Assembly: GCF_001598915.1 (NCBI RefSeq)
Contig: NZ_BDAP01000001.1
Location: 1,116,001-1,180,000, forward strand
DNA length: 64,000 nt
Reading direction: 5' to 3'
Origin: Williamsia muralis NBRC 105860
GTDB taxonomy: Bacteria; Actinomycetota; Actinomycetes; Mycobacteriales; Mycobacteriaceae
Of the stretch, positions 1-64,000 are shown piece by piece. The notes beneath the pieces are model-generated. The model searched no databases. It saw nothing but the letters and a program-made list of their open reading frames with translations, and had not been told where the DNA came from. Each line of letters starts with the position of its first letter. The first letter of the stretch is position 1. Position numbers and translations under genes: made by a program.

Positions 1-96
1 CCACAGGATGTCTTTCGTCACCGCGTCGTGAACGAGGACGCAGTACCGCAGTGACCTGACCAGGCGCTCGTAGTCGCTTGCCGTCAATTCGGGCAC
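1..96 (-). CDS. N-terminus of a probable PAS-type sensor kinase (partial)
   Basis: This is the first 32 codons of a reverse-strand gene that runs off the left edge. It starts with GTG at 96 after a strong ribosome site (AAAGGAGG, about 6 bases upstream). The translation reads VPELTASDYERL, then RYCVLVHDAVTKDILW. The second stretch is typical of the opening of a PAS domain in sensor histidine kinases, where it is usually followed by a W-A-N motif. The gene is divergent from iacA, and a FixJ-like response regulator lies just downstream of iacE, so this is a good candidate for its cognate sensor. The kinase domain is outside the window, so the assignment rests on a short stretch and on context. 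Confidence 0.5.
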   Translation of the reverse strand, partial: MPELTASDYERLVRSLRYCVLVHDAVTKDILW

Positions 97-251
97 ATCC
101 GCCTCCTTTGCAGGCCTTCAGCATCGGGTGCCCGGGGCCGGGGTGCAAGTAAGGAATTGCTTAGTCGCCACGCGGGAAGTCCCGATACCGCGGAATCGGC
201 CGCGTCCATAGCGTTTGCGGCAGAGCGATTTCGAACGAATGGGAGACAGCG
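97..251. promoter_or_regulatory. Divergent promoter region of iacA and the partial sensor gene
   Basis: This 155-base gap separates two divergent starts and must hold both promoters. A GGGAGACAG ribosome site precedes the iacA ATG. I saw no convincing operator palindrome. Confidence 0.4.
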
Positions 252-1424
252 ATGACGACCGAGAGCGTGACGCAGAAGGTGTCCGCGGAACCGGCGGGTC
301 CGGCACGAGACGCGGCTTTTGATCACGCACTCGAGGTGCTCCGAGCACGTCGCGACGAGTTCAACGAGCAGCGATTTGTGCCGAAGGACTACATCGAACT
401 CCTCAAGCGCGCCGGGATCTATCGGGCCTCCACGCCAGCGGCGTTCGGCGGTGAGCCAGTGCCGCCCGCCGACTTCATGCGACTGATCGAGCGTATCTCC
501 GCTGTCGATCCGGCCACGGGATGGGTCTCGAGCTTCGGTTCAGCACTGGTCTACTTCGCGGCTCTGCCCGTCGAGACCCAGGAGAAGATCTATGCCGAAG
601 GGCCCGATGTCGCCTATGCCGGTGGTCTTTTCCCGATGCAGAAGGCCGAGAAGGTCGACGGTGGCTTCGTCTGCTCGGGCGTATGGCAGTTCGCCAGCGG
701 ATGCCGTGGCGCGGACATCCTGGGCATCGGACTCGTCGGTGGGCCGGACACCGGAGGCAAGCCACTGACCGCCCTCGTCCACCCCGACGATGTGGAGATC
801 GTCGACAACTGGTCGGTGGCCGGGATGAAGGCCACCGGAAGCCACTCGATCCGCGCTGAGAGGCTGTTCGTCCCCGACGAGATGACCTTCGTCCGGGGCG
901 GGGCTCCGCAGGTCGACGAACCCCTCACCCGGTATCCGTCGCTGGCCTACGCCGCGCAGGTGCTTGCGGTGGTGGCGCTGGGCGCGGCCAGGGGAGCTCT
1001 CGATCACGTCATCGAGGTGGGGGCGGCCAAGTCGTCCATCACCGGCGGTGAGGCCAAGGGCAATCGGCCCGCCTACAAGTCGGGAGTTGCCAAGGCAGAG
1101 GCGGAGTTGCGGTCGGCGCGCGCCTTCTTCTACGAGACCAGCGAGCAGGTATGGCGCAAAGCTGTTGCCGATGAGCCCATCTCGGACACGGACCGGGCGA
1201 TGTTGCGGCTGTGTGCAACACACGCCGCGCATGTCGGGCGTGCTGTGGTGCTGCAGGCGTTCGACCTTGCGGGCACCGGCGCGATCTACGAGACCCACCC
1301 ACTGCAGAGATATGTGCAGGACGCACTTGTCCCCGCACAGCACGCCATGCTGCAGACCCATACGTACGAGGCAGCCGGCGCGCTGATCCTCGGACTGGAC
1401 GCCGGGATTCCCAGCTTCCCCTGA
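252..1424 (+). CDS. iacA: IacA-type flavin-dependent monooxygenase (acyl-CoA dehydrogenase fold)
   Basis: This 390-residue protein belongs to the acyl-CoA dehydrogenase-like (group D) flavin monooxygenases, relatives of HsaA and DszC that use reduced flavin from a separate reductase. The N-terminal helical domain (about 20-130), the middle beta domain (WQFASGCRGADILGIG, about 145-160) and the C-terminal helical bundle with FDLAGTGAIYETHPLQRYVQD are all visible; the last motif is typical of these oxygenases. In iac clusters IacA makes the first oxidation of indole-3-acetate. IacB and IacE follow directly, and the likely reductase is iacG at 4863. ATG at 252 has a good ribosome site. The class is certain; the substrate is inferred from the whole cluster. 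Confidence 0.82.
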   Translation: MTTESVTQKVSAEPAGPARDAAFDHALEVLRARRDEFNEQRFVPKDYIELLKRAGIYRASTPAAFGGEPVPPADFMRLIERISAVDPATGWVSSFGSALVYFAALPVETQEKIYAEGPDVAYAGGLFPMQKAEKVDGGFVCSGVWQFASGCRGADILGIGLVGGPDTGGKPLTALVHPDDVEIVDNWSVAGMKATGSHSIRAERLFVPDEMTFVRGGAPQVDEPLTRYPSLAYAAQVLAVVALGAARGALDHVIEVGAAKSSITGGEAKGNRPAYKSGVAKAEAELRSARAFFYETSEQVWRKAVADEPISDTDRAMLRLCATHAAHVGRAVVLQAFDLAGTGAIYETHPLQRYVQDALVPAQHAMLQTHTYEAAGALILGLDAGIPSFP

Positions 1425-1486
1425 ACCCTGCCTTCCCCAGGCATTGTGCAGCAGCAACATTCACCTCGACCAAGGAGTAGGACATC

Positions 1487-1852
1487 ATGGCCACCGAGCC
1501 GCTACGCACACTCTTCTGCATCGGCAACAACCAGAACTTCTTCGACCTGCCGAAGTCCGAGATCGGCCCCGTCTGGGTTGCCATCTCGACGATGCTGTCG
1601 AACCTCAAGAACATGGACGGCGTCGACATCATCGGCACGTTCGACGACGATTCGCACATGGTGGGACCGTCGGACGGTTGGCCGTGGACGTGTTACGTGC
1701 TGGCCGATGTGCGTGATCAGCCGACGGTCAAGGAAGCCTGCAACCTGCTTCGCACCACCATGATCGGCGAGTACGCCCTGTGGAAGTACTTCAAGATCGA
1801 GGCCCGGATGGGCCGCGAGTTGACGATTCGCGACGACGTCGCACTTGACTGA
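1487..1852 (+). CDS. iacB: IacB-like small protein
   Basis: This is a 121-residue soluble protein with no catalytic motif I recognise. It begins MATEPLRTLFCIGNNQNFFD and looks like a compact alpha/beta fold. It sits 62 bases after iacA and 30 bases before the short-chain dehydrogenase iacE, the position of iacB in known iac clusters. IacB has been reported as a small accessory protein in indoleacetate oxidation, but its chemistry is not settled. The ribosome site AAGGAG lies nine bases before the ATG. The name rests on position and size, since I could not align it. Confidence 0.65.
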   Translation: MATEPLRTLFCIGNNQNFFDLPKSEIGPVWVAISTMLSNLKNMDGVDIIGTFDDDSHMVGPSDGWPWTCYVLADVRDQPTVKEACNLLRTTMIGEYALWKYFKIEARMGRELTIRDDVALD

Positions 1853-1882
1853 CCACACGAGCGCCGACCACGAGGTGAACCG

Positions 1883-2647
1883 ATGATGCGAGACGAGCAC
1901 GCCACCCAGACCGGTATCGCGGTGGTGACCGGGGCGGCAGGGGGAATGGGCCGCCACATTGCCAGCCGACTGCACGCGGACGGTCATCGAGTTCTCCTCA
2001 CCGACATCGCGGTCGATGCGGCCGAGTCGTTTGCGGCCGAACTGTCACCCGACCGCACCACCGCACGTGCGGTGGCACTGGATGTGGCCCATCGAGCAGA
2101 GTTCGCCCGCGTGCTCGACGAGTGCCGCGAACTCTGGGGTGTACCAACCATTCTGGTGAACAACGCCGCAGTCACCCAGGCGGCCGACCTGATGACCCTC
2201 GGCGAGGAGGACTTCACGCGGGTGCTGACGACCAACGTCAACAGCATCTTCTTCGGTTGCCAGATATTCGGTGCGGCGATGGCCGCGCAGGGGTACGGCC
2301 GAATCGTCAACATGGCCTCGCTGGCCGGTCAGAACGGTGGGACCGCGACAGGTGGGCACTATGCGTCGTCGAAAGGCGCGATCCTCACGGCCACCAAGAT
2401 CTTTGCCCGAGAGCTCGCAGCGCAGGGGGTGACGGTGAACGCCATAGCGCCTGGCCCACATGATCTTCCGGTGGTTCACGCAACCGTACCGCCCGAGAAG
2501 CTGGATGCGGTGATCGCGGGTATCCCGGTCGGCAGGCTCGGCGACCCGGCGTTCATCGGTGACGTGGTCAGTTTGCTGACCTCTGCCGGCGCGAGTTTTG
2601 TCACGGGCGCGTGCTGGGACGTCAACGGCGGTCTCTACCTTCGTTGA
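1883..2647 (+). CDS. iacE: IacE-like short-chain dehydrogenase/reductase
   Basis: This is a classical SDR of 254 residues. It has the Rossmann glycine motif (TGAAGGMGRH, about 13-22), NNA (about 93-95), a serine in MASLAG and the catalytic Tyr-x-x-x-Lys in HYASSKGA (about 155-160). In iac pathways IacE works with IacA to turn indoleacetate into dioxindole-3-acetate. It is co-directional with iacA and iacB and probably in the same transcript. Two adjacent ATG codons (1883 and 1886) follow GAGGTGAACCG, so the exact start is uncertain by one codon. The SDR family is certain; the role comes from context. Confidence 0.8.
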   Translation: MMRDEHATQTGIAVVTGAAGGMGRHIASRLHADGHRVLLTDIAVDAAESFAAELSPDRTTARAVALDVAHRAEFARVLDECRELWGVPTILVNNAAVTQAADLMTLGEEDFTRVLTTNVNSIFFGCQIFGAAMAAQGYGRIVNMASLAGQNGGTATGGHYASSKGAILTATKIFARELAAQGVTVNAIAPGPHDLPVVHATVPPEKLDAVIAGIPVGRLGDPAFIGDVVSLLTSAGASFVTGACWDVNGGLYLR

Positions 2648-2680
2648 CCTGCCGAGGGAACGACAGCGACTTAGGAGCCT

Positions 2681-3331
2681 CTAGTCGTGGTCGACGGCGA
2701 TGTCGACGTCGAAGCGCAGGACGTCACGCACCAGCGTGCTGATACTGTCCGCGTCGGTCTTGCTCTTGATCCGCGCGCGGTGCACGTCGACCGTCTTGAC
2801 ACTCATCCCGAGGCGGCGGGCGATGTTCTGGCTGGGTAGCCCCTCGACAACCAGCGCGAGGATCTGGCGTTCGCGAGGTGTCAGCGACGCCACCTTGACC
2901 TGCACCGCCTGCTGCAGACGGAACTGCCGGAACCTGCTGTCGGCCTTCTCGACGCCGGCCTGTACCGCGTCGAGCAGGCGCTGCGGTTCGTATGGTTTCT
3001 CGAGGAAGTCGAGTGCCCCGGCCTGCAGGGTACTCACCGACATCCGGATGTCGCCGTGGGCGGAGACAAAAATGATCGCCACGTGGGGCGCAAACGCAGT
3101 CAGCTTCTCCTGCAGGCGGGTTCCGCTGATCTGCGGCATCCGGACATCGAGCACGATGCACGCCGCGTGGTCGCCGTTGTACGCCGAGAGGAACTCGTCG
3201 GCGCTGTGGAAGATCCGCGGCGTGATGCCGATGCTGTCGAGTAACCAAGCCACCGACTCGCAGAGTTCGGGATCGTCATCGACAACGTAGACCGTTGCCG
3301 GTCGTGGGTCATCGGTTGGCTGATCGGACAT
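2681..3331 (-). CDS. FixJ/LuxR-type response regulator of the iac cluster
   Basis: This 216-residue two-component regulator has an N-terminal receiver domain (about 12-130) with the acidic pair D18-D19, phospho-acceptor D62 in VLDVRMP and the conserved K112 in LEKP. The C-terminal LuxR-type helix-turn-helix (about 145-205) contains LTPRERQILALVVEG. The domain order is that of FixJ. It is encoded opposite to iacABE and next to iacH, inside the iac island. Its sensor may be the truncated PAS gene at the left edge. It probably activates the iac promoters, but no binding site has been shown. Confidence 0.85.
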   Translation of the reverse strand: MSDQPTDDPRPATVYVVDDDPELCESVAWLLDSIGITPRIFHSADEFLSAYNGDHAACIVLDVRMPQISGTRLQEKLTAFAPHVAIIFVSAHGDIRMSVSTLQAGALDFLEKPYEPQRLLDAVQAGVEKADSRFRQFRLQQAVQVKVASLTPRERQILALVVEGLPSQNIARRLGMSVKTVDVHRARIKSKTDADSISTLVRDVLRFDVDIAVDHD

Positions 3332-3400
3332 TTCTCCTCGGATCTCCGCATCTCGAACCTGGCAATGGAGACGAGTCGACTCTACCCTCTCTGCTGCGCG

Positions 3401-4726
3401 TCAGTCCTGAACCGGGGGCAGAGCCCTCAGTACGGCTTCGAGGGCGATCGCGACGTCGAAGAGCTCGCCCTCGTGGCCAGGATGGCCGATGAGTTGCAGT
3501 CCGAGTGGAAGACCGGCCACAGTACGTGCACCGGGGACGGTCACTACCGGGGCCCCGAGTAACTGCCACGGCCGACTCAACACAGGCGATCCGGTGGCAG
3601 CGAGGCCGGCGGGTGCCGGTCCGAGTGCTGCCGGCCCGACGATGATCGATCGCCCCATGCGGTCCACGAGTTGCGCTCGCGCACGCTCGCGTCGGTCGAG
3701 GGCCGCATCACGGTCACCCTCTGATGTGTTCCGGCCGTCGTCGATCAGCTGTCGAAGGGGATCGCTCAGAGTTCGGGAGTGCTGGTTGTACACGGCGTCG
3801 AGCGTGATGGCCGCTTCATGGGCCATCACGGTGAGGTGATCTCGGGCGAGCTCACGCACCTGATCGTCCCACTCCAAACGTTCAGTCGCACGGCCTGCTT
3901 CACGGAGGAGCGTGGGCACCTGCTCGATCAATCGCGCCATCGGCGGTTCGATGTCCCCGAGTGCCGTTCCATCCCAGACGAATACGGTGTTGATGCTGTC
4001 TGTGCTGCTCGGCTGCAGTTCCCGGCCGGTGAACGACGAGTACACGTACGCCAGGTCGGACACCGTACGGGTGAGCATCCCCAGCGAATCGAGCGATTCG
4101 CTCAATCCGCACACACCCGCCAGGTCGGTTGTGCCGTGCGCGAAAACCATTCCTGCCGCGCCGCAGAACGACGCCGGCCGGGTGAGTGACCCTGCGGTTT
4201 GGGTACCCAAGGCAAGCGGCAGGGTGCCGGCTCCCACAGCAGCGGCGGAACCGCTGGAAGAACCGCCGGGCGTGTGATCGATCGCGAAGGGATTTCGTGT
4301 CGGACCGGGTGCGAAGTACCCGAATTCGGTTGTGACGGTTTTGCCCTGGACCACGGCACCGAGCTCGCGTAGCCGGGCGACGCACGGCGCATCGGCGAGG
4401 ACAGGGTCGGCCGACGTGGTCGACGATCCGGCGCGCGTAGGGATTCCGGCGACGTCGATGAGGTCTTTGACCCCCACGGAGATCCCGCGCAGCGGCAGGG
4501 CGCCGTTGTCCCGGTCCCGGTCCCGGTCCTGGTCTCGTTCGCGTGCTTCGTTCATCGTCTCGGTCGACAGGTGAACCCAAGCCGCGATACGTGATTCGGC
4601 GCCTTCGATCTGTCCGCGGACTGCCGAGGCGAGTTCCTCGGCGGTCACGTCACCGTTGCCGACGGCGGCGGCCTGATCCTCGATCGACCGTGTCAGGTGC
4701 TCAGCGATCACCATTGTCTCCTTCAT
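3401..4726 (-). CDS. iacH: IacH-like amidase (amidase signature family)
   Basis: This 441-residue amidase-signature hydrolase has the full Ser-cisSer-Lys triad: K87 in GVKDLIDV, S156 at the start of GGSSSGSAAAV and nucleophile S180 in GTQTAGSLTRPA. The 24-residue spacing between the two serines is canonical. An odd Arg-Asp-rich stretch (RERDQDRDRDRDN, 62-74) comes from a tandem GGTCCC-like DNA repeat and probably forms an exposed loop. In iac clusters IacH is the amidase-type member. The gene is divergent from iacG, with a palindrome between them. A second ATG at 4714 has AAGGAG just upstream and could be the real start. Confidence 0.82.
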   Translation of the reverse strand: MKETMVIAEHLTRSIEDQAAAVGNGDVTAEELASAVRGQIEGAESRIAAWVHLSTETMNEARERDQDRDRDRDNGALPLRGISVGVKDLIDVAGIPTRAGSSTTSADPVLADAPCVARLRELGAVVQGKTVTTEFGYFAPGPTRNPFAIDHTPGGSSSGSAAAVGAGTLPLALGTQTAGSLTRPASFCGAAGMVFAHGTTDLAGVCGLSESLDSLGMLTRTVSDLAYVYSSFTGRELQPSSTDSINTVFVWDGTALGDIEPPMARLIEQVPTLLREAGRATERLEWDDQVRELARDHLTVMAHEAAITLDAVYNQHSRTLSDPLRQLIDDGRNTSEGDRDAALDRRERARAQLVDRMGRSIIVGPAALGPAPAGLAATGSPVLSRPWQLLGAPVVTVPGARTVAGLPLGLQLIGHPGHEGELFDVAIALEAVLRALPPVQD

Positions 4727-4780
4727 ATCCGGTGCCGCCAGTGTGCCCGCCCGCGGCGACGGGGAACAGTAAAGATTTCT

Positions 4781-4800
4781 CTCCTACCGGTGTAGGGGAG
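4781..4800. promoter_or_regulatory. Imperfect palindrome between iacH and iacG
   Basis: CTCCTAC and GTAGGGGAG form inverted arms around CGGT, with one unpaired base. The site lies in the 136-base divergent iacH/iacG gap, about 60 bases from each start, so it is a candidate operator for the FixJ-like regulator. No second strong copy was found. Confidence 0.4.
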
Positions 4801-4862
4801 GTGAGCAATACGTTGCTGCCAGCACAGTTTCAAACTCGCATCCTGCCCACAGGAAGGCAATC

Positions 4863-6038
4863 ATGTCCCATCCCGCTACGGCTCCGGTGGACCCGCACGT
4901 GTTCCGAGAAGTGATGGGGCACTACCCGACCGGCGTCGTGGTGGTGACCGGCCGCGACAGTGAAGGCGACATCCTCGCGATGGTCGTCGGCACGTTCAAC
5001 TCGGTGTCTCTCGATCCGCCTCTGGTGTCGTTCATGCCGATGATGACCTCGCGCACGTTTGCGAAGATGCGTGAGTGCTCGTCGCTGTGCATCAACATCC
5101 TGGGTGGAGAGCAGGAAGACATCGTGCTGACCATCGCGCAGCGTTGGGAGAACAAGCTCGATGGCATCGAATGGTTCCCCTCGCCGTCTGGCGATCCCGT
5201 GCTGTCGGAATCGATCGCATGGATCGACACGACGATCTGGAACACCGTTGAGGCGGGCGATCATTGGATCGTCCTGTGTCGGGTCAACGACATGGCGGTG
5301 GCGAATCCGGTGTCGCCTCTGATCTTCTTTCAGGGCGGCTACGGCAGTTTCGTCTCCACGTCGTTGATGGCACGCATGGATCACGAGATCCTGCCTGCCA
5401 TCCACGCCGCTCACGGTGCTCGTGCCGAGGTCGAGGCGTTGGCCAACTCGATCGGATGCGAGGTGTCGGTGTTCACCGCGGTCAGCTGCGACGAGATGGC
5501 CACCGTGTTGTCTGCCACCGGCGTAGGAGTCGACCGAGAAGAAGGGCTTGCCCACCGGGTGCCGATGGTCCCGCCGATCGGGGACAGCTACGTCTTCTCC
5601 CGGCCCATCGAGGAGCAGGAGCGCTGGGTCGACAAACTGCGCGAAGCAAGTGCAGACGTCAAGGACATGCATCGGATGCGGCTCGAGTTCGTGCGCGAGC
5701 ATGGCTACCTGCTGTCGTTCCTGCCCGTGGAGGGGAGCGCGGCGTACGACGAGATGCGGGACGCGACAAAACGTTACGAGAAGGGTCGGTTGACCCCATC
5801 GCAGGAGCGCAACATACGCGAATCGATCGGCCGGGCATCGGTCGACTATCGGGTACGCGAGGTAGACGAGCAGCAGGTCTACGACGTCGGCTCGATCGTG
5901 TTACCGGTGCGAGACCCTGCCGGCGAGTACTCATTGACGCTGCGCCTGGGCCAGCTTCCGCCCCAGAGCACGGGGTCCACGATCAACAACTGGCTGGACG
6001 AGGCGCGGGCAGTCGTCCGCGTGCTGGAAGCCGGATGA
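4863..6038 (+). CDS. iacG: IacG-type flavin reductase fused to an IclR effector-like domain
   Basis: This 391-residue protein has an N-terminal flavin reductase domain (about 10-165, opening FREVMGHYPTGVVVVTG) of the kind that supplies reduced flavin to two-component monooxygenases, here probably IacA. Residues about 170-390 look like an IclR ligand-binding domain without its DNA-binding part: compare LEFVREHGYLLSF and VYDVGSIVLPVRDPAGEY with the usual IclR pattern. Usual flavin reductases have only about 160-190 residues. A comparable fusion, with a MarR-like tail, exists in the reductase of 4-hydroxyphenylacetate hydroxylase, where the tail lets substrate control activity. Control by indoleacetate is my inference. 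The ribosome site is AGGAAGG. Confidence 0.8.
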   Translation: MSHPATAPVDPHVFREVMGHYPTGVVVVTGRDSEGDILAMVVGTFNSVSLDPPLVSFMPMMTSRTFAKMRECSSLCINILGGEQEDIVLTIAQRWENKLDGIEWFPSPSGDPVLSESIAWIDTTIWNTVEAGDHWIVLCRVNDMAVANPVSPLIFFQGGYGSFVSTSLMARMDHEILPAIHAAHGARAEVEALANSIGCEVSVFTAVSCDEMATVLSATGVGVDREEGLAHRVPMVPPIGDSYVFSRPIEEQERWVDKLREASADVKDMHRMRLEFVREHGYLLSFLPVEGSAAYDEMRDATKRYEKGRLTPSQERNIRESIGRASVDYRVREVDEQQVYDVGSIVLPVRDPAGEYSLTLRLGQLPPQSTGSTINNWLDEARAVVRVLEAG

Positions 6039-6051
6039 GGAGGAGCTGACG

Positions 6052-6630
6052 ATGACGACGAACACGACCGACGCCGGTGGTGACGAAGCGTTGGCGGCCC
6101 TCGCCGCACGCGTCGAGGTACTCGAAGCAGAGGCCGAGATACGAAGACTGCAGGCACGTTACATGCTCTTGTGCGACACGCCCTGCCCTGACCCCGGCAT
6201 AGTCGATGACGCCCAGCGCATCGACGCGATCGTCGATCTCTACACCGCCGACGCCGTGTGGGAAGGAGTTGGCGAGTACTACAACGGTCAGTTCGGTCGC
6301 GCGGTGGGCCGCGATGCAATACGGGCCCACTTCCAGAACTTCTGGGGTGAGAAGCAAGATCCCGCCCTGCTGTTGAACGCGCACTACCTCACCTCGGAGC
6401 AGATCCACGTCGACGGTGACACAGCAGAGGGTCACTGGATCCACATGCAGCCGTGGTTGTTCTCCGACGGCAGGAGTCTGCTGCGGTCGAGTCGGTTGAA
6501 CAACGCGTTCCGGAAAGAGTCCGGGGCCTGGAAGATATCGAGGACCCGCACAGAGAACGTCTTCATCGCGCCGCTGCCCGAGGAGTTCGCCGAGAGCTAC
6601 CCGTCCACCTCCGTGGTCATGAACCCCTGA
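6052..6630 (+). CDS. iacI: IacI-like SnoaL/NTF2-fold protein
   Basis: This 192-residue protein opens with a helix (ALAALAARVEVLEAEAEIRRLQARYM, shown in part) followed by the cone-shaped SnoaL/NTF2 fold. Such proteins are cyclases, isomerases or lyase-like helpers in aromatic and polyketide pathways. iac clusters contain one of unknown function, IacI. It starts 13 bases after iacG with a strong GAGGAGGAG ribosome site, so the two form one operon. A hairpin follows its stop codon. The fold is clear; the reaction is unknown. Confidence 0.7.
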   Translation: MTTNTTDAGGDEALAALAARVEVLEAEAEIRRLQARYMLLCDTPCPDPGIVDDAQRIDAIVDLYTADAVWEGVGEYYNGQFGRAVGRDAIRAHFQNFWGEKQDPALLLNAHYLTSEQIHVDGDTAEGHWIHMQPWLFSDGRSLLRSSRLNNAFRKESGAWKISRTRTENVFIAPLPEEFAESYPSTSVVMNP

Positions 6631-6662
6631 GGGCCGTTCTCACGCAGAATCTTCGGTCCGAA

Positions 6663-6707
6663 GAACAAACGCCCCCGAGATCTCGAGCGGATCCGGGGGC
6701 GTTGTTC
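6663..6707. terminator. Bidirectional hairpin between iacI and a convergent small gene
   Basis: GAACAAACGCCCCCG pairs with CGGGGGCGTTGTTC with one bulge, around a short loop. It lies between the convergent ends at 6630 and 6719 and probably terminates both transcripts. Confidence 0.65.
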
Positions 6708-6718
6708 GTGAGGGGCGC

Positions 6719-7054
6719 CTATACGTCGTCGTCCGCCCAGACTGCATCGGCTTCCCAGTAGTCCATACCGCCGGCGCTGATCTTGTGCCGCCAGTCAGAA
6801 GTGCGCCGCAGGGTCGGCTCGACACGGGCGGTCACCGCGTCGGCGGCGTCAGGCCCGTCGGCCGGCACCGTCCAGTGGACCCAGTTCAGCTCCCGGCCGG
6901 AAGCGTCGCGGGTGAAGAGATCGACGTGCCGCCATCCGTACCCGAAAGTGTCGTTGTAACAGGTGAGGGTCATCCGGTGCTCGCCGGCTGTGGCGGTGCG
7001 GGCTGTTGAGGTCATTTCGATTCCGTGGATCTTTCCTCGCATGGGTTGTGGCAT
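6719..7054 (-). CDS. Uncharacterised small protein inside the iac cluster
   Basis: This gene encodes 111 residues from the first ATG. A later ATG at 7015 would give MTSTARTATAGEHR and 98 residues. I do not recognise the family. It is soluble, rich in Trp and acidic residues, with paired aromatic stretches (NDTFGYGWRHVDLF and ELNWVHWTVP), and looks like a compact beta-rich fold. It is convergent with iacI and divergent from iacC, so it shares the iacC promoter region. It could be a pathway accessory or an unrelated gene. Start choice is uncertain because no strong ribosome site is obvious. Confidence 0.55.
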   Translation of the reverse strand: MPQPMRGKIHGIEMTSTARTATAGEHRMTLTCYNDTFGYGWRHVDLFTRDASGRELNWVHWTVPADGPDAADAVTARVEPTLRRTSDWRHKISAGGMDYWEADAVWADDDV

Positions 7055-7327
7055 CTACGAGTTCGGCTCTGTCGCTGGCTGAGCATGCGGCCGGCCACTG
7101 CCCGAGTCTACGGCGGAAGAGGCTCGTCCGGGCCCACTGCGGGGTAAGGAAATCACCTACCCGAGGTTGTGTCTTTTCTGATTTCGCACCAGGCCGTGCC
7201 CCCGTACCGTGGGCGGGGAAGGTGCGAGAAGTCGCAAGATCGCGGTAGGTGTGCGCATCCGGTGCCGCAGTGTCACAACCTGTTTCGTCTTGCGATGCAC
7301 ATAGTCTATCCACTGGAGCGATCACCG
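7055..7327. promoter_or_regulatory. Upstream region of iacCDF
   Basis: This gap holds the promoters of iacC and the divergent small gene. A GGTAAGG...CCTACC inverted repeat lies near 7144-7162, and a GC-rich imperfect repeat lies near 7200-7220. The first resembles the TAC/GTA-centred palindrome at 4781, but not closely enough to call a shared operator. An open frame continues upstream of iacC, but it lacks the family's sequence. Confidence 0.35.
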
Positions 7328-8626
7328 ATGACCATCGACTTCTCCGCGGAGAAGGTCTTTGACCTCCCTCCCGCCGACCTGGTGCGCGAAGATCGCGTAG
7401 CGGGCCGCATGTACACCGACCCCGAGATCTTCGAGCTCGAGATGACAAAGATCTTCGAGAAGACATGGGTGTGGGTTGCACACGAGAGTGAGCTCCCCAA
7501 GGCCGGCAGCTTCAAGTCGACGCACGTCGGACGCCAGCCTGTCATCGTCAGCCGAGACCGCAAGGGCAACATCCACACTCTGCTCAACAGGTGCCGTCAC
7601 CGCGGGGCCAGCGTGTGCGAAAAGCGTTCGGGCACCACCAATGGCTTCACCTGTCCCTACCACGCATGGTCATACGGACTGGACGGAACGCTACGCGGCA
7701 TTCCCTACCCCGACGGTTACGAAGACGTCATGGGCAAAGAAGGCATGGGCCTGAAGAAGCTGCGGACCGAGTCGTACGCGGGCATGGTGTTCGCCACGCT
7801 CGACCACGATGCTTCGCCTCTCGAGGAATTCCTGGGCGATGCCAAACTCTGGATGGACAGATTCTTCAAGCAGGGTGGCGGTTACCCCGTCAAGGTTCTC
7901 GGCACGCACCGGTTCAAGTTCCGGGGCAACTGGAAGATCCAGCTCGAGAACACCACCGACGGTTATCATTTCCCGATCGTCCACCGTTCGTGGATGGCCT
8001 CGGTCGACTCCGAGACGTCGGACATGATGAGCTTCATGACCGACCCCGCGGCCATCACTCACGACCTCGGCAACGGTCACTCGGTCATGCAGATGGTGCC
8101 CGAGCACTCCGATCTCGACATCGACGACGGCAGCGAGCCCCTGCAGGCGCGTTTCGACGGCCTGGTCTCCGAGCTGAAGTCGGCCGGTCTCGACGACTCG
8201 GCGGTCCGAAAGCTGGTGCGGGCCATGCACGGAACAGGGTTCAACCTCAACCTGTTCCCGAATGTGTCGATGTCGATCTCGTTCTTCCGGGTCATCCGGC
8301 CGATCTCGGTGGACGAGACATGGATCGAACACGTCGCGCTCGGATCGGACGGCCCGGCTGACATCGTCGGCCCGGTCAACCGTGAGCGGCTCAGGGTGCA
8401 CGAGCACTTCCAGGGCCCCTTTGGTTTCGGAACCCCTGACGACGCGGAGGGCTGGGACCGCGTGCAGCGGGGCGCAATCGGCGGACCCGAACTGCCGATC
8501 ATGGTCAATCGTGGTCTCGGCCGGGAACAGCTCTCACCCGAGGGCTGGCCCACCTCACACGTCACAGACGAAACCGGTATGCGCGCTGCATACGGCAAAT
8601 GGAAGGAGATGATGAGCGATGACTGA
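7328..8626 (+). CDS. iacC: IacC-type Rieske dioxygenase large subunit
   Basis: This 432-residue ring-hydroxylating oxygenase alpha subunit has a Rieske centre with C89-x-H91 and C109-x2-H112 (RCRHRG...CPYHAW). Its catalytic domain has the mononuclear iron motif ENTTDGYHFPIVH, with H214 and H219 and bridging D211. With iacD and the reductase iacF it forms a complete dioxygenase; in iac pathways this step leads from dioxindole-3-acetate towards catechol. I chose ATG 7328 because TGGAG lies upstream and the family begins near here; ATG at 7295 is an alternative. It overlaps iacD by eight bases. Confidence 0.87.
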   Translation: MTIDFSAEKVFDLPPADLVREDRVAGRMYTDPEIFELEMTKIFEKTWVWVAHESELPKAGSFKSTHVGRQPVIVSRDRKGNIHTLLNRCRHRGASVCEKRSGTTNGFTCPYHAWSYGLDGTLRGIPYPDGYEDVMGKEGMGLKKLRTESYAGMVFATLDHDASPLEEFLGDAKLWMDRFFKQGGGYPVKVLGTHRFKFRGNWKIQLENTTDGYHFPIVHRSWMASVDSETSDMMSFMTDPAAITHDLGNGHSVMQMVPEHSDLDIDDGSEPLQARFDGLVSELKSAGLDDSAVRKLVRAMHGTGFNLNLFPNVSMSISFFRVIRPISVDETWIEHVALGSDGPADIVGPVNRERLRVHEHFQGPFGFGTPDDAEGWDRVQRGAIGGPELPIMVNRGLGREQLSPEGWPTSHVTDETGMRAAYGKWKEMMSDD

Positions 8627-9215
8627 CACGGTCACCACCCCGAAGCCCAAGCCGAAACCGAAGCCGGGGGCGTGGGCAGCCGCCACCGAGGGGCGCGATC
8701 TTCCTGTCTCCTTCGTGCCGACAACGGATCCCCGCATCGTGCGGGCCACCGACCTCATCGCGCGCGAGGCCGAACTACTGGACCAGAAATCGTACGAGCC
8801 CTGGCAGCAGCTCTACTCCGATGATGCCCTCTACGTCATCCCGATCGACCCGGACGAAGAAGACTTCGCCAACAGCCTGAACATGGTCTACGACGACGCC
8901 CGAATGCGTCAGTTGCGCGTGACACGGATGACCGAGGGCTACGCGATCGCGGCGGTCGATTCCGCGACGACAGCGCGCACCGTCTCGCGCTTCGTCCCGG
9001 CCGGCGTTGTCGACACCGAGGACGGCTCCACCGTCGAGGTTCGCGCCGCGCAGGTTTTGATCGCGTACAAGCGTGGCAGGCATGACATCTGGGCTGCGAA
9101 CGTCGACTACACGATTCGGGTGGCGGCAACTGCGCAGGAAGACAAGATCGTCCGTAAGGTGATTCGCCTCATCGACGGCAGGGACGAGGTCCCGGCGGCC
9201 GGATTCCTGCTATGA
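8619..9215 (+). CDS. iacD: IacD-type dioxygenase small subunit
   Basis: This 198-residue beta subunit of an aromatic-ring dioxygenase has the usual SnoaL/NTF2-like fold, with LIAREAELLDQKSYEPWQQLYSD near residues 47-69. The beta subunit stabilises the alpha3-beta3 complex. A KPKPKPKPG repeat at residues 9-17 is an odd flexible N-terminal tail. The start ATG overlaps the end of iacC and its stop overlaps iacF, which suggests translational coupling of the three genes. Confidence 0.85.
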   Translation: MTDTVTTPKPKPKPKPGAWAAATEGRDLPVSFVPTTDPRIVRATDLIAREAELLDQKSYEPWQQLYSDDALYVIPIDPDEEDFANSLNMVYDDARMRQLRVTRMTEGYAIAAVDSATTARTVSRFVPAGVVDTEDGSTVEVRAAQVLIAYKRGRHDIWAANVDYTIRVAATAQEDKIVRKVIRLIDGRDEVPAAGFLL

Positions 9216-10165
9216 GCGTGCTCGTGCGGGTGGCGGAGGTCGTCGAAGAGACGCCGGACATTCGCACTCTTCGGTTGACTCGCGAGGACGGCGCCCCGTT
9301 CGTCCGGTATGAGGCGGGCGCCCACATCGACGTGGTGGGCCCCACGGGTGTGCTGCGGCAGTACTCGCTGTGCAGCCCACCGAGCGACCCGTCGTCGTTG
9401 CTGATCGCCGTGAAGCGGGAAGCGAAGTCCCGTGGCGGTTCGGTGGCGTTGCACGAGGTGAGCACCGGCGACCACATCAAGATCAGCGAGCCGCGAAATC
9501 TGCTCACGATCGCGAAGGGCGCTGACCGGCACATCTTGATTGCCGGAGGCATCGGTGTGACGCCGTTGCTGAGCATGGCCTACGAGATCTATTCGTGGGG
9601 AGAGGAATTCGAGCTCCACTACTTCGCCCGATCGCGTGATCAGGCGGCATTCGTGGACCTGCTGGAGAACCGGGTCGACTTCTCTGAGCGCGTGCACCTG
9701 CATTTCGGGACACCGCGGTCGGAGCAGCCCGGTGTGCTTGCCGACGTGGCGTCAACCGCGACAAGCGCGACCCACGTCTACACCTGCGGTCCGGACGGAT
9801 TCATGGAGCAGGTCGCGGCGGTGTTCGCACCGGTGGTCGGAGAGGATCATGTTCACACCGAGCACTTCGTCGCGACGGTGATCGACTCGAGTGACGACAA
9901 GGCCTTTGCCGTGGAGCTGGACACTGGCGAGGAGTTCGAGATCCCGGCCGACCGGTCCATCCTCGAGGTCCTCGAGGACAACGGCATCGAGGTATTCAAG
10001 TCCTGTGAGGAAGGCATCTGTGGTTCGTGTGTATCCGGTGTGCTCGAAGGGACGCCGGACCACCGCGACAACTGCCTGTCTGCGGCAGACAAGGCCGCGG
10101 GGAATCAGATGGCGCTCTGCGTGTCACGAGCGTTGTCGGAGAAATTGGTGATCGAGCTCTACTGA
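9212..10165 (+). CDS. iacF: IacF-type oxidoreductase with 2Fe-2S ferredoxin domain
   Basis: This 317-residue one-piece reductase feeds electrons to IacCD. The flavin-binding domain carries RQYSLC (49-54), the NAD-binding domain carries AGGIGVTP (111-118) and CGPDGFM (192-198), and the C-terminal plant-type ferredoxin (about 230-317) binds a 2Fe-2S cluster through C265, C270, C273 and C303. The order is that of class IA/phthalate-type reductases. It overlaps the iacD stop by four bases, and a strong terminator follows. Confidence 0.87.
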   Translation: MSVLVRVAEVVEETPDIRTLRLTREDGAPFVRYEAGAHIDVVGPTGVLRQYSLCSPPSDPSSLLIAVKREAKSRGGSVALHEVSTGDHIKISEPRNLLTIAKGADRHILIAGGIGVTPLLSMAYEIYSWGEEFELHYFARSRDQAAFVDLLENRVDFSERVHLHFGTPRSEQPGVLADVASTATSATHVYTCGPDGFMEQVAAVFAPVVGEDHVHTEHFVATVIDSSDDKAFAVELDTGEEFEIPADRSILEVLEDNGIEVFKSCEEGICGSCVSGVLEGTPDHRDNCLSAADKAAGNQMALCVSRALSEKLVIELY

Positions 10166-10182
10166 GCGAACAACCACCCGAT

Positions 10183-10223
10183 ACGGGCACCACATCGTAG
10201 CGACGATGTGGTGCCCGTTTTTG
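10183..10223 (+). terminator. Rho-independent terminator after iacF
   Basis: A perfect 16-base-pair stem (ACGGGCACCACATCGT and its complement) with a four-base loop is followed by a T-run. It ends the iacCDF transcript. Confidence 0.92.
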
Positions 10224-10244
10224 TTGTGGGACTGAGTGCGGTGG

Positions 10245-10600
10245 CCAGACCCTCCGACTCCGGCGACTTCCTCCGGTTGCAGTCGGAGGGTCTGCACGAA
10301 GTCGGAGGAACTGGGTCCGCCGGCCAGAACCTCCGACTTGGGCCATTTCCTCCGGTTGCAGTCGGAGGGTCTGCGTGAAGTCGGAGGGAGTGTGCGTCAG
10401 CGGGTGTGGGGCTCGCGGTGTGTCGGCCAGACCCTCCGACTTGGGCGACTTCCTCCGGGTGCAGTCGGAGGGACTGCATGGAGTCGGAGGGAACTGTGCG
10501 TCAGCGGGTTTGAGGCTCGCGGTCCGCCGGCCAGAACCTCCGACTGTGGCGACTTCCTCCGGTTGCAGCCGGAGGGACTGCATGAAGTCGGAGGGTCTGG
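10245..10600. repeat. Four copies of a nested-palindrome repeat
   Basis: Each copy of about 65-70 bases has outer arms CCAGACCCTCCGACTT / AAGTCGGAGGGTCTGG and an inner hairpin TCCTCCGGTTGCAGTCGGAGG. Copies begin near 10245, 10324, 10427 and 10531. Copies 2-4 are spaced 103-104 bases because the spacers are also repeated (TGTGCGTCAGCGGGT...GGCTCGCGGT). The stretch lies between iacF and the convergent actP and holds no gene. A fifth copy is at 34476-34543, so this is a dispersed family like bacterial REP elements. Confidence 0.85.
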
Positions 10601-10618
10601 GCCGCCCACAACACAAGA

Positions 10619-10653
10619 CACCTCCCGCGGGCTGGGTGCCCGGGCGGGAGGTG
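10619..10653. terminator. Hairpin downstream of actP
   Basis: CACCTCCCGC and GCGGGAGGTG form a perfect 10-base-pair stem with a 15-base loop, 35 bases beyond the actP stop. It is a likely terminator for the reverse-strand operon, although no T-run is seen. Confidence 0.55.
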
Positions 10654-10687
10654 CCTGGTGTCGAGAGGTCGGCGGCTGCCGCCCGGA

Positions 10688-12238
10688 TCAGCTGACCTGG
10701 GCGGAATCCGGTGTCCGCACCACGGGCGGTTTGCCGGTGAGCGCGGTGATCCGCATGTCGTCGAACGTCTCGGTGGCGTCTTTGGCCCGGTCTCCGCGTG
10801 GTGCCGTCATCAACGCGATCACGATGGACACGATGAGCGCGATCGGCGCGACGACAAGAGCCGGGTTGGAGAAGCCGAGAGGCGCATCGGGGCCGTGGAT
10901 GGCCGGGCTCGCGAGGATGATCGCGATCGACAACGTCAGTCCCACAACGATTCCGCTGATCACCGCAGATGCGGTCATCCGGCGCCAGTACATCGTCAAC
11001 AGCAGCGCCGGCAGGTTGGCGCATGCCGCGATCGACATTCCGAGGGAGGCCAGAAACGCCACGTTCTGCTTCTCTGCCGCGAGTGCGATGAGGACGCCGA
11101 TGGCGCATGTGGCCACAGTGGCGATGCGGGCGGCGCGATGCTGGCCCACCTCGGACACCTTGCCGCGCCGGAACACCTGCGCATACAGATCGTGGGCGAT
11201 CGCGCCCGACGTGGCGATGACCAGACCGGAGAGTGCGGCGAGGATGGTGACGAAGGCGACTGCGGCCACGAACGCGAGAAGCAGTGAGCCACCCAGTGAT
11301 TCGGCCAGCTGCGCCACGGCCAGGTTTCCGCCCTTGTTCTCCTTGGCGATGTCCTCACGTCCGACGATGTTGGCGGCTCCGTAACCGAGGATCGGAATCA
11401 TGAGATAGAACGCGAAGAAGACCCAGATCGCCGTGTAGGCCGATGATCTGGCTTGCTTCGAATCCGGGACGGTGAGGAAGCGGATCATCACGTGCGGCAG
11501 GCCGAGCACACCCAAGACCAGCCCGACGATCTGCGACAGCTGATCGAACGAGGCCATGTCCGACGACCGGGCCGGGCCGACAAACGACTTGCCGAACTCA
11601 CTGAGCGCCGACGAGAACGGGCCCAGGGGGTTGAAGTCGAACCGAAAGAGCACCAGCAGGAACATCGCGACCGCACAGCAGATCAGAAGTCCCGTCTTGA
11701 TGATCTGGATCCAGCTGGTCGCCAGCATGCCACCGATCATGGTGTACGCCGTGGTCAGAACGCCGATGATGAGCACGGCCACGTAGTACTTGATGTCGAA
11801 CAGCAGCGACACGATGAGCGCGGCTCCGACAAGCTGCGCAACCAGGTAGACCACGCTGATCACAACGGTGCTGGTGGCCATGGCCGAGCGGACGGCCGAC
11901 CCCTGAAAGCGCGTCGCGAGTACGTCGGCGAGGGTGAAACGTCCGAGGTTGCGCAAGGGTTCGGCGACGATCAACATCGCGAGCAGGAAAGCGATCGGGA
12001 CGAAGACAGCCAGATAGAACCCGTTGAATCCGGTGAGCGCGATGGCTCCGGTCACACCGAGAAATGATGCGGCCGAGATGAAGTCACCTGCGATCGCGAC
12101 GCCGTTCTGTCTGCCGGAGAGTCGACCGCCGGCGACATAATGGTCGGCCGCTGTCTTGTTCCGCTTGGACGCCCACCACGTGATGATCAGGGTGACCACC
12201 ACAAGGGCGCCGAAGAGCAGTGCTGAAGAAAGTGTCAT
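10688..12238 (-). CDS. actP: Sodium:solute symporter, acetate permease type
   Basis: This 516-residue membrane protein of the SSS family has about 13 hydrophobic segments and begins MTLSSALLFGALVVV. The segment HYVAGGRLSGRQNGVAIAGDFISAASFLGV is characteristic of ActP-type monocarboxylate symporters. The start at 12238 overlaps the stop of the DUF485 gene (ATGA). This pairing with a DUF485 protein is typical of acetate permease operons. The promoter region is shared with catA and carries GTACGCA boxes, so uptake of an acid linked to this catabolism is possible; the true substrate is unknown. Confidence 0.85.
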   Translation of the reverse strand: MTLSSALLFGALVVVTLIITWWASKRNKTAADHYVAGGRLSGRQNGVAIAGDFISAASFLGVTGAIALTGFNGFYLAVFVPIAFLLAMLIVAEPLRNLGRFTLADVLATRFQGSAVRSAMATSTVVISVVYLVAQLVGAALIVSLLFDIKYYVAVLIIGVLTTAYTMIGGMLATSWIQIIKTGLLICCAVAMFLLVLFRFDFNPLGPFSSALSEFGKSFVGPARSSDMASFDQLSQIVGLVLGVLGLPHVMIRFLTVPDSKQARSSAYTAIWVFFAFYLMIPILGYGAANIVGREDIAKENKGGNLAVAQLAESLGGSLLLAFVAAVAFVTILAALSGLVIATSGAIAHDLYAQVFRRGKVSEVGQHRAARIATVATCAIGVLIALAAEKQNVAFLASLGMSIAACANLPALLLTMYWRRMTASAVISGIVVGLTLSIAIILASPAIHGPDAPLGFSNPALVVAPIALIVSIVIALMTAPRGDRAKDATETFDDMRITALTGKPPVVRTPDSAQVS

Positions 12239-12534
12239 GAGCTGGTCTCTCCGGTGGTCAGGGCCGCGAGTCGTTGGTCGAACCGAGCCGACCAATGCGA
12301 ATACCAGCGGGCGACGACGATTGCGACGACGAACTGGGCGAACGCATAGACCCACGCGACGGTGAGTCCCTGGAAGAGCACCCCGTCGAGTACAGAGGTG
12401 AATCCACCGAGAACGGGCAGGGGCAGGAAGAAAGCCAACACTGCTGCGCTCAGGGTGAGTGTGAGTCGAGTGCGCTCTTTGCTCAGCGCGTAGTAGTCCG
12501 CGCGATCGGCGCGGGGGTGTTCATGCACGGTCAT
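12235..12534 (-). CDS. DUF485 small membrane protein
   Basis: This 99-residue protein has two hydrophobic segments (TLTLSAAVLAFFLPLPVLGGF and LTVAWVYAFAQFVVAIVVARW, shown in part). DUF485 proteins commonly precede acetate symporters and are thought to assist them. I chose ATG 12534 (MTVHEHPRADRADYYAL) because AGAGGT lies upstream and family members start here. It is translationally coupled to actP. Confidence 0.85.
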   Translation of the reverse strand: MTVHEHPRADRADYYALSKERTRLTLTLSAAVLAFFLPLPVLGGFTSVLDGVLFQGLTVAWVYAFAQFVVAIVVARWYSHWSARFDQRLAALTTGETSS

Positions 12535-12631
12535 GGGGTACCTCTGCCGTCGGCGCGGACAGGCCACGACTCCGGTGATCCAGGGGGCTGGCATGCCCTT
12601 TGAGATAGTTCATCGAAACTCCAAGGTGGGG

Positions 12632-12670
12632 GTACGCGATGCGTACATGGCTGACCTTCTGCGTACGTGA
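12632..12670. promoter_or_regulatory. GTACGCA-type boxes near the actP operon promoter
   Basis: GTACGCGATGCGTAC (12632-12646) is an inverted repeat with perfect six-base arms. TGCGTACGTGA follows at 12660-12670. They lie about 100 bases upstream of the DUF485-actP operon and are probably sites for one of the two IclR regulators of the cat/pca genes. Confidence 0.55.
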
Positions 12671-12810
12671 TCGTGACTGCTGTCACAGATGCGAGGCAAT
12701 TGGGAATTCCCTTAGGGAGACGCAGGGAGTATCGGGTCTGCCGATGACCGTGAGGCTAGGACGATGCCGATCGACGTCGAATAACATTGTGTTGCAGTGC
12801 CACTCGATAA

Positions 12811-13833
<1,023 letters not shown>

Positions 13834-13840
13834 GCGGGCT

Positions 13841-14962
13841 GTGCCGGATCTGAAGATCGTCGGCGTCGACACTCGCATCATCGACGTCCCGCTTGTTCGC
13901 CCACACAAGTTCGCCACCACATCGATGGACGCCCAACCGATCCTGTTGGTGTCGGTTCGTGTCGACGGTGGGGTCACCGGGGTGGGCGAGGGTGTTGTCC
14001 CAGGTGGGCCGTGGTGGGGCGGTGAGTCGGTCGAGACGATGAAAGTCCTCGTCGACCGCTACATCGCCCCGGTGCTGGTGGGCCGCACCGTAGACGACAT
14101 CACCGGGATCATGCTCGACATCGAGCGTGTGGTCGCAGGTGCTCGTTTCGCGAAGGCCGCTATCGAGATAGCGCTGCACGATGCGTGGGCGCGGTGTCTG
14201 GATGTGCCGGTACACACGTTGCTGGGTGGTGCATTTCGAAGCAGCATCGATGTCACGTGGGCGCTGGGGGCCGCGCCGGTCGAGGAGATCCTCGCCGAGG
14301 CTGCCGAGAAGCTCGACCGCAGAGAGCACTTCAGCTTCAAACTGAAGATGGGCGCCATCGAGCCGGCCGACGACACGGCGCGAGTCCTTGCCATCGCAGA
14401 AGGTCTCAAAGGCAGGGCGGGGGTACGGGTGGACATCAATGCCCGGTGGGACCGGTTCACCGCGTTGCGGTATCTACCGGCTCTGGCCGATGGTGGCGTC
14501 GAGCTGATCGAACAACCCACGCCAGGTGAACAGATCGAGGTGCTCGCCGAGTTGAATCACCTGCTGCCGATCCCTGTGATGGCCGACGAGAGTGTGCAGA
14601 CCCCACACGACGCACTCGATGTGGTGCGCCAGGGTGCGGCCGACGTGATCGCAGTCAAGACCACCAAATGTGGTGGTCTGCAACGCAGCAAGGAGATCGC
14701 CGCGATCGCCAAGGCGGCCGGTGTTGCGTGCCATGGTGCCACCTCCATCGAAGGCCCGATCGGTACCGCCGCGTCGATCCACTTCGCGTGTTCGGAGCCT
14801 GCGATCAACTACGGAAGCGAACTGTTCGGTCCGCTGCTGTTCTCGGTCGAGTTGCTACAAGAGCCATTGCGGTATTCGAACGGTGCGGTCGCGCTGCCCG
14901 AAGGTCCCGGGCTGAGCGTCGAGCTCGACATGGACGTCGTCAACTCGCTGACCCGCGAGTGA
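13841..14962 (+). CDS. catB: Muconate cycloisomerase
   Basis: This 373-residue enolase-superfamily enzyme converts cis,cis-muconate to muconolactone. Catalytic K167-x-K169 (FKLKMG), metal ligands D198 (VDIN), E224 (IEQP) and D249 (ADES), and K273 are all present. It starts with GTG 13841, seven bases after catA, with only a weak ribosome site, so it is likely coupled to catA translation. An open frame extending into catA is a shadow. Chloromuconate cycloisomerases are close relatives, but the neighbours support the plain catechol branch. Confidence 0.9.
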   Translation: MPDLKIVGVDTRIIDVPLVRPHKFATTSMDAQPILLVSVRVDGGVTGVGEGVVPGGPWWGGESVETMKVLVDRYIAPVLVGRTVDDITGIMLDIERVVAGARFAKAAIEIALHDAWARCLDVPVHTLLGGAFRSSIDVTWALGAAPVEEILAEAAEKLDRREHFSFKLKMGAIEPADDTARVLAIAEGLKGRAGVRVDINARWDRFTALRYLPALADGGVELIEQPTPGEQIEVLAELNHLLPIPVMADESVQTPHDALDVVRQGAADVIAVKTTKCGGLQRSKEIAAIAKAAGVACHGATSIEGPIGTAASIHFACSEPAINYGSELFGPLLFSVELLQEPLRYSNGAVALPEGPGLSVELDMDVVNSLTRE

Positions 14963-14990
14963 CAACACTCGAACCGAAAGGACAAAACCT

Positions 14991-15272
14991 TTGGCACTCT
15001 TCCATGTTCGTATGGATGTGAACATTCCGCGTGACCTCGACCCCGATGAGCGGGGCGAGACCATCGCGCGAGAAAAGGCCTACTCGCAGGACCTGCAGCG
15101 GCAGGGCAAGTGGGTTCACCTGTGGCGCATCGCCGGTCAATACAGCAATATCAGCATCTTTGATGTCGCCGATCCCGACGAGCTCAACGACCTGCTCTGG
15201 GGGTTGCCCTTGTTCCCGTACATGGACATCGTGGTCACCCCGTTGGCCAAACACGGTTCTTCGATCAAGTAG
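14991..15272 (+). CDS. catC: Muconolactone delta-isomerase
   Basis: This 93-residue protein starts MALFHVRMDVNIP, the normal length and opening of CatC, which turns muconolactone into 3-oxoadipate enol-lactone. The start codon is TTG (14991), supported by GAAAGGA nine bases upstream and by the family's N-terminus. It closes the catABC operon and is followed by a hairpin. Confidence 0.92.
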   Translation: MALFHVRMDVNIPRDLDPDERGETIAREKAYSQDLQRQGKWVHLWRIAGQYSNISIFDVADPDELNDLLWGLPLFPYMDIVVTPLAKHGSSIK

Positions 15273-15288
15273 TCAGCACAAAGACATT

Positions 15289-15327
15289 CAGCCACATCGG
15301 CCGGTTCACCGCCGGCTGATGTGGCTG
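15289..15327. terminator. Bidirectional hairpin between catC and pcaJ
   Basis: CAGCCACATC pairs with GATGTGGCTG, continued by GCCGG/CCGGC, around a short loop. It separates the convergent catC and pcaJ genes. Confidence 0.7.
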
Positions 15328-15369
15328 GATGCGTTGTGCTGGGCGTGGTCTGCAACCACACCCACATGC

Positions 15370-16011
15370 TCACACGACGCTGTCGACGAGGATTGTTGCC
15401 CCGGTCTTGTCGTGGAGTTCGTCGATACCGACGCCGGGTGCCAGTTGCACCAAACGGAGTCCGTTGTCGGTGATGTCGAGGACGGCGAGGTCGGTGATGA
15501 TGCGCTGCACACACGCCTTTCCGGTGAGGGGCAACGTGCAGTGCTCGAGGATTTTGGGCGCGCCTTTGCGGGTGACGTGCTCCATCATGACGATGACCTT
15601 GCGGGCGCCGTGGACCAAGTCCATGGCGCCTCCCATTCCCTTGACCATCTGGCCCGGGACCATCCAGTTGGCCAGATCGCCGGTGGCGCTGACCTGCATT
15701 GCGCCGAGTACTGCGACGTCGACATGGCCGCCGCGGATCATGGCGAACGAGGCGGCGGAGTCGAAGTACGAGGCGCCGGGGTTGACGGTGATCGTCTCTT
15801 TGCCGGCGTTGATGAGTTCGGGGTCGAGTTCGTGCTCGGTGGGGTAGGGCCCGACTCCGAGAACTCCGTTCTCCGAATGCAATTCGACCGAGATGCCGGA
15901 TGAGATGTAGTTGGGGACCAACGTGGGCATGCCGATACCGAGGTTGACGTATTGCCCGTTCTCGAGTTCGTCGGCGACGCGTGCGGCCATCTCTTCGCGT
16001 GTCCAGCTCAT
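15370..16011 (-). CDS. pcaJ: 3-oxoadipate CoA-transferase beta subunit
   Basis: This 213-residue subunit moves CoA from succinyl-CoA to 3-oxoadipate. The family's catalytic glutamate is E47 in HSENGVLG, and [13 protein letters not shown] lies near the N-terminus. Its ATG overlaps the pcaI stop (ATGA), so the subunits are coupled. A longer reverse frame reaching upstream runs into pcaI and is rejected. The gene is convergent with catC and divergent, through pcaI, from pcaD. Confidence 0.9.
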
Positions 16012-16757
16012 GGGCGTACCGTCCTCTTCTCGATGCCTACCTCGACCTTGCCGACGTGCACCACGCGTTGCACGTGGATGCCGGGGGTGTGCACTGCGTC
16101 GGGGTCGATCTCGCCTGGTTCGACGAGTTCCTCGACCTGGGCGATGGTGATCCGTCCTGCGGTTGCGGCCGGGGGATTGAAGTTGCGGGCACTGCGGCGG
16201 TAGACCAGGTTGCCGTGGCGGTCGCCCTTCCATGCGTGCACGAGGGCGAAGTCGGTGACGATGCCGTGTTCGAGAACGTATGTGGTGCCGTCGAACTCGC
16301 GGGTCTCCTTTGGCGGACTGGCCGTGAGGACGCCGCCGGTTCCGTCGTATCGCAAGGGCAGACCACCGTCGGCGACCGGTGTCCCGACTCCCGCGGGGGT
16401 GAAGAACGCCGGTATCCCTGCGCCGCCGGCGCGCATCCGCTCGGCCAGTGTGCCCTGTGGGGTCAATTCGACTTCCAGCTCACCGGACAGATATTGCCGG
16501 GCGAACTCTTCGTTCGACCCGACGTATGAGGAGATGGTCCTGCGGATCCGATGTTCGGCGAGCAGCATTCCCAAGCCGAATCCGTTTGTGCCGCAATTGT
16601 TGCTGACCGTTTCCAGGTTGGTCGCACCTTGATCGAGGACGGCGCGGATGAGTACCTCGGGTACGCCGACCAGGCCGAACCCGCCTACGGCGACGGACGC
16701 GCCGTCGGGTATGTCGGCGACCGCGGCCGCTGCTGTGCTGATGACTTTGTCGAGCAT
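16008..16757 (-). CDS. pcaI: 3-oxoadipate CoA-transferase alpha subunit
   Basis: This 249-residue alpha subunit opens [19 protein letters not shown] and carries the [10 protein letters not shown] loop (about 25-34) and [12 protein letters not shown] near 52-63, typical of succinyl-CoA:3-ketoacid transferases. With pcaJ it forms the active heteromer. The gene is divergent from pcaD across an 87-base gap with GTACGC boxes. Confidence 0.9.
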
Positions 16758-16775
16758 GGCGCAAGAATAGCGTGG

Positions 16776-16810
16776 TGTACGCTACAAGTACAGTCGTACG
16801 CAGTACGTAC
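16776..16810. promoter_or_regulatory. GTACGC-type operator between pcaI and pcaD
   Basis: TGTACGC (16776-16782) and GTACGCAGTACGTAC (16796-16810) lie in the divergent promoter. They match the boxes upstream of catA and actP. IclR-family PcaR or CatR is the obvious candidate binder; this is inferred. Confidence 0.6.
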
Positions 16811-16844
16811 AGTTATGCGTGCACATCAACGAGGAGGGTTGTGC

Positions 16845-17618
16845 ATGTCAGTTGATCTCGCGCGCACGGTGGCCGGGGCGCAGGACGGTCGGGACACGGT
16901 TGTGCTCCTGGGGTCGCTGGGCTCGAACCGCTCCATGTGGAACCCGCAGATCGAAGCGCTTGCCGATGGCGGGCTGCACGTGATCGCCTTTGATCTTCGT
17001 GGACACGGGGATTCACCGACTCCGCCGGGGCCGTATTCGGTGGACGACCTTGCCACCGACGTGCTGTCGACCCTCGGTGCCCTCGGCGTCGAGCGGTTTC
17101 ACCTGGTCGGATTGTCGCTCGGCGGCGCTGTGGCGCAGCACATCTCGATATCGGCGGCAGACCAGGTCGCTACATTGTCGCTGCTGTGTACCGCTGCAAA
17201 ATTCGGGGACGCAGCGGGTTGGGTCGAACGGGCGGCAACCGTGCGGGCACAGGGGACAGGCGCGATCACCGATGCTGTTGTCGGACGGTGGTTCACGGCC
17301 GATTTTGCCGAGTCGCATCCAGACGTTGTCGACAAGGCGGTCGCCATGGTGCGAGGCACCGACGACGAGGGATACGCCGCATGCTGCGAGGCTCTCGCGG
17401 ACTGGGATTCGCGTGCCGATCTGACTGCGATCTCGGCGCGCACTCTGGCCATCGCGGGAGCGCAAGACCCTTCCACCCCACCGGACACGGTGCAGATCCT
17501 GGCCGATGGCATCACCGGGGCCCGGTTCGAGGTGCTCGACCCCGGCGCCCACCTGGTGAACCTGGAACGGGCAACAGAGGTCTCGGCTCTGCTCCGGGCT
17601 CATATCGTGGACGCATGA
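16845..17618 (+). CDS. pcaD: 3-oxoadipate enol-lactonase
   Basis: This 257-residue alpha/beta hydrolase opens the enol-lactone to 3-oxoadipate. Nucleophile S91 sits in GLSLGG, and the C-terminal histidine is in PGAHLVNLE. It is the stand-alone form, with no PcaC decarboxylase domain fused. ATG 16845 follows GAGGAGGG; the open frame extends back through the promoter but that part is not coding. The stop overlaps the next gene (ATGA), so enzyme and regulator are co-translated. Confidence 0.87.
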   Translation: MSVDLARTVAGAQDGRDTVVLLGSLGSNRSMWNPQIEALADGGLHVIAFDLRGHGDSPTPPGPYSVDDLATDVLSTLGALGVERFHLVGLSLGGAVAQHISISAADQVATLSLLCTAAKFGDAAGWVERAATVRAQGTGAITDAVVGRWFTADFAESHPDVVDKAVAMVRGTDDEGYAACCEALADWDSRADLTAISARTLAIAGAQDPSTPPDTVQILADGITGARFEVLDPGAHLVNLERATEVSALLRAHIVDA

Positions 17619-18394
17619 CACCCACTCCCGGCGATCATGTCCAGTCACTGGCCCGAGGGCTGGCGGTGATCCGGGCATTCGATGCCGACCACCCGAGGCA
17701 GACGGTCAGCGAGGTCGCGGCAGCAACCGGACTGTCCCGGCCGGCGGCGCGGAGGTTTCTCCTCACCCTCGTCGACCTCGGCTATGTGCGCTCGAACGGT
17801 AACGCCTTCTGGCTCACACCACGCGTTCTCGACCTGGGGTACAGCTATCTGTCGAGTCTGTCCCTTCCGGAACTGGCGGGCCCGCACCTGGAGGCGCTCA
17901 CCGCGAAAGTGCATGAGTCGGCGTCGGTGTCGATTCTCGACGGCGACGACATCGTCTACGTCGCACGTGTTCCGGTGAGCCGCATCATGGCGGTCTCCAT
18001 CACCATCGGCACCCGGTTTCCGGCATACGCGACATCGATGGGGCGCGTGCTGCTGGCGGGTCTGAACGACCACGAGTTGGACGATCACCTCGCCAGGGTG
18101 TCGCCCGTGGCACTCACCGAACACACCAAAACCACTGTGCGCGAGCTCCGAGAGGGGATCGACCGGGTCCGCCGCGACGGTTATTGCATCGTCGACGAGG
18201 AACTCGAACTGGGATTGCGCTCGCTCGCCGCGCCGGTGCACGGACGCGACGGGGCGGTGATCGCAGCGATCAACATATCGACCCAGTCGGCTCGATACAG
18301 CGTCGACGCCGTCCACGCTGATCTGCTCCCGCAGTTACAGACGACGGCCGCGGAGATCACGGCCGACCTCGCCCGAACCCCGAACTCCCGGTGA
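17615..18394 (+). CDS. pcaR: IclR-family regulator of the 3-oxoadipate genes
   Basis: This 259-residue IclR protein has an N-terminal winged helix (about 10-75, with EVAAATGLSRPAARRFLLTL) and an effector domain with VSITIGTRFPAYATSMGRVLLAG and LELGLRSLAAPVHGRDGAV. It is a close relative of the PcaR/CatR group that responds to catechol-pathway intermediates. It lies between pcaD and pcaF in one operon. Whether this one or the paralogue at 19726 controls cat or pca is not visible, so the symbol is tentative. Confidence 0.75.
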   Translation: MTPTPGDHVQSLARGLAVIRAFDADHPRQTVSEVAAATGLSRPAARRFLLTLVDLGYVRSNGNAFWLTPRVLDLGYSYLSSLSLPELAGPHLEALTAKVHESASVSILDGDDIVYVARVPVSRIMAVSITIGTRFPAYATSMGRVLLAGLNDHELDDHLARVSPVALTEHTKTTVRELREGIDRVRRDGYCIVDEELELGLRSLAAPVHGRDGAVIAAINISTQSARYSVDAVHADLLPQLQTTAAEITADLARTPNSR

Positions 18395-18458
18395 ATTGAG
18401 CGCCCGGGACCGAACTCCCGCAAACCCAACTCACACAAACCGATTCAGGAGCCCACCC

Positions 18459-19670
18459 ATGCCAGATGCCGTCATCTGTGAACCGCTGCGCACACCCGTC
18501 GGACGTTTTGGTGGATCGCTGAAAGATGTTCCACCGCAGACGTTGGCGGGGACACTCATCCGGGAGTTGCTGCAGCGTATCGGGTTATCCGGTGATCAGA
18601 TCGACGACGTGATCCTGGGTCAGGCGACGCCGGGTGGTGAGGCTCCGGTGATCGGCCGGGTCGCGGCCCTCGACGCCGGCATGGGAATCTCGGTGCCCGG
18701 CATGCAGGTGGATCGCCGGTGCGGATCAGGCCTGCAGGCAGTGCTGTTGGCGTGCATGCAGGTGATGACCGGGGCCGGTGACGTGGTGATCGCCGGTGGT
18801 ACCGAATCGATGAGCCAGGCAGAGTTCTATACCGATTCGATCCGATGGGGTGTCAAGGGCGCCGGGGTGGAACTCGCCGATCGCCTCGCACGGGCCCGCG
18901 TCACCGCCGGTGGCGCCAACTTCCCCGTCCCGGGCGGGATGATCGAGACCGCGGAGAACCTGCGGGCCGAGTTCGGCATCAGCCGCGCCGACCAAGATGC
19001 GTTGGCTGTCCAATCGCACCGCCGGGCCGTTGCCGCGCAGAACAACGGTGTGTTCGCAGAAGAGATCGTCGGCGTCGAGGTGCCGCAACGGCGGGGCGCG
19101 GCCGTGGTGGTCGATCGAGATGAGCATCCACGTGCAGACACCACGATCGAGTCGCTGGCGGCTTTGCGGCCGATCCGGAGTGCAGTCGATCCCGACTCGA
19201 CGGTGACTGCGGGAAACGCCAGTGGTCAGAACGACGGTGCCGCAGCGTGTGTGGTGACGACCCCGGCGAAGGCAGCGGAGCTCGGACTGCGTCCACTCGC
19301 CCGGTTGGCCGGGTGGGCGACAACCGGGGTGGAGCCGGGGCGGATGGGTTTCGGACCGGTGGGCGCCGTCGAGAAGGTGCTGGGTCGAATGGATCTCACG
19401 CTCGGGGACATGGACGTGATCGAGCTGAACGAGGCCTTTGCGGCGCAGGTGCTGGCCGTTCTGCGGGCATGGGGGATCGACGCCGACGATGAGCGACTCA
19501 ATCCGCACGGGTCAGGCATCTCACTGGGTCATCCGGTCGGGGCCACGGGTGCGCGGATCCTGGCGACCCTGCTGCGCGAACTGGACCGTCGAGAGGGCCG
19601 GTATGCCCTGGAGACCATGTGTATCGGTGGTGGGCAGGGTCTTGCCGCGGTCTTCGAACGCACAACCTGA
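18459..19670 (+). CDS. pcaF: 3-oxoadipyl-CoA thiolase
   Basis: This 403-residue thiolase has catalytic C88 (DRRCGSGLQ), H358 (GHPVGATGA) and C388 (MCIGGGQG). It cleaves 3-oxoadipyl-CoA to acetyl-CoA and succinyl-CoA, completing catechol catabolism. The ATG follows CAGGAG. An acetyl-CoA acetyltransferase is the alternative by sequence alone, but the position in the pca operon favours PcaF. Confidence 0.85.
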   Translation: MPDAVICEPLRTPVGRFGGSLKDVPPQTLAGTLIRELLQRIGLSGDQIDDVILGQATPGGEAPVIGRVAALDAGMGISVPGMQVDRRCGSGLQAVLLACMQVMTGAGDVVIAGGTESMSQAEFYTDSIRWGVKGAGVELADRLARARVTAGGANFPVPGGMIETAENLRAEFGISRADQDALAVQSHRRAVAAQNNGVFAEEIVGVEVPQRRGAAVVVDRDEHPRADTTIESLAALRPIRSAVDPDSTVTAGNASGQNDGAAACVVTTPAKAAELGLRPLARLAGWATTGVEPGRMGFGPVGAVEKVLGRMDLTLGDMDVIELNEAFAAQVLAVLRAWGIDADDERLNPHGSGISLGHPVGATGARILATLLRELDRREGRYALETMCIGGGQGLAAVFERTT

Positions 19671-19685
19671 TCGGCCACCAACTGT

Positions 19686-19700
19686 CCGCATTGCGTACGG
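19686..19700. promoter_or_regulatory. TGCGTAC box upstream of the second IclR gene
   Basis: CCGCATTGCGTACGG lies 26 bases before the start at 19726 and matches half of the boxes at the cat and pca promoters. It could serve autoregulation. Confidence 0.4.
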
Positions 19701-19725
19701 TTGAACCGCGACTATCGAGGGGGCA

Positions 19726-20517
19726 ATGGTGACCGAAGTCGGGGCCGAGCGGGATCGGGACCACATCCAGAGCATCGAACGCGGCTTTGCGGTCCTTTTG
19801 GCCTTCAACGCTGATCGTCCCAACCCGACGTTGGCGGAATTGGCCGCAGCCACATCGTTTTCTCGGCCCGCGGTACGTCGCATACTGCTGACACTGCAGC
19901 GGCTCGGTTACGTATCCGGTGGCGATGGCCGCTGGTCGCTTACCCCGCGCGTCCTGAGCATCGGCCAGCACTACACCGCGTCGCATTCGCTTGCCGATAC
20001 CGCAATGCCGCATCTGCTCAAGATCGTCGAGACCGTTCACGAGTCGGCGTCGCTCGGCGTGCTCGACGGAGCCGAAGTGGTGTACGCAGCGCGCGTTCCG
20101 GTGCGCCGGATCATGAGCATCAACGTGTCGGTGGGTACCCGGATCCCTGCATACGCCACATCGATGGGTCGGGTTTTGCTTGCCTGGGCTCCGGCCGGTG
20201 TGGTCCGCTCGGTGATCGAGAACTCGGACTTTGCGCATGCCCTGACGCCGGCGACGGTGACGTCAGGTGACGAGCTCCAACGCGAGCTGGCCAAGGTGCG
20301 CGAGCAGGGCTACGCACTGACCGAGCAGGAGCTGGAGGTGGGCCTGATCTCACTGGCCGCACCCGTTCGCGACGCCGGCGGATCGGTGGTCGGAGCACTG
20401 GCCTGCTCGACATCGTCGGCGCGTGCCACGGCGGAGTCGTTTGCTGCCGACACCGCCGGCTTCCTGGTATCGGTGGCGCAGGAGTTCAGTGCCGATCTGG
20501 GCAACGGATACCGCTGA
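19726..20517 (+). CDS. Second IclR-family regulator, CatR/PcaR type
   Basis: This 263-residue IclR regulator is clearly paralogous to the one at 17615. It shares a winged helix with TSFSRPAVRRILLTLQRLGYV and effector-domain stretches SVGTRIPAYATSMGRVLLAW and LEVGLISLAAPVRDAGGSV. The start is ATG 19726, with a GTG one codon later; GAGGGGG precedes it. Two such regulators suggest separate control of the catechol and 3-oxoadipate branches, sharing similar boxes. Confidence 0.82.
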   Translation: MVTEVGAERDRDHIQSIERGFAVLLAFNADRPNPTLAELAAATSFSRPAVRRILLTLQRLGYVSGGDGRWSLTPRVLSIGQHYTASHSLADTAMPHLLKIVETVHESASLGVLDGAEVVYAARVPVRRIMSINVSVGTRIPAYATSMGRVLLAWAPAGVVRSVIENSDFAHALTPATVTSGDELQRELAKVREQGYALTEQELEVGLISLAAPVRDAGGSVVGALACSTSSARATAESFAADTAGFLVSVAQEFSADLGNGYR

Positions 20518-20530
20518 GCGCGCACGGCAT

Positions 20531-22263
20531 TCAGGGTTCGACTGCCGAATGAACGTGCACCGGTACGTCGTCGTCCCACGGCTGACGGGTCACCATGTCG
20601 GCCACCCGCACCTCGCCGCGCTCGAACTCTCCTGTGGCTGCGTCGACGAGCCGGTACTGCTGGGTTCCGCGGTGGATCGGCTGGGCTTCGAGCAGCACGA
20701 TCCGTACCTCGCCGGGTTCGAAATGACACCTCTCCTGTAGCGCTGCGATGAGCTGTTCGCTGTGGAGGTGGCCGTCACCGAAGTTCCATCCGAGCGCCGT
20801 GCTGCAGATGCGTTCCCCGTCAGTGAGCAGATAGTCCGACTCGTTGCGTCCGGTCATCGCTCGATGCGCCAGGGTGAACAGGGCCCGGCCGTGCGTGTTC
20901 ATCGCGCGGAAGGCGTAGCCGAGATACAACGGGATCTCCAGGCGTTCCTTGCCGTAGACGCGCTCGAGTTGGGCGGCAGGCATGCTGGCGATCGAGACGA
21001 TGCCTGCCTCGATCTTGGCCGAGCCGGACGGCGTGATGCACCACAGGGTGGTGTCCCAATTGCCTGCGTAGTAACGCATTCCCGGCAGGAACGAGATCTT
21101 GCCGGGAAACAGGTTGCCCGCCACCACGACCGCCGCGCTCACACCGGTGAGTGCGAGAGAACAAGCCAGAGATGATCGGCGTCGGAGGGCGCGACGTCCG
21201 CGTGGCCGACAAACAGGAACAGCAGCCCGAAGATCATGAAGACGTTCCACTCCAGCGGCACGCCCATCGGGATGGCACTGAGAATGCCCAGATGGAAGAC
21301 CACCATCACGGTGGCCGCGATGGCGGTGGGCCAGCCACCGTGCGAGAAGAAGAGGATCAGGGGCACACCCATCTCGATCACCGTGGCACCGTGCGCCACC
21401 ACACGTGAGAGGCGGCCTGGGCGCAGGTCATCGGGGAAGTGCTCGAAGAACTTTCGCTTGATCCGCTGTGGTCGCACGATCGGGTTGTTCGACATCATCG
21501 TGGACACCACAAACGGGAAGTGCTTGTTCAGTTTGGAGGTGGCGGCACCCATCCAGATGATGACAAAGACGATCTTCGCGGCAAGGATCATGTCGGCGCC
21601 TGCGAGCAAGAAAGTCACCACGAGTGCGCCGTAGACCTCACCGCGAGCTGCCAGGAAAACCGTCTTGTCCCTCAGCCCGATCAGCGCGAGCGCGATCAGC
21701 ACGGCACTCGGGATCCAGATGGGAAGCGGGCCGACATCGCTGCCGAGATCGGGCGCCGGTCCATCACCGCCCCAGAACAAAGCGAGCACGCACGTCACGA
21801 GGAGCGCAGCGTAGAGCAATACATCGACGGGAGTTCGGTTGCTGCCCGCGGTGAATGGGATCACCCGAGGCCATGGCGGCAGTCGAATGGTGTTCGGTCG
21901 CAGCCAATAGAGGGCCGACCCCATCGGGGGCGAGTACCGGTTGTTGAGTGGACCGAATCCGCAGCCGAGCCCGAGTACCTCGAAGAGCAGGGTGTAGATC
22001 ACGATCTTCTGGAAGACGATGGGCTCGTCCCACCAACTGCTGATCTGCGTGACGCCGCCGAGACCCGACGTCGACCCGGCGATCAGCCCACCCACCACGA
22101 TGTACAGGAGGATCTTCACCACGTAGAAGAGGTGCAGCACAACGGGTGTGCCGAAGCCGACCTCCGCCCAATGCCGGGCCAACGGGCGGATCTTCTCCGC
22201 ACGGGTCCCGCGGCTCCACTCGTCCATCTCGAGACTGGGCAGAGTCGGCGTGGTGAATCCCAT
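20531..22263 (-). pseudogene. DUF3556 membrane protein, broken by a frameshift
   Basis: Two overlapping reverse frames encode the two parts of one DUF3556 protein of about 575 residues, a family typical of mycobacteria and relatives. The N-terminal part (start ATG 22263, MGFTTPTLPSLEMDEWSRG) is a multi-pass membrane domain and ends at 21139. The C-terminal soluble part (FLPGMRYYAGNWDTTLWC onwards) continues in another frame to 20531. They meet near 21165, where the coding strand reads GTTCTCTCGCAC. Removing one TC unit restores VLALTGVSAAVV across the junction. This is a pseudogene, a phase-variable repeat or a sequencing error. The function of the family is unknown. Confidence 0.75.
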
Positions 22264-22434
22264 TGCACAATCACCTTCTTGACGTATCGCGGCCATCTAC
22301 TGTCGCGACCGTAAACGAAGTGGTTGTGTGCAGGCAGCAAAATGCGATTTGTCGGCGAGGACGGCGATATCGCCTGGTCCGCTCAGAGTTCGGTTTCTGG
22401 TTGCGTGATGCAAACGGGTCAGAGCACAGTCGAG

Positions 22435-23736
22435 TCACAGCCGTTCGGCTGCGTCCAAGACCTCCGCAAGCAGGTGCATGGCTACTGTCGTCGACAGTGC
22501 CCGCACACTCGTCCGGTCGCCGGGTAGGCGTCGAGTCTTCGTGACGGTCGGCTGACCCGTCACCGCGACCCCGAAGCAAACCGTGCCCACCGGTTTGAGG
22601 TCGGATCCACCGCCGGGCCCGGCGACCCCGGTTGTGGACACCGCCACGTCAGCGCCGACCCGGCTCAGCGCACCCTCGGCCATTCGCGCGGCGACCTGTT
22701 CACTGACGGCGCCGTGCTCGGCGATCATTTCCGCGGGGACGTCGAGAAGGCCGGACTTCACCTCATTCGCGTACGAGACGACGCCGCCCATCACATATGC
22801 CGATGATCCGGGTCGTTCGGTGAGTCGTGCCGCGACGAGGCCGCCAGTGCATGATTCTGCGGTCGCGATACGACGGCCGGCGAGCGCTGCCGCCACCAGA
22901 TCGTCGATGGTCGACCCGTCGGTCGAGAAGATCCGGTCGCCATGACGGGCGGTGATCTGCTCTGCCAATTGGGAGTACGCCCCCGCAGCCGACTCTGGGT
23001 AGCGAGTCACCATCTCGAGCTCGCCGACCCGCAGGCAGGTGGTGATCTCCAGATCATCGAAGCCGCTGATTTCGTGCTCGATGGTCCGCAGCGTTGCTGC
23101 CAGATCTGCTTCGGACAATCCATACGCGAAGATCGTCGACTGATTGAACTCCGACCGTCCTGCCAGAGCCTCGACCACTGGGGCCGTCTGGAGCGCCGTC
23201 GGCCACATCGTCTGTAATTCTCGGGGTGGCCCCGGCAACACCAGGATGGCAGGCCGAACCGGAACGGAATCGACCACCTCGGCGGCGATGGCCACTCCGG
23301 GGGCGGTGCCGGTGGGCGGAATAGATTCTGCGCCTTCGGGAACCATCGCCTGCTTGCGGATGCCCTCACGCAGTGGCGCAGCGTCGGGCGCAGAAGTCAT
23401 CCGTCCGCGCCACCGTTGCACGATGGAATCGATGTGCTTTTCGAGCTCGACGTCGAGGTGCAGTTCGCGTCCGCAGAACGCTGCGACCGTTGCAACGGTG
23501 AGGTCGTCAGCTGTCGGGCCGAGGCCACCGGTGGTGACGATGAGGTCCACGCGCTGGTCGGCCAGGAATTGGAGCTGTGCCGTGAGGTCATCCGGGCGGT
23601 CACCGCACACGGTGATGTGCGCGACGTCGACACCGAGGTCGAGGAGATGCTGAGCGACCCACGGGCCGTTCTGGTCGGTGACCCGGCCGGTGAGGACTTC
23701 GGTACCGGTCACCACGATTCCTGCCCGCACTGTCAT
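22435..23736 (-). CDS. cinA: CinA family protein
   Basis: This 433-residue protein has an N-terminal molybdopterin-binding-like (COG1058) domain with [17 protein letters not shown] and [13 protein letters not shown], and a C-terminal CinA domain with [16 protein letters not shown] and [20 protein letters not shown]. Full-length CinA proteins act in NMN deamidation or ADP-ribose pyrophosphate hydrolysis and were first linked to competence. ATG 23736 gives the usual start [15 protein letters not shown]; the frame extends 18 codons upstream without support. Confidence 0.85.
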
Positions 23737-23819
23737 CTTGCCGAGCTTAGTGGCGGGTGCTGTCGGTGTCTGGTCACCCTCGTCCAACAACGGTCACGCG
23801 TACGCAGACGCCAGCAACA

Positions 23820-24122
23820 TCAGCGGTGACGGTCCCGCACCTTGCGCCGCAGCCGAAGGATGCCGCTACCGAGCAGCGCAATCAGGAATCCGACCACGGC
23901 GGCGAGGAGCAGGGCGACACCTTGCGCCATGTCGAGGTTGAGCCCGAAGAACTCGATATGTACTTGCTCGGTGTTCTGGACCACGAAGACGATTAGTGCG
24001 ATCACCAGGAGCGCAGCGAGGATGAGCCCGAGGATCGTGGAGATCTTTCGGCCGCTGCCGGACGCGGGGGCAGTGGTGGTGGTCGTCGCGGGTGGGGCTG
24101 CATCGTAATTGGGGTTGCTCAT
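23820..24122 (-). CDS. LapA (DUF1049) domain membrane protein
   Basis: This 100-residue protein has a Thr/Ala/Ser-rich cytoplasmic start, two membrane helices (ILGLILAALLVIALIVFVVQ and VALLLAAVVGFLIALLGSG) and a basic end RLRRKVRDRHR. NTEQVHIEFFG between the helices is the LapA domain hallmark. The AAAGGA ribosome site supports the start. Function in actinobacteria is unknown. Confidence 0.82.
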   Translation of the reverse strand: MSNPNYDAAPPATTTTTAPASGSGRKISTILGLILAALLVIALIVFVVQNTEQVHIEFFGLNLDMAQGVALLLAAVVGFLIALLGSGILRLRRKVRDRHR

Positions 24123-24305
24123 GGCGTCCTTTCCGGTGCTGTCAGAGGCGAAGAGCCTTTACCCACCCTCGACGGTTCACAAACGGGCCGGTTGCGAGGG
24201 GCTTCAGCCCAGGTACCCGCCGTGCTGAGGCTCCCTCTGACACACTGCGGCATATGAGCTGCAGGCGCGAGACCAACACTGCTGCGCACACATCGAGGAT
24301 TCAGC

Positions 24306-25595
24306 ATGGTGAATAGGGTGCTGGTCTCGGCCGCGGTGGCAGTAGGTGCGTTCATCTCCGTCGTGGTGCTCCTGACCCGCCTCGGTGGCGGACAGTTGGT
24401 GTTCGAGTCCGATCCGTGGCGAGTGCTATATCAGGGTGACGTCGCGTGTGTTGCGTTGTGCGCAGTGGTCGCGGTTGTCGTCAGTGTGTTGATGGGTCGC
24501 TCTCTTGTTTTCTTCGTCGGCGTCGCCGGCTTGGTGGCCCTTGGTGTCGTGGCTGCCGCTGGCACGTCTGCGAATTGGGCAAGCTACGTCAGCGCCGTGG
24601 CCGCAGGACTGTTGATCGCTGCGACGGGATCGTTGGCAGGGCAAGAAGACAGCCGAGAGTTGTTGCAGACTTGGCTCTTCGCTGGTGCCCTGGTCGGCGC
24701 TTGGTTGGCCCGGCCACTCGAGCAGTACCGCTCATCGGTCACGTACTCCGGCGCCTACACGCCAACCGGCACGCCCCCCGACTGGCCGCTGGTTGTCGGT
24801 GTAGTTGCCGCACTCGTGCTGTTCGCTGCCGCAAGGTTCACCGGACCTCCACACGCCCGATTCCCCGACGATAACGGCCGATCAGCTACGCAGCGTTCTG
24901 CTCTGGGGCCCACTTTGACGCTCGGGATCGGCGTGCCAGTCGTCGCGTTGTTGTCATGGTGGTGGTTCATTGCCACCGTAGGATCCGGCGACGACATCGA
25001 GGGCGGTACGTGGGCATACGGCATAGTTTTGCTGCCGGTTATCATCGTCGGCGTGTGGTGGTTGCCGCACCGCAACGGTCTGGTGTTACTTGCGATGCTC
25101 GCAACGGTGACCGCTGCACCTGGCTCGCCCGGATGGCAAGAATCATGGCCGATGCTCCTGGTCTTCGTGGTCCTGATCGTCGGTGGTCTCGTGACCGGAC
25201 GCCGCTGGGCACACCCCATGATCGCCATGGGCGTGCTCCTCGCCTGCACACTCATGACCGCAATAGATGGATCGCCCTGGGATGCCGCGGGAATCGTCGC
25301 CGCATTCATCGTTCCGGTAGCGGGCGCGCACGCGGTCGCAGCTTGCTTACCTACGACCGCGCCTGTCAGCACTATCGCGGTCGCCGGACCAGCCACTCTG
25401 TTCCCCGTCGCCGGAATAACGGTCGCCTACAGCTTCTCGAGCTCATCGGGCTCATCGGGCTTCGACGGCTACCAGCCCACCACCACTGAAGTGATCTTGG
25501 CCGCGGTCACCGTTGCTGCGTGCGGAATTGCACTTGCTTTCTTGTCTCGCCGCCGACCAGCGAGCGACGTCGACGAGAACGGTCTGCCCGTATAG
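24306..25595 (+). CDS. Uncharacterised polytopic membrane protein
   Basis: This 429-residue protein has about twelve hydrophobic segments and few charged residues. I recognise no transporter or enzyme motif. A Ser-rich stretch (SFSSSSGSSGFDG, about 383-395) lies between the last two helices, and the tail SRRRPASDVDENGLPV is cytoplasmic by the positive-inside rule. It stands alone between lapA and the HNH gene. ATG 24306 is preceded by a weak ribosome site. Confidence 0.6.
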   Translation: MVNRVLVSAAVAVGAFISVVVLLTRLGGGQLVFESDPWRVLYQGDVACVALCAVVAVVVSVLMGRSLVFFVGVAGLVALGVVAAAGTSANWASYVSAVAAGLLIAATGSLAGQEDSRELLQTWLFAGALVGAWLARPLEQYRSSVTYSGAYTPTGTPPDWPLVVGVVAALVLFAAARFTGPPHARFPDDNGRSATQRSALGPTLTLGIGVPVVALLSWWWFIATVGSGDDIEGGTWAYGIVLLPVIIVGVWWLPHRNGLVLLAMLATVTAAPGSPGWQESWPMLLVFVVLIVGGLVTGRRWAHPMIAMGVLLACTLMTAIDGSPWDAAGIVAAFIVPVAGAHAVAACLPTTAPVSTIAVAGPATLFPVAGITVAYSFSSSSGSSGFDGYQPTTTEVILAAVTVAACGIALAFLSRRRPASDVDENGLPV

Positions 25596-25718
25596 TCGGG
25601 AGCGTTTGTTGATCGCGGTCGCAGTGGCGGCTGACGTCTAAGTCTTTGCACGACAGCGGTGTTCAAATCCAGCGCGAAGCGCGCCCGTGATCAAGGATAG
25701 TAGGGTTTCTGGTGGCCG

Positions 25719-27221
25719 CTATTCCTCGACCTGTTCTGCCGAGTCTTCGGCGGTGTCATCCAGGTTCGCGGTCAACTCGGCCGGGTTGTGTTGCTGTAGC
25801 TGCATGCGTTGCTCGCGGTCGTTGAGTGCTTGTTGGCGTTCGGCGATGATGTTTTGCCATGCCGCTTCGATGGTGTGGTCGGTGTGGTGGGCTCGATTGA
25901 TGCGTGGTTGTTGGTCGGGGTCGATGTATGTGGGTGGGATCCACGCGACTCGGCCGGCGTCGGGTCCGTCGGTGACCATCACTGTCTGCCATTGGTCTTC
26001 GCCGGGTCCGATCATGGCGTGGTGTGGAATGCACGCCGGTGCGAGTTCGTCGATGTCGGTGTGTCCGCCGTCTGCCCAGGCGGTGGTGTGGTGGATTTCG
26101 GTCCAGGAGATGGGGTTACGGCAGCCTGGGCTGGTGCAGCCTCGGTCTTTGGCGAACAACGCCATCCGTTGGCCTTGTTGGGCGGTGCGTTTGGTCCGCG
26201 CGAAGTAGAGGACGTCGGCGGAGTGGTTGGCGAACACCGCCAACGACCACTCCGCCCGGGCGGCGAGTTCGAGAGCGTCCTTGACCGGCAGGTCAACACC
26301 GGAGGCGGTGTGGGCGATACCCGCGGCCTCATCAAGTTGCTGTTTGGTCATCGTGATGATGACCTGCACCGGCAGGCCACGGTGCGAAGTCCCCAACAGT
26401 TTGTACTCCAGAATGGTCTTGAGGATTGCTTTGAATGCATCGTGCTGCCGTTGGGCGCGGGAACGGGTGTCGCGGCCGGCTGCGGCTTCGATGATCGCTG
26501 GGTCCATGGTCGGGTCGTCGACGGCACCGGTGGGCGAGTTGGGGTCGTCGGGGTTGTTCATTCCCGGTGCTGCCCACACATCCATCACGGTTCGAAACAG
26601 CGCCAACGTTGCCGGGTCCAGGTTGCCACTGATTTTGGCCATCATGTCCAACCCTTGGGGACCGTCGGACAAACCACGATTGCGTTTGCGGTCAGCGTCA
26701 TCGGTCAGTGTCCCGTCCGGATCAACCCGCGCCAGGACTTCCCGCCCGCAGACTTCGAGTTCGGTGGGGCCCAGTGTGCGGGCGTTGTCGGTCATCCAGG
26801 CATCGACCACGTCATACACTTCCGGCGCTGATTTGTGCGGAATGCGGTCGCGGACTTTGAGCATCACATCCATGTGCGCCAACCCAATTGTTCCGTCGGC
26901 GAGGGCTTGGGCGGCGGCCGGGCATTTCGGGGGCAGCGCCTCGCCCTGCATCGACAACAACACACCAGCAGCATCCAGTGCTTTCAACCGCGAGGAGGCA
27001 TCACCACGAGAGACCCGCAGTTCACTCATCACAAACCGATGCAACGTCGAATGACCAGCCTTACGGAACAGGCCCCGATCATTCACCTCCTGCAACCGCT
27101 TGAGGCCTTGAAACGTCAGTGCCCGAACAACTCTCTCGTTCATCCGCACCAACTCGGCCACCTGCACATCAATCAACATCAGCTGCTGACGTGGCAGCAA
27201 TCCGCTGCAGCACCGCATCAA
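25719..27221 (-). CDS. DUF222/HNH endonuclease protein (13E12 type), probably N-terminally frameshifted
   Basis: The 500-codon frame has a DUF222 domain (about 20-330) and a C-terminal HNH motif (CTSPGCRNP, then WTEIHHTTAWADGGHTDIDE), as in mycobacterial 13E12-repeat proteins. The expected N-terminus lies in another frame: from ATG 27285 it reads MSDSVTVDPPPMPLL, then LYRDLDAVLQRIAATSAADVD and stops. The two frames would join if one unit of a TTGATTGA tandem (27169-27176) were removed, giving AADVDVQVAELV. A LexA box lies 61 bases upstream of 27285. The main frame may still be made from an internal start. The nuclease role is a family prediction. Confidence 0.75.
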   Translation of the reverse strand: MMRCCSGLLPRQQLMLIDVQVAELVRMNERVVRALTFQGLKRLQEVNDRGLFRKAGHSTLHRFVMSELRVSRGDASSRLKALDAAGVLLSMQGEALPPKCPAAAQALADGTIGLAHMDVMLKVRDRIPHKSAPEVYDVVDAWMTDNARTLGPTELEVCGREVLARVDPDGTLTDDADRKRNRGLSDGPQGLDMMAKISGNLDPATLALFRTVMDVWAAPGMNNPDDPNSPTGAVDDPTMDPAIIEAAAGRDTRSRAQRQHDAFKAILKTILEYKLLGTSHRGLPVQVIITMTKQQLDEAAGIAHTASGVDLPVKDALELAARAEWSLAVFANHSADVLYFARTKRTAQQGQRMALFAKDRGCTSPGCRNPISWTEIHHTTAWADGGHTDIDELAPACIPHHAMIGPGEDQWQTVMVTDGPDAGRVAWIPPTYIDPDQQPRINRAHHTDHTIEAAWQNIIAERQQALNDREQRMQLQQHNPAELTANLDDTAEDSAEQVEE

Positions 27222-27345
27222 GATCGCGATACAACCCCACCAACAGCGGCATTGGCGGTGGATCCACCGTCACCGAATCACTCATCGACAAGCCCCCCAG
27301 CCCTCGAACCCCTTTCACCAAGTATACCAACAGAATCGGTCATTG

Positions 27346-27361
27346 TCGAACACGTGTTCGA
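27346..27361. promoter_or_regulatory. LexA (SOS) box upstream of the HNH gene
   Basis: TCGAACACGTGTTCGA is a perfect 16-base palindrome and an exact match to the actinobacterial SOS box TCGAAC-N4-GTTCGA. CATTGT/ACAATG flanks extend the symmetry. It lies 61 bases before the predicted start of the DUF222/HNH gene; 13E12 genes in Mycobacterium are known to be LexA-controlled. Confidence 0.85.
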
Positions 27362-27483
27362 ACAATGCGGACGGGAAGTTCGCATGCTTGGCGGGTGGGT
27401 CACTGCGGGTGGTCTAGAAAAGCGCTTGTCTGCGTTGAGCTTTCGCACGCCCACGACCGGGATCGGGCACTCGCCCTACCTCT

Positions 27484-28365
27484 TTACCAATCCGCGATCA
27501 CGGGAATGACGCGGTCGCCGAGGATCTCCAGCGGGGTGATCTCGGCAACCCCCGGAACCCAGCCGTGAACATGGGTGACACCCAGATCTGCCAGTGGTTT
27601 GAGTTGCCCGAGCAGCTCGTCGACGTTCGCGCCATCTGCCCCCGGGTCGAGAGGGAACATGACGGTTTTCTCGATCGCATCATAGTCGGTGCCGAGTGAC
27701 TCACAGTGCGAGCGAAGCACATTGAGCTTGTGTTCCACATCGGGTCCGCCGAACAGGTTGCACGCCTGCGCGTACTGGGCGACCATCCGCAGGGTCTTCT
27801 TCTCTCCGCTGCCGCCGATCAGGATCGGCGGGTGAGGCCGGCGCAACGCTTGTGGCACATTGAGTGTGCTTCCGAGACGGTAGTGCTTGCCGTCGTAAGC
27901 CCCGTTGTCATCGCTCCACATCTGCAGGCAGATCTGCAAGGTCTCTTCGAGGCGCTCGAACCGCTCGGCCGTGCTCGGGAACGGCAGACCCAGGCCCACG
28001 CATTCTTCTTCGTTCCAAGCCGCACCGATGCCCAGGTAGGCCCGGCCCTTGGACAGCACATCAAGAGTCGTGACCGCTTTTGCGAGCAGTCCGGGCTCGC
28101 GGTAGACGGTGGCCGTCACCCAGGCGAGGAGGTCGACCTTCTCGGTCACCGCGGCCAGGTAGCCGAGCGCCGTGTAGGCCTCGAGCATGTCGGTGTCGAC
28201 AGGGCCGACGGGGCCGATCTGCCAGAGGTGATCCATCACGCTGAGCTTGGCGAATCCCTGCGCCTCAGCTGTTTGCGCGATGGTGACCAGATCGTCCGCC
28301 AGTCCGGACGGCCCGGCAGGGTAGGTGAAGTCCGCGATATGCAATCCGAGTTCCATGGTCGCCAC
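27484..28365 (-). CDS. LLM-class F420-dependent oxidoreductase
   Basis: This 293-residue TIM-barrel protein of the luciferase-like family shows FAKLSVMDHLWQ (about 39-50), GRAYLGIGAAWNEEE (about 106-120), an AERFERLEE helix and a PILIGGSGEKKTLRMVAQYA strand-helix. These are typical of mycobacterial F420-dependent reductases and dehydrogenases. The substrate is not evident. ATG at 28356 (MELGLHIADF) is an equally good start. It stands alone and convergent with the HNH gene's upstream region. Confidence 0.82.
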   Translation of the reverse strand: MATMELGLHIADFTYPAGPSGLADDLVTIAQTAEAQGFAKLSVMDHLWQIGPVGPVDTDMLEAYTALGYLAAVTEKVDLLAWVTATVYREPGLLAKAVTTLDVLSKGRAYLGIGAAWNEEECVGLGLPFPSTAERFERLEETLQICLQMWSDDNGAYDGKHYRLGSTLNVPQALRRPHPPILIGGSGEKKTLRMVAQYAQACNLFGGPDVEHKLNVLRSHCESLGTDYDAIEKTVMFPLDPGADGANVDELLGQLKPLADLGVTHVHGWVPGVAEITPLEILGDRVIPVIADW

Positions 28366-28464
28366 GGTATCCGCGATCGTGGGACCTAGTCAGGGACTGA
28401 CAGTCCTACCCTGAGCCGTTGCTGACACCGCGGCTCTCGAAGCGGCCCGCGAAGCCCCGCCCGG

Positions 28465-29262
28465 ATGATAGAACCTGAAGATATGACTGAAGTGACTCAG
28501 GGTATGAGCCGCAACCTATTTGACGTCGCCGGCAAGACTGCGCTGGTCACCGGCGGTACCAGCGGTATAGGGGCGATGATCGCCCACGGACTGCACGAAC
28601 ACGGCGCACGCGTTGTCATCGCAGGACGAAAGCGGCCGGCTCTCGAAGCGGCCGAGGCCGACGGCTTGACGGCGATCCAGGCCGATCTCTCGACCACAGA
28701 CGGCTGTCGTGAACTGGCCGAGAAGGTTGCCGACCGGGTGGACGGTCTGGACATCCTGGTCAACAACGCCGGCGCCACGTGGGGTGCCCCGCTGGACGAG
28801 TTCCCCGACTCGGCATGGTCTCGGGTCCTGGATCTGAATGTTCGGGCGCCGTTTGTCCTGACGCAGGCCCTGCTTCCGATGCTGGAGCGAACGGCCACCG
28901 CAGACGATCCTTCGCGGGTCGTCATGATCGGCAGCATCGACGGAATCCGCGTGCCGCGCACAGCTTCCTACTCTTATTCGGCGAGCAAGGCTGCCGTACA
29001 TCAGCTCACGCGCCACCTGGCCCGCGATCTCAGCGAGCGTCACGTGACCGTCAACGCCATAGCGCCAGGACCATTCGAGTCGCGGATGATGGCGCCCATC
29101 CTCAAAGACCTTCGCGCCGAGATCGAGGCCGCGTCTCCGTTGGGGCGGATCGGCCGTCCGGACGACATGGTCGGCGCCGTCATCTACCTGGCGAGCCGGG
29201 CGGGCTCCTATCTGACCGGCACAGTGATTCCGGTGGACGGCGGGATGGCGACAACGCTGTAG
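28465..29262 (+). CDS. Short-chain dehydrogenase/reductase
   Basis: This is a 265-residue classical SDR with TGGTSGIG, NNAG, a serine in MIGSID, and YSYSASK as the catalytic Tyr/Lys motif, ending in TVIPVDGGMATTL as in FabG-like enzymes. Three start codons are possible (28465, 28483, 28504). The third gives MSRNLFDVAGKTALVTGG, the most typical N-terminus. The substrate is unknown, and neighbours do not help. Confidence 0.8.
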   Translation: MIEPEDMTEVTQGMSRNLFDVAGKTALVTGGTSGIGAMIAHGLHEHGARVVIAGRKRPALEAAEADGLTAIQADLSTTDGCRELAEKVADRVDGLDILVNNAGATWGAPLDEFPDSAWSRVLDLNVRAPFVLTQALLPMLERTATADDPSRVVMIGSIDGIRVPRTASYSYSASKAAVHQLTRHLARDLSERHVTVNAIAPGPFESRMMAPILKDLRAEIEAASPLGRIGRPDDMVGAVIYLASRAGSYLTGTVIPVDGGMATTL

Positions 29263-29286
29263 CGCGCTTCTGCAGGGCCGGGTCCT

Positions 29287-30066
29287 TCAATCCGAACGGG
29301 CCGCACCGATGGTGCCGATGATGGTGTCGGCCACCAGAGCCGGATCGTCGATCATCGGAACGTGACCGACGCCGGTCAGCACCGTGAACGTGGCCTGCGG
29401 AATGCGATCGCGCGCGATGGCGCCGTTGACGTCGACAGGGAAGATCCGGTCGTGCTGCCCCCATGCGACAGTGATCGGACACGGCAGGGGGTCGAGCGGT
29501 TCGAGGTGCTCACGGGTACCGAGGAGATCGACGGTCACCGCGCAACCCAGAAGGTCATCTGCCGCAGTGAGAGCCGCGGCAGGTGTGAGTCGATCCGCGC
29601 GCCAGGCGATGTCGCGCATGGCAATTCGCCGCACGGCTGCGAGTTTCAGTGCGAGTGGGGCGATGGGCCTGCTAACCCTTGTCAGAGCGACCTCGCGACG
29701 TAGCCGCGCAACCGCGTGATCCTGGCTTGCACTCCCGATCGACCACATGCCTGCCGGAGACAGCGCACAAACACTTGCAGCGCGACCGCGGCGTGCCAGT
29801 TCGATGGACATCCAGCCACCCATCGAGTTGCCTGCCAGATGTGGTCGGTCGAGACCGAGATCGTCGAGGATGCGCTCGGCGTCATCGACCATGTCGCCGA
29901 GGGTGACCGGTCGGCGGGTCGGTGCCGGCGCACCGCCGCGGTGACCGAGTGCGGTGGGCGTATGTACTCGGTGAGCCTGCGACAACAGTGGGATCACGTC
30001 GGACCACGCCGATCCGGACATCGTCACGCCGTGGAGTAGGACCAGGTCGGGTTTGCTCTCGGTCAT
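29287..30066 (-). CDS. Alpha/beta hydrolase
   Basis: This 259-residue hydrolase has the oxyanion HGVTMSG near the start, nucleophile serine in AGNSMGGWMS, and WGQHDRIFP and GVGHVPMIDDP near the end for the acid and histidine. ATG 30066 gives MTESKPDLVLLHGV; the frame extends further upstream without family sequence. It is convergent with the SDR, so they are not co-transcribed. The substrate is unknown. Confidence 0.8.
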   Translation of the reverse strand: MTESKPDLVLLHGVTMSGSAWSDVIPLLSQAHRVHTPTALGHRGGAPAPTRRPVTLGDMVDDAERILDDLGLDRPHLAGNSMGGWMSIELARRGRAASVCALSPAGMWSIGSASQDHAVARLRREVALTRVSRPIAPLALKLAAVRRIAMRDIAWRADRLTPAAALTAADDLLGCAVTVDLLGTREHLEPLDPLPCPITVAWGQHDRIFPVDVNGAIARDRIPQATFTVLTGVGHVPMIDDPALVADTIIGTIGAARSD

Positions 30067-30127
30067 GCGCGAAGTCTGGCACGTCTCCGGTGGTTTTCGG
30101 GACGGCACCGACCAGATGGCAGCGCAC

Positions 30128-30676
30128 TCAGGTCGGTTGCGCCCGGCGCACCTGTTCGGCGGCCCGAGAAGGATCCAGTTCCGTGTTGCATCGAATGATC
30201 GCGGGGCCCGTGGTGAGGATCCCGGAGGTCAGTGGCTGCGCTCGCAACCCACCCCGGCCGATGAGCGCTTTTCTGGTGCCCTCGCCGGCCATCGAATCCA
30301 TCCAGCTACACGGATGTGCGGGTCGGCCGCCACGGAACCGAACCGGCCCGTCACCGGAGTCGATCTCGAACTCCTCAGCGCGCAGGGGGTCGAGTTCGAG
30401 TCCGCGCACCATCACGTTGCGCCGGGCCACGGAGGGGTCGACACCACCAGCCGCGGCCTCCCACGCTTCGAGCGCCAGAAAGGTCACCGCTGCTTCGGTA
30501 TGGGCACGGACGCCGAAGAAGCGGTCACCGCGAATTCCCTTGTCTGCCACGATTTCGACGGAATCGGGTGTCTGGGTGGCAACGTGCGCCGCAGGTCCGT
30601 CTTTCGCTCGACCGAAGTACGCGTGGGCGGGCGAGACGAGAAACGACACCACGTCGAAGCGGTATTCGTAGAGCAT
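30128..30676 (-). CDS. MOSC domain protein
   Basis: This 182-residue protein shows MOSC-like features: KGIRGDRFFG near the middle, ARRNVMVRGLEL, and a possible acceptor Cys in RPAHPCSWMDSM. MOSC domains carry sulfur or bind molybdenum cofactor adducts. ATG 30676 starts MLYEYRFDVVSFLVSPAHAYFG, after a GGTGG site. Upstream in-frame sequence belongs to the neighbour's opposite reading and is rejected. Confidence 0.72.
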   Translation of the reverse strand: MLYEYRFDVVSFLVSPAHAYFGRAKDGPAAHVATQTPDSVEIVADKGIRGDRFFGVRAHTEAAVTFLALEAWEAAAGGVDPSVARRNVMVRGLELDPLRAEEFEIDSGDGPVRFRGGRPAHPCSWMDSMAGEGTRKALIGRGGLRAQPLTSGILTTGPAIIRCNTELDPSRAAEQVRRAQPT

Positions 30677-30815
30677 GTGACCACCGTGGCATATGCGGCA
30701 TCCCTTCGTTCGAGGGGCCGCCGCGTCAACCGTCGTCAGCTCAGGACCAACCCGGCGAAGACTCCGTGACCCATCACAGCGCCCCGGCCAGGTGCGGGTT
30801 CTGCGAGATCGTGGA

Positions 30816-31277
30816 TCAGCTGCCCGGCATCGCGAGCACCCTTTTGAGTGCATCGACATCGAGCGTCGCCGCGAGATCGGCAATACTGACAGCGGAAAGT
30901 GTTGACCGCCAAGCCTGTTCGGCCTGTGCCATGACCTTCGCGATCCCGCAAGCCGACAGACACTCCTCCGGCGGAGCTGCCAAGATGCCCTGCTGCCGGA
31001 TCTCGGTACATCGGAAGGCCGGTTCTTTGCCGTCGATCGCCTGCACCACATCGAGAACGGTGGTGTGCTGAGGTCCGCGAGTCAGGACGTACCCTCCATC
31101 GCGTCCTTCGGATGGGTGAACGATTCCGGCGCGGGCCAGTGACTGCAGGTGTTTTGCAAGGTAGGTCTTGGAAATGCCGTGAAGCTCGGCCAAGCGAGCA
31201 GCGGGTACGGGACCATTTGCCTGTCCCAGCACCACGCAGCAGTGAAGGGACCACTCCACGCCGGCGGATAGCTTCAT
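30816..31277 (-). CDS. Rrf2-family regulator, NsrR/IscR type
   Basis: This 153-residue Rrf2 protein begins MKLSAGVEWSLHCCVVLG, with the usual winged helix (LAELHGISKTYLAKHLQSL) and wing GRDGGYVL. Three cysteines in FRCTEI...EECLSACGIA match the Fe-S ligand pattern of NsrR/IscR-type sensors of nitric oxide, redox state or iron-sulfur status. An isolated gene; its targets may include the divergent or neighbouring reductase-like genes. The start at 31277 fits the family better than the upstream GTG. Confidence 0.8.
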   Translation of the reverse strand: MKLSAGVEWSLHCCVVLGQANGPVPAARLAELHGISKTYLAKHLQSLARAGIVHPSEGRDGGYVLTRGPQHTTVLDVVQAIDGKEPAFRCTEIRQQGILAAPPEECLSACGIAKVMAQAEQAWRSTLSAVSIADLAATLDVDALKRVLAMPGS

Positions 31278-31353
31278 GTCACCGACTCTAACCACGCCCA
31301 GGCACCCTGAGCCCGTGCGGCGGGGGGATCAGTGGATCGTCCCCGTCCTCGCC

Positions 31354-32103
31354 TCAGAACTTTGTCTTGAGCCATTCGTCCAGGGTGGTCGGCGCTATCC
31401 ACGCGTCCGCGCCGGGAGTCGGGGTGATGGACGAGTTGTCGAGCTTGGCGCCGAAGTAGCCGGCATCGGGGTCGGATAGGACGGTTCGGGTATCCCCGGT
31501 GGCGGCGAACAGTCGTCGAACCAATTCATCGATGCCCAGTGGCTGCGGTCCCGCGATCTCAACAGTGGCGCACAGCGCAGCGCCGGTGGCGACCTGCGCA
31601 ACTCGGTTCACCACGTCGTGCGAGGCAATGGGCTGCAGATGCGCCGGAGTGGCATGCACGGTTCCGCCGTCTGCGCCGGCATCGGCGATACCGGCGATGA
31701 ACTCGAAGAACTGGGTGGATCGGACGATCGAGTATGGAACTCGGCCGGCCTTGACCAGCTCTTCTTGAGCAACCTTCGCCCGCATATAGCCGGAGTCGGG
31801 TACGCGGTCAGCGCCCACGATCGACAGGATCACGTGATGTCCGACGCCGGCCGCCTCTTCGGCGGCGAGCAGATGCGCCGTGGAGTCGCGAAAGAATGCC
31901 ATCACGTCGTCGTCGGCCCATGACGGCGAGTTCGTGAGATCGATGACCACATCGGCGCCTTCCATGGCGTGGGGTAGTCCGGCGCCGGTTGTGGTGTCGA
32001 TGCCGGATTCACGTCCCAGCGCGACGACGTCGTGTCCGGATTCCTCCAGCTTTGTCGCGACCTGGCTCCCGATGAGTCCCTTGCCGAAAATAACGATCTT
32101 CAT
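31354..32103 (-). CDS. NAD(P)-binding NmrA-like protein
   Basis: This 249-residue atypical SDR opens MKIVIFGKGLIGSQVATKLEESG, a Rossmann motif, and contains SQVIL-like strand HHVILSIVGADRVPDSGYMRAK and RSTQFFEF, as in NmrA/NAD-dependent epimerase-like proteins often tied to quinone or redox sensing. An AAAGGAG ribosome site supports ATG 32103. Its promoter carries strong palindromes, and a TetR gene lies just upstream in the same direction. Confidence 0.8.
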   Translation of the reverse strand: MKIVIFGKGLIGSQVATKLEESGHDVVALGRESGIDTTTGAGLPHAMEGADVVIDLTNSPSWADDDVMAFFRDSTAHLLAAEEAAGVGHHVILSIVGADRVPDSGYMRAKVAQEELVKAGRVPYSIVRSTQFFEFIAGIADAGADGGTVHATPAHLQPIASHDVVNRVAQVATGAALCATVEIAGPQPLGIDELVRRLFAATGDTRTVLSDPDAGYFGAKLDNSSITPTPGADAWIAPTTLDEWLKTKF

Positions 32104-32115
32104 GGCGCTCTCCTT

Positions 32116-32145
32116 TACTCGGATACTTATAGTCCGAGTATACTC
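32116..32145. promoter_or_regulatory. Palindromic operators upstream of the NmrA-like gene
   Basis: TACTCGGA (32116-32123) and TCCGAGTA (32133-32140) are perfect inverted arms nine bases apart. They overlap the perfect palindrome GAGTATACTC (32136-32145). They lie 12-42 bases before the start, a repressor position. The binder is unknown. Confidence 0.6.
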
Positions 32146-32231
32146 AGACACAATGTGTCCGAGTCAAGGGGCCGTGTGCTCATCAGGTCGAGGGTGGGCA
32201 GAAACGTGGGGTGGGTAAGGAGGCCGGGTCC

Positions 32232-32849
32232 TCAGAGCTGGCGAACCCGCGCGCACACCTGGCGATAGATGGTCAGCAAGTCGGCATCAGTCAGGCTCGG
32301 AGCGCACGAGTTGACCCACTCATCGAAAGCGCATTGCAAGGCCAACTGCGCGATCTCGAGGATCATCCGGATGTGGGAACGCCGCCCGGGCGTTCCGTCG
32401 TCGTCGATCAAGGTGAGCAGGTGATGTGACGAGTCCGCGCACCGCCCCATGGCCGCTTTGCTCAATGACGGATTGGCCGACACCAGCTTCTGGATGCGCA
32501 GGATCGTGGTCGCCAGCTCACCCTGCTCTTCGCGAATGCTCGCGATGACGCCCTCGAAGGCCCGTTCGACATCCGCGAGTTCAAATCGGCTGGGTTCGGC
32601 GCCTGCGACGCAGGCTCGCAAGGCCTCGTCGAAGCCGTACATGTCGAACAGGACCGAGTCCTCTTTGGTGGCGAAGTACCGGAAGAAGGTCCGCGCCGAC
32701 ACACCCGCGGAAGCCGCGATCTCGTCGACCGTCGTCAACTCGAAGCCCTGCTGCTCGAACAGGTCCAGCGCGGCCTGCTGAATCTGCAGGCGAGTCTCCG
32801 TGCGACGCCGCGTACGCAGATCGGGCGCGGCGAGCGGCTGGGCTGTCAT
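32232..32849 (-). CDS. TetR-family regulator
   Basis: This 205-residue TetR protein from ATG 32849 (MTAQPLAAPDLRTRRRTETR) has the helix-turn-helix FELTTVDEIAASAGVSARTFFRYF near residues 35-58. The C-terminal ligand domain is unassigned. It is divergent from an MFS efflux gene, with a palindrome between them, the standard layout for a drug-sensing repressor of its own pump. Confidence 0.87.
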   Translation of the reverse strand: MTAQPLAAPDLRTRRRTETRLQIQQAALDLFEQQGFELTTVDEIAASAGVSARTFFRYFATKEDSVLFDMYGFDEALRACVAGAEPSRFELADVERAFEGVIASIREEQGELATTILRIQKLVSANPSLSKAAMGRCADSSHHLLTLIDDDGTPGRRSHIRMILEIAQLALQCAFDEWVNSCAPSLTDADLLTIYRQVCARVRQL

Positions 32850-32888
32850 GGTGCGGAGCTTAGCTGTCAAATGGTTTTTCGTCACCCT

Positions 32889-32903
32889 CTGCCAATGTGG
32901 CAG
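32889..32903. promoter_or_regulatory. Inverted repeat in the TetR/MFS divergent promoter
   Basis: CTGCCAATGTGGCAG has perfect six-base arms around three bases. It lies between the TetR start (32849) and the MFS start (32953) and is a candidate TetR operator. A nearby ACTGACAGT adds a second short symmetry. Confidence 0.5.
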
Positions 32904-32952
32904 TCACTGACAGTTGGTATATGCTGCACGAGTTGTAAAGGACTAGTGGGGG

Positions 32953-34455
32953 ATGAAACCTGTGACCGAAAACGTGACCGTGGGCGCCGAGGCGTCACCC
33001 AAGGATGGCGGAAGTCCGTCGGGCAGTGTGCTGTTGATCAGCCTGCTGCTCGTGGCGACTTTCGTGGTGATCCTGAACGAGACGATCCTCAGCGTTGCAC
33101 TACCGACCCTGATGGTGGATCTGGACATCAGTGCGCCCACGGCGCAGTGGTTGACCAGCGGCTTCTTGTTGACCATGGCGATCCTGATCCCGACCACCGG
33201 GTTCATCCTGCAGCGCTTCGCGCTCAGGTCCGTCTACATAGCGGCGATGGCCGCGTTCACCGTCGGAACGCTGGTCGCCGCGTTGGCGCCCGGTTTCGAG
33301 CTGTTGATGGTCGCCCGCGTCATCCAGGCCTCGGGCACGGCGCTCATGATCCCGCTGCTGATGACCACGATTCTGACCGTCGTACCCGAGCACTCCCGCG
33401 GGCGGGTGATGGGCTTGGTGACCATCGTGATCTCGGTGGCACCGGCGATCGGACCCACCGTGTCCGGTTTGATCCTCCAGTCACTGAGCTGGCGGGCGAT
33501 GTTCTGGATCGTCCTGCCGATCGCCGTGGCGGTCACCATCATGGGCGGGATCTTTGTCCGCAATGTCACCGAACCGCGGGCCGCTCACCTCGACGTGATC
33601 TCTGTTCCGTTGTCCGCTCTCGGTTTCGGTGGAATCGTCTACGGGCTGAGCAGCATCGGTGAGTCTGCGTCCGGGCACGCACCGGTGCCACCGTGGCTGC
33701 CGCTGACCATCGGCGTCGTGTCGCTGGCACTGTTCGTCGCCCGCCAGCTCAAGCTCGTCCAGAAGGGCCGCGCGCTGCTCGATCTGCGCACCTTCGCGGT
33801 CGGGTCGTTCCGTCTGGCCGTGGGCCTGATGGGCGGATTCATGTTGACGTTGTTCGGCGCCCTCATCCTGTTGCCGCTGTACCTGCAGAACGTGCTCGAC
33901 AAAGACGTCCTGACAACCGGTTTGGTGTTGCTGCCCGGTGGTCTGGTGATGGGTCTGCTCGGACCACTGGTGGGTGGTCTCTACGACAAGTGGGGTGCCC
34001 GGCCACTGGTGCTCCCGGGCGCGATCGCGATGAGTGCGGGCACGTGGCTGCTGGCCACCCTCGACTCCGAATCGGAGCTGTACACCGTCATCATCGCGCA
34101 TGTGATCCTGAGCGCGGGAATCGCTTTCGGTCTCACCCCGTTGATGACATCGGCGCTGGGATCGCTTCCGCCGGAGCTGTACTCGCACGGCAGCGCAACC
34201 GTGAGCACCGTTCAACAGGTCGCCGGAGCCGCGGGTACCGCTTTGTTCATCACCTTGATGACGCGGGGCACGCAGTCGTCCTTCGACGACGGCAGCAATG
34301 CGGTCGTCGCGAACGCCGACGGTATCCACCTCGCGTTCCTCGTCGGCGGGATCATGTCGGTGGTCCTCGTCCTCGCGGCGACGATGGTCCGATCGGCGAA
34401 ACGACCGGCGGCAGCCGAGGCCGACGTCAAGCCGGAGCATGCTGTCGCCGAGTAG
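32953..34455 (+). CDS. MFS drug exporter, DHA2 (14-helix) type
   Basis: This 500-residue protein has fourteen predicted helices and the EmrB/QacA pattern: NETILSVALPTLMVDLDIS near the start, QWLTSGFLLTMAILIPTTGF, and motif C-like VISVAPAIGPTVSGLI. Such proton antiporters expel lipophilic drugs. It is divergent from TetR, so it is probably that regulator's target. Its stop is followed by a nested-palindrome repeat. Confidence 0.87.
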   Translation: MKPVTENVTVGAEASPKDGGSPSGSVLLISLLLVATFVVILNETILSVALPTLMVDLDISAPTAQWLTSGFLLTMAILIPTTGFILQRFALRSVYIAAMAAFTVGTLVAALAPGFELLMVARVIQASGTALMIPLLMTTILTVVPEHSRGRVMGLVTIVISVAPAIGPTVSGLILQSLSWRAMFWIVLPIAVAVTIMGGIFVRNVTEPRAAHLDVISVPLSALGFGGIVYGLSSIGESASGHAPVPPWLPLTIGVVSLALFVARQLKLVQKGRALLDLRTFAVGSFRLAVGLMGGFMLTLFGALILLPLYLQNVLDKDVLTTGLVLLPGGLVMGLLGPLVGGLYDKWGARPLVLPGAIAMSAGTWLLATLDSESELYTVIIAHVILSAGIAFGLTPLMTSALGSLPPELYSHGSATVSTVQQVAGAAGTALFITLMTRGTQSSFDDGSNAVVANADGIHLAFLVGGIMSVVLVLAATMVRSAKRPAAAEADVKPEHAVAE

Positions 34456-34475
34456 ATCGGCCGGCACCACCCGCA

Positions 34476-34543
34476 AAGAACCTCCGACATCTGTCTCATC
34501 CTCCGGTTGCAACCGGAGGATGAAGCAGGAGTCGGAGGTTCTT
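34476..34543. repeat. Single copy of the nested-palindrome repeat
   Basis: AAGAACCTCCGAC and GTCGGAGGTTCTT are the outer arms. Inside is a perfect 28-base palindrome (34496-34523) centred on TTGCAA. The unit and its TGTGCGTC tail match the four copies at 10245-10600. It lies between convergent genes and could also end transcription. Confidence 0.85.
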
Positions 34544-34581
34544 GTGCGTCGGTGGTCTTCTTGCGTCGGTGGGGCACTGCC

Positions 34582-35781
34582 TCACGGCGAGCTGACTGCC
34601 CCCGCGACGTCCGTGTCCCGCGTGATCGTCACCGATGTGTCCGCACGCTCGTCCATCCGGTCGAGGAACGGCGCCACCTTGGTGTCGATGGCAGCGTTGT
34701 AGATCCCCGGCTGCTGCTTGGGATTCGCGTGGCCGGTCCCGGCCATCCGCACCACGAGAAGCTGCGCGTCGGTGCCGGCGATGTCGTCGAGCAGCACCTG
34801 CTGGCTGTAGTCGACGTCGACCACCGGGTCGTCTGCGCCGAATGCCGGACGCATGAAGATGATCGCCGGGGGGGTGCGGTCGCCCGACTCCGTGGTGAGG
34901 GTCTGCAGATCATTCTGTGCACCCGAGGCGACAATTGCCTTGAATTGGGATTCGATCAACCCGTTGCTGGCCGTATCGTCGGACAACAGTTTCTTGCGGA
35001 GCACTTCTTTCACCACGCCGGTGAGCTCTCCTGTATCCACCAGCGGATGCCCGTCGGACGGGCGGAAGAGGTATCGATCTCTGCGCGCGGCGGTCTCCAC
35101 CACAAGGCGCAGGGCTCGGCTCTCGCGGGCACCCGGAACCCACCCCATCCAGCGCAGCATGTCTTCGCCTGCGTCTCGGCTCTCCGCACGCACGGCGTGG
35201 AGGTCGATCGGCGTGCAGTCGAGTATCACAGCCCGGACTTCGAGGTCCCCGTCCTCGTACAGGTGCTCGGCGACTTCCAGAGCGATGATGCCGCCCATGC
35301 TGTGGCCCGCGACGACGATCCTGCTGACGCCGGCCCGACGGGAGTGCTGTGTGACCAGCCGGCTGATGACGGCCGTGTCCAGACCGGCGTTGTCGTACTG
35401 CACCGCCCACACCTGACCGATGGCCGTGAAAGCCGGGAGGGACCGCGCCGTGTCACTGGCGTCGACATTCCCCAGTCCGACCAGGTCGACCACTGCTGTA
35501 CCGCTGTCGAGCGGGTTCTGAGCGTCGTGGATGTGATGGAGACGAGGATGGGTCATCGCCAGACGTTGGCGCTCGGGCTGCACATCCAGCGCGTAGTAGT
35601 GGGCACACAGGATCGACAGCGCGATGAGCAAGAGCCCCACACGCAGAGCCCCGCGCCGCACACGGCCGAACCGTCGCCAATTGCTGCCGAGCCGGGTCGA
35701 TCGAAGGCGTGCCACGCGTCGAGCATCGCTCCAGTCGGTGACTGGATTAATGGGATGACGCTCGACATTAATCATTTGCAA
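34582..35781 (-). CDS. Membrane-anchored alpha/beta hydrolase
   Basis: This 399-residue protein has a basic cytoplasmic start, one membrane helix (ALRVGLLLIALSILCAHYYA, about 45-64) and an extracytoplasmic hydrolase domain with nucleophile serine in VVAGHSMGGIIALEV. The C-terminal MAGTGHANPKQQPG may supply the histidine. The substrate is unknown; lipid or ester turnover at the cell envelope is possible. It is divergent from the lanthipeptide cluster across a long gap, and I see no reason to join it to that pathway. Confidence 0.75.
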   Translation of the reverse strand: MQMINVERHPINPVTDWSDARRVARLRSTRLGSNWRRFGRVRRGALRVGLLLIALSILCAHYYALDVQPERQRLAMTHPRLHHIHDAQNPLDSGTAVVDLVGLGNVDASDTARSLPAFTAIGQVWAVQYDNAGLDTAVISRLVTQHSRRAGVSRIVVAGHSMGGIIALEVAEHLYEDGDLEVRAVILDCTPIDLHAVRAESRDAGEDMLRWMGWVPGARESRALRLVVETAARRDRYLFRPSDGHPLVDTGELTGVVKEVLRKKLLSDDTASNGLIESQFKAIVASGAQNDLQTLTTESGDRTPPAIIFMRPAFGADDPVVDVDYSQQVLLDDIAGTDAQLLVVRMAGTGHANPKQQPGIYNAAIDTKVAPFLDRMDERADTSVTITRDTDVAGAVSSP

Positions 35782-36271
35782 CCAGTCTACGTGGCCACGG
35801 TCGGCGTCCGGCCCGAGCGACGAGCCGTCGGCCCGGCTGGAGCCTCTGCCCGGCCCGCGGTTTTGGATCTCGTCGAGCCGCGGCCACGCGCCCAGTAGGC
35901 GCCGATGGATCCGGGATTCAAACGCCGATCAGCCCAGAAATTTGAATTAGCAAGAAAGTGATTCGATAAATCAATTCGAGATGAACCAGCGCCACATAAT
36001 TGTAAAGAATACTTCGCATTTACTCGAAGTCATAAAGAATATGTGAGACGCCGGTCCGGTTGTCGCCGCTCACGGTAAAGCCCTCGTGGATGCAATGTGA
36101 ACAACTCCTTAATAGGCCCGTGTGGGCGTTATCTACGTTGAAGCCCGGGTAGTTCATCAATAACGTGGATCGCGGCGAGAACGAAGCAAGGCCTAGGTTG
36201 AACCGGCACTTCCGTCACGAGTCACCGCAGAGTGCAGACGCCAACAATCGGTGTGAGAGAGGGTTTTTCGC
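35782..36271. promoter_or_regulatory. AT-rich leader region of the lanthipeptide cluster
   Basis: This 490-base gap contains no gene I can support. Its middle (about 35930-36050) is visibly AT-rich compared with its neighbours, with runs such as ATAAATCAATT and CATAAAGAATATG. It must hold the promoter of the methyltransferase-kinase-HopA1 operon. A ribosome site GAGAGAGGG lies before the ATG at 36272. No regulator gene is seen in the cluster. Confidence 0.45.
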
Positions 36272-37012
36272 ATGTCTGGAGAAGATCTCTATCCCGCCCG
36301 GATCGCACAGATCTACGATCTGCTGTACCCGGACTTTTTCAATGACACCGCAACATTCTGTGAGTTCGTCAGGTCGCGGGCCAAGGGCAATCGAGTTCTC
36401 GAATTCGGAGTGGGCACGGGCCGGATCGCAATGCCATTGGCAGAAAAAGGATTTGAGGTGACCGGCCTCGATGTCTCCAGCGAAATGCTGGCGAAGTTGA
36501 AGGAGAAAGACGTCGATGGGCGGGTCAAGGTGGTGGAGCAAGACTTCATTACCGAGAGGGTCGAAGGAACATTCGATGCCGTCCTGCTCATGATAAACAC
36601 CCTGTTCGTCGCGAAGACCCTGGACGAGCAGGTCGCGGTATTCGGCAATGCCGCAGCCAATCTCACTGACGACGGGTTCTTCCTGGTGGAGACCTTCAAT
36701 CCCAATCACTACCATGGTCTTCGCCAACCGGACGTGCAGATGCGCCAGCTCGACGCCTCCACCACCCAGCTGGAGCAGTACGTGGCCGAGCCGAGCCGGC
36801 AGTTGCTCATCGCCCAGAACCTCGTCTTCCGAGATGGCGAACAGTTCAATTACACGCACGTCCTCAGATACCTGTTCCCCTACGAGATGGACGCCGTTGC
36901 CCGCAACGCGGGTCTGACATTGGCCGAGCGCTGGGCTGATTGGGGCAGTACACCTTTCGGCCCCGACAGCCCACGCTGCCTGTCGCTGTACCGCAAAGAC
37001 GTGCCGTCATGA
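36272..37012 (+). CDS. SAM-dependent methyltransferase of the lanthipeptide cluster
   Basis: This 246-residue class I methyltransferase has the SAM motif LEFGVGTGRIAMPLAEKG (about 44-61) followed by VTGLDVSSEML and the later VLLMINTLF. Methyltransferases are regular members of class V lanthipeptide clusters, where they dimethylate the N-terminus or methylate other positions of the peptide. It is the first gene of the upstream operon and its stop overlaps the kinase start (ATGA). Target residue is not known. Confidence 0.8.
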   Translation: MSGEDLYPARIAQIYDLLYPDFFNDTATFCEFVRSRAKGNRVLEFGVGTGRIAMPLAEKGFEVTGLDVSSEMLAKLKEKDVDGRVKVVEQDFITERVEGTFDAVLLMINTLFVAKTLDEQVAVFGNAAANLTDDGFFLVETFNPNHYHGLRQPDVQMRQLDASTTQLEQYVAEPSRQLLIAQNLVFRDGEQFNYTHVLRYLFPYEMDAVARNAGLTLAERWADWGSTPFGPDSPRCLSLYRKDVPS

Positions 37013-38103
37013 CAAAACCCGTGTTCCGGCGGCAAGAGAAGCAACTCCTCTCCTCGATCGCGCACGTGATCCCGCAGTTGGGCCGAGATGTCGATGAGAT
37101 CACTGAGGTCAAACCCCTGCTCGGCCGCAACATCAGCGGCCAGATCACCTTCGAGGGCGCGCACACCGTGTTCATCAAACGCATGACCGGACTGGGCGCG
37201 GTGGACCGGTACACCCGAAGTGTGTCGTTCCACGATGCGATCGACGTGTCCGACGCGCCCGCTCACACTGCGACGCCCGCACTTCTCGCTCGTGACAACG
37301 ACAGTCACACGGTGGTGTACGAGTTCATCGACGACGCGGTCAGTGCGGGTCAACTGCTCCGAGACGACGACATCGACTTCGCAACCCTCGAACGTGTCGG
37401 TCGATGCGTCGCGGGACTGCATTGCTTGCCGGTGCGCGATGCCTCGGTGACCGACCACACCACACCGTTCTTCCCGCCACACGGACCGAACGCCATCTCC
37501 ACCCAGATGTACTACGGGTCCACCATGGGCCAGCTCGACATGTGGCGAATCATCCAGTCCGATACAGGTTTACGGGCAGCGCTCGACCAGCTCGCGACCA
37601 CACCGACGCCGAAGGTACCCATCCACGGAGATCTGCGCGGAGACCAGATCCTGCTGGCCGGCGAGACCAACTGGATCCTCGACTGGGAGGATTTCCGGCT
37701 CCAGGACGGCGCCCGCGACGTCGGCGCTCTGATGGGCGAGGTGTTCTACCATCGGATGCGAAAGAGCCTGGCCTCGTTTGCAGGTGGCGACGAAGAATCG
37801 GTCACCGACACCGAGATCATCGAGCGGGGCACGGCTGCATTGGCCGAGGCGACGCCGGGTGCCCGTGCGGTATGGGACGCGTACCGCGCGGTCCGGGCCG
37901 ACGCGGCCGACCCTGAGTTCGTTGCGCGAAGTGTTCAGTACTTCGGCTGGCAACTGTTCGATCGGGCGCTTGCGGCCGGAACGTACTTCGGGCGGTTGTC
38001 GGCACTCGATCGCGCGCTGGCAGGCATCGGCCGCGAGGCCATTCTCGGCGGCGGCGACTACGCCGAGGCGCTCGGCATGACCGAGGGGAGGGTCGCGGCG
38101 TGA
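37009..38103 (+). CDS. APH-fold kinase, class V lanthipeptide LanK type
   Basis: This 364-residue protein has an aminoglycoside-phosphotransferase-like fold. The catalytic loop is HGDLRGDQILL (206-216; D208 as base), followed by WILDWEDF (222-229) with metal-binding D225. In class V lanthipeptide synthesis this kinase is thought to phosphorylate Ser and Thr of the precursor so that the HopA1-type partner can eliminate phosphate. ATG 37009 overlaps the methyltransferase stop; the stop overlaps the next GTG. No antibiotic target is likely. Confidence 0.82.
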   Translation: MTKPVFRRQEKQLLSSIAHVIPQLGRDVDEITEVKPLLGRNISGQITFEGAHTVFIKRMTGLGAVDRYTRSVSFHDAIDVSDAPAHTATPALLARDNDSHTVVYEFIDDAVSAGQLLRDDDIDFATLERVGRCVAGLHCLPVRDASVTDHTTPFFPPHGPNAISTQMYYGSTMGQLDMWRIIQSDTGLRAALDQLATTPTPKVPIHGDLRGDQILLAGETNWILDWEDFRLQDGARDVGALMGEVFYHRMRKSLASFAGGDEESVTDTEIIERGTAALAEATPGARAVWDAYRAVRADAADPEFVARSVQYFGWQLFDRALAAGTYFGRLSALDRALAGIGREAILGGGDYAEALGMTEGRVAA

Positions 38104-39125
38104 CCACAGTGCAACGACACGAACAACTACAACATGAACAACTACGACATGGACAACCGGACGGCAGCACCTCACACGTCGAACTCGATCAGGCGGTCCG
38201 ATGGTTGATCGCGCGGACAAGTGCATTGACGGTTGCTGAATCCGGTTCTTGCGAAGTGACTTTCGACGGAACCGAACTCAGTGCCGAGTCCCCGGCCGAG
38301 CTGCAGCGCGACCTCGGTGGGCATCTCTACCGCAACCTGCATGCGGGCATGTCCGCAGGCGCGGGTGACAGCGAGTTCATCCCTGCGCTTCTCGAAGATC
38401 CCGAACTCGAGTCGCGATTGTACGAGGCGACGCCGGTCAAACATCGAGCTTCCACGATGACCCTCGTCGAACGCGCTCCCGGCGACTCTGGAGTTGTGTT
38501 GTCGATCAACGGTGTTCGGGTCTTCTTCGAATCGAACACCATTCTCTCAGAGGGCGAGCACACCGTTGTGGCCGCGGTGCCCTCGGTGGAGAGTCGACTG
38601 TCGTTGGGGTTCATGTTCTACACGTCCACGGCGGGTGCCGGGCACACGTCCCGTCTGCTCCGCCTGTACCGCCACCTCGGGGACGCCGAAGAAGCCATCG
38701 AGGTGTGGGGATCGTTCACCAGATGGATCGAAGAGCGACGCCTGCCGTTGCGTGTCAAGATCGTGTCGCGGCGCTCGGGGTTCCCGCGCAACGACGGGAT
38801 GGTGGTGTACCTGCCGTCCGAGAGCTGGCACGCGGTCGACGAGATCGCGGACCATCTCCGCAGCGACCGGCCGCACGCCCCGGGCTCACTGTTCTGCCGT
38901 CAGGTGACCAACGGCGTATCGATGGCATGGGAGCCTGCCGACATCTCGACCCCACGCGGTGGGACGAGCTTCGGAGAACACCGCAGCAACACCATTGCCA
39001 AAGCGATCGTGGCCGAGGGGCTGACCGCCGCACCCGATCTGGCCAAAGCTGTTCGACGGCAGCTCATCACGGCCAACATCGACCCTGCCGCGGTGTACCG
39101 CAACCTCGACTCGCCGGCGCACTAG
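38100..39125 (+). CDS. HopA1-family lyase, class V lanthipeptide LanY type
   Basis: This 341-residue protein matches the HopA1 effector-like family: SLGFMFYTSTAGAG, LLRLYRHLGDAEEAIEVWGSF, and the C-terminal GTSFGEHRSNTIAKAIVAEGL are its marks. HopA1 proteins act as phosphothreonine/phosphoserine lyases in class V lanthipeptide and thioamitide systems. An N-terminal tail of repeated His-Glu-Gln (QRHEQLQHEQLRHGQ) is unusual and probably disordered. It starts with GTG overlapping the kinase stop, so both enzymes are co-translated. Confidence 0.82.
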   Translation: MTTVQRHEQLQHEQLRHGQPDGSTSHVELDQAVRWLIARTSALTVAESGSCEVTFDGTELSAESPAELQRDLGGHLYRNLHAGMSAGAGDSEFIPALLEDPELESRLYEATPVKHRASTMTLVERAPGDSGVVLSINGVRVFFESNTILSEGEHTVVAAVPSVESRLSLGFMFYTSTAGAGHTSRLLRLYRHLGDAEEAIEVWGSFTRWIEERRLPLRVKIVSRRSGFPRNDGMVVYLPSESWHAVDEIADHLRSDRPHAPGSLFCRQVTNGVSMAWEPADISTPRGGTSFGEHRSNTIAKAIVAEGLTAAPDLAKAVRRQLITANIDPAAVYRNLDSPAH

Positions 39126-39221
39126 AAGAGTCGGCAACCCAAGACTTGGCCGCACGGCCAGGCGAGGGGCATCTGCTCCTCGACATCAGGAAATGACCGA
39201 ACGAACGAAAGGAAGGACATC

Positions 39222-39425
39222 ATGTCAGAGGCAGTTACGAAGTCCCTGGTGGCTGGATACCGCAGCTACGCGGCAGCACCGGAATTGACCGAGATGAGTG
39301 AAGCAGCTCCGTCCGCGACGCCCGGCATTCTGAGCTTCATCGGCACCTCGTCAACCGCGTGTGGAACCGCAGTGAGCGTCATCAGCTCCGGCGGTGTCGG
39401 AGCAACCATCACCTGGGGTTGCTGA
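39222..39425 (+). CDS. Lanthipeptide precursor 1
   Basis: This 67-residue precursor starts after a strong GAAAGGAAGGACATC site. The leader contains SLVAGYRSY (8-16) and EL (21-22), which match the second precursor. The core begins around ILSFIGTSSTACG after SATPG (31-35) and is rich in Ser, Thr, Gly, Ala and Val. It has two cysteines: one mid-core, preceded by TSST (43), and the terminal residue in TITWGC (67). The C-terminal Cys with Thr three residues before fits an AviCys-type ring made by the cluster's decarboxylase. The leader cleavage site is a guess. Confidence 0.85.
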   Translation: MSEAVTKSLVAGYRSYAAAPELTEMSEAAPSATPGILSFIGTSSTACGTAVSVISSGGVGATITWGC

Positions 39426-39505
39426 CCGCTCCACCACGCTCGACACGCCTGACCCTCTCGATCCGAGAATCCAAAGATCAGACCATCCACTCTCGAAGGA
39501 GCATC

Positions 39506-39712
39506 ATGACCAATTCTCAGTCACTCATCTCCGGATACGCCAACTACGTCCGCAGCGAAGAGCTCGCTCACGTCAACGCGGAATCGGCACCCGGCATCAG
39601 CCCGGTCTCGGCGTTCGTGTCGGCCTCCAGCCCCGAATGCGCTGCCTTCTCGGTCGGTGCCAGCGCCGGTGTTGTCACCAGCACCAGCATCACCGTCGGC
39701 GCAGGTTGCTGA
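39506..39712 (+). CDS. Lanthipeptide precursor 2
   Basis: This 68-residue precursor starts after GAAGGAGCATC. Its leader has SLISGYANY (6-14) and EEL (18-20), parallel to precursor 1. The core probably follows SAPG (27-30) and reads ISPVSAFVSASSPECAAFS, then a Ser/Thr-rich stretch ending SITVGAGC. It has two cysteines, C45 and the terminal C68. Here the nearest Thr lies five residues before the last Cys, unlike three in precursor 1, so the rings may differ in size. Two peptides could be two products or a two-component pair. Confidence 0.85.
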   Translation: MTNSQSLISGYANYVRSEELAHVNAESAPGISPVSAFVSASSPECAAFSVGASAGVVTSTSITVGAGC

Positions 39713-39729
39713 CGTAGCACTCCAGGCCT

Positions 39730-39761
39730 GCCACGGAGACGCGCTTTGCCGTCTCCGTGGC
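39730..39761 (+). terminator. Strong hairpin after the precursor genes
   Basis: GCCACGGAGACG pairs perfectly with CGTCTCCGTGGC (12 base pairs) around an eight-base loop, with no T-run. It lies 18 bases after precursor 2 and before the protease operon. It may terminate some transcripts or protect the precursor mRNA, so precursors are made in excess of enzymes. Confidence 0.65.
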
Positions 39762-39828
39762 GGCGCCGGGTGATCGGGCGGCGCCGAACACAGTCCGGTA
39801 GAGCATTGCGAAGGGACGGGCAGAAGCG

Positions 39829-41079
39829 TTGAACAGCAGTGGAGTTCAGACCATGCCGAGGCATGGCGAGTTCACGATGACTTGCCGGCGTCGGGGTCGG
39901 TGCCACATCACTGCGAGCCGGGTGCAGTCCGCGCGCACGATGGGACTGAGTGTGGTGATCCCGGTGGGGACCGCCCACGAGCGGCCCGGAGAGGCCGGCT
40001 TCGCCCATCTGAGCGAGCATCTGATGCATCAGTACGCTCGAGATCAATGGGGAGAGAGAGTCGAAGACCAGATAGTCCGTGTCGGCGGCATCTCGAACGC
40101 GCAGACTTACCCGTTTCACACCGAATACAGCTTTGTCATCCCGGCGCCCGCCGAAGCCGAGATACCGGACTGGATCGACCGGGCGATCGCACGGGTTGCA
40201 CCACCGCGCATCACGTCGGTCGACATCGAATGCGAGGGCCGAATCATCCGGCAGGAGGTGGCACGCCGTATGTCGACCTCGCCGACGGCGGGATTTCCCT
40301 GGATCGACGCACTGGGCGTGTTGTCGACCGACTTCGGGCTGCGCCACAACGGATTCTCGGATCTTGCCGACATCGAAGCGGCCACGCCGGAGGCAATCGA
40401 GCGTTTCCTGCATCGCACGTACTCGCCAGCACCGGTGGCCGTGGGTGTTGCCGGGCCGTGGAGTCCCGACCTGATGCTGGATCTCCTCGGTTGTGAAGAG
40501 AGTGAACCGGAAACAGCCGCGACAGACGCCTACACCGCGGCTTTCGGCGACCTGATCGATGGCCCGCACCACCGGCAGAGTTCCGTTGCGACCCAGATTC
40601 CCATGTACTCGTCGATTCGATACGTACCCGACGCACACGGGGCCGCCCTGGAATCAGCACAAGCGCACTCCATGATCGCGGTCGAATGGGCCAACGCCGT
40701 TTCGCCCGGAACACACTGGCAAGCAGGACTGTTCGGCGCAACGATGGGGCCGGACCACCGTGTTCTCATCGGAAGTCGGCCTCACGGCGCCGACATCGCG
40801 GTTCCTCAGTGGACCGATACGCCCTCGGATCGACGCTCCGAACTCTTTGTGCACGCACAGCAGCGCGCGCTGGACAACATCGACAAGGAACTGTCGAGCA
40901 CGGCGACCCACGCCGCGATGCTGGCTCGAGACAGCGCATTCGGCATACCGACGTGGGCACGCCGCTGCGCTGTCGCCCAGACAACACCTGAAGAGATCGA
41001 TCAGTACCTCGGGCATGCGCGCGCGTGTGCGGCCGGGACACTGAGTTCGGCAGCGCCGACAGGGGTGGGTCGATCATGA
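39829..41079 (+). CDS. M16-family protease with intact zinc site
   Basis: This 416-residue M16B protease has the inverted zinc motif HLSEH (H60, E63, H64) and the third ligand E143, 79 residues later. Such enzymes are part of class V lanthipeptide clusters, where a pair is thought to remove the leader. The listed start is TTG (39829); ATG at 39853 is an alternative but lies nearer the motif. The stop overlaps the next gene (ATGA), which encodes the inactive partner. Confidence 0.82.
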   Translation: MNSSGVQTMPRHGEFTMTCRRRGRCHITASRVQSARTMGLSVVIPVGTAHERPGEAGFAHLSEHLMHQYARDQWGERVEDQIVRVGGISNAQTYPFHTEYSFVIPAPAEAEIPDWIDRAIARVAPPRITSVDIECEGRIIRQEVARRMSTSPTAGFPWIDALGVLSTDFGLRHNGFSDLADIEAATPEAIERFLHRTYSPAPVAVGVAGPWSPDLMLDLLGCEESEPETAATDAYTAAFGDLIDGPHHRQSSVATQIPMYSSIRYVPDAHGAALESAQAHSMIAVEWANAVSPGTHWQAGLFGATMGPDHRVLIGSRPHGADIAVPQWTDTPSDRRSELFVHAQQRALDNIDKELSSTATHAAMLARDSAFGIPTWARRCAVAQTTPEEIDQYLGHARACAAGTLSSAAPTGVGRS

Positions 41080-42206
41080 CGAGCCTGCTGACCGAGGACG
41101 TATTGGTGCGGGGTAACACCGACCTGATGTACCTCTCGCTCGTGACAACACCGGCGGTGCGATGGGGTGCGCGGTCGCGTCTGGCGCATACCCTCACCGA
41201 GGGGCTCCAGCGGGCCGGCATCGTTTCGGCTCGCGCCCACGCCGGCTCCGAAGGGATCTTTGTCACCGCGACGTGGCGATCGGATCCCCGCGCTGTCGAT
41301 GAGCTGGTGGCCAGACTCCATAGCTGGCGAGAGACGTTTGCAGACAACATGATCGCACCCGCATCTCCGCCGACCTCGCCGGCCGAACTGATCACCGCCC
41401 TGACCTTCGACGCCGACGACGAGACCGACCCCACCGAAGGTGAACTGACGTCCATCCTGACCACGCTGTCCTTCGACGTGGTTGTCGGGGGTGGCGACTG
41501 CGAATCCGCGCTCCGCTCAGCCCGTGACCGAATCTGCGACGTGGTCAACACCGCAGTGGAGAACGGCGTGAAGCCGAAGCGGGAAACCGCGCGCCGAACA
41601 CCTCGGCGGCCGGACGTGACGACACGGCGCTGGGCCCAGGTCCCGGTCAGGTCATCGTGGGTGCGGTGGTATCGGTTCATCGACCCACCGACAGACCCCG
41701 GCGAGCGACTCGCGCGGAGCCTGGTGAATGTGGCCTTCGGGGGCGTGTACGGCTCACACCTCGTCGACTGTGTTCGGGGCCAGCGCGGTTTGAGCTACAG
41801 CCCTCAATCCACGTTGTTGCAGCGCGACGGACGGCATCTGCTGGTCGTGGATGTACAGACCACGCCGGGCGATGAAGATGCCTGCGACGACGCCATCCGG
41901 ACCGCTCTCGACCAGTTCGCGCATCGAAAGCTCACGCGGCCCAGCATGGTGGACGCGGCGCGCTATCTGATCGGTCGCACCATCGTCGACCGTGATTCCT
42001 TGCAGTCGGCGGTGGACGAACGCGCGGCGATATACGAGGGTTCTCTGGATTCGGCGCTGGACACCACCGGGTCGCCAGAGGATCTGCTCGCTCGCGCCGG
42101 CGTCGACACACTGACCCGCACGGTCGAAACCATGTACGAGCCAGACGGGTTCGGTGCTGTGGTGCTCTCACCTGACCGCTCCAATGGAAAGTGGGTTGAA
42201 TTGTGA
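41076..42206 (+). CDS. M16-family protease-like partner without zinc motif
   Basis: This 376-residue protein shares the M16 fold and length, with VAFGGVYGSHLVDCVRGQRGLSYSPQS near residues 227-253, but lacks the HxxEH zinc motif; the equivalent region reads AHTLTEGLQRAG. It is therefore the non-catalytic subunit of an M16B heterodimer, as in bacterial pairs such as PqqF-like and SprP1/P2-type proteins. It is coupled to the catalytic subunit and the downstream reductase by ATGA overlaps. Confidence 0.8.
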   Translation: MTSLLTEDVLVRGNTDLMYLSLVTTPAVRWGARSRLAHTLTEGLQRAGIVSARAHAGSEGIFVTATWRSDPRAVDELVARLHSWRETFADNMIAPASPPTSPAELITALTFDADDETDPTEGELTSILTTLSFDVVVGGGDCESALRSARDRICDVVNTAVENGVKPKRETARRTPRRPDVTTRRWAQVPVRSSWVRWYRFIDPPTDPGERLARSLVNVAFGGVYGSHLVDCVRGQRGLSYSPQSTLLQRDGRHLLVVDVQTTPGDEDACDDAIRTALDQFAHRKLTRPSMVDAARYLIGRTIVDRDSLQSAVDERAAIYEGSLDSALDTTGSPEDLLARAGVDTLTRTVETMYEPDGFGAVVLSPDRSNGKWVEL

Positions 42207-43228
42207 ACTCGAACATCGGAATCATGTATCCGGAGATGCCTGTTGCCATCGGTCCGGTGGTGCCGTACGCGGAGGCGGCCCGCAGAGGTGGCCATCGTCT
42301 GTGGTTCGGTCACTCGTCGACAGTCGATTCCCATCTCACGATGGCTGCGCTGGCCGGCCGGGGATATCCGCTCCAATTCGGCAGTGCCGTAGCGCTTTAT
42401 CCCCTGTTCCAGCCTCACGGATTTGCTGTCCAATCCCAATCGGTGGGGCGGCTGACCGGCCAGACCTACGTGGCCGGGATCGGTCCCGGAAGTGCGCAGT
42501 TGCAGCAGAGCCTCTATGGCGCGCCGATGAAGGCGCCGGTCAGTTCGGCGCGGAAGTTCCTCGATCAGGTGAAAGAGATCATTCCCGGACCTCTGCAGAC
42601 GGGTCCGGCCGACGGCCCGGAGCGAGTCGACAAGATGTTCGGCTCGGTCGAAACCGGGTTAGGGGTTCTTCGTCCGAGCATGGCCCGGTGTGCCGGGCGG
42701 GCCGCGGAATGGGCGATCACCTGGCTCACCCCAGCCGGGTACCTCGAGGATGTCCTGATCCCCGAGATGTGCGAGAGCGCAGCACAACACGACCGACCCG
42801 CACCCCGCGTCGCCGCTGTGGTCCACATGGCCATTCGCCGTCCGGGACGAGATCCGCAGAAGCTCGCGCATGCCGCGGTCGGAGCTCATCTGAGCGCGCC
42901 GCACTACACCGACATGCTCCGACAGGGCGGTGTCGCCGTCGATCAATCCGATCCGTGGGCGGGCGCCGGTGAACTGGTCTCGTCCGGGACCTACCTGTAC
43001 GGGTCTGCTGACGAACTCGTCGACTCGGTCGCCGACCTGCACGGGCGTGGCGTGCACGAGGTTGTCCTGAATGTCTTCGGTGTCGTCAAACTCCATGGAG
43101 CCGGCCAGGCTGTCGAGGATCTCGAGGAGATCCTGGCCGCGCTCCACGCCAAATCATCTGCGCGCCTGACGATCCCCGAGCACGCGATCCCGCGGATGTC
43201 TGCCCGATCCGCCGGGGTGGTTGCCTGA
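42203..43228 (+). CDS. LLM-class F420-dependent reductase of the lanthipeptide cluster
   Basis: This 341-residue luciferase-like TIM barrel begins with GTG overlapping the previous stop. It shows GGHRLWFGHSSTVDSHLTMAA near the start and TYVAGIGPGSAQLQQSLYGAPM, plus SGTYLYGSADELVDSVADLHGRG at the C-terminus. In the lexapeptide system an F420H2-dependent enzyme reduces dehydroalanine to D-alanine, and pristinin-type clusters also carry an oxidoreductase, so the same job is likely here. The cofactor is inferred from the family. Confidence 0.77.
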   Translation: MNSNIGIMYPEMPVAIGPVVPYAEAARRGGHRLWFGHSSTVDSHLTMAALAGRGYPLQFGSAVALYPLFQPHGFAVQSQSVGRLTGQTYVAGIGPGSAQLQQSLYGAPMKAPVSSARKFLDQVKEIIPGPLQTGPADGPERVDKMFGSVETGLGVLRPSMARCAGRAAEWAITWLTPAGYLEDVLIPEMCESAAQHDRPAPRVAAVVHMAIRRPGRDPQKLAHAAVGAHLSAPHYTDMLRQGGVAVDQSDPWAGAGELVSSGTYLYGSADELVDSVADLHGRGVHEVVLNVFGVVKLHGAGQAVEDLEEILAALHAKSSARLTIPEHAIPRMSARSAGVVA

Positions 43229-43839
43229 TGGATGGCGCGGACCCACAGTCGTACCGCATCGACGGGCTCGCCGAACGCCGGATCGTGGTGATGGCTACGG
43301 GAGCGCTCGGCTCGGCCTTCCTGCACTCGTGGTTGGGATGGTTGCGCTCGACATCCCCGTCCACGCAGGTCCGAGTGGTCCTCACCCCTGCCTCCCTGCA
43401 GTTCGTCGGGCTGGGCACCATCCGAGGGTTTGGGTACGAACCGGTGATCGACAGCTGGCAGGACAACGAGCACCGGCCGATTCACGTGGATCTCACACAG
43501 TGGGCGCAGGGGTATCTCGTTCACCCGGCCACCATGAACTTTGTGTCCAGACTCTCTGCCGGACTCTGTGATTCGCCGGCGATGCTGGCCATTCAGGGCA
43601 GTACCGCCCCGGTGGTGGTGGCCGCCTCGGCGCCACCGGGTTTCACCCAGACACCGGTATGGCATCGGCACCGCCAAGCCCTGGAGGACCGTCCCAACGT
43701 CGAGTTGCTGGCGCCGATGAAGGGCTTCAGCGTGAGCGATCCGGATCTGGAAGGCCTGCCGCCGGTGCTGTTTCCGATTGCGGCGCAGGCGTTGTCGTCC
43801 GCACTGGCCGATCAATCCCAGCTGGAGAGCTCGGAATGA
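43228..43839 (+). CDS. HFCD flavoprotein, C-terminal cysteine decarboxylase
   Basis: This 203-residue protein belongs to the homo-oligomeric flavin-containing Cys decarboxylases (LanD/TvaF-like). TPASLQF (53-59), active-site H86 in IHVDLTQW, and HPATMN (99-104) with LSAGLCDSPAM correspond to the usual PAS-x-x-F, His and PATxN motifs. It should oxidatively decarboxylate the terminal Cys of both precursors, giving an aminoenethiol for AviCys formation. Its ATG overlaps the reductase stop. Confidence 0.82.
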   Translation: MDGADPQSYRIDGLAERRIVVMATGALGSAFLHSWLGWLRSTSPSTQVRVVLTPASLQFVGLGTIRGFGYEPVIDSWQDNEHRPIHVDLTQWAQGYLVHPATMNFVSRLSAGLCDSPAMLAIQGSTAPVVVAASAPPGFTQTPVWHRHRQALEDRPNVELLAPMKGFSVSDPDLEGLPPVLFPIAAQALSSALADQSQLESSE

Positions 43840-44813
43840 ACGGCACAGGGACGGACAGTGCCGGATTGAACACTGCTGAATTGAACACTGCCACCACGGT
43901 CTGGGAGTTCGACACCGCGGCCTGGTACCAGCGGCTCATGCACACCGGCTCGTCGTTCGCGCTGACCCGCCGCTATCGGCAACAGTGTGAGGCCGAGCAC
44001 CAATGGGGCCAGACCGTAGCCCCGTCTGTCGGACGAGCCGCGTTCGTTCGCGGGGTACGGGTGGATGACAGCGAGTTCCGGTTCGACCTGGCAGTCGGCG
44101 ACCAACTCGCCAACCAGCTGTGGCCTGTGGTGAGCCCGACGTTCCTGACCGACAACGGTTTGCAGAGTATGGCCGACCTCGGGCGACTCGTGGCTCGCCT
44201 GCACGGCGGCGGTCCGCCTCCGCCCGGGGATGTCGGTGGTCCCCACGTGCGACGACTGCGTTCCTACCTGTCGGCCACCGATTCCCCGATGGTTGTGTCG
44301 GCAGTGCACGCAGCGCTACAAGGGGAGACGCTGGGCGCGCTCCGGTCGATCGCCCGGACGATCACCGATGGGCCGCACCTGACCTGCCACGGCGGTTTCA
44401 GCCTGGGGTCGGTGTTCACCGACGACGATCACAAGACCGTGCAGGTCGCGATCGGGCCGGAGATGTGCAGTGGGCCTCCTGAACTCGATCTGGGCTGGAT
44501 GATCGGTGAACTGACCGAGTTCGAATACACCGCCGCGAACTCGGGTAAGTCTCTCGGTGCCGCGCACTCGCCGCCGTTCGGACGAGCAGCGCAGGCCCTG
44601 CTCGACGGCTACTCGGCTGAATCCGGTCGAGAGGTCGATCGACGACACCTCGACGATGTGGTGGCTGCTCGCATCGCACTCCACATGTTCGACTTCGTGC
44701 GGACCACCGGCCGTACGGACCACCTTGCGGGCCTTGCCCCGTTTGTGACGTGGTTGACCCGACGACAACACATGCGCGACAACACCGAACCCGACGATGG
44801 GACACGATCATGA
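43836..44813 (+). CDS. Degenerate APH-fold protein, possible LanX-type cyclase
   Basis: This 325-residue protein has no recognised full domain. Its second half resembles the neighbouring kinase: CHGGFSLGSVF (184-194) aligns with HGDLRGDQILL, and PELDLGWMIGEL (215-226) aligns with the end of the same fold. The catalytic Asp is Gly, and the metal-binding Asp region is lost, so it should be a pseudokinase. Known class V systems contain a third protein (LxmX in lexapeptide) needed for ring formation; this position and gene set suggest the same role. The assignment is inferred from context. Confidence 0.6.
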   Translation: MNGTGTDSAGLNTAELNTATTVWEFDTAAWYQRLMHTGSSFALTRRYRQQCEAEHQWGQTVAPSVGRAAFVRGVRVDDSEFRFDLAVGDQLANQLWPVVSPTFLTDNGLQSMADLGRLVARLHGGGPPPPGDVGGPHVRRLRSYLSATDSPMVVSAVHAALQGETLGALRSIARTITDGPHLTCHGGFSLGSVFTDDDHKTVQVAIGPEMCSGPPELDLGWMIGELTEFEYTAANSGKSLGAAHSPPFGRAAQALLDGYSAESGREVDRRHLDDVVAARIALHMFDFVRTTGRTDHLAGLAPFVTWLTRRQHMRDNTEPDDGTRS

Positions 44814-45727
44814 CAAGCCAGACGTCCATGAACGTCCTCGATTCGAGTCGAACCGGATCGACGAGCGTTCGCGTAGACGGACTCACCATGCGTTATGGCA
44901 CAACCGATGTGCTGAAAGACGTGGGATTCGAGATCCCTTCCGGCCAGAAGGTCGCCGTACTGGGCCCCAACGGTGCCGGCAAGAGCACGCTGATCGAGAT
45001 CCTCGAGGGTCTGCGAAAGCCGTCCGGGGGCAACGTATCAGTGCTGGGTCACCGCCCCGACGATGCGCCCGAGCAGTGGCGGTCGCGCCTCGGCGTGGTG
45101 CTGCAGGCGTGGCGGGACCACGGGACGTGGAAGATCGGTGACTTCCTGCGGTACATCAGTGCGGCCCATCGGGCAGCGGGTGTGGCGAACCTCTGGCCGG
45201 TCGACGAGTTGCTCGAAGCAGTCGAACTGGGCGACCGCGCGAATCAGCAGATTCGATCCCTCTCGGGAGGTCAACGCCGTCGGGTGGACGTTGCGGCCGC
45301 ACTGATCAGCCGGCCGGAACTACTCTTTCTCGACGAGCCGACAACAGGTTTCGATCCGGAGATCCGGCAATCGTTCTACGAACTCGTCCGAAGTCTGGCG
45401 CACTCGACGACGATCATCTGGGCCACACACAATCTGTACGAAGCCGAAGAGATGTGCGAGCGCATCATCATCCTGAATCACGGTCGGGTGGTGGCCGACG
45501 GGAGTCCGACCGAACTGCGCGCCACGCTGGCCTCGACCAGCACCGTGTCGTGGATGTCAGAGCAGGGTCCACGGCGTCGTGTGGTCGCGGACTCCGATTC
45601 GCTGGTGCGCGAGCTGGTCACGGGCCCCGAGCGTGCCTGGAATCTGGAGGTTCAGCGCGGCACCCTCGAGCAGGTGTACCTGTCGATCGTGCGCGAGAAC
45701 AACACGGCTGAGGAGGTCCGACCATGA
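44810..45727 (+). CDS. ABC transporter ATP-binding protein of the lanthipeptide cluster
   Basis: This 305-residue ATPase has Walker A GPNGAGKST (52-60), signature LSGGQ (151-155) and Walker B LLFLDE (171-176). It is of the drug-export (DrrA-like) class. ATG 44810 overlaps the previous stop, and its stop overlaps the permease start, so it forms the exporter with the next gene. It could also confer self-resistance. Confidence 0.88.
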   Translation: MTSQTSMNVLDSSRTGSTSVRVDGLTMRYGTTDVLKDVGFEIPSGQKVAVLGPNGAGKSTLIEILEGLRKPSGGNVSVLGHRPDDAPEQWRSRLGVVLQAWRDHGTWKIGDFLRYISAAHRAAGVANLWPVDELLEAVELGDRANQQIRSLSGGQRRRVDVAAALISRPELLFLDEPTTGFDPEIRQSFYELVRSLAHSTTIIWATHNLYEAEEMCERIIILNHGRVVADGSPTELRATLASTSTVSWMSEQGPRRRVVADSDSLVRELVTGPERAWNLEVQRGTLEQVYLSIVRENNTAEEVRP

Positions 45728-46578
45728 CAACAATCGCTTCGCGAGCCGGCGCCGGCAGTCTCGGTGTGGTGAAGTTCGGGGCGTTGCAGGCCAAGGTGGA
45801 ATTGGTCATCCGGTTCACCCGGCCGAGCGCGCTGGGGCACCTGATCGTTCCGATCGCCCTGGTCCTGATCTTCACCAACGTGGACGTCAGCGATGTCCTG
45901 GGTGGACAAGGTGCCGTCGGGATGCTCGCCGGGATCGCTGCCGCGTCGCTGTTCGTCGGTGGATTCGTCGGGATCTGCGGGGAGCTGGTCTCCGAACAGG
46001 ACGACGGAACCATGCTCAGGGTCCGGACGCTGCCCTACGGGCTCGCCGGACATCTGATCGGAAAGACGTTGAGTCTGTTGGTGACCGGTGTGGTGACAGC
46101 GTTATTGATTCTCATCCCGGCCCACATCTTCGTCGCCCCGATCCTGCCCGGGACGTTCGCGGGATGGGTCGCGTTGGCTGGTGTCGCGGCGTTGACGTTG
46201 TTCGCGACCGTGCCCATCGGTGCGGTCGCCGGCAGCCTGGTGAAGTCGCCGCTCGCGATCTTCCCGATCTCGTTGGTGGCGTACGCCCTGATGTCGGTGT
46301 CGGGCATCTTCTTCTCCATCGGGGACCTCCCGGATTGGCTGACGGTTCCCATCAAGTTCTTCCCGGTCTACTGGCTGGGATTGTTGTCACGGGTGACGCT
46401 GGTCCCCGGTACCACGTTCGACGGTGTCGGACAGGTGGTGCTGGCGATCGGGGTTCCCGTGGCGTGGGCGGTGCTGGGGCTTGTCCTGGCGCCGCGGGCG
46501 TTGCGGGTGATGACCCGCCGCCAGTCAGGTGCTCGCCTGGAAGCCCTCGCGCAGCGTCGTGCCGCGCGGGGCTACTGA
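45724..46578 (+). CDS. ABC-2 type permease of the lanthipeptide cluster
   Basis: This 284-residue permease has six hydrophobic segments and an N-terminal cytoplasmic stretch, as in DrrB-like ABC-2 exporters. It ends with a basic tail (RQSGARLEALAQRRAARGY). It pairs with the ATPase to export the mature peptides. It is the last gene of the translationally coupled chain from 39829. Confidence 0.87.
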   Translation: MTTIASRAGAGSLGVVKFGALQAKVELVIRFTRPSALGHLIVPIALVLIFTNVDVSDVLGGQGAVGMLAGIAAASLFVGGFVGICGELVSEQDDGTMLRVRTLPYGLAGHLIGKTLSLLVTGVVTALLILIPAHIFVAPILPGTFAGWVALAGVAALTLFATVPIGAVAGSLVKSPLAIFPISLVAYALMSVSGIFFSIGDLPDWLTVPIKFFPVYWLGLLSRVTLVPGTTFDGVGQVVLAIGVPVAWAVLGLVLAPRALRVMTRRQSGARLEALAQRRAARGY

Positions 46579-46644
46579 CCTCCGAGCACCCGTTGTAGTT
46601 CTGGCGTGCAAATCGCATGTCGGGGAACCGAAAGGAGAAACACG

Positions 46645-46896
46645 ATGTCGTTCAAGGACTTGATCGTCGGTGACCATCGCAACCCCCGAGAAGAGATTGT
46701 CGCGATCTTCGGCGAACATCAAGGCGCCGACGACCCACAAGCGATCGCTCGCGCGACCACATGGGCGCAGGGTGTGCTGAACACCGCTGGGATCCCGGCG
46801 GACAAGCAGGTCGAGGCGATCGCTGAAATCCGCAGGGCCGAGCCACGTCTGGGTCTCAAGTCGGCGACCCACCTGGCGTCGTTGCTCAAGAAGTAG
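46645..46896 (+). CDS. Uncharacterised small helical protein
   Basis: This 83-residue protein starts MSFKDLIVGDHRNPREEI after a perfect AAAGGAGAAACACG site. It appears all helical and charged (KQVEAIAEIRRAEPRLGLKSATHLASLLKK at the end). I do not recognise the family. It lies 66 bases after the lanthipeptide permease, but the separate strong ribosome site and the terminator after it suggest a gene of its own. A link to immunity cannot be excluded. Confidence 0.7.
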   Translation: MSFKDLIVGDHRNPREEIVAIFGEHQGADDPQAIARATTWAQGVLNTAGIPADKQVEAIAEIRRAEPRLGLKSATHLASLLKK

Positions 46897-46909
46897 AGTT
46901 CGCCCGGCG

Positions 46910-46950
46910 AAACGTCCGGCCCTGTACCGACGGTGCGGGGCCGGACGTTT
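46910..46950 (+). terminator. Hairpin after the small protein gene
   Basis: AAACGTCCGGCCC pairs perfectly with GGGCCGGACGTTT (13 base pairs) around a 15-base loop, ending in a short T-run. It closes the region that begins with the lanthipeptide cluster. Confidence 0.8.
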
Positions 46951-47016
46951 GTGTGGGTGCTCGTCGCGACCGGGCAATATCCACCCGATGTCAGTGGAGA
47001 TCCGTACCATCGCAGC

Positions 47017-47379
47017 ATGAATCACGACCTCGATCGCAAGGCCCTGGTCGACGAACGGGCGGCGACGCTGGCGCTGATCGAGACCATGTCGGCACGGCTG
47101 CGGTCGGTGGTGGAGGCGGGCGCCGACGCGAGTTCCGACGACGAACACGATCCGGAAGGTTCCACCCTCGCCTTCGAACGGGGACAACTGGTTGCGCAGG
47201 TGGCCCGCTCGAAGGCGCGGCTGACGGAGATCGATGCCGCGATGGCGCGGCTCGGACTCGGAACCTACGGCATCTGCGAACAGTGCGGGAACGAGATCGG
47301 CGAAGCCCGGCTCGAAGCCCTCCCCGCAGCCCGACTGTGCATCACCTGCGCATCGCGGTCCCAATCGAGGCAGTGGTGA
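47017..47379 (+). CDS. DksA/TraR-type zinc-finger protein
   Basis: This 120-residue protein has a coiled N-terminal half and a C4 zinc finger: CEQCG followed by CITCA, with LEALPAARL between them, the DksA/TraR signature. DksA-like proteins bind RNA polymerase and modulate promoters under stress. ATG 47017 begins MNHDLDRKALVDER; the frame extends upstream into the terminator and is rejected. Confidence 0.8.
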   Translation: MNHDLDRKALVDERAATLALIETMSARLRSVVEAGADASSDDEHDPEGSTLAFERGQLVAQVARSKARLTEIDAAMARLGLGTYGICEQCGNEIGEARLEALPAARLCITCASRSQSRQW

Positions 47380-47451
47380 ATCAGGGCCGTCGCGGGTCAG
47401 GGTGATTACGGTGAGATCGGACACCATGACCGATCGAGAAGAGGTACGGAC

Positions 47452-47802
47452 GTGAACACATTTCAGAAGGTCGCCGGTGCGGTCAACAAAGTTGTCGTCG
47501 CGGCGATGAAGGCGCCCGGGGTCGACAAAGTCGCCGGCGGATCGATGCTGATGCTCACCTACACGGGCCGCAAATCGGGAAAGACCTTCAGTCTGCCGGT
47601 GAGCTACAAGCAGCGGGGTGACGAGCTGCTCATCGGCGTTGCGCTCCCCGACAAGAAGAACTGGTGGCGGAACTTCTCCGGCGAGGGCGGGCCTGTGACG
47701 GTGACGCTTCACGGCGCAGAACGAACCGGACACGCAGTCAGTCGGCGTAACGATCGCGGCCAGGTGTCGGTGAAGGTGACGCTCGACGCTCAGATCGCCT
47801 GA
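47452..47802 (+). CDS. Deazaflavin-dependent nitroreductase-family protein
   Basis: This 116-residue protein resembles the DUF385/Ddn-like F420-binding split-barrel family: LMLTYTGRKSGKTFSLPVSYKQRGDELL is the hallmark opening. It starts with GTG after an AGAGGT site. The C-terminus NRDRGQVSVKV-like end is short, so it may be a minimal family member. The substrate is unknown; quinones are common for this family. Confidence 0.75.
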   Translation: MNTFQKVAGAVNKVVVAAMKAPGVDKVAGGSMLMLTYTGRKSGKTFSLPVSYKQRGDELLIGVALPDKKNWWRNFSGEGGPVTVTLHGAERTGHAVSRRNDRGQVSVKVTLDAQIA

Positions 47803-47889
47803 CGCCGGCGCCCCCGGATGGCAGGGGGTGGTCGCGCCTCGCCCTAAACGGACCGGAGTATCGTTTCGGTGTCGTTAGGAGACAAAACC

Positions 47890-48438
47890 ATGGCATCTGC
47901 ACAAAAACGGTCCACCTTGGACATCGGTCTGTTGGCACTGCGAGTCGGCGTGGGCGGCACCTTGTTCGCCCATGGCACCCAGAAACTCTTCGGCTGGTTC
48001 GGCGGTCACGGCCTCGACGCCACGGCCGGTGCGTTCGACGGGATGGGGTTCAAGCCGGCCAAGCCCTCTGCCGCCGTCGCGGGTATCTCTGAAGCCGGGG
48101 GAGCGCTCATCGCAATCGGCGCTGCCACCCCGGTGGCCGCCGCCGGTGCTGTCGGCGCGATGATCGGCGCGGCCTCGGTGCACAAACCGGCCGGCTTCTT
48201 CGCCACCGCAGGCGGCTACGAATACCCGGCCACGCTGGGCCTTGCCGCCGCAGCGCTGGCTCTGACCGGACCCGGCAAGTACTCCGTCGACGCCGCTCTC
48301 GGGCATCGCCTCAACACCAGCCGAGTGGCCATCGGCGCCTTGGCGGCTGCGGGCGCCGGAGCGGGGTATGTGGTGGCACGACGTCAGAAGGCGCTTGCGC
48401 AGGCGTCCGCGGCAGCGGACTCCACCGAGACCGCTTAG
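47890..48438 (+). CDS. DoxX-family membrane protein
   Basis: This 182-residue protein has four membrane segments and the DoxX opening LRVGVGGTLFAHGTQKLFGWFGG (about 16-38). Mycobacterial DoxX proteins take part in redox stress complexes with SseA and SodA. The TTAGGAG ribosome site supports ATG 47890. The C-terminal RRQKALAQASAAADSTETA is cytoplasmic. It is not clearly linked to neighbours. Confidence 0.82.
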   Translation: MASAQKRSTLDIGLLALRVGVGGTLFAHGTQKLFGWFGGHGLDATAGAFDGMGFKPAKPSAAVAGISEAGGALIAIGAATPVAAAGAVGAMIGAASVHKPAGFFATAGGYEYPATLGLAAAALALTGPGKYSVDAALGHRLNTSRVAIGALAAAGAGAGYVVARRQKALAQASAAADSTETA

Positions 48439-48574
48439 TCGCGTCCAGCTCGTCTCCGAGTCGCGTCGGTGTCGTCGGCGTCGGGTCTCGACGTCGGCGA
48501 CACGACCGGCGCGCAGGTGTGGGCGGCACGTTTTCGGCACTTGCGACACCACGATCGGTGTGCCGGATGAGAAG

Positions 48575-49390
48575 ATGTGGGACGTGGATGTGCGTGCCAA
48601 GAACAATGTGAAGATCGTCGGGCGGGACGGTGGCCCGACGATCGTGTTGGCCCACGGTTTCGGATGTGACCAGAATCTGTGGCGGTTGGTCACCGAACGA
48701 CTGATCGCGGACTACCGCGTTGTGCTCTTCGACCATGTCGGGGCCGGGGCCTCGGACCCCTCGGCGTGGGACGCCGAGCGCTATTCCACACTCGATGCCT
48801 ACGCCGAGGACGTCCTCGCCCTGGTCGAGGGTCTCGACCTGCACGACGTCGTGTTCGTCGGCCACTCGGTCGCTTCGATGATCGGTGTCCTCGCCGTCGC
48901 GGCCGATCCGAGCAGGTTCGCCAAACTCGTGCTGCTCACTCCTTCGCCGCGGTATGTGGACGACGACTCCGACGGCTACCGGGGCGGTTTCACGCGGGCC
49001 GACATCGATGAACTACTCGAGTCGTTGGAGGCCAACTACCTGGGGTGGTCGCAGACCATGGCCCCGAACATCATGGGCAATCCCGATCGGCCCCAGCTCG
49101 GCGGCGAGCTGACCGAGAGCTTCTGCCGCACCGATCCGGCCAAGGCGCTTGTGTTCGCGCGCACCACCTTCCTGTCCGACAACCGTGAGGACCTCGCGCG
49201 GGTGACCATCCCAACCCTCGTCATCGAGTGCGCCAGGGATTCGCTGGCCCCGCGCCACGTCGGCGCGTATGTTCACGAACGCATCGACGGGAGTGAACTG
49301 GTGACACTCGACGCGAGCGGACATTGTCCTCAACTCAGTGCGCCAGAGGCCACCACGGAGGCAATCACCGCGTTTGCCGGCCACCGCTGA
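48575..49390 (+). CDS. rsbQ: RsbQ-like alpha/beta hydrolase
   Basis: This 271-residue hydrolase has catalytic S98 in VGHSVAS, D222 in ECARDS and H250 in SGHCPQLSAP, spaced as in RsbQ of Bacillus subtilis (S96, D219, H247). RsbQ acts with RsbP in sensing energy stress, probably by processing a small ligand for the PAS domain. The stop overlaps the next gene, an RsbP-like phosphatase, by one base, so the pair is coupled. ATG 48575 gives MWDVDVRAKNNVKIVG, close to the family start. The symbol reflects the architecture. Confidence 0.8.
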   Translation: MWDVDVRAKNNVKIVGRDGGPTIVLAHGFGCDQNLWRLVTERLIADYRVVLFDHVGAGASDPSAWDAERYSTLDAYAEDVLALVEGLDLHDVVFVGHSVASMIGVLAVAADPSRFAKLVLLTPSPRYVDDDSDGYRGGFTRADIDELLESLEANYLGWSQTMAPNIMGNPDRPQLGGELTESFCRTDPAKALVFARTTFLSDNREDLARVTIPTLVIECARDSLAPRHVGAYVHERIDGSELVTLDASGHCPQLSAPEATTEAITAFAGHR

Positions 49391-50619
49391 TGCAGCGGGA
49401 TCCACGCGAACTCCGGCAACCAGGCGACCGTTCCATCGAGCACGCGGACATCCTCGAAGAGAACCTCGAAGATCTGTACGAGAACGCGCCCTGTGGTTAC
49501 CTGTCGACATGGCCCGACGGCCGCATCGCTCGGATCAACGCCACGCTCGCTTCGTGGCTCGGATTCGAGCGGGACGCGTTGCTGGATGAGCCGTTCACCG
49601 ATCTGCTCACCGCGGGCGGTCGAATCCACTACGAAACCCACTTCGCGCCCTTGCTGCAGCTCGAAGGCGAGCTCAGCGGGATCACTGTCGACCTTGTTGC
49701 GGCGCAAGGTGAACGACTTCCCGTCTTCGTCACCGCCAACGTCAAGACCGACGCCTCGGGGTCGGTGGTGCTGGTACGCATCACCCTGCAGGATGCCCGC
49801 GACCGCAGGACGTACGAGAAACAGCTGCTCGAAGAACGGCGTATGGCAGAGCACGAACGGGCCCGTGTGCAGGTACTCGCCTCGACCCTGCAACGTTCGC
49901 TTCTGCCACCATCGCTCACCCCGCCCGCCGGCATGGATGCGGCGGCCTACTACCACCCCGCGTCCACCGACGATGTCGGCGGCGACTTCTACGACCTGTT
50001 CGCCCTGCCCGACCACAAGTGGGGATTCTTCCTCGGAGATGTGTGCGGCAAGGGGGCGACCGCGGCGGCGGTCACATCGTTGACCCGGTACACGTTGCGG
50101 TCGGCCGCGGTGTTCGACGATGACCCCGTTGCCGTGCTGCACAACCTCGACGCGGTACTGCACTCGAACTACCACGGTGATGAACCACGTTTCTGCACAG
50201 TTGTTTTCGGTGTTCTGACCCGTCGCGACGACGGGTTCGACGTCCACCTCGCCAGCGGTGGACATCCTCCGGCGCTGTTACTCTCCGCGGACGGGGAGGC
50301 GGAGTACATCAGCACCGCGGGGGGCCAGTTCGTCGGCATCCTCCGTGACCCCAAATTCGTCTCCAAGCGGGTGCATCTGTCGGCCGGCGACACCCTCGTT
50401 CTCTACACGGACGGGCTGACCGAGGCCCGAATCGGGCCTGGCACAGAGCGATACGACGATGACGGTGCGCTGATCGAATTCGCGGCAGCACACGCCCCGA
50501 CCTCCGCCGAACAGATCGTCGATGATCTGCGTGAACTGCTTGCGAGCTTCGGAACCGGTCTGGAAGACGACACCGCGGTCATGGCGCTGGGCGTGGCACG
50601 AGAGAACACATCGACCTGA
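49390..50619 (+). CDS. rsbP: RsbP-like PAS-PP2C phosphatase
   Basis: This 409-residue protein has an N-terminal PAS domain (about 28-140, LYENAPCGYLSTWPDGRIARIN), a helical linker with a LEERRMAEHERARV coiled coil, and a PPM/SpoIIE-type phosphatase domain (about 170-405) with VGGDFYDLF, DVCGKGATAA, LASGGHPPALL and LYTDGLTEA. RsbP dephosphorylates an anti-anti-sigma factor. No anti-sigma or anti-anti-sigma gene is nearby, so its target is encoded elsewhere. It starts one base inside the rsbQ stop. Confidence 0.85.
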   Translation: MQRDPRELRQPGDRSIEHADILEENLEDLYENAPCGYLSTWPDGRIARINATLASWLGFERDALLDEPFTDLLTAGGRIHYETHFAPLLQLEGELSGITVDLVAAQGERLPVFVTANVKTDASGSVVLVRITLQDARDRRTYEKQLLEERRMAEHERARVQVLASTLQRSLLPPSLTPPAGMDAAAYYHPASTDDVGGDFYDLFALPDHKWGFFLGDVCGKGATAAAVTSLTRYTLRSAAVFDDDPVAVLHNLDAVLHSNYHGDEPRFCTVVFGVLTRRDDGFDVHLASGGHPPALLLSADGEAEYISTAGGQFVGILRDPKFVSKRVHLSAGDTLVLYTDGLTEARIGPGTERYDDDGALIEFAAAHAPTSAEQIVDDLRELLASFGTGLEDDTAVMALGVARENTST

Positions 50620-50661
50620 TCTGTGGAATTGTCCACGACCTCGGTGCTGATGAAGGTGAAC

Positions 50662-51780
50662 ATGCAGGATGTGCTGACTGATCTGATGAAAATCTGGCGT
50701 TCGGGCGGGACCGCCGGTGTGGGAACCGTTGTGCGGACCTTCCGTTCGGCCCCGCGACCGCCAGGCGCCTCGATGGTGGTCGCATCGGACGGAACGGTGA
50801 GCGGTTCGGTATCGGGTGGATGTGTGGAAGGCGCCGTCTACGAACTCGCAATCGACTCGACGCGCACCGGCATTCCTGTGCTGCAGCGCTACGGGATCTC
50901 CGACGACGACGCGTTTGCGGTCGGCCTGACGTGCGGCGGCGTGATCGACATCTTTGCCGAAGCCATCTCACAGCACACGTTTCCCGAACTCGGCGACGTC
51001 GCCGACCACATCGAGCACCATCGACCCGTGGCCGTCGCGACCGTGATCGACCACTCCGACATCGACGAGGTGGGCCGCCGGCTGGTCATCGCGCCGGAGA
51101 AGGTCAGCGGCACACTGGGATCGGATCGGATGGACAGCGCTGTCGTCGACGACGCGCGCGGACTGCTTGCTGCCGGACGCAGTGAGGTCCTCACCTACGG
51201 CCCCGACGGCCAGCGCCGCGGCGAAGGTATGTCGGTGTTCGTCTCCAGCCACGCGCCGCGGCCGAGGATGCTGGTGTTCGGTGCCATCGACTTCGCGGCG
51301 GCTGTCGCGGAGCAGGGTTCGTTTCTCGGCTATCGCGTCACCGTCTGCGACGCGCGGCCGGTGTTCGCGACGTCAGCACGCTTTCCTACCGCTGACGAGG
51401 TGATCGTCGAATGGCCGCATCGGTATCTCGCCGCGCAGGTGGAGGCCGATGCACTCGATGCACGCAGTGTCATCTGCGTTCTCACCCACGACCCGAAGTT
51501 CGATGTGCCGCTACTCGAGGTCGCCTTGCGGATACCGGATGTCGGGTACATCGGTGCCATGGGGTCGCGCCGCACCCACGACGACCGGGTCGAGCGCTTG
51601 CGGGCTGCCGGACTCACCGACGACGAACTGAGTCGGCTCGCCAGCCCCATCGGGCTCGATCTGGGAGCCCGCACCCCGGAAGAGACGGCGGTCTCGATCG
51701 CCGCCGAGATCATCGCCCGCCGCTGGGGCGGAGCGGGCCGGCCGCTGTCGCAGACCGCCGGCCGTATCCACCACGAATGA
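50662..51780 (+). CDS. XdhC/CoxI-family molybdoenzyme maturation protein
   Basis: This 372-residue protein has an N-terminal XdhC/CoxI domain with TFRSAPRPPGASMVV and SGSVSGGCVEGAVYE, and a C-terminal Rossmann domain with VGYIGAMGSRRTHDDRVERL and RTPEETAVSIAAEI. Such proteins insert or sulfurate molybdenum cofactor for xanthine or CO dehydrogenase-type enzymes. No molybdoenzyme gene is nearby. ATG 50662 (MQDVLTDLMKIWRSG) is the usual start; an upstream GTG at 50623 is possible. Confidence 0.82.
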   Translation: MQDVLTDLMKIWRSGGTAGVGTVVRTFRSAPRPPGASMVVASDGTVSGSVSGGCVEGAVYELAIDSTRTGIPVLQRYGISDDDAFAVGLTCGGVIDIFAEAISQHTFPELGDVADHIEHHRPVAVATVIDHSDIDEVGRRLVIAPEKVSGTLGSDRMDSAVVDDARGLLAAGRSEVLTYGPDGQRRGEGMSVFVSSHAPRPRMLVFGAIDFAAAVAEQGSFLGYRVTVCDARPVFATSARFPTADEVIVEWPHRYLAAQVEADALDARSVICVLTHDPKFDVPLLEVALRIPDVGYIGAMGSRRTHDDRVERLRAAGLTDDELSRLASPIGLDLGARTPEETAVSIAAEIIARRWGGAGRPLSQTAGRIHHE

Positions 51781-51781
51781 G

Positions 51782-52531
51782 TCAGTCGGTGCTCGGTGGC
51801 GGGGTGAAACCTTCGGGCCACACGGTGGCGTCGTTGTACTTCACCTCGTCGAAGTCGACATCGGTGAGGTTGGCGCCGCTGAAGTCCACCCCGAAAAGTG
51901 TTGCGCCGGTGAACTTGGCACGGCTGAGGTCGTGGCCGGCAAAGCTGACATCCCACAGTACGGCCCCGCTGAAGTCGACCGCTTGAAGTGCTGCACCGTC
52001 AAAGCTGGTCAGCCCGCCTGCCTGCCCGGGCGCCGGGTTGGCGGCAACCTCGTTGTCGATGGTGACGTCGGTGAACTCCGCGCCGACGAGGTTGGCATCA
52101 CGGAGATCGACGCCCAGCAAGATGGTGTCGGCGAGCTTCGCGTAGGAGAGATTGGCCCCCTGCAGATTGGTCGAGAGCAGATCACATCCGTGCAGGTCGG
52201 CCTCGCTGAAGTTCGCGCCGGGTAAGTCCAGTCCGCTCAGGCTCAATCCGGCGAGATCCAGTCCGTAGAACGGCCGTTCCACAGAGGGGTCGGCATTGGA
52301 GCGACCGCGGATGAAGCGGAGATTCTCGAGGCGCTCGGCACGCTGACTTTGGCGGTCCGAGATCTCGTGGTCACGGTCGGCGCGCACGTCGTCGATGATC
52401 TTCTGGCCGATCATCGTGGCGACACTGACGAAAACCGCGACCACCCCGGCCACGACCACGTCTCTGACCCACCACCGGGGTCCTGTTCCGTCAGCAGGGG
52501 ATTGCGCGATCACCGATTCATCATCGCCCAC
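51782..52531 (-). CDS. Membrane-anchored pentapeptide-repeat protein
   Basis: This 249-residue protein has an N-terminal helix (VRDVVVAGVVAVFVSVATMIG) followed by a pentapeptide-repeat quadrilateral helix (about 88-240: GLDLAGLSLSGLDLPGANF and similar A(D/N)LxG units). A Gly/Ala interruption near 158-172 splits the repeats. Such proteins are scaffolds; some mimic DNA, but this one is membrane-tethered, so that is unlikely here. The function is unknown. Confidence 0.8.
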   Translation of the reverse strand: MGDDESVIAQSPADGTGPRWWVRDVVVAGVVAVFVSVATMIGQKIIDDVRADRDHEISDRQSQRAERLENLRFIRGRSNADPSVERPFYGLDLAGLSLSGLDLPGANFSEADLHGCDLLSTNLQGANLSYAKLADTILLGVDLRDANLVGAEFTDVTIDNEVAANPAPGQAGGLTSFDGAALQAVDFSGAVLWDVSFAGHDLSRAKFTGATLFGVDFSGANLTDVDFDEVKYNDATVWPEGFTPPPSTD

Positions 52532-52563
52532 ACAGGCCGTCTGGGCGGGACAACGCGAACGAG

Positions 52564-54186
52564 TCAGCTGAACGTCTTTTTCAGGTGGTCCACCACCGCG
52601 CCGGCATCGATGCCGCGCTGGGCGTATCCGAGGTACCCGTCGGGGCGGATGACGTACAGCGACCTGTCACCCGCGCCGTACGCCGCGGCGAACAGCCCAT
52701 CGGAATCGGTGATGACGGGCAGCAGGCTCTGCCCGGGATCGACTCCTGGGGCAACCACCAGGTACGTGTCGAGCAGGTCGTGGGCTGCACCGGCCGCGGT
52801 TGTCGCGACATCTTCCAGGCCTATGAGGTCATCGATGCCGGAGATGTTGTCCACGTAAAGGATTGCGGTGTGCCGAAGCCGGTCGAGCAGCGAGAACAGT
52901 CGGAAGGTCCCGCTGACGGCTGGTCGGGTGAGACCGGTGGCGTCGGGAGCCCGCAGCCCTGCCGCGACGAGCGCCCGGCCTGTCGGGGCGTCCCCGAGGA
53001 TCGGACTGCCGGCGTAGTCGATGAGGAGCTGGGCCTCACGCTTGATGATGTGGGTCACGTCGTCGGAGTCGGCACCGATGCCCTCGCGGGCGCTGCGAAC
53101 AGTTCTGCCGACCACCTCTTCCCCGACCGGACGACGCTCGGCGTCGTAACTGGCGAGCAGGTCGGGCGACGCATGCCCGGCGACCGCCAAGGCGATCTTC
53201 CAGGCCAGGTTGTGGGCGTCCTGGATGCCGGTGTTCATGCCCTGCGCGCCGGTTGGAGGATGAACGTGCGCGGCGTCGCCCGCGACGAACACCCGGTGTG
53301 TGCCGTAAGAATCGACGATGCGATGACTGATGCGGAACACCGACGACCACCGCAAATTCGTCGCGCGGGTGGGCTCGGGTGCAAGCCGGTCCAGGACGTC
53401 CTGGATGTGGTGGAGTTCGGGCTGCCGGCCCGCTTCGAAACCGTGCGCGACCTCGCCGGAGCCGGTGGTCGTGTTCTTCGCCGTGAGTTCGTCGGGCACC
53501 AGCATCGACATGCGGTAGCGGCCGCGGCCGGGTAGCGGGATGCACACGAGGAGGTCGTCGGTGGCTCCGTCGGTTTGATGCATAGAGCGGATGCCGAATC
53601 CGGCCGGCTGATCCCAATCGACCTCGACATCACCGAGCATGTACTGCTCATCAAACGCCGCGCCCTGGAACGTCAGACCCAGGGTCTTACGGGTGATGCT
53701 GTGCGCGCCGTCGCAGCCGATGAGATAACGCGCGTGCACCGTCTGCTCGCCGTCATCGCCGGCCAATGTCGCCCGGACACCGTCGGCGTCCTGCTCGAAA
53801 CCGGTCAGACGAAGGCCTCGCTCGATGGGGAGGTCGAGGGCCGCCAGCCGGTCGCGCAGGATGCGCTCGGTGTCGTACTGGGGAATGGCGGTGAATCCGA
53901 AAGGGATGTCGTCGGGCAGTGTCAGTTCCAGTTGACTGACGCGTTCGCCGTTGACGTACACGATCTGGCCACGCATCTGGATGGCCGCGTCGAGAACCTG
54001 GCGCAGTACTCCCATCCCTTCGAAGACCTCCAGGGTGCGCGGCTGGACACCCACCGCTTTCGCGTACTTCGGGGGCTGGAGCAGCGGATCGACGATGCGG
54101 CATCGCACGCCGCGCCGTCGCAGTTCGATCGCGGCGGTGAGGCCGATCGGTCCTGCGCCCGCGATGAGGACGTCCGTGTCGGCCAT
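52564..54186 (-). CDS. FAD-dependent aromatic hydroxylase (PheA/TfdB type)
   Basis: This 540-residue group A flavin monooxygenase has the FAD-binding GAGPIGLTAAIELRRRG (about 8-24), a GCDGAHS motif, and GDAAHVHPPTGAQGMNTGIQDAHNLAWK near residues 285-312. The C-terminal thioredoxin-like domain is that of phenol-type hydroxylases. Substrates for the family include phenols and other aromatic acids. It stands alone, far from the cat genes, so a catabolic or biosynthetic role is open. ATG 54186 follows AGGTGG. Confidence 0.82.
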   Translation of the reverse strand: MADTDVLIAGAGPIGLTAAIELRRRGVRCRIVDPLLQPPKYAKAVGVQPRTLEVFEGMGVLRQVLDAAIQMRGQIVYVNGERVSQLELTLPDDIPFGFTAIPQYDTERILRDRLAALDLPIERGLRLTGFEQDADGVRATLAGDDGEQTVHARYLIGCDGAHSITRKTLGLTFQGAAFDEQYMLGDVEVDWDQPAGFGIRSMHQTDGATDDLLVCIPLPGRGRYRMSMLVPDELTAKNTTTGSGEVAHGFEAGRQPELHHIQDVLDRLAPEPTRATNLRWSSVFRISHRIVDSYGTHRVFVAGDAAHVHPPTGAQGMNTGIQDAHNLAWKIALAVAGHASPDLLASYDAERRPVGEEVVGRTVRSAREGIGADSDDVTHIIKREAQLLIDYAGSPILGDAPTGRALVAAGLRAPDATGLTRPAVSGTFRLFSLLDRLRHTAILYVDNISGIDDLIGLEDVATTAAGAAHDLLDTYLVVAPGVDPGQSLLPVITDSDGLFAAAYGAGDRSLYVIRPDGYLGYAQRGIDAGAVVDHLKKTFS

Positions 54187-54398
54187 GGGTAACCACCTGT
54201 TTCTCGAGCCGCCTGAATGCACCGAATTATGCGTGAATCTTCAACTCGAAAAGTGTGGTTCCGGTCACATCTACCGGCCATAACCGCAGATCAGTGAATC
54301 CCAGTCGGACGAGTTCGACGACCCGGGAATTATTCGGACCGAGGTCCGTTTACACTTCACGTAGGCGAAACCACAGCTCGACAAGGGAGACCACCACA

Positions 54399-54950
54399 AT
54401 GAGCACTGCAGTAAACAACGCACTCGAGACCGGCACCTGGACCATCGACCCGGTTCACTCGGCCGTCAACTTCTCCGTACGTCACCTCATGGTGAGCAAG
54501 GTTCGCGGCAAGTTCGAGAATTTCTCCGGCGCCATCACGGTCGACGAGAACGGCAACCCCGCCGTCACCGCCGAGATCGACGTCAACTCGATCAACACCG
54601 GCAACGAACAGCGCGACGGACACATCAAGTCTGCTGACTTCTTCGAGGTCGAGAAGTACCCGACCGCCACCTTCACCTCCACCTCGGTGAAGCCCGATGG
54701 CGGCGACTACCTGCTCGACGGCGACTTCACCCTCCATGGCGTGACCAAGCCCGTCACCCTCAAGCTCGAGTTCAACGGCGTGAACCCCGGCATGGGCAAC
54801 GGCCCCGTCGCAGGCTTCGAGGCCTCGGTTGTGCTCAACCGCAAGGACTTCGGCATCGACATCGACATGCCCCTGGAAACCGGCGGCACCGTCGTCGGCG
54901 ACAAGATCACCATCACCCTCGAGATCGAGGCCGGCAAAGCCGCAGCCTGA
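54399..54950 (+). CDS. YceI-family protein
   Basis: This 183-residue YceI-like protein shows WTIDPVHSAVNFSVRHLMVSKVRG, FENFSG, and LLDGDFTLHGVTKPV. YceI proteins are lipocalin-like beta barrels that bind isoprenoid lipids. There is no signal peptide, so it is cytoplasmic here, as in other actinobacterial YceI proteins. ATG 54399 follows AAGGGAGACC. Confidence 0.87.
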   Translation: MSTAVNNALETGTWTIDPVHSAVNFSVRHLMVSKVRGKFENFSGAITVDENGNPAVTAEIDVNSINTGNEQRDGHIKSADFFEVEKYPTATFTSTSVKPDGGDYLLDGDFTLHGVTKPVTLKLEFNGVNPGMGNGPVAGFEASVVLNRKDFGIDIDMPLETGGTVVGDKITITLEIEAGKAAA

Positions 54951-54963
54951 CCTCACCTCGCCT

Positions 54964-55142
54964 GCCTGATCCCGCTGATCAGGCATCCGCCACGGCGGCC
55001 GCGACCGGATGAACCCGGTGACGCGGCCGCCGTTCGGCGTTAAGTGGGCCGTTGTAGACCCCCGCCCTCGTCAAATTCGCGCCGCGCGCCGACGTACGCG
55101 CCCGTTACAACAGGAGCGATCGCAGGCAGGCGGCGCGAATTT
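54964..55142. terminator. Hairpins and an inverted repeat between yceI and a TetR gene
   Basis: GCCTGATC...GATCAGGC (54964-54984) and GGCGGCCGCG...CGCGGCCGCC (54993-55030) are likely terminators. A third, AAATTCGCGCCGC (55073-55085), pairs perfectly with GCGGCGCGAATTT (55130-55142) across 44 bases and touches the TetR stop. The 191-base gap has no gene. Confidence 0.6.
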
Positions 55143-55756
55143 CATGTGGGGGAGCGGGTCCCGCCGAGTCCGGTCAGCAGCATGTCGACCAGTGAGGCCA
55201 CGAAGTCGCCGGTCACCGGCTCGCGGTTGAGCAACACCCGCGCGTAGATCGGCGCATGGATCACCTCGACAGCGATGGAGTAGTCGGGCTGATTGTCCGC
55301 ACTGAGTTCACCGCGGTCGACGGCCCGCGCAAAGACCGTCTTGAGTGCCTCGGTCCTGGCGTCGATGATGCGCCGCCGGGCGTCGCCGAGTGGATCGATC
55401 TCCACGGGCATCGCAGACAATCTCAGCAATGCCTTCATCTGTGGGCTGGTGAGCGACACGTTGAGGTCGGCACACATGGCGATCAGGTCGCCCCGCAGCG
55501 AACCGGTGTCGGGCGCCGGTATCGATGGGTCGAGGTGGTTGATCAGCGCGTCGGTGACCAATTGCTCCTTGGTCTTCCACCGTCGGTACACCGATGTGAC
55601 GTGCACGCCTGCGCGGTCGGCCACCTGCGCGATGGTGAGCCCGTCGAACCCGACGTGAAGCAACTCGTGGACCGCCGCCGACATGACCCCGTCGCGCACC
55701 GCCGCACCGCGACGATGAGAGCGCACTGGCCGCTTCGGCGAACTGGACTGGGTCAC
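55142..55756 (-). CDS. TetR-family regulator with palindromic operator
   Basis: This 204-residue TetR protein has a helix-turn-helix LTIAQVADRAGVHVTSVYRRWKTKEQLV near residues 40-67 and an otherwise unassigned ligand domain. It is divergent from a membrane adenylate cyclase, with a perfect palindrome 14 bases before its start. Autoregulation is very likely; whether it also controls the cyclase is inferred. Confidence 0.87.
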   Translation of the reverse strand: MTQSSSPKRPVRSHRRGAAVRDGVMSAAVHELLHVGFDGLTIAQVADRAGVHVTSVYRRWKTKEQLVTDALINHLDPSIPAPDTGSLRGDLIAMCADLNVSLTSPQMKALLRLSAMPVEIDPLGDARRRIIDARTEALKTVFARAVDRGELSADNQPDYSIAVEVIHAPIYARVLLNREPVTGDFVASLVDMLLTGLGGTRSPT

Positions 55757-55769
55757 TGATCGACTCTAA

Positions 55770-55785
55770 CGCAACTCGAGTTGCG
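55770..55785. promoter_or_regulatory. Perfect 16-base palindrome, TetR operator
   Basis: CGCAACTCGAGTTGCG lies between the divergent TetR (start 55756) and cyclase (start 55837) genes and fits TetR-family operators. Confidence 0.75.
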
Positions 55786-55836
55786 CTATGTATACTCAGC
55801 CAAGACTTCGATCGCGATCTGGCCACGTCCGGGGGC

Positions 55837-57639
55837 ATGATCAGCGGCGAGAGAAGGCGGAACCCGACGATGGCGCACCCGATCGGCTGGCGATCGCTGC
55901 TCAGTGGCGTCTCCGGCAAGCGTGCCGCAGTGGCCAAGTTGTCGCGTCGCAGCCGCATCGCCCGAGCTCACGCCACCTCTTCACCGCTCGTCGGCGCGTC
56001 ACGTGCGGTTCGGCGGATCGACGAGTTCCTGATCGGGGTACCCGACCCCAGTCAGGACGGCCCGGCCAGTCGGCGGCACGTGGCCAATCGCTTCCTCATC
56101 CTCGCCGGTCTCGGTTTGGTCGCCAGCAGCACCTTCGCGTCGATCGAGATGATCGTGATGGTGCGGCTGGTGATGACCGGCGGCGAGTTGAGTGTGTGGG
56201 GGATGGTCGACACGTCGAATGTTCCGGTCATCATCGCCTCCGTGGTCGGCGCTCTTCTCATCGGTGGGAGCCTGAGCGCCTACCTGGTGTATCCGCAATT
56301 GATGTGGTTCACCAAGGCCGTCGCGGCCTCACCCGCCCGGCGACGATCGATCCAGATGATGCCGTTGCAACAGGCAAGTGCGGCAATGGTCACCTGGACA
56401 ACCGGGGCGGCGATTTACATACCCTTCGGGCTGGGCGGTACCGCAGTCGAGTTCGTGGTGTTCGGCTCTGCGTTCCTGATGGCGGGAACATCTGCCGGTT
56501 GTCTCACCTACCTTCTCGTCGAACGTGTTTCGCGACCGATCGTCGCCATCGCGATGCGTGATGGAGTTCTCGCCGGGTCGCTGCTGGGCGTCCGCGAACG
56601 GCTTCTCGCCGTGTGGATCGTGTTCTCCGCGGTGCCGTTGCTGGGCATCATCGCCATCAACGTGGGCCGCGCGACGGGTTGGTTGCCCGAGAATCGCTAT
56701 GTACTGGACGCCCCCACCGTTGTGCTGGCGACGTTCTGTCTCCTCGGCGGCATCCGCGCCACGTTCTTGGTGTCGCGGTCCATCACCGACCCGCTGCGTG
56801 AGATTCGCGTGGGTATGGAGGAGGTGCAGGTGGCGCACACGTATCCCGTCCTCGACGTCTACGACTCCTCCGAACTCGGCATCCTGCAGCAGGGATTCAA
56901 CGACATGGTCAGCGGACTCGCCGAGCGCGAGCAGATCCGCGAACTCTTCGAGCGACATGTGGGCGACGGTGTCGCCAAGCTCGCGATGGAACGCGGCGAC
57001 GGCTTCCATGGCGAGAACACCTTTGTCGGAGTCCTTTTCGTCGACATCCAGGGATCCACCCGACTCGCTGAACGCGAAGCCCCGGACACCGTGGCGGCCA
57101 TCTTGAACAGCTTCTTCGCGATCGTCGCCGATGTCGTCGATCGGCACAGCGGCTTTATCAACAAGTTCGAGGGTGATGCGGCGTTGGCGATCTTCGGGGC
57201 CCCCAGCACCGTGGACGACCCGGCAGGAGCCGCGCTCGCCGCGGCGCGCGATCTGCATTCCGAGCTCGAAGTACTGCGGCCACTGCGGTTTTCGATCGGC
57301 GTCTCGGCAGGTGTGGTGTTTGCCGGCAACATCGGCGCGACCACGCGGTACGAGTACACAGTGGTGGGAGACGCCGTCAACGAATCGGCACGACTGTCCG
57401 AAGCCGCCAAATCAGTGCGTTCACACGTGCTGGCGAGTGGTTCGGCGCTTGCGGCGTCCGAGGTCGAGGAGGGAGAGTGGCACTCGATCGGGTCGCTGGT
57501 GCTGCGTGGGCGCGCGGAGCCCACCAAGCTGTACACCGTTGCCCTGGCGAAGGATTCGGAAGAGTGGAACCTCCGGACACTGGTCGAGGGTGCACTGAAG
57601 ATACCGGCGACGGTGCTGGGGCTGCGTCCCCGACGATGA
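55837..57639 (+). CDS. Membrane adenylate cyclase with HAMP domain
   Basis: This 600-residue class III cyclase has an N-terminal region with six membrane helices (about 85-320), a HAMP linker (SRSITDPLREIRVGMEEVQV, about 313-370) and a catalytic domain (about 390-560) with metal ligands D403 (FVDIQGS) and D447, and K443 in NKFEGDAAL. The architecture matches mycobacterial Rv1318c-type cyclases. ATG at 55870 is another start. The TetR repressor upstream could link cAMP to an unknown signal. Confidence 0.87.
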   Translation: MISGERRRNPTMAHPIGWRSLLSGVSGKRAAVAKLSRRSRIARAHATSSPLVGASRAVRRIDEFLIGVPDPSQDGPASRRHVANRFLILAGLGLVASSTFASIEMIVMVRLVMTGGELSVWGMVDTSNVPVIIASVVGALLIGGSLSAYLVYPQLMWFTKAVAASPARRRSIQMMPLQQASAAMVTWTTGAAIYIPFGLGGTAVEFVVFGSAFLMAGTSAGCLTYLLVERVSRPIVAIAMRDGVLAGSLLGVRERLLAVWIVFSAVPLLGIIAINVGRATGWLPENRYVLDAPTVVLATFCLLGGIRATFLVSRSITDPLREIRVGMEEVQVAHTYPVLDVYDSSELGILQQGFNDMVSGLAEREQIRELFERHVGDGVAKLAMERGDGFHGENTFVGVLFVDIQGSTRLAEREAPDTVAAILNSFFAIVADVVDRHSGFINKFEGDAALAIFGAPSTVDDPAGAALAAARDLHSELEVLRPLRFSIGVSAGVVFAGNIGATTRYEYTVVGDAVNESARLSEAAKSVRSHVLASGSALAASEVEEGEWHSIGSLVLRGRAEPTKLYTVALAKDSEEWNLRTLVEGALKIPATVLGLRPRR

Positions 57640-57688
57640 GATGTTTCGAACTAACCGAGCGGGACCAGAACGAAGGTAGGTTGTGAGC

Positions 57689-58576
57689 ATGAGCTGGAAC
57701 ACATCGGATATTCCTGACCAAACCGGACGAACATTCTTCATCACCGGAGCGAACAGCGGGCTCGGTGAGCAGAGCGCACTCGCGTTGGGCGCAGCGGGCG
57801 CGCAGGTGATCCTCGCCTGCCGCAACGTCGCCAAGGCGGAGCCGGTCGCCGCGCGGATCGGCGACAACGCGACGATCACCGAACTCGACCTGGCGAGCCT
57901 GGACTCGGTTCGCGCATGCGCCGAGCGGACGGGCCCGGTCGACGTGCTGATCAACAACGCCGGCGTGATGGCAGTCCCGCAGGGGCGCACCGCAGATGGT
58001 TTCGAAATGCAGTTCGGCACCAATCATCTCGGGCACTTCGCGCTCACCGGTCTGCTCTTGCCCAAGGTGTCCGACCGGGTGGTGACGTTGTCGTCGTCGA
58101 TGCACCAGATCGGCAAGATGAATCTCGAAGACCCCAACTACCGTCAGCGTCGGTACTTGCGGTGGCCCGCCTACGGTCAGTCCAAACTGGCCAACTTGTT
58201 GTTCGGGTACGAATTGGCCAAACGCCTCACCGCAGTCGGCTCGCACGTGAAATCGGTTGTGGCGCACCCGGGTTACGCGTCGACGGAGTTGCAGTCGCAC
58301 ACCGAGTCGATCTGGGATCGTGTGATGGCAGTGGGTGGCTCGTACGTCGCCCAGTCCGCTGCCGACGGCGCACTTCCGCAGCTGTATGCGGCAACATCAC
58401 CGCAGGCGCGTTCGGGTGCCTTCTACGGTCCGACCCAGATGGGCGGGATGCGCGGCGCACCCGGCCCCGCCAAGTCGAACAAGCGATCACACGATGAGCT
58501 GATGGCAGCCGGGCTGTGGGACCTGTCCGAATCGCTCACCGGCGTCGAGTACTCCTTCGAGCAGGTATCGCGCTAG
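57689..58576 (+). CDS. Short-chain dehydrogenase, retinol dehydrogenase-like
   Basis: This SDR of 295 residues has TGANSGLG near the start, NNAGVMAVPQGRTADGFEMQFGTNHLGHF and YGQSKLANLLF as the catalytic Tyr/Lys. The layout matches retinol dehydrogenase/WWOX-like SDRs common in actinobacteria. ATG 57689 follows AGG; GTG at 57683 is an alternative. It is convergent with alkB. The substrate is unknown. Confidence 0.82.
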   Translation: MSWNTSDIPDQTGRTFFITGANSGLGEQSALALGAAGAQVILACRNVAKAEPVAARIGDNATITELDLASLDSVRACAERTGPVDVLINNAGVMAVPQGRTADGFEMQFGTNHLGHFALTGLLLPKVSDRVVTLSSSMHQIGKMNLEDPNYRQRRYLRWPAYGQSKLANLLFGYELAKRLTAVGSHVKSVVAHPGYASTELQSHTESIWDRVMAVGGSYVAQSAADGALPQLYAATSPQARSGAFYGPTQMGGMRGAPGPAKSNKRSHDELMAAGLWDLSESLTGVEYSFEQVSR

Positions 58577-58582
58577 TTCTCC

Positions 58583-59212
58583 TCACAGCACACCACGCGG
58601 CCGGAACTGCACGCTGACACGAGGCCCCACACCGGTGGTCTTGGGCACCGCGTGCTCCCACGTGCGCTGACAGCTGCCGCCCATGACGAGCAGGTCGCCG
58701 TGGCCGACGGTGAACTTCAACGACGCGCCGCCGCCGACCGGACGTAACAGGAGTGGCCGGGGTGAGCCGAGGGACACGATGGCGACCATCGTGTCCTCGG
58801 TTTTACCCCGGCCGATCTTGTCTCCATGCCAGGCCACACTGTCATTTCCGTTGCGGTACAGGCAGAGTCCGGCAGTGGCGAACCCCTCGGATAGCTCGCG
58901 GCGGTAATGATGGCCGAGGGCGTCGCGACATCTGTCCAAGAGGGGATGCGGCAGTGGCGCATGTTCCCCGTAGTGGCACAGCAGACGGGGCACATCGAGT
59001 ACTCGGTCGTACATCGTGCGCCGCTCGTCGCGCCAGGGGACGTCGGCAGACAGGCGGTTGAACAGTTCGTCCGCGCCGACTATCCAGCCGGGCCGCAGGT
59101 CCACCCAGGCGCCGTGGGTGAGCGGGCGCCTGACCACTGCGCTTCCCAACTCCGACAGCGCCGGGTCCGTGGATACTTCCTCGAACAGCGAGGCTTGGCG
59201 ACCGGCATTCAT
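58583..59212 (-). CDS. alkB: AlkB-like alkylated DNA repair dioxygenase
   Basis: This 209-residue Fe(II)/2-oxoglutarate dioxygenase has an iron motif WHGD (H and D), GLCLYRNGNDSVAWHGDKIG, the distal histidine in RTWEHAVP and R-x5-R-like RVSVQFRPRG. It oxidatively removes methyl or larger groups from nucleic-acid bases. The start at 59212 gives MNAGRQASLFEE. It stands alone; no ada-type regulator is nearby. Confidence 0.85.
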   Translation of the reverse strand: MNAGRQASLFEEVSTDPALSELGSAVVRRPLTHGAWVDLRPGWIVGADELFNRLSADVPWRDERRTMYDRVLDVPRLLCHYGEHAPLPHPLLDRCRDALGHHYRRELSEGFATAGLCLYRNGNDSVAWHGDKIGRGKTEDTMVAIVSLGSPRPLLLRPVGGGASLKFTVGHGDLLVMGGSCQRTWEHAVPKTTGVGPRVSVQFRPRGVL

Positions 59213-59278
59213 GGTCCCAGGATAACTCGAATCGAACACGCGTGCGAATAGAATGATTGGCGAGACTGTCAGACCTTA

Positions 59279-59297
59279 GGTAAAGTAACTCTTTACC
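59279..59297. promoter_or_regulatory. Inverted repeat upstream of the CNNM-type transporter pair
   Basis: GGTAAAGTAACTCTTTACC has perfect seven-base arms around TAACT and is preceded by TTA. It lies about 120 bases before the first transporter gene. Form and AT-richness recall metal-regulator boxes (DtxR/MntR type); the binder is not known. Confidence 0.5.
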
Positions 59298-59414
59298 AAC
59301 GACGGTTCGTCGCCGACGAACGCGCCATCTGCCAGAAAGAGTCATGTCGAGCGCATCGCGCCCATCTTCGTCCAGCATCACCAGCGAACAACCGCGAGCG
59401 GGGCTGACCCGGCG

Positions 59415-60770
59415 TTGATTGTCCTGACCATCGCTCTCGGTGTCGGCGTCGTCCTGCTCATCACCGCGATGACCGGCTATTTTGTTGCCCAAGAGTTCGC
59501 TTTCATGTCGGTTGACCGATCCCGTCTCAAGGCCCGGGCCGAGGCAGGTGATGCGGGCGCCGCCCGCGCGCTCGAGGTCACCCGGCGCACATCATTCATG
59601 TTGTCCGGGGCGCAGCTCGGGATCACCGTGACCGGCCTGCTGGTCGGCTATGTCGCCGAACCGCTCATCGGCCGGGGATTGGGTGAATTGCTCGGCGGAG
59701 TCGGCATCCCCACCGGCGTAGGTATCGCCGTAGGCGCTGTCTTCGCGGTGGTGTTCTCGACCTTCGTCCAGATGCTCTTCGGCGAGCTGTTCCCGAAGAA
59801 CCTTGCGATTGCGCGCCCCGAACCCGTCGCTCGCCGGCTCGCCCTGTCGACCACCATCTACCTCTCGCTCTTCGGCTGGCTGATCTGGTTGTTCGACCAG
59901 TCGTCGAACCTGTTGCTGCGAGCCCTGCGCATCGAACCGGTGCACGACGTGGAGCACTCGGCGACCGCTCGCGATCTCGAGCACATCGTCGCCAGGTCTC
60001 GCGATGCCGGCGAGCTGCCCACGGAACTCTCCGCGCTGCTCGACCGGATCCTCGACTTCCCCGATCGCACCGCCGAACACGCGATGGTGCCGCGCTCCCG
60101 GGTGGACACCGTGCGTGCCGACACCCCGGTGACGCAGGTGCTGACAACGATGGGGAGCGGCCACACGCGTTATCCCGTGGTCGGCACGACCTCCGATGAT
60201 CTGCTGGGTGTGATCGATCTGCATGACCTGCTGTCGGCGCAGCCGGACGGTGCCGACGCTGCGTCCTGCATGCGCGAAGCGGTGATCGTACCCACCAGTC
60301 TCCCTCTGCCACAGGTGGTCTCGCGACTGGTGGGCGCATCGGCAGAGATGGCACTCGTGGTGGATGAGTACGGCGGATTTGCCGGAGTGATCACCATCGA
60401 GGACATCGCCGAAGAACTGGTGGGTGACATCGCCGACGAACACGACGACGGTCACGTCGCGATCAGCGGGTCTCGCGAAGGCGGCTGGACGATCGCCGGG
60501 GATGTGCACCTCGACGAGCTGGAACGCCTGGTGGGACACCGGATACCGGAAGGCGATGTCGAAACGCTCTCGGGTCTGGTGGTCTCCAGGTTCGCCGACT
60601 TTCCCGCCGTCAACGACGTTGTCGCCATCCCACTTTCGCCTGACCCGGCCGACCTGGTCGATGAGTCGACTCCGGCTCCGCGACTTCTGAAGGCACAGGT
60701 GCTGGCCATCGACAACCGGGTCCCGTCATCGCTTCTGGTGACGATCAGCGGTTCGGAGATCCACTCATGA
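59415..60770 (+). CDS. CNNM/HlyC-CorC-type membrane protein with CBS pair
   Basis: This 451-residue protein has an N-terminal DUF21 membrane domain (about 1-190, QEFAFMSVDRSRLKARAEAGDAGA, shown in part), two CBS domains (about 205-325) and a C-terminal CorC/HlyC transporter-associated domain with GWTIAGDVHLDELERLVGHRIPE. Such proteins move or sense Mg2+ or other divalent ions. The start is TTG (59415) with a weak ribosome site, so the start is uncertain. It overlaps the next gene (ATGA). Confidence 0.82.
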   Translation: MIVLTIALGVGVVLLITAMTGYFVAQEFAFMSVDRSRLKARAEAGDAGAARALEVTRRTSFMLSGAQLGITVTGLLVGYVAEPLIGRGLGELLGGVGIPTGVGIAVGAVFAVVFSTFVQMLFGELFPKNLAIARPEPVARRLALSTTIYLSLFGWLIWLFDQSSNLLLRALRIEPVHDVEHSATARDLEHIVARSRDAGELPTELSALLDRILDFPDRTAEHAMVPRSRVDTVRADTPVTQVLTTMGSGHTRYPVVGTTSDDLLGVIDLHDLLSAQPDGADAASCMREAVIVPTSLPLPQVVSRLVGASAEMALVVDEYGGFAGVITIEDIAEELVGDIADEHDDGHVAISGSREGGWTIAGDVHLDELERLVGHRIPEGDVETLSGLVVSRFADFPAVNDVVAIPLSPDPADLVDESTPAPRLLKAQVLAIDNRVPSSLLVTISGSEIHS

Positions 60771-61780
60771 GTAGTCCATGGATTGTCCTGGCCATCACCG
60801 TGGCGTTGATCGCTGCCAGTGCCTTCTTCGTCGCCGTCGAGTTCGCGCTGATCGCCGCGCGCCGGCACCGGCTGGAAGACGCCGCACCCGACAGCCGCTC
60901 GGCCCGCGCTGCCCTGCGCAGTGCTTCCGAACTGTCGGTGTTGCTGGCGGGCTCGCAGTTGGGCATCACCGTCTGCACCCTGGCCCTCGGTGCGGTGACC
61001 AAACCCGCTGTCCACCACTGGCTCACCCCGCTGTTCGATGACTGGGGCGCCCCGCGGTGGCTCGCCGACGTGGCCGGGTTCGTTCTGGCTCTCATCATCG
61101 TCACATTCCTGCACCTGGTTGTGGGTGAGATGGCACCGAAGTCATGGGCCATTGCGCACCCCGAACGATCGGCCACGCTGCTCGCCTTGCCGATGAGGGG
61201 TTTCATGGTGCTCACCCGGCCGATCTTGTTGGCGCTCAACCACATGGCGAACTGGTTCTTGGCCAAGGTGGGAGTCGAACCGGTCGACGAGCTCGAGTCC
61301 GGGCAGGACTCGGCAACGCTACGGCACCTCGTCGAGCACTCGGCGACGGTCGGCACGCTCGACGAGCGCTACCACGGCCAGTTGATGGCCGCCCTGGAGT
61401 TGGAGAGCGTGACGATCGGGGAACTGCTGACGCCGGGCATCGAGCCGGTGAGTGTGCGAGCCGATGCCACCGTGGCGCAGGTTCGTGAAGCCGCCACCGG
61501 CAGTGGACATCTGCGGATCCTGGTCAGGGGCCGCCAGACGGTGGAGGGAATGGTCCACGTGCGCGACACCATCGGGGTGCCGCAGAGCAGTCCTGCTCTG
61601 GAGCTGATACGCCCGGTGCTGACCCTGCCCGGGACAACCCCGGTCTACGAGGCGCTGCAGCGGGCCAAGGCCGAGAGCAACCACGTGATGGTGGTCGTCG
61701 ACGACAACAACCGTGAGCCGGGAATCCTCACGGTGAACGATGTGCTGCTGCGGTTGCTGCCGGTGGGTGCCGACGTCTGA
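60767..61780 (+). CDS. CNNM-type membrane protein without CorC domain
   Basis: This 337-residue paralogue has a DUF21 domain (about 1-180, EFALIAARRHRLEDAAPDSRS) and a CBS pair but lacks the C-terminal CorC/HlyC domain. The two genes are translationally coupled, and the pair is common in actinobacteria, suggesting a heteromeric ion transporter. Confidence 0.82.
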   Translation: MSSPWIVLAITVALIAASAFFVAVEFALIAARRHRLEDAAPDSRSARAALRSASELSVLLAGSQLGITVCTLALGAVTKPAVHHWLTPLFDDWGAPRWLADVAGFVLALIIVTFLHLVVGEMAPKSWAIAHPERSATLLALPMRGFMVLTRPILLALNHMANWFLAKVGVEPVDELESGQDSATLRHLVEHSATVGTLDERYHGQLMAALELESVTIGELLTPGIEPVSVRADATVAQVREAATGSGHLRILVRGRQTVEGMVHVRDTIGVPQSSPALELIRPVLTLPGTTPVYEALQRAKAESNHVMVVVDDNNREPGILTVNDVLLRLLPVGADV

Positions 61781-61813
61781 TCGTGAATCGGCGCCTGACC
61801 AGGCATTCGACCG

Positions 61814-63001
61814 TCAGGACAGGGCGCGAAGGCGCTCGGCTGCCTGTTCGATCACGGTGTCCTCCTTGGCGAACGCGAACCGCACCAGATGGGTCCACTG
61901 TTCGGGGTGGTCGACGAACGCGCTGACCGGGACCGCGGCGACCCCGATGCGAGCGGGCAGATCGCGGCAGAACTCGGCGCCGTCGTGGTAGCCGAGTGGC
62001 CGGGGGTCGGCGCAGACGAAATAAGTGCCCTCGCTGCGGTGGACGCCGAAGCCCACCTCCGTCAGCGCGGCGGAGATGAGGTCGCGCTTACGCTGCAACC
62101 CGGCCGACGATCGCCGGACCCATTCCATCTCCGTGCCCAGGGCGACGGCGATTGCCGGCTGGAACGGACCGCTGCCGACAAAACTCATGAACTGCTTGGC
62201 GGCTCGGGCAGCTGCGATCAACTCGGCCGGACCGCTGATCCACCCGACCTTCCAGCCGGTGACGTTGAAGGTCTTGCCTGCCGATGACACCCGCAACGTG
62301 CGCTCGCGCATCCCGGGCAGCGTCGCCAGAGGCGTGTGTACCCGCCCGTCGAACACCAGGTGCTCGTAGACCTCGTCGGTCAGTACCAGCACATCGTTGT
62401 CGATGCAGACCTGGGCGATGGCCCTCAGATCCTCATCGGAAAGCACTGTGCCGGTGGGGTTGTGCGGACTGTTGATCACCACCATGGCCGTCTCGGGGGT
62501 GACGGCCGCATGAAGGGCATCGTGGCCGAGTGCAAAACCGTCGCCATCGGCGATCAGAGGGATGGTCACCCGCTCGGCACCGGCCATCGCTGTCGCGGCG
62601 GCGTAGGCGTCGTAGTACGGCTCGATCATCACCACCCGTTCGCCGGGCTCGACCAGCCCGATGATGGCTCCGGCGATCGCCTCGGTGGCGCCGACCGTGA
62701 TCAGTACCTCGGTGGCCGGATCGTACTGCAGGCCATAGTGATCGAGTTGGTGCTGGGCCACCGCCTCCCGCAGGGCCGGGATGCCTGGACCGGGCGGATA
62801 CTGGTTCTGGCCGGTCGCGATGGCCTCTTGTGCCGCGGCGAGCATCGCCGCCGGGCCGTCGGTGTCCGGGAATCCCTGACCGAGATTGATGGCATCGTGC
62901 TCGGCCGCCAGCTGCGACATCTCGGCGAAGATGGTGGACGAGAACGGCTGTAGGCGCTTGACCGTCCGCATGCGGGTTGCCGGCTTCTTTTCGCTGGTCA
63001 T
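61814..63001 (-). CDS. Class I/II pyridoxal-phosphate aminotransferase (DapC-like)
   Basis: This 395-residue fold-type I aminotransferase has NSPHNPTG, LTDEVYEHLVFDG and the PLP lysine in SSAGKTFNVTGWKVGW. It resembles mycobacterial Rv0858c (annotated as N-succinyldiaminopimelate aminotransferase DapC) and the YbdL methionine aminotransferase. The specific substrate cannot be told from sequence alone. Its ATG overlaps the upstream sigma-like gene's stop. Confidence 0.83.
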   Translation of the reverse strand: MTSEKKPATRMRTVKRLQPFSSTIFAEMSQLAAEHDAINLGQGFPDTDGPAAMLAAAQEAIATGQNQYPPGPGIPALREAVAQHQLDHYGLQYDPATEVLITVGATEAIAGAIIGLVEPGERVVMIEPYYDAYAAATAMAGAERVTIPLIADGDGFALGHDALHAAVTPETAMVVINSPHNPTGTVLSDEDLRAIAQVCIDNDVLVLTDEVYEHLVFDGRVHTPLATLPGMRERTLRVSSAGKTFNVTGWKVGWISGPAELIAAARAAKQFMSFVGSGPFQPAIAVALGTEMEWVRRSSAGLQRKRDLISAALTEVGFGVHRSEGTYFVCADPRPLGYHDGAEFCRDLPARIGVAAVPVSAFVDHPEQWTHLVRFAFAKEDTVIEQAAERLRALS

Positions 63002-63855
63002 CGGAAGAGTGGTGTCCCCGTGAGCTTGTCCGGATTCGACAGGTCGTACACCGCGACGATCTTGCCGCCGCTGACGGCCAGCGCCGTCACCCTCCGATGC
63101 AGGGGGCTCTGTTCACGGATCCCGGCGTCGGTGAGCAGGCCCATCTCGCCGTTGATCAGCACGGGACGCGTGTGGCGGGTCATCTCGCTGCCGTACCGGG
63201 TCATCACGGTGGAGAGAAGTCGGAGGACGGTGGCCGAGCCGACGATCGGGCCGGTCGCCGACCTCGTGACCCCGTTGCTGTCGGCAAAGTACGTCAGATC
63301 CGGGTAAGCAAGTGCGGCAAGCGATTCCATGTCGCCCAGCGTCAACGCGAGCACGCCTTGCGCGACCACCTCGTTGTGGTCTTCGATGCTGTCGGGCTGC
63401 AGCGTGTCGGCCATCAGCTCGGCACCCTTGTCGGCGAGCCGGTTGACCTTGTCGGCCGAGATGGCCAGTGCGCCGGCGATCTGTCCGGCGTCTGTTCCGA
63501 AACAATCCCGCAGCACATACGAGATGCGGGTGGTGGGGGACAGTGATTCGAGGGCCACCATTGTGGCCAGGCGTGCGCCGTCGCCTGCCACGGCCGACGC
63601 CAGCGGGTCCTCGAACGAATCGGGTTCGAGGACAATGGGTTCGGGAAGCCACGGCCCGGTGTAGCTCTGTTTGCGTACTGCAACCGCCTGCAGTGCCGCG
63701 AGGGCGGCCCGCACTGTGCGGACCAAGCGGTCTTCCGGGTCTGAGGTGGAACCGCCGTCGGCGGCTATGCCGAGGGCAGCGACAACACTGCCGGTGAGCC
63801 GATAGCCGACCGACAACAGCTGCGGGTCACTCCGCTCGAACGTCGCAGTGGACAC
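62998..63855 (-). CDS. Degenerate ECF41-type sigma factor
   Basis: This 285-residue protein has the ECF41 layout: a sigma2-like N-terminus, YTGPWLPEP (65-73), a sigma4-like helix-turn-helix (LSPTTRISYVLRDCFGTDAGQIAGALAIS), and a SnoaL-like C-terminal domain ending NPDKL (274-278), a hallmark. Region 2 is shortened and lacks the usual W-L-R and acidic promoter-melting residues, so it may not act as a normal sigma factor. It starts with GTG and is coupled to the aminotransferase. Confidence 0.7.
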   Translation of the reverse strand: MSTATFERSDPQLLSVGYRLTGSVVAALGIAADGGSTSDPEDRLVRTVRAALAALQAVAVRKQSYTGPWLPEPIVLEPDSFEDPLASAVAGDGARLATMVALESLSPTTRISYVLRDCFGTDAGQIAGALAISADKVNRLADKGAELMADTLQPDSIEDHNEVVAQGVLALTLGDMESLAALAYPDLTYFADSNGVTRSATGPIVGSATVLRLLSTVMTRYGSEMTRHTRPVLINGEMGLLTDAGIREQSPLHRRVTALAVSGGKIVAVYDLSNPDKLTGTPLFR

Positions 63856-63864
63856 CCCGACAGC

Positions 63865-64000
63865 TTACAGTTTGCCGATCGTCAGATGCCCCATTGCCGG
63901 TGGTTCCACCTCCGCGTCGTCGGCCGACGCACGCCCCTCAGATCGCCGGCCAAAGATCGTCAGCCGACGGCGGGTCCGAGCAGATCGTCGGCATCGGTGA
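63865..64000 (-). CDS. Possible C-terminal end of a gene running off the right edge
   Basis: A 45-codon reverse frame without a start ends in TAA at 63865, nine bases before the sigma-like gene. Its tail reads DDAEVEPPAMGHLTIGKL. The position fits an upstream operon gene, but a short open frame is weak evidence. Confidence 0.3.
   Translation of the reverse strand, partial: HRCRRSARTRRRLTIFGRRSEGRASADDAEVEPPAMGHLTIGKL

What the first reader, a model, noticed from the sequence alone, without database searches (positions are those of the whole stretch)
36272..46578. Complete class V lanthipeptide-type cluster in a mycolate actinobacterium
Twelve genes in two translationally coupled blocks flank two tandem precursors. 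They are: methyltransferase; APH-fold kinase; HopA1-family protein; precursors; M16 pair; F420-type reductase; Cys-decarboxylase flavoprotein; APH-like pseudokinase; ABC exporter. The order closely follows class V lanthipeptide loci of Streptomyces (lexapeptide and pristinin type). There is no LanB, LanC, LanM or YcaO gene, so classes I-IV and thioamitides are excluded. I know of no characterised example from this group of organisms.
Basis: partly seen in the sequence, partly recalled or inferred. Interest (0 to 1): 0.92.

Follow-up and report, generated by a model that had tools for sequence, protein, structure and literature searches.

The report
Class V lanthipeptide cluster in Williamsia
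This is a complete, intact gene cluster by which a mycolate bacterium (Williamsia) probably makes two related ring-containing peptides, a new and divergent member of a kind of peptide pathway already known from Streptomyces.

Summary
Window 36272-46578 holds 12 tightly packed genes: methyltransferase, LanK kinase, LanY (HopA1) lyase, two precursors, an M16 pair, F420-type reductase, Cys decarboxylase, pseudokinase and ABC exporter. The class V (subgroup Va) lanthipeptide reading is supported. LanK matches NCBIfam LxmK at E 7e-84, though under the curated cut-off. LanK and LanY match the kinase and lyase chains of the same solved entries, and their catalytic residues are in place. The pseudokinase lacks the kinase residues but keeps an E/H/D set conserved in its family, as reported for the AviMeCys cyclase RosX. 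Both precursors have the class V leader, an inner Ser-Ser-x-x-Cys and a terminal Thr-x4-Cys, and evolve under purifying selection. The block is syntenic in six of nine Williamsia genomes, in two different chromosomal settings, so it moves as a unit. Published mining lists 851 class Va clusters, so this is a new member of a known kind. Its surplus is a deep branch, found here only in Williamsia, and a maintained pair of different peptides. Products and activity are inferred.

The parts
36272..37012 (+). SAM methyltransferase (probable N-terminal N-methyltransferase of the peptide, LxmM/CypM-like)
   Evidence: Methyltransf_25 7.7e-13; best NCBIfam daptide MTase 83.2 bits, cut-off 175 not reached; CcbJ 3.2e-25 is the best solved match, cypemycin N-terminal methyltransferase 7wzg is third, 2.6e-13. 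The role is inferred
37009..38103 (+). LanK, Ser/Thr kinase of the precursor
   Evidence: NF038156 LxmK E 7.2e-84, 281.8 bits, cut-off 315; PF01636 1.2e-9; 9dk1_A 4.8e-37; R40, K57, D208, Q213, D225 each 33 of 33 homologues
38100..39125 (+). LanY, HopA1-fold phospho-Ser/Thr lyase
   Evidence: PF17914 1.6e-37; 9dk1_B 1.4e-23; R188, K220, R230, Y237 each 33 of 33 homologues, same spacing as CaoY R187/K219/R229/Y236
39222..39425 (+). Precursor A1, 67 aa; SSTAC motif and TITWGC end
   Evidence: NF038146 leader 18.8 bits, below cut-off 25; same peptide in window, L009, L010, L042, 91% in L011; dN/dS about 0.09 to L011
39506..39712 (+). Precursor A2, 68 aa; SSPEC motif and TVGAGC end
   Evidence: NF038146 leader 25.5 bits, cut-off 25; same peptide in window, L009, L010, L042, 81% in L011; dN/dS about 0.12 to L011
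39829..41079 (+). M16 peptidase, active subunit (start more likely 39853)
   Evidence: PF00675 4.3e-9; H60, E63, H64 (HxxEH) and E143 in 19 of 19 aligned homologues (5 of 24 matched rows, shorter than half the query, were left out)
41076..42206 (+). M16 partner, inactive-type subunit
   Evidence: PF05193 M16 'inactive domain' 6.4e-7, no PF00675 match
42203..43228 (+). LanJ, F420H2-dependent reductase of dehydroalanine (to D-Ala)
   Evidence: PF00296 5.1e-16; TIGR03564 F420_MSMEG_4879 3.7e-24, under cut-off
43228..43839 (+). LanD, C-terminal Cys decarboxylase
   Evidence: PF02441 3.8e-12; NF033753 CypD family 3.7e-20, under cut-off; CypD structure 6jdd_A 3.3e-20
43836..44813 (+). LanX, kinase-fold AviMeCys cyclase (kinase residues lost)
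   Evidence: No Pfam match; profile match to LanK 92% probability with the kinase D, Q, D replaced; E228, H283, D286 conserved in 29/32, 29/31, 28/31 LanX; best fold match TvaE 8jsu E 5.2e-4, with the kinase PsiK next at 5.4e-4, on a low-confidence model
44810..45727 (+). ABC transporter ATPase
   Evidence: PF00005 2.1e-29
45724..46578 (+). ABC-2 permease
   Evidence: PF12698 6e-12
46645..46896 (+). 83-aa conserved protein of unknown role that goes with the cluster (candidate accessory gene)
   Evidence: Found in exactly the 6 of 9 Williamsia genomes that have LanK; next to the permease in all 5 other loci; 77-99% identical, dN/dS 0.17-0.21; no match in Pfam or PADLOC

Best explanation
It is a class Va lanthipeptide biosynthetic island. 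Inferred pathway: LanD removes CO2 and two hydrogens from the C-terminal Cys of A1 and A2. LanK phosphorylates Ser/Thr of the cores, guided by the leader helix, and LanY eliminates the phosphate to give Dha/Dhb. The inner Cys adds to the dehydrated Ser four residues earlier (Ser-Ser-x-x-Cys), largely by substrate control. LanX closes the AviMeCys ring between the C-terminal enethiol and the Thr five residues before it (Thr62-Cys67 in A1, Thr63-Cys68 in A2). LanJ reduces one or more Dha to D-Ala with F420H2. The M16 pair cuts the leader after an Ala-Pro-x site, the methyltransferase methylates the freed N-terminus, and the ABC transporter exports the two peptides. Gene identities, intactness, motifs and selection are shown here; every chemical step is inferred from characterised homologues.
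For: Family assignments. Catalytic residues against published CaoY, LxmK and RosX positions. Leader positions found critical or conserved in CaoA are present in A2 without a gap: L7, Y11, Y14, E19, L20, A28, P29 = -24, -20, -17, -12, -11, -3, -2; in A1 with Ala-Pro one place earlier (placed by eye). Of 25 distinct precursors (4 of them Williamsia's own), 25 end in [S/T]-x4-Cys (mean 7.1, most 16, in 2000 shuffles) and 22 have an inner [S/T][S/T]xxC (mean 1.6, most 7); the other 3 have no inner Cys. Both precursors under purifying selection, with spacers far less conserved. Same order in 5 further loci. No LanC in the genome.
Against: LanK, LanD, LanJ and the methyltransferase fall below the NCBIfam curated cut-offs, and A1 below the leader cut-off; identity to non-Williamsia LanK is at most 35%. 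The LanX model is poor (pLDDT 57.6), TM about 0.3 to TvaE, and an ordinary kinase scores nearly as well. RosX E220 and H269 are 49 apart, here E228 and H283 are 55 apart, so the E assignment rests on family conservation, not on an alignment with RosX. Supply of F420 is not proven: the cofH model finds an 829-aa frame that looks like FbiC, but under its cut-off, and the same model rings in 11 of 14 control genomes. No transcript, protein or mass evidence.
Confidence: 0.93

Rival explanations
1. A thioamitide-type or other AviCys peptide pathway rather than a lanthipeptide: the same kinase, lyase, decarboxylase and LanX set makes only the AviCys ring, without lanthionine.
For: Thioamitides share homologues of K, Y, D and X; the first fold match of the pseudokinase is the thioviridamide protein TvaE; the genome does hold one YcaO gene, on another contig.
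Against: No YcaO or TfuA match among the cluster proteins scanned; both precursors have an inner Cys in the substrate-cyclising Ser-Ser-x-x-Cys context; LxmK and the LxmA leader are the best-scoring families.
Confidence: 0.03
2. A degenerate or silent remnant that no longer makes a peptide.
For: No regulator gene was recognised in the cluster, and no expression data are at hand.
Against: No stop in the 13 stretches compared with L010 and L011; dN/dS 0 to 0.42; catalytic residues intact.
Confidence: 0.02
3. The two precursors act as one two-component agent, as in class II two-peptide lantibiotics, not as independent products (compatible with the main explanation).
For: A1 and A2 differ from one another, occur together in 6 of 6 Williamsia loci, and are both conserved, whereas some other class V loci carry identical duplicate copies (L045, L046, L050, L078).
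Against: Two different precursors also stand together in L074 and L087, and other class V clusters make several peptides from one enzyme set (rosins A1-A3; the sis family). Conservation alone does not show synergy.
Confidence: 0.2

Closest known systems
Rosin cluster (ros), class Va
   Same: LanK, LanY, LanD, LanX, F420 reductase, two M16B peptidases, several precursors, rings over i to i+4 and i to i+5
   Different: ros was chosen for lacking a methyltransferase and has three transporter genes and three precursors; here a methyltransferase, one ABC pair, two precursors, plus the 83-aa gene
Lexapeptide cluster (lxm)
   Same: K, Y, X, D, J, M set and a split M16 pair, one inactive (LxmP1) and one active (LxmP2); solved kinase and lyase chains match P0002 and P0003 (one search names 9dk3 as LxmK)
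   Different: LxmK profile score under its cut-off; a single precursor in lxm (recalled)
Cacaoidin cluster (cao)
   Same: Leader determinants, end TASWGC against TITWGC, K/Y/D/X/J
   Different: cao is about 30 kb, with glycosyltransferases, five regulators and one M16 protein holding both domains; no such genes among the 12 here
Pristinin cluster (spr)
   Same: SprH3, SprPT, SprF1, SprF2, SprOR, M16, several precursors
   Different: O-methyltransferase-type SprMe, one M16 protein with both domains, LuxR regulator

Membership tests
Class V lanthipeptide cluster | Stand-alone LanK (PF01636) with kinase residues | tested here: met
   below the NCBIfam equivalog cut-off (281.8 against 315 bits)
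Class V lanthipeptide cluster | Stand-alone LanY (PF17914) with lyase residues | tested here: met
Class V lanthipeptide cluster | No LanC-type cyclase (and so no LanM, LanL or LanKC, which carry such a domain; recalled) | tested here: met
   No PF05147 match in the genome; the control rang in 1 of 14 genomes
Class V lanthipeptide cluster | No LanB dehydratase | tested here: inconclusive
   No PF04738 match in the genome, but none of the 14 control genomes rang; none among the cluster proteins
Class V lanthipeptide cluster | Precursor with LxmA-type leader | tested here: met
   A2 25.5 bits (cut-off 25); A1 18.8 bits, under it; leader positions placed by eye
Class V lanthipeptide cluster | Lanthionine in the product | not testable with these tools
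   Needs mass spectrometry or NMR
Subgroup Va | LanD present | tested here: met
   (CypD model under its cut-off)
Subgroup Va | LanX: E/H/D set kept, kinase residues lost | tested here: met
   E228, H283, D286 conserved; kinase D/Q/D replaced in the profile alignment. Register to RosX itself not aligned
Subgroup Va | AviMeCys in the product | not testable with these tools
   Thr-x4-Cys end present in both precursors; product unknown
Thioamitide cluster | YcaO/TfuA pair in the cluster | tested here: not met
   None among the cluster proteins scanned; the genome's one YcaO match is on contig C2, away from the cluster on C1

The most novel reading that the evidence does not exclude
The island makes a two-component class V lantibiotic, A1 plus A2 acting together, and the 83-residue protein that goes with it is a new type of self-immunity or regulatory protein. 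I met no report of either for class V, on one search of which I saw 15 of 267 listings.
Probability: 0.15. Interest if true: 0.55.

Novelty: new member of a known kind. Interest (0 to 1): 0.34.

Why it matters
It documents class V lanthipeptide genes in Williamsia as a lineage at most about 35% identical in LanK, and 34% in LanY, to the other sampled clusters, under the cut-off of the standard LxmK model, so annotation by that model alone would probably miss it. The comparison of 25 precursors gives a sharp sequence rule for both rings. The pair of different peptides under one enzyme set is a ready test of cooperation, and the 83-aa gene is a concrete candidate for an unassigned accessory function.

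Tried and rejected
Considered thioamitide, class I-IV lanthipeptide and degenerate remnant (see rivals and membership test). Pfam on the pseudokinase gave nothing even at E 5 and its PDB sequence search nothing at E 1; profile and fold comparison were needed. The 83-aa gene gave no family in Pfam or PADLOC (NCBIfam and PHROGs were not tried on it), a middling model (pLDDT 62.4) and no fold match better than E 4.6; its role is open. PADLOC hits of the ABC ATPase look like generic ATPase matches. The region upstream of the cluster shows partial conservation, not pursued. The LanK search in plasmids found 25 records, all under 60% identity: Streptomyces 22, Nonomuraea 2, Arthrobacter 1. Literature search was too broad to be useful. 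The genome-wide LanB search is inconclusive. In the precursor hunt my filter found none in 9 of the 28 non-Williamsia loci (L049, L051, L075, L076, L077, L081, L083, L090, L091); these are not in the motif count. 40 rows were collapsed to 25 distinct sequences before the count. The LanX profile had drawn in LanK frames while being iterated; the frames labelled K were taken out before the residue count.
Full report
What is there. The window lies in contig C1 of a 5.54 Mb, 22-contig genome. The 12 genes are present, intact and arranged as described.

Who they are. Pfam and NCBIfam name the kinase (LxmK, E 7.2e-84), the HopA1 lyase (1.6e-37), both M16 halves, the luciferase-type F420 enzyme, the flavoprotein decarboxylase (CypD family, 3.7e-20), the methyltransferase and the transporter. 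The NCBIfam hits of kinase, decarboxylase, reductase and methyltransferase fall under their curated cut-offs, which fits a divergent lineage. Precursor A2 reaches the LxmA-leader cut-off (25.5 against 25 bits); A1 does not (18.8). Kinase and lyase match the two chains of PDB entries 9dk1-9dk3; a paper calls 9dk3 the lexapeptide kinase LxmK. The decarboxylase matches CypD 6jdd first; the methyltransferase matches CcbJ first and the cypemycin N-terminal methyltransferase third.

Catalytic residues. In 33 of 33 LanY homologues R188, K220, R230 and Y237 are kept, with the spacing of CaoY R187, K219, R229 and Y236; in the paper K219A lost lyase activity, R187A nearly so, and R229Q was inefficient. 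In LanK, R40, K57, D208, Q213 and D225 (33 of 33 each) fit the R49, K66, D221, Q226 and D241 listed for LxmK (D208 to D225 is three residues shorter). The first M16 protein keeps HxxEH and the second Glu in 19 of 19 aligned homologues. The pseudokinase aligns by profile with the LanK catalytic loop (92% probability), with the catalytic Asp, the Gln and the metal Asp replaced. It keeps E228, H283 and D286, conserved in LanX (29/32, 29/31, 28/31). H283 and D286 have the spacing of RosX H269 and D272; loss of these or of E220 disrupted correct AviMeCys closure. The first fold match of its model is TvaE (E 5.2e-4), but the kinase PsiK follows at 5.4e-4 with a higher TM-score and the model is poor (pLDDT 57.6): support for a kinase-like fold, weak support for LanX in particular.

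The peptides. A1 and A2 are the same in four loci (window, L009, L010, L042) and 91% and 81% identical in L011. Between the window and L011, dS is 0.59 and 0.85 but dN 0.054 and 0.099; the spacers are 0.24-0.48 identical to L011 and L012 while the precursor genes are 0.80-0.87. They are therefore very probably translated and constrained. In L011 and L012 the Thr three before the terminal Cys of A1 has become Ala while Thr62 remains, which points to Thr62 as the ring partner. Of 25 distinct precursors, 4 of them Williamsia's own, 25 end in [S/T]-x4-C and 22 have an inner [S/T][S/T]xxC; the three without have no inner Cys. Rosin A1 has rings Ser6-Cys10 and Thr20-Cys25, the same two spacings.

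Distribution. Strong LxmK matches (E below 1e-80) occur in 6 of 9 Williamsia genomes; the other three have only weak kinase hits, best E 1.9e-10. At E 1e-40 the family search gave 15 of 301 genomes, 6 Williamsia and 9 from other genera, and the class search 14 of 394. The lyase, searched as a single sequence, was found in 9 of 348 genomes of the order. In 28 non-Williamsia loci fetched around LanK or LanY, 24 have both LanD and LanX, 2 LanX only and 2 neither; 22 have the F420 reductase (15-20 kb stretches, so absences may be edges, and LanX labels come from a loose profile). The tree of joined LanK and LanY puts the six Williamsia sequences together on a long branch (support 100), with at most 35% LanK and 34% LanY identity to any other sampled locus. 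Published mining lists 851 class Va clusters under taxid 1760 (PMC12291118, parts 1-4 of 6 read) and 391 SprPT/SprH3 pairs outside Streptomyces, 219 of them in Actinobacteria (PMC7794033, passages). Whether Williamsia is among them I could not see, as supplements were not available.

An island with one more gene. Between the window and L011/L012, in the stretches held, the block from the methyltransferase to an 83-aa gene at 46645-46896 is shared in order, while the genes tested on either side are not, apart from scattered weak matches. The nearest relative of the upstream MFS gene in those two genomes is on a different contig from the cluster (draft assemblies). So the block sits in two chromosomal settings. 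That it moved as a unit is inferred; I did not look for an integrase. The 83-aa gene occurs in exactly the six cluster-bearing genomes of nine and in 5 of 121 family genomes, each a Williamsia with the cluster. It is 77-99% identical, dN/dS 0.17-0.21, and modelled as all helical at middling confidence. Its link to the cluster is shown; its role is not. Immunity or regulation is a guess.

Elsewhere in the genome. No LanC-type gene was found. The LanB search was negative but uncontrolled. An 829-aa frame on contig C9 looks like FbiC, but under the model's cut-off and with a model that rings in 11 of 14 controls.

Verdict. A class Va lanthipeptide cluster, new member of a known kind, strongly supported at the level of genes and motifs. 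LanX and the M16 pair are the most diverged genes (51-59% identity to L011), while A1 (91%), the exporter (82-84%) and A2 (81%) are among the most conserved. The most interesting open point is whether A1 and A2 work as a pair; several different precursors under one class V enzyme set are already known (rosins; sis family, passages), so this alone is not new.

Literature. No paper held both 'class V lanthipeptide' and 'Gordonia'. Of the 4 papers with Williamsia and lanthipeptide I saw passages: none describes a class V cluster in Williamsia; one reports an orphan cluster of unstated type in Williamsia (PMC10134820), one a similarity of an azole-peptide cluster to W. muralis (PMC7358434). The 3 papers with class V lanthipeptide and Rhodococcus were seen as listings only. 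PMC9486802 was read in parts 1-3 of 5; PMC8068269, PMC7794033 and PMC11162475 as passages.

Noticed in passing
   Followed up: partly
L046 11973-12937; L045 and L050: Other family members carry tandem arrays of class V precursors: five copies with two core variants in L046, two identical copies in L045 and in L050.
   Followed up: partly
L045 and L050: One reading frame matches both the LanD and LanX profiles, as expected for the fused LanD-LanX that the rosin paper mentions.
   Followed up: no
L051 and L090: LanK, LanY and the F420 reductase without LanD or LanX within the fetched stretch: possibly class V peptides without AviCys, or incomplete windows.
   Followed up: no
L082 and L085: LanK, LanY and LanX without LanD in reach, and precursors with a single, terminal Cys (TTTTLIFDC end).
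   Followed up: no
35920-36271: AT-richer region before the first gene (GC 0.566 in 36000-36999) with partly conserved stretches between Williamsia groups.
   Followed up: partly
G000:C2:477659-477874: A second, weak relative (33% identity, E 6e-4) of the 83-aa protein elsewhere in the same genome.
   Followed up: no
L109 (G000:C2:701586-702623): A YcaO gene (E 2.1e-48) on another contig of the same genome, perhaps part of an azole-type peptide cluster.
   Followed up: no
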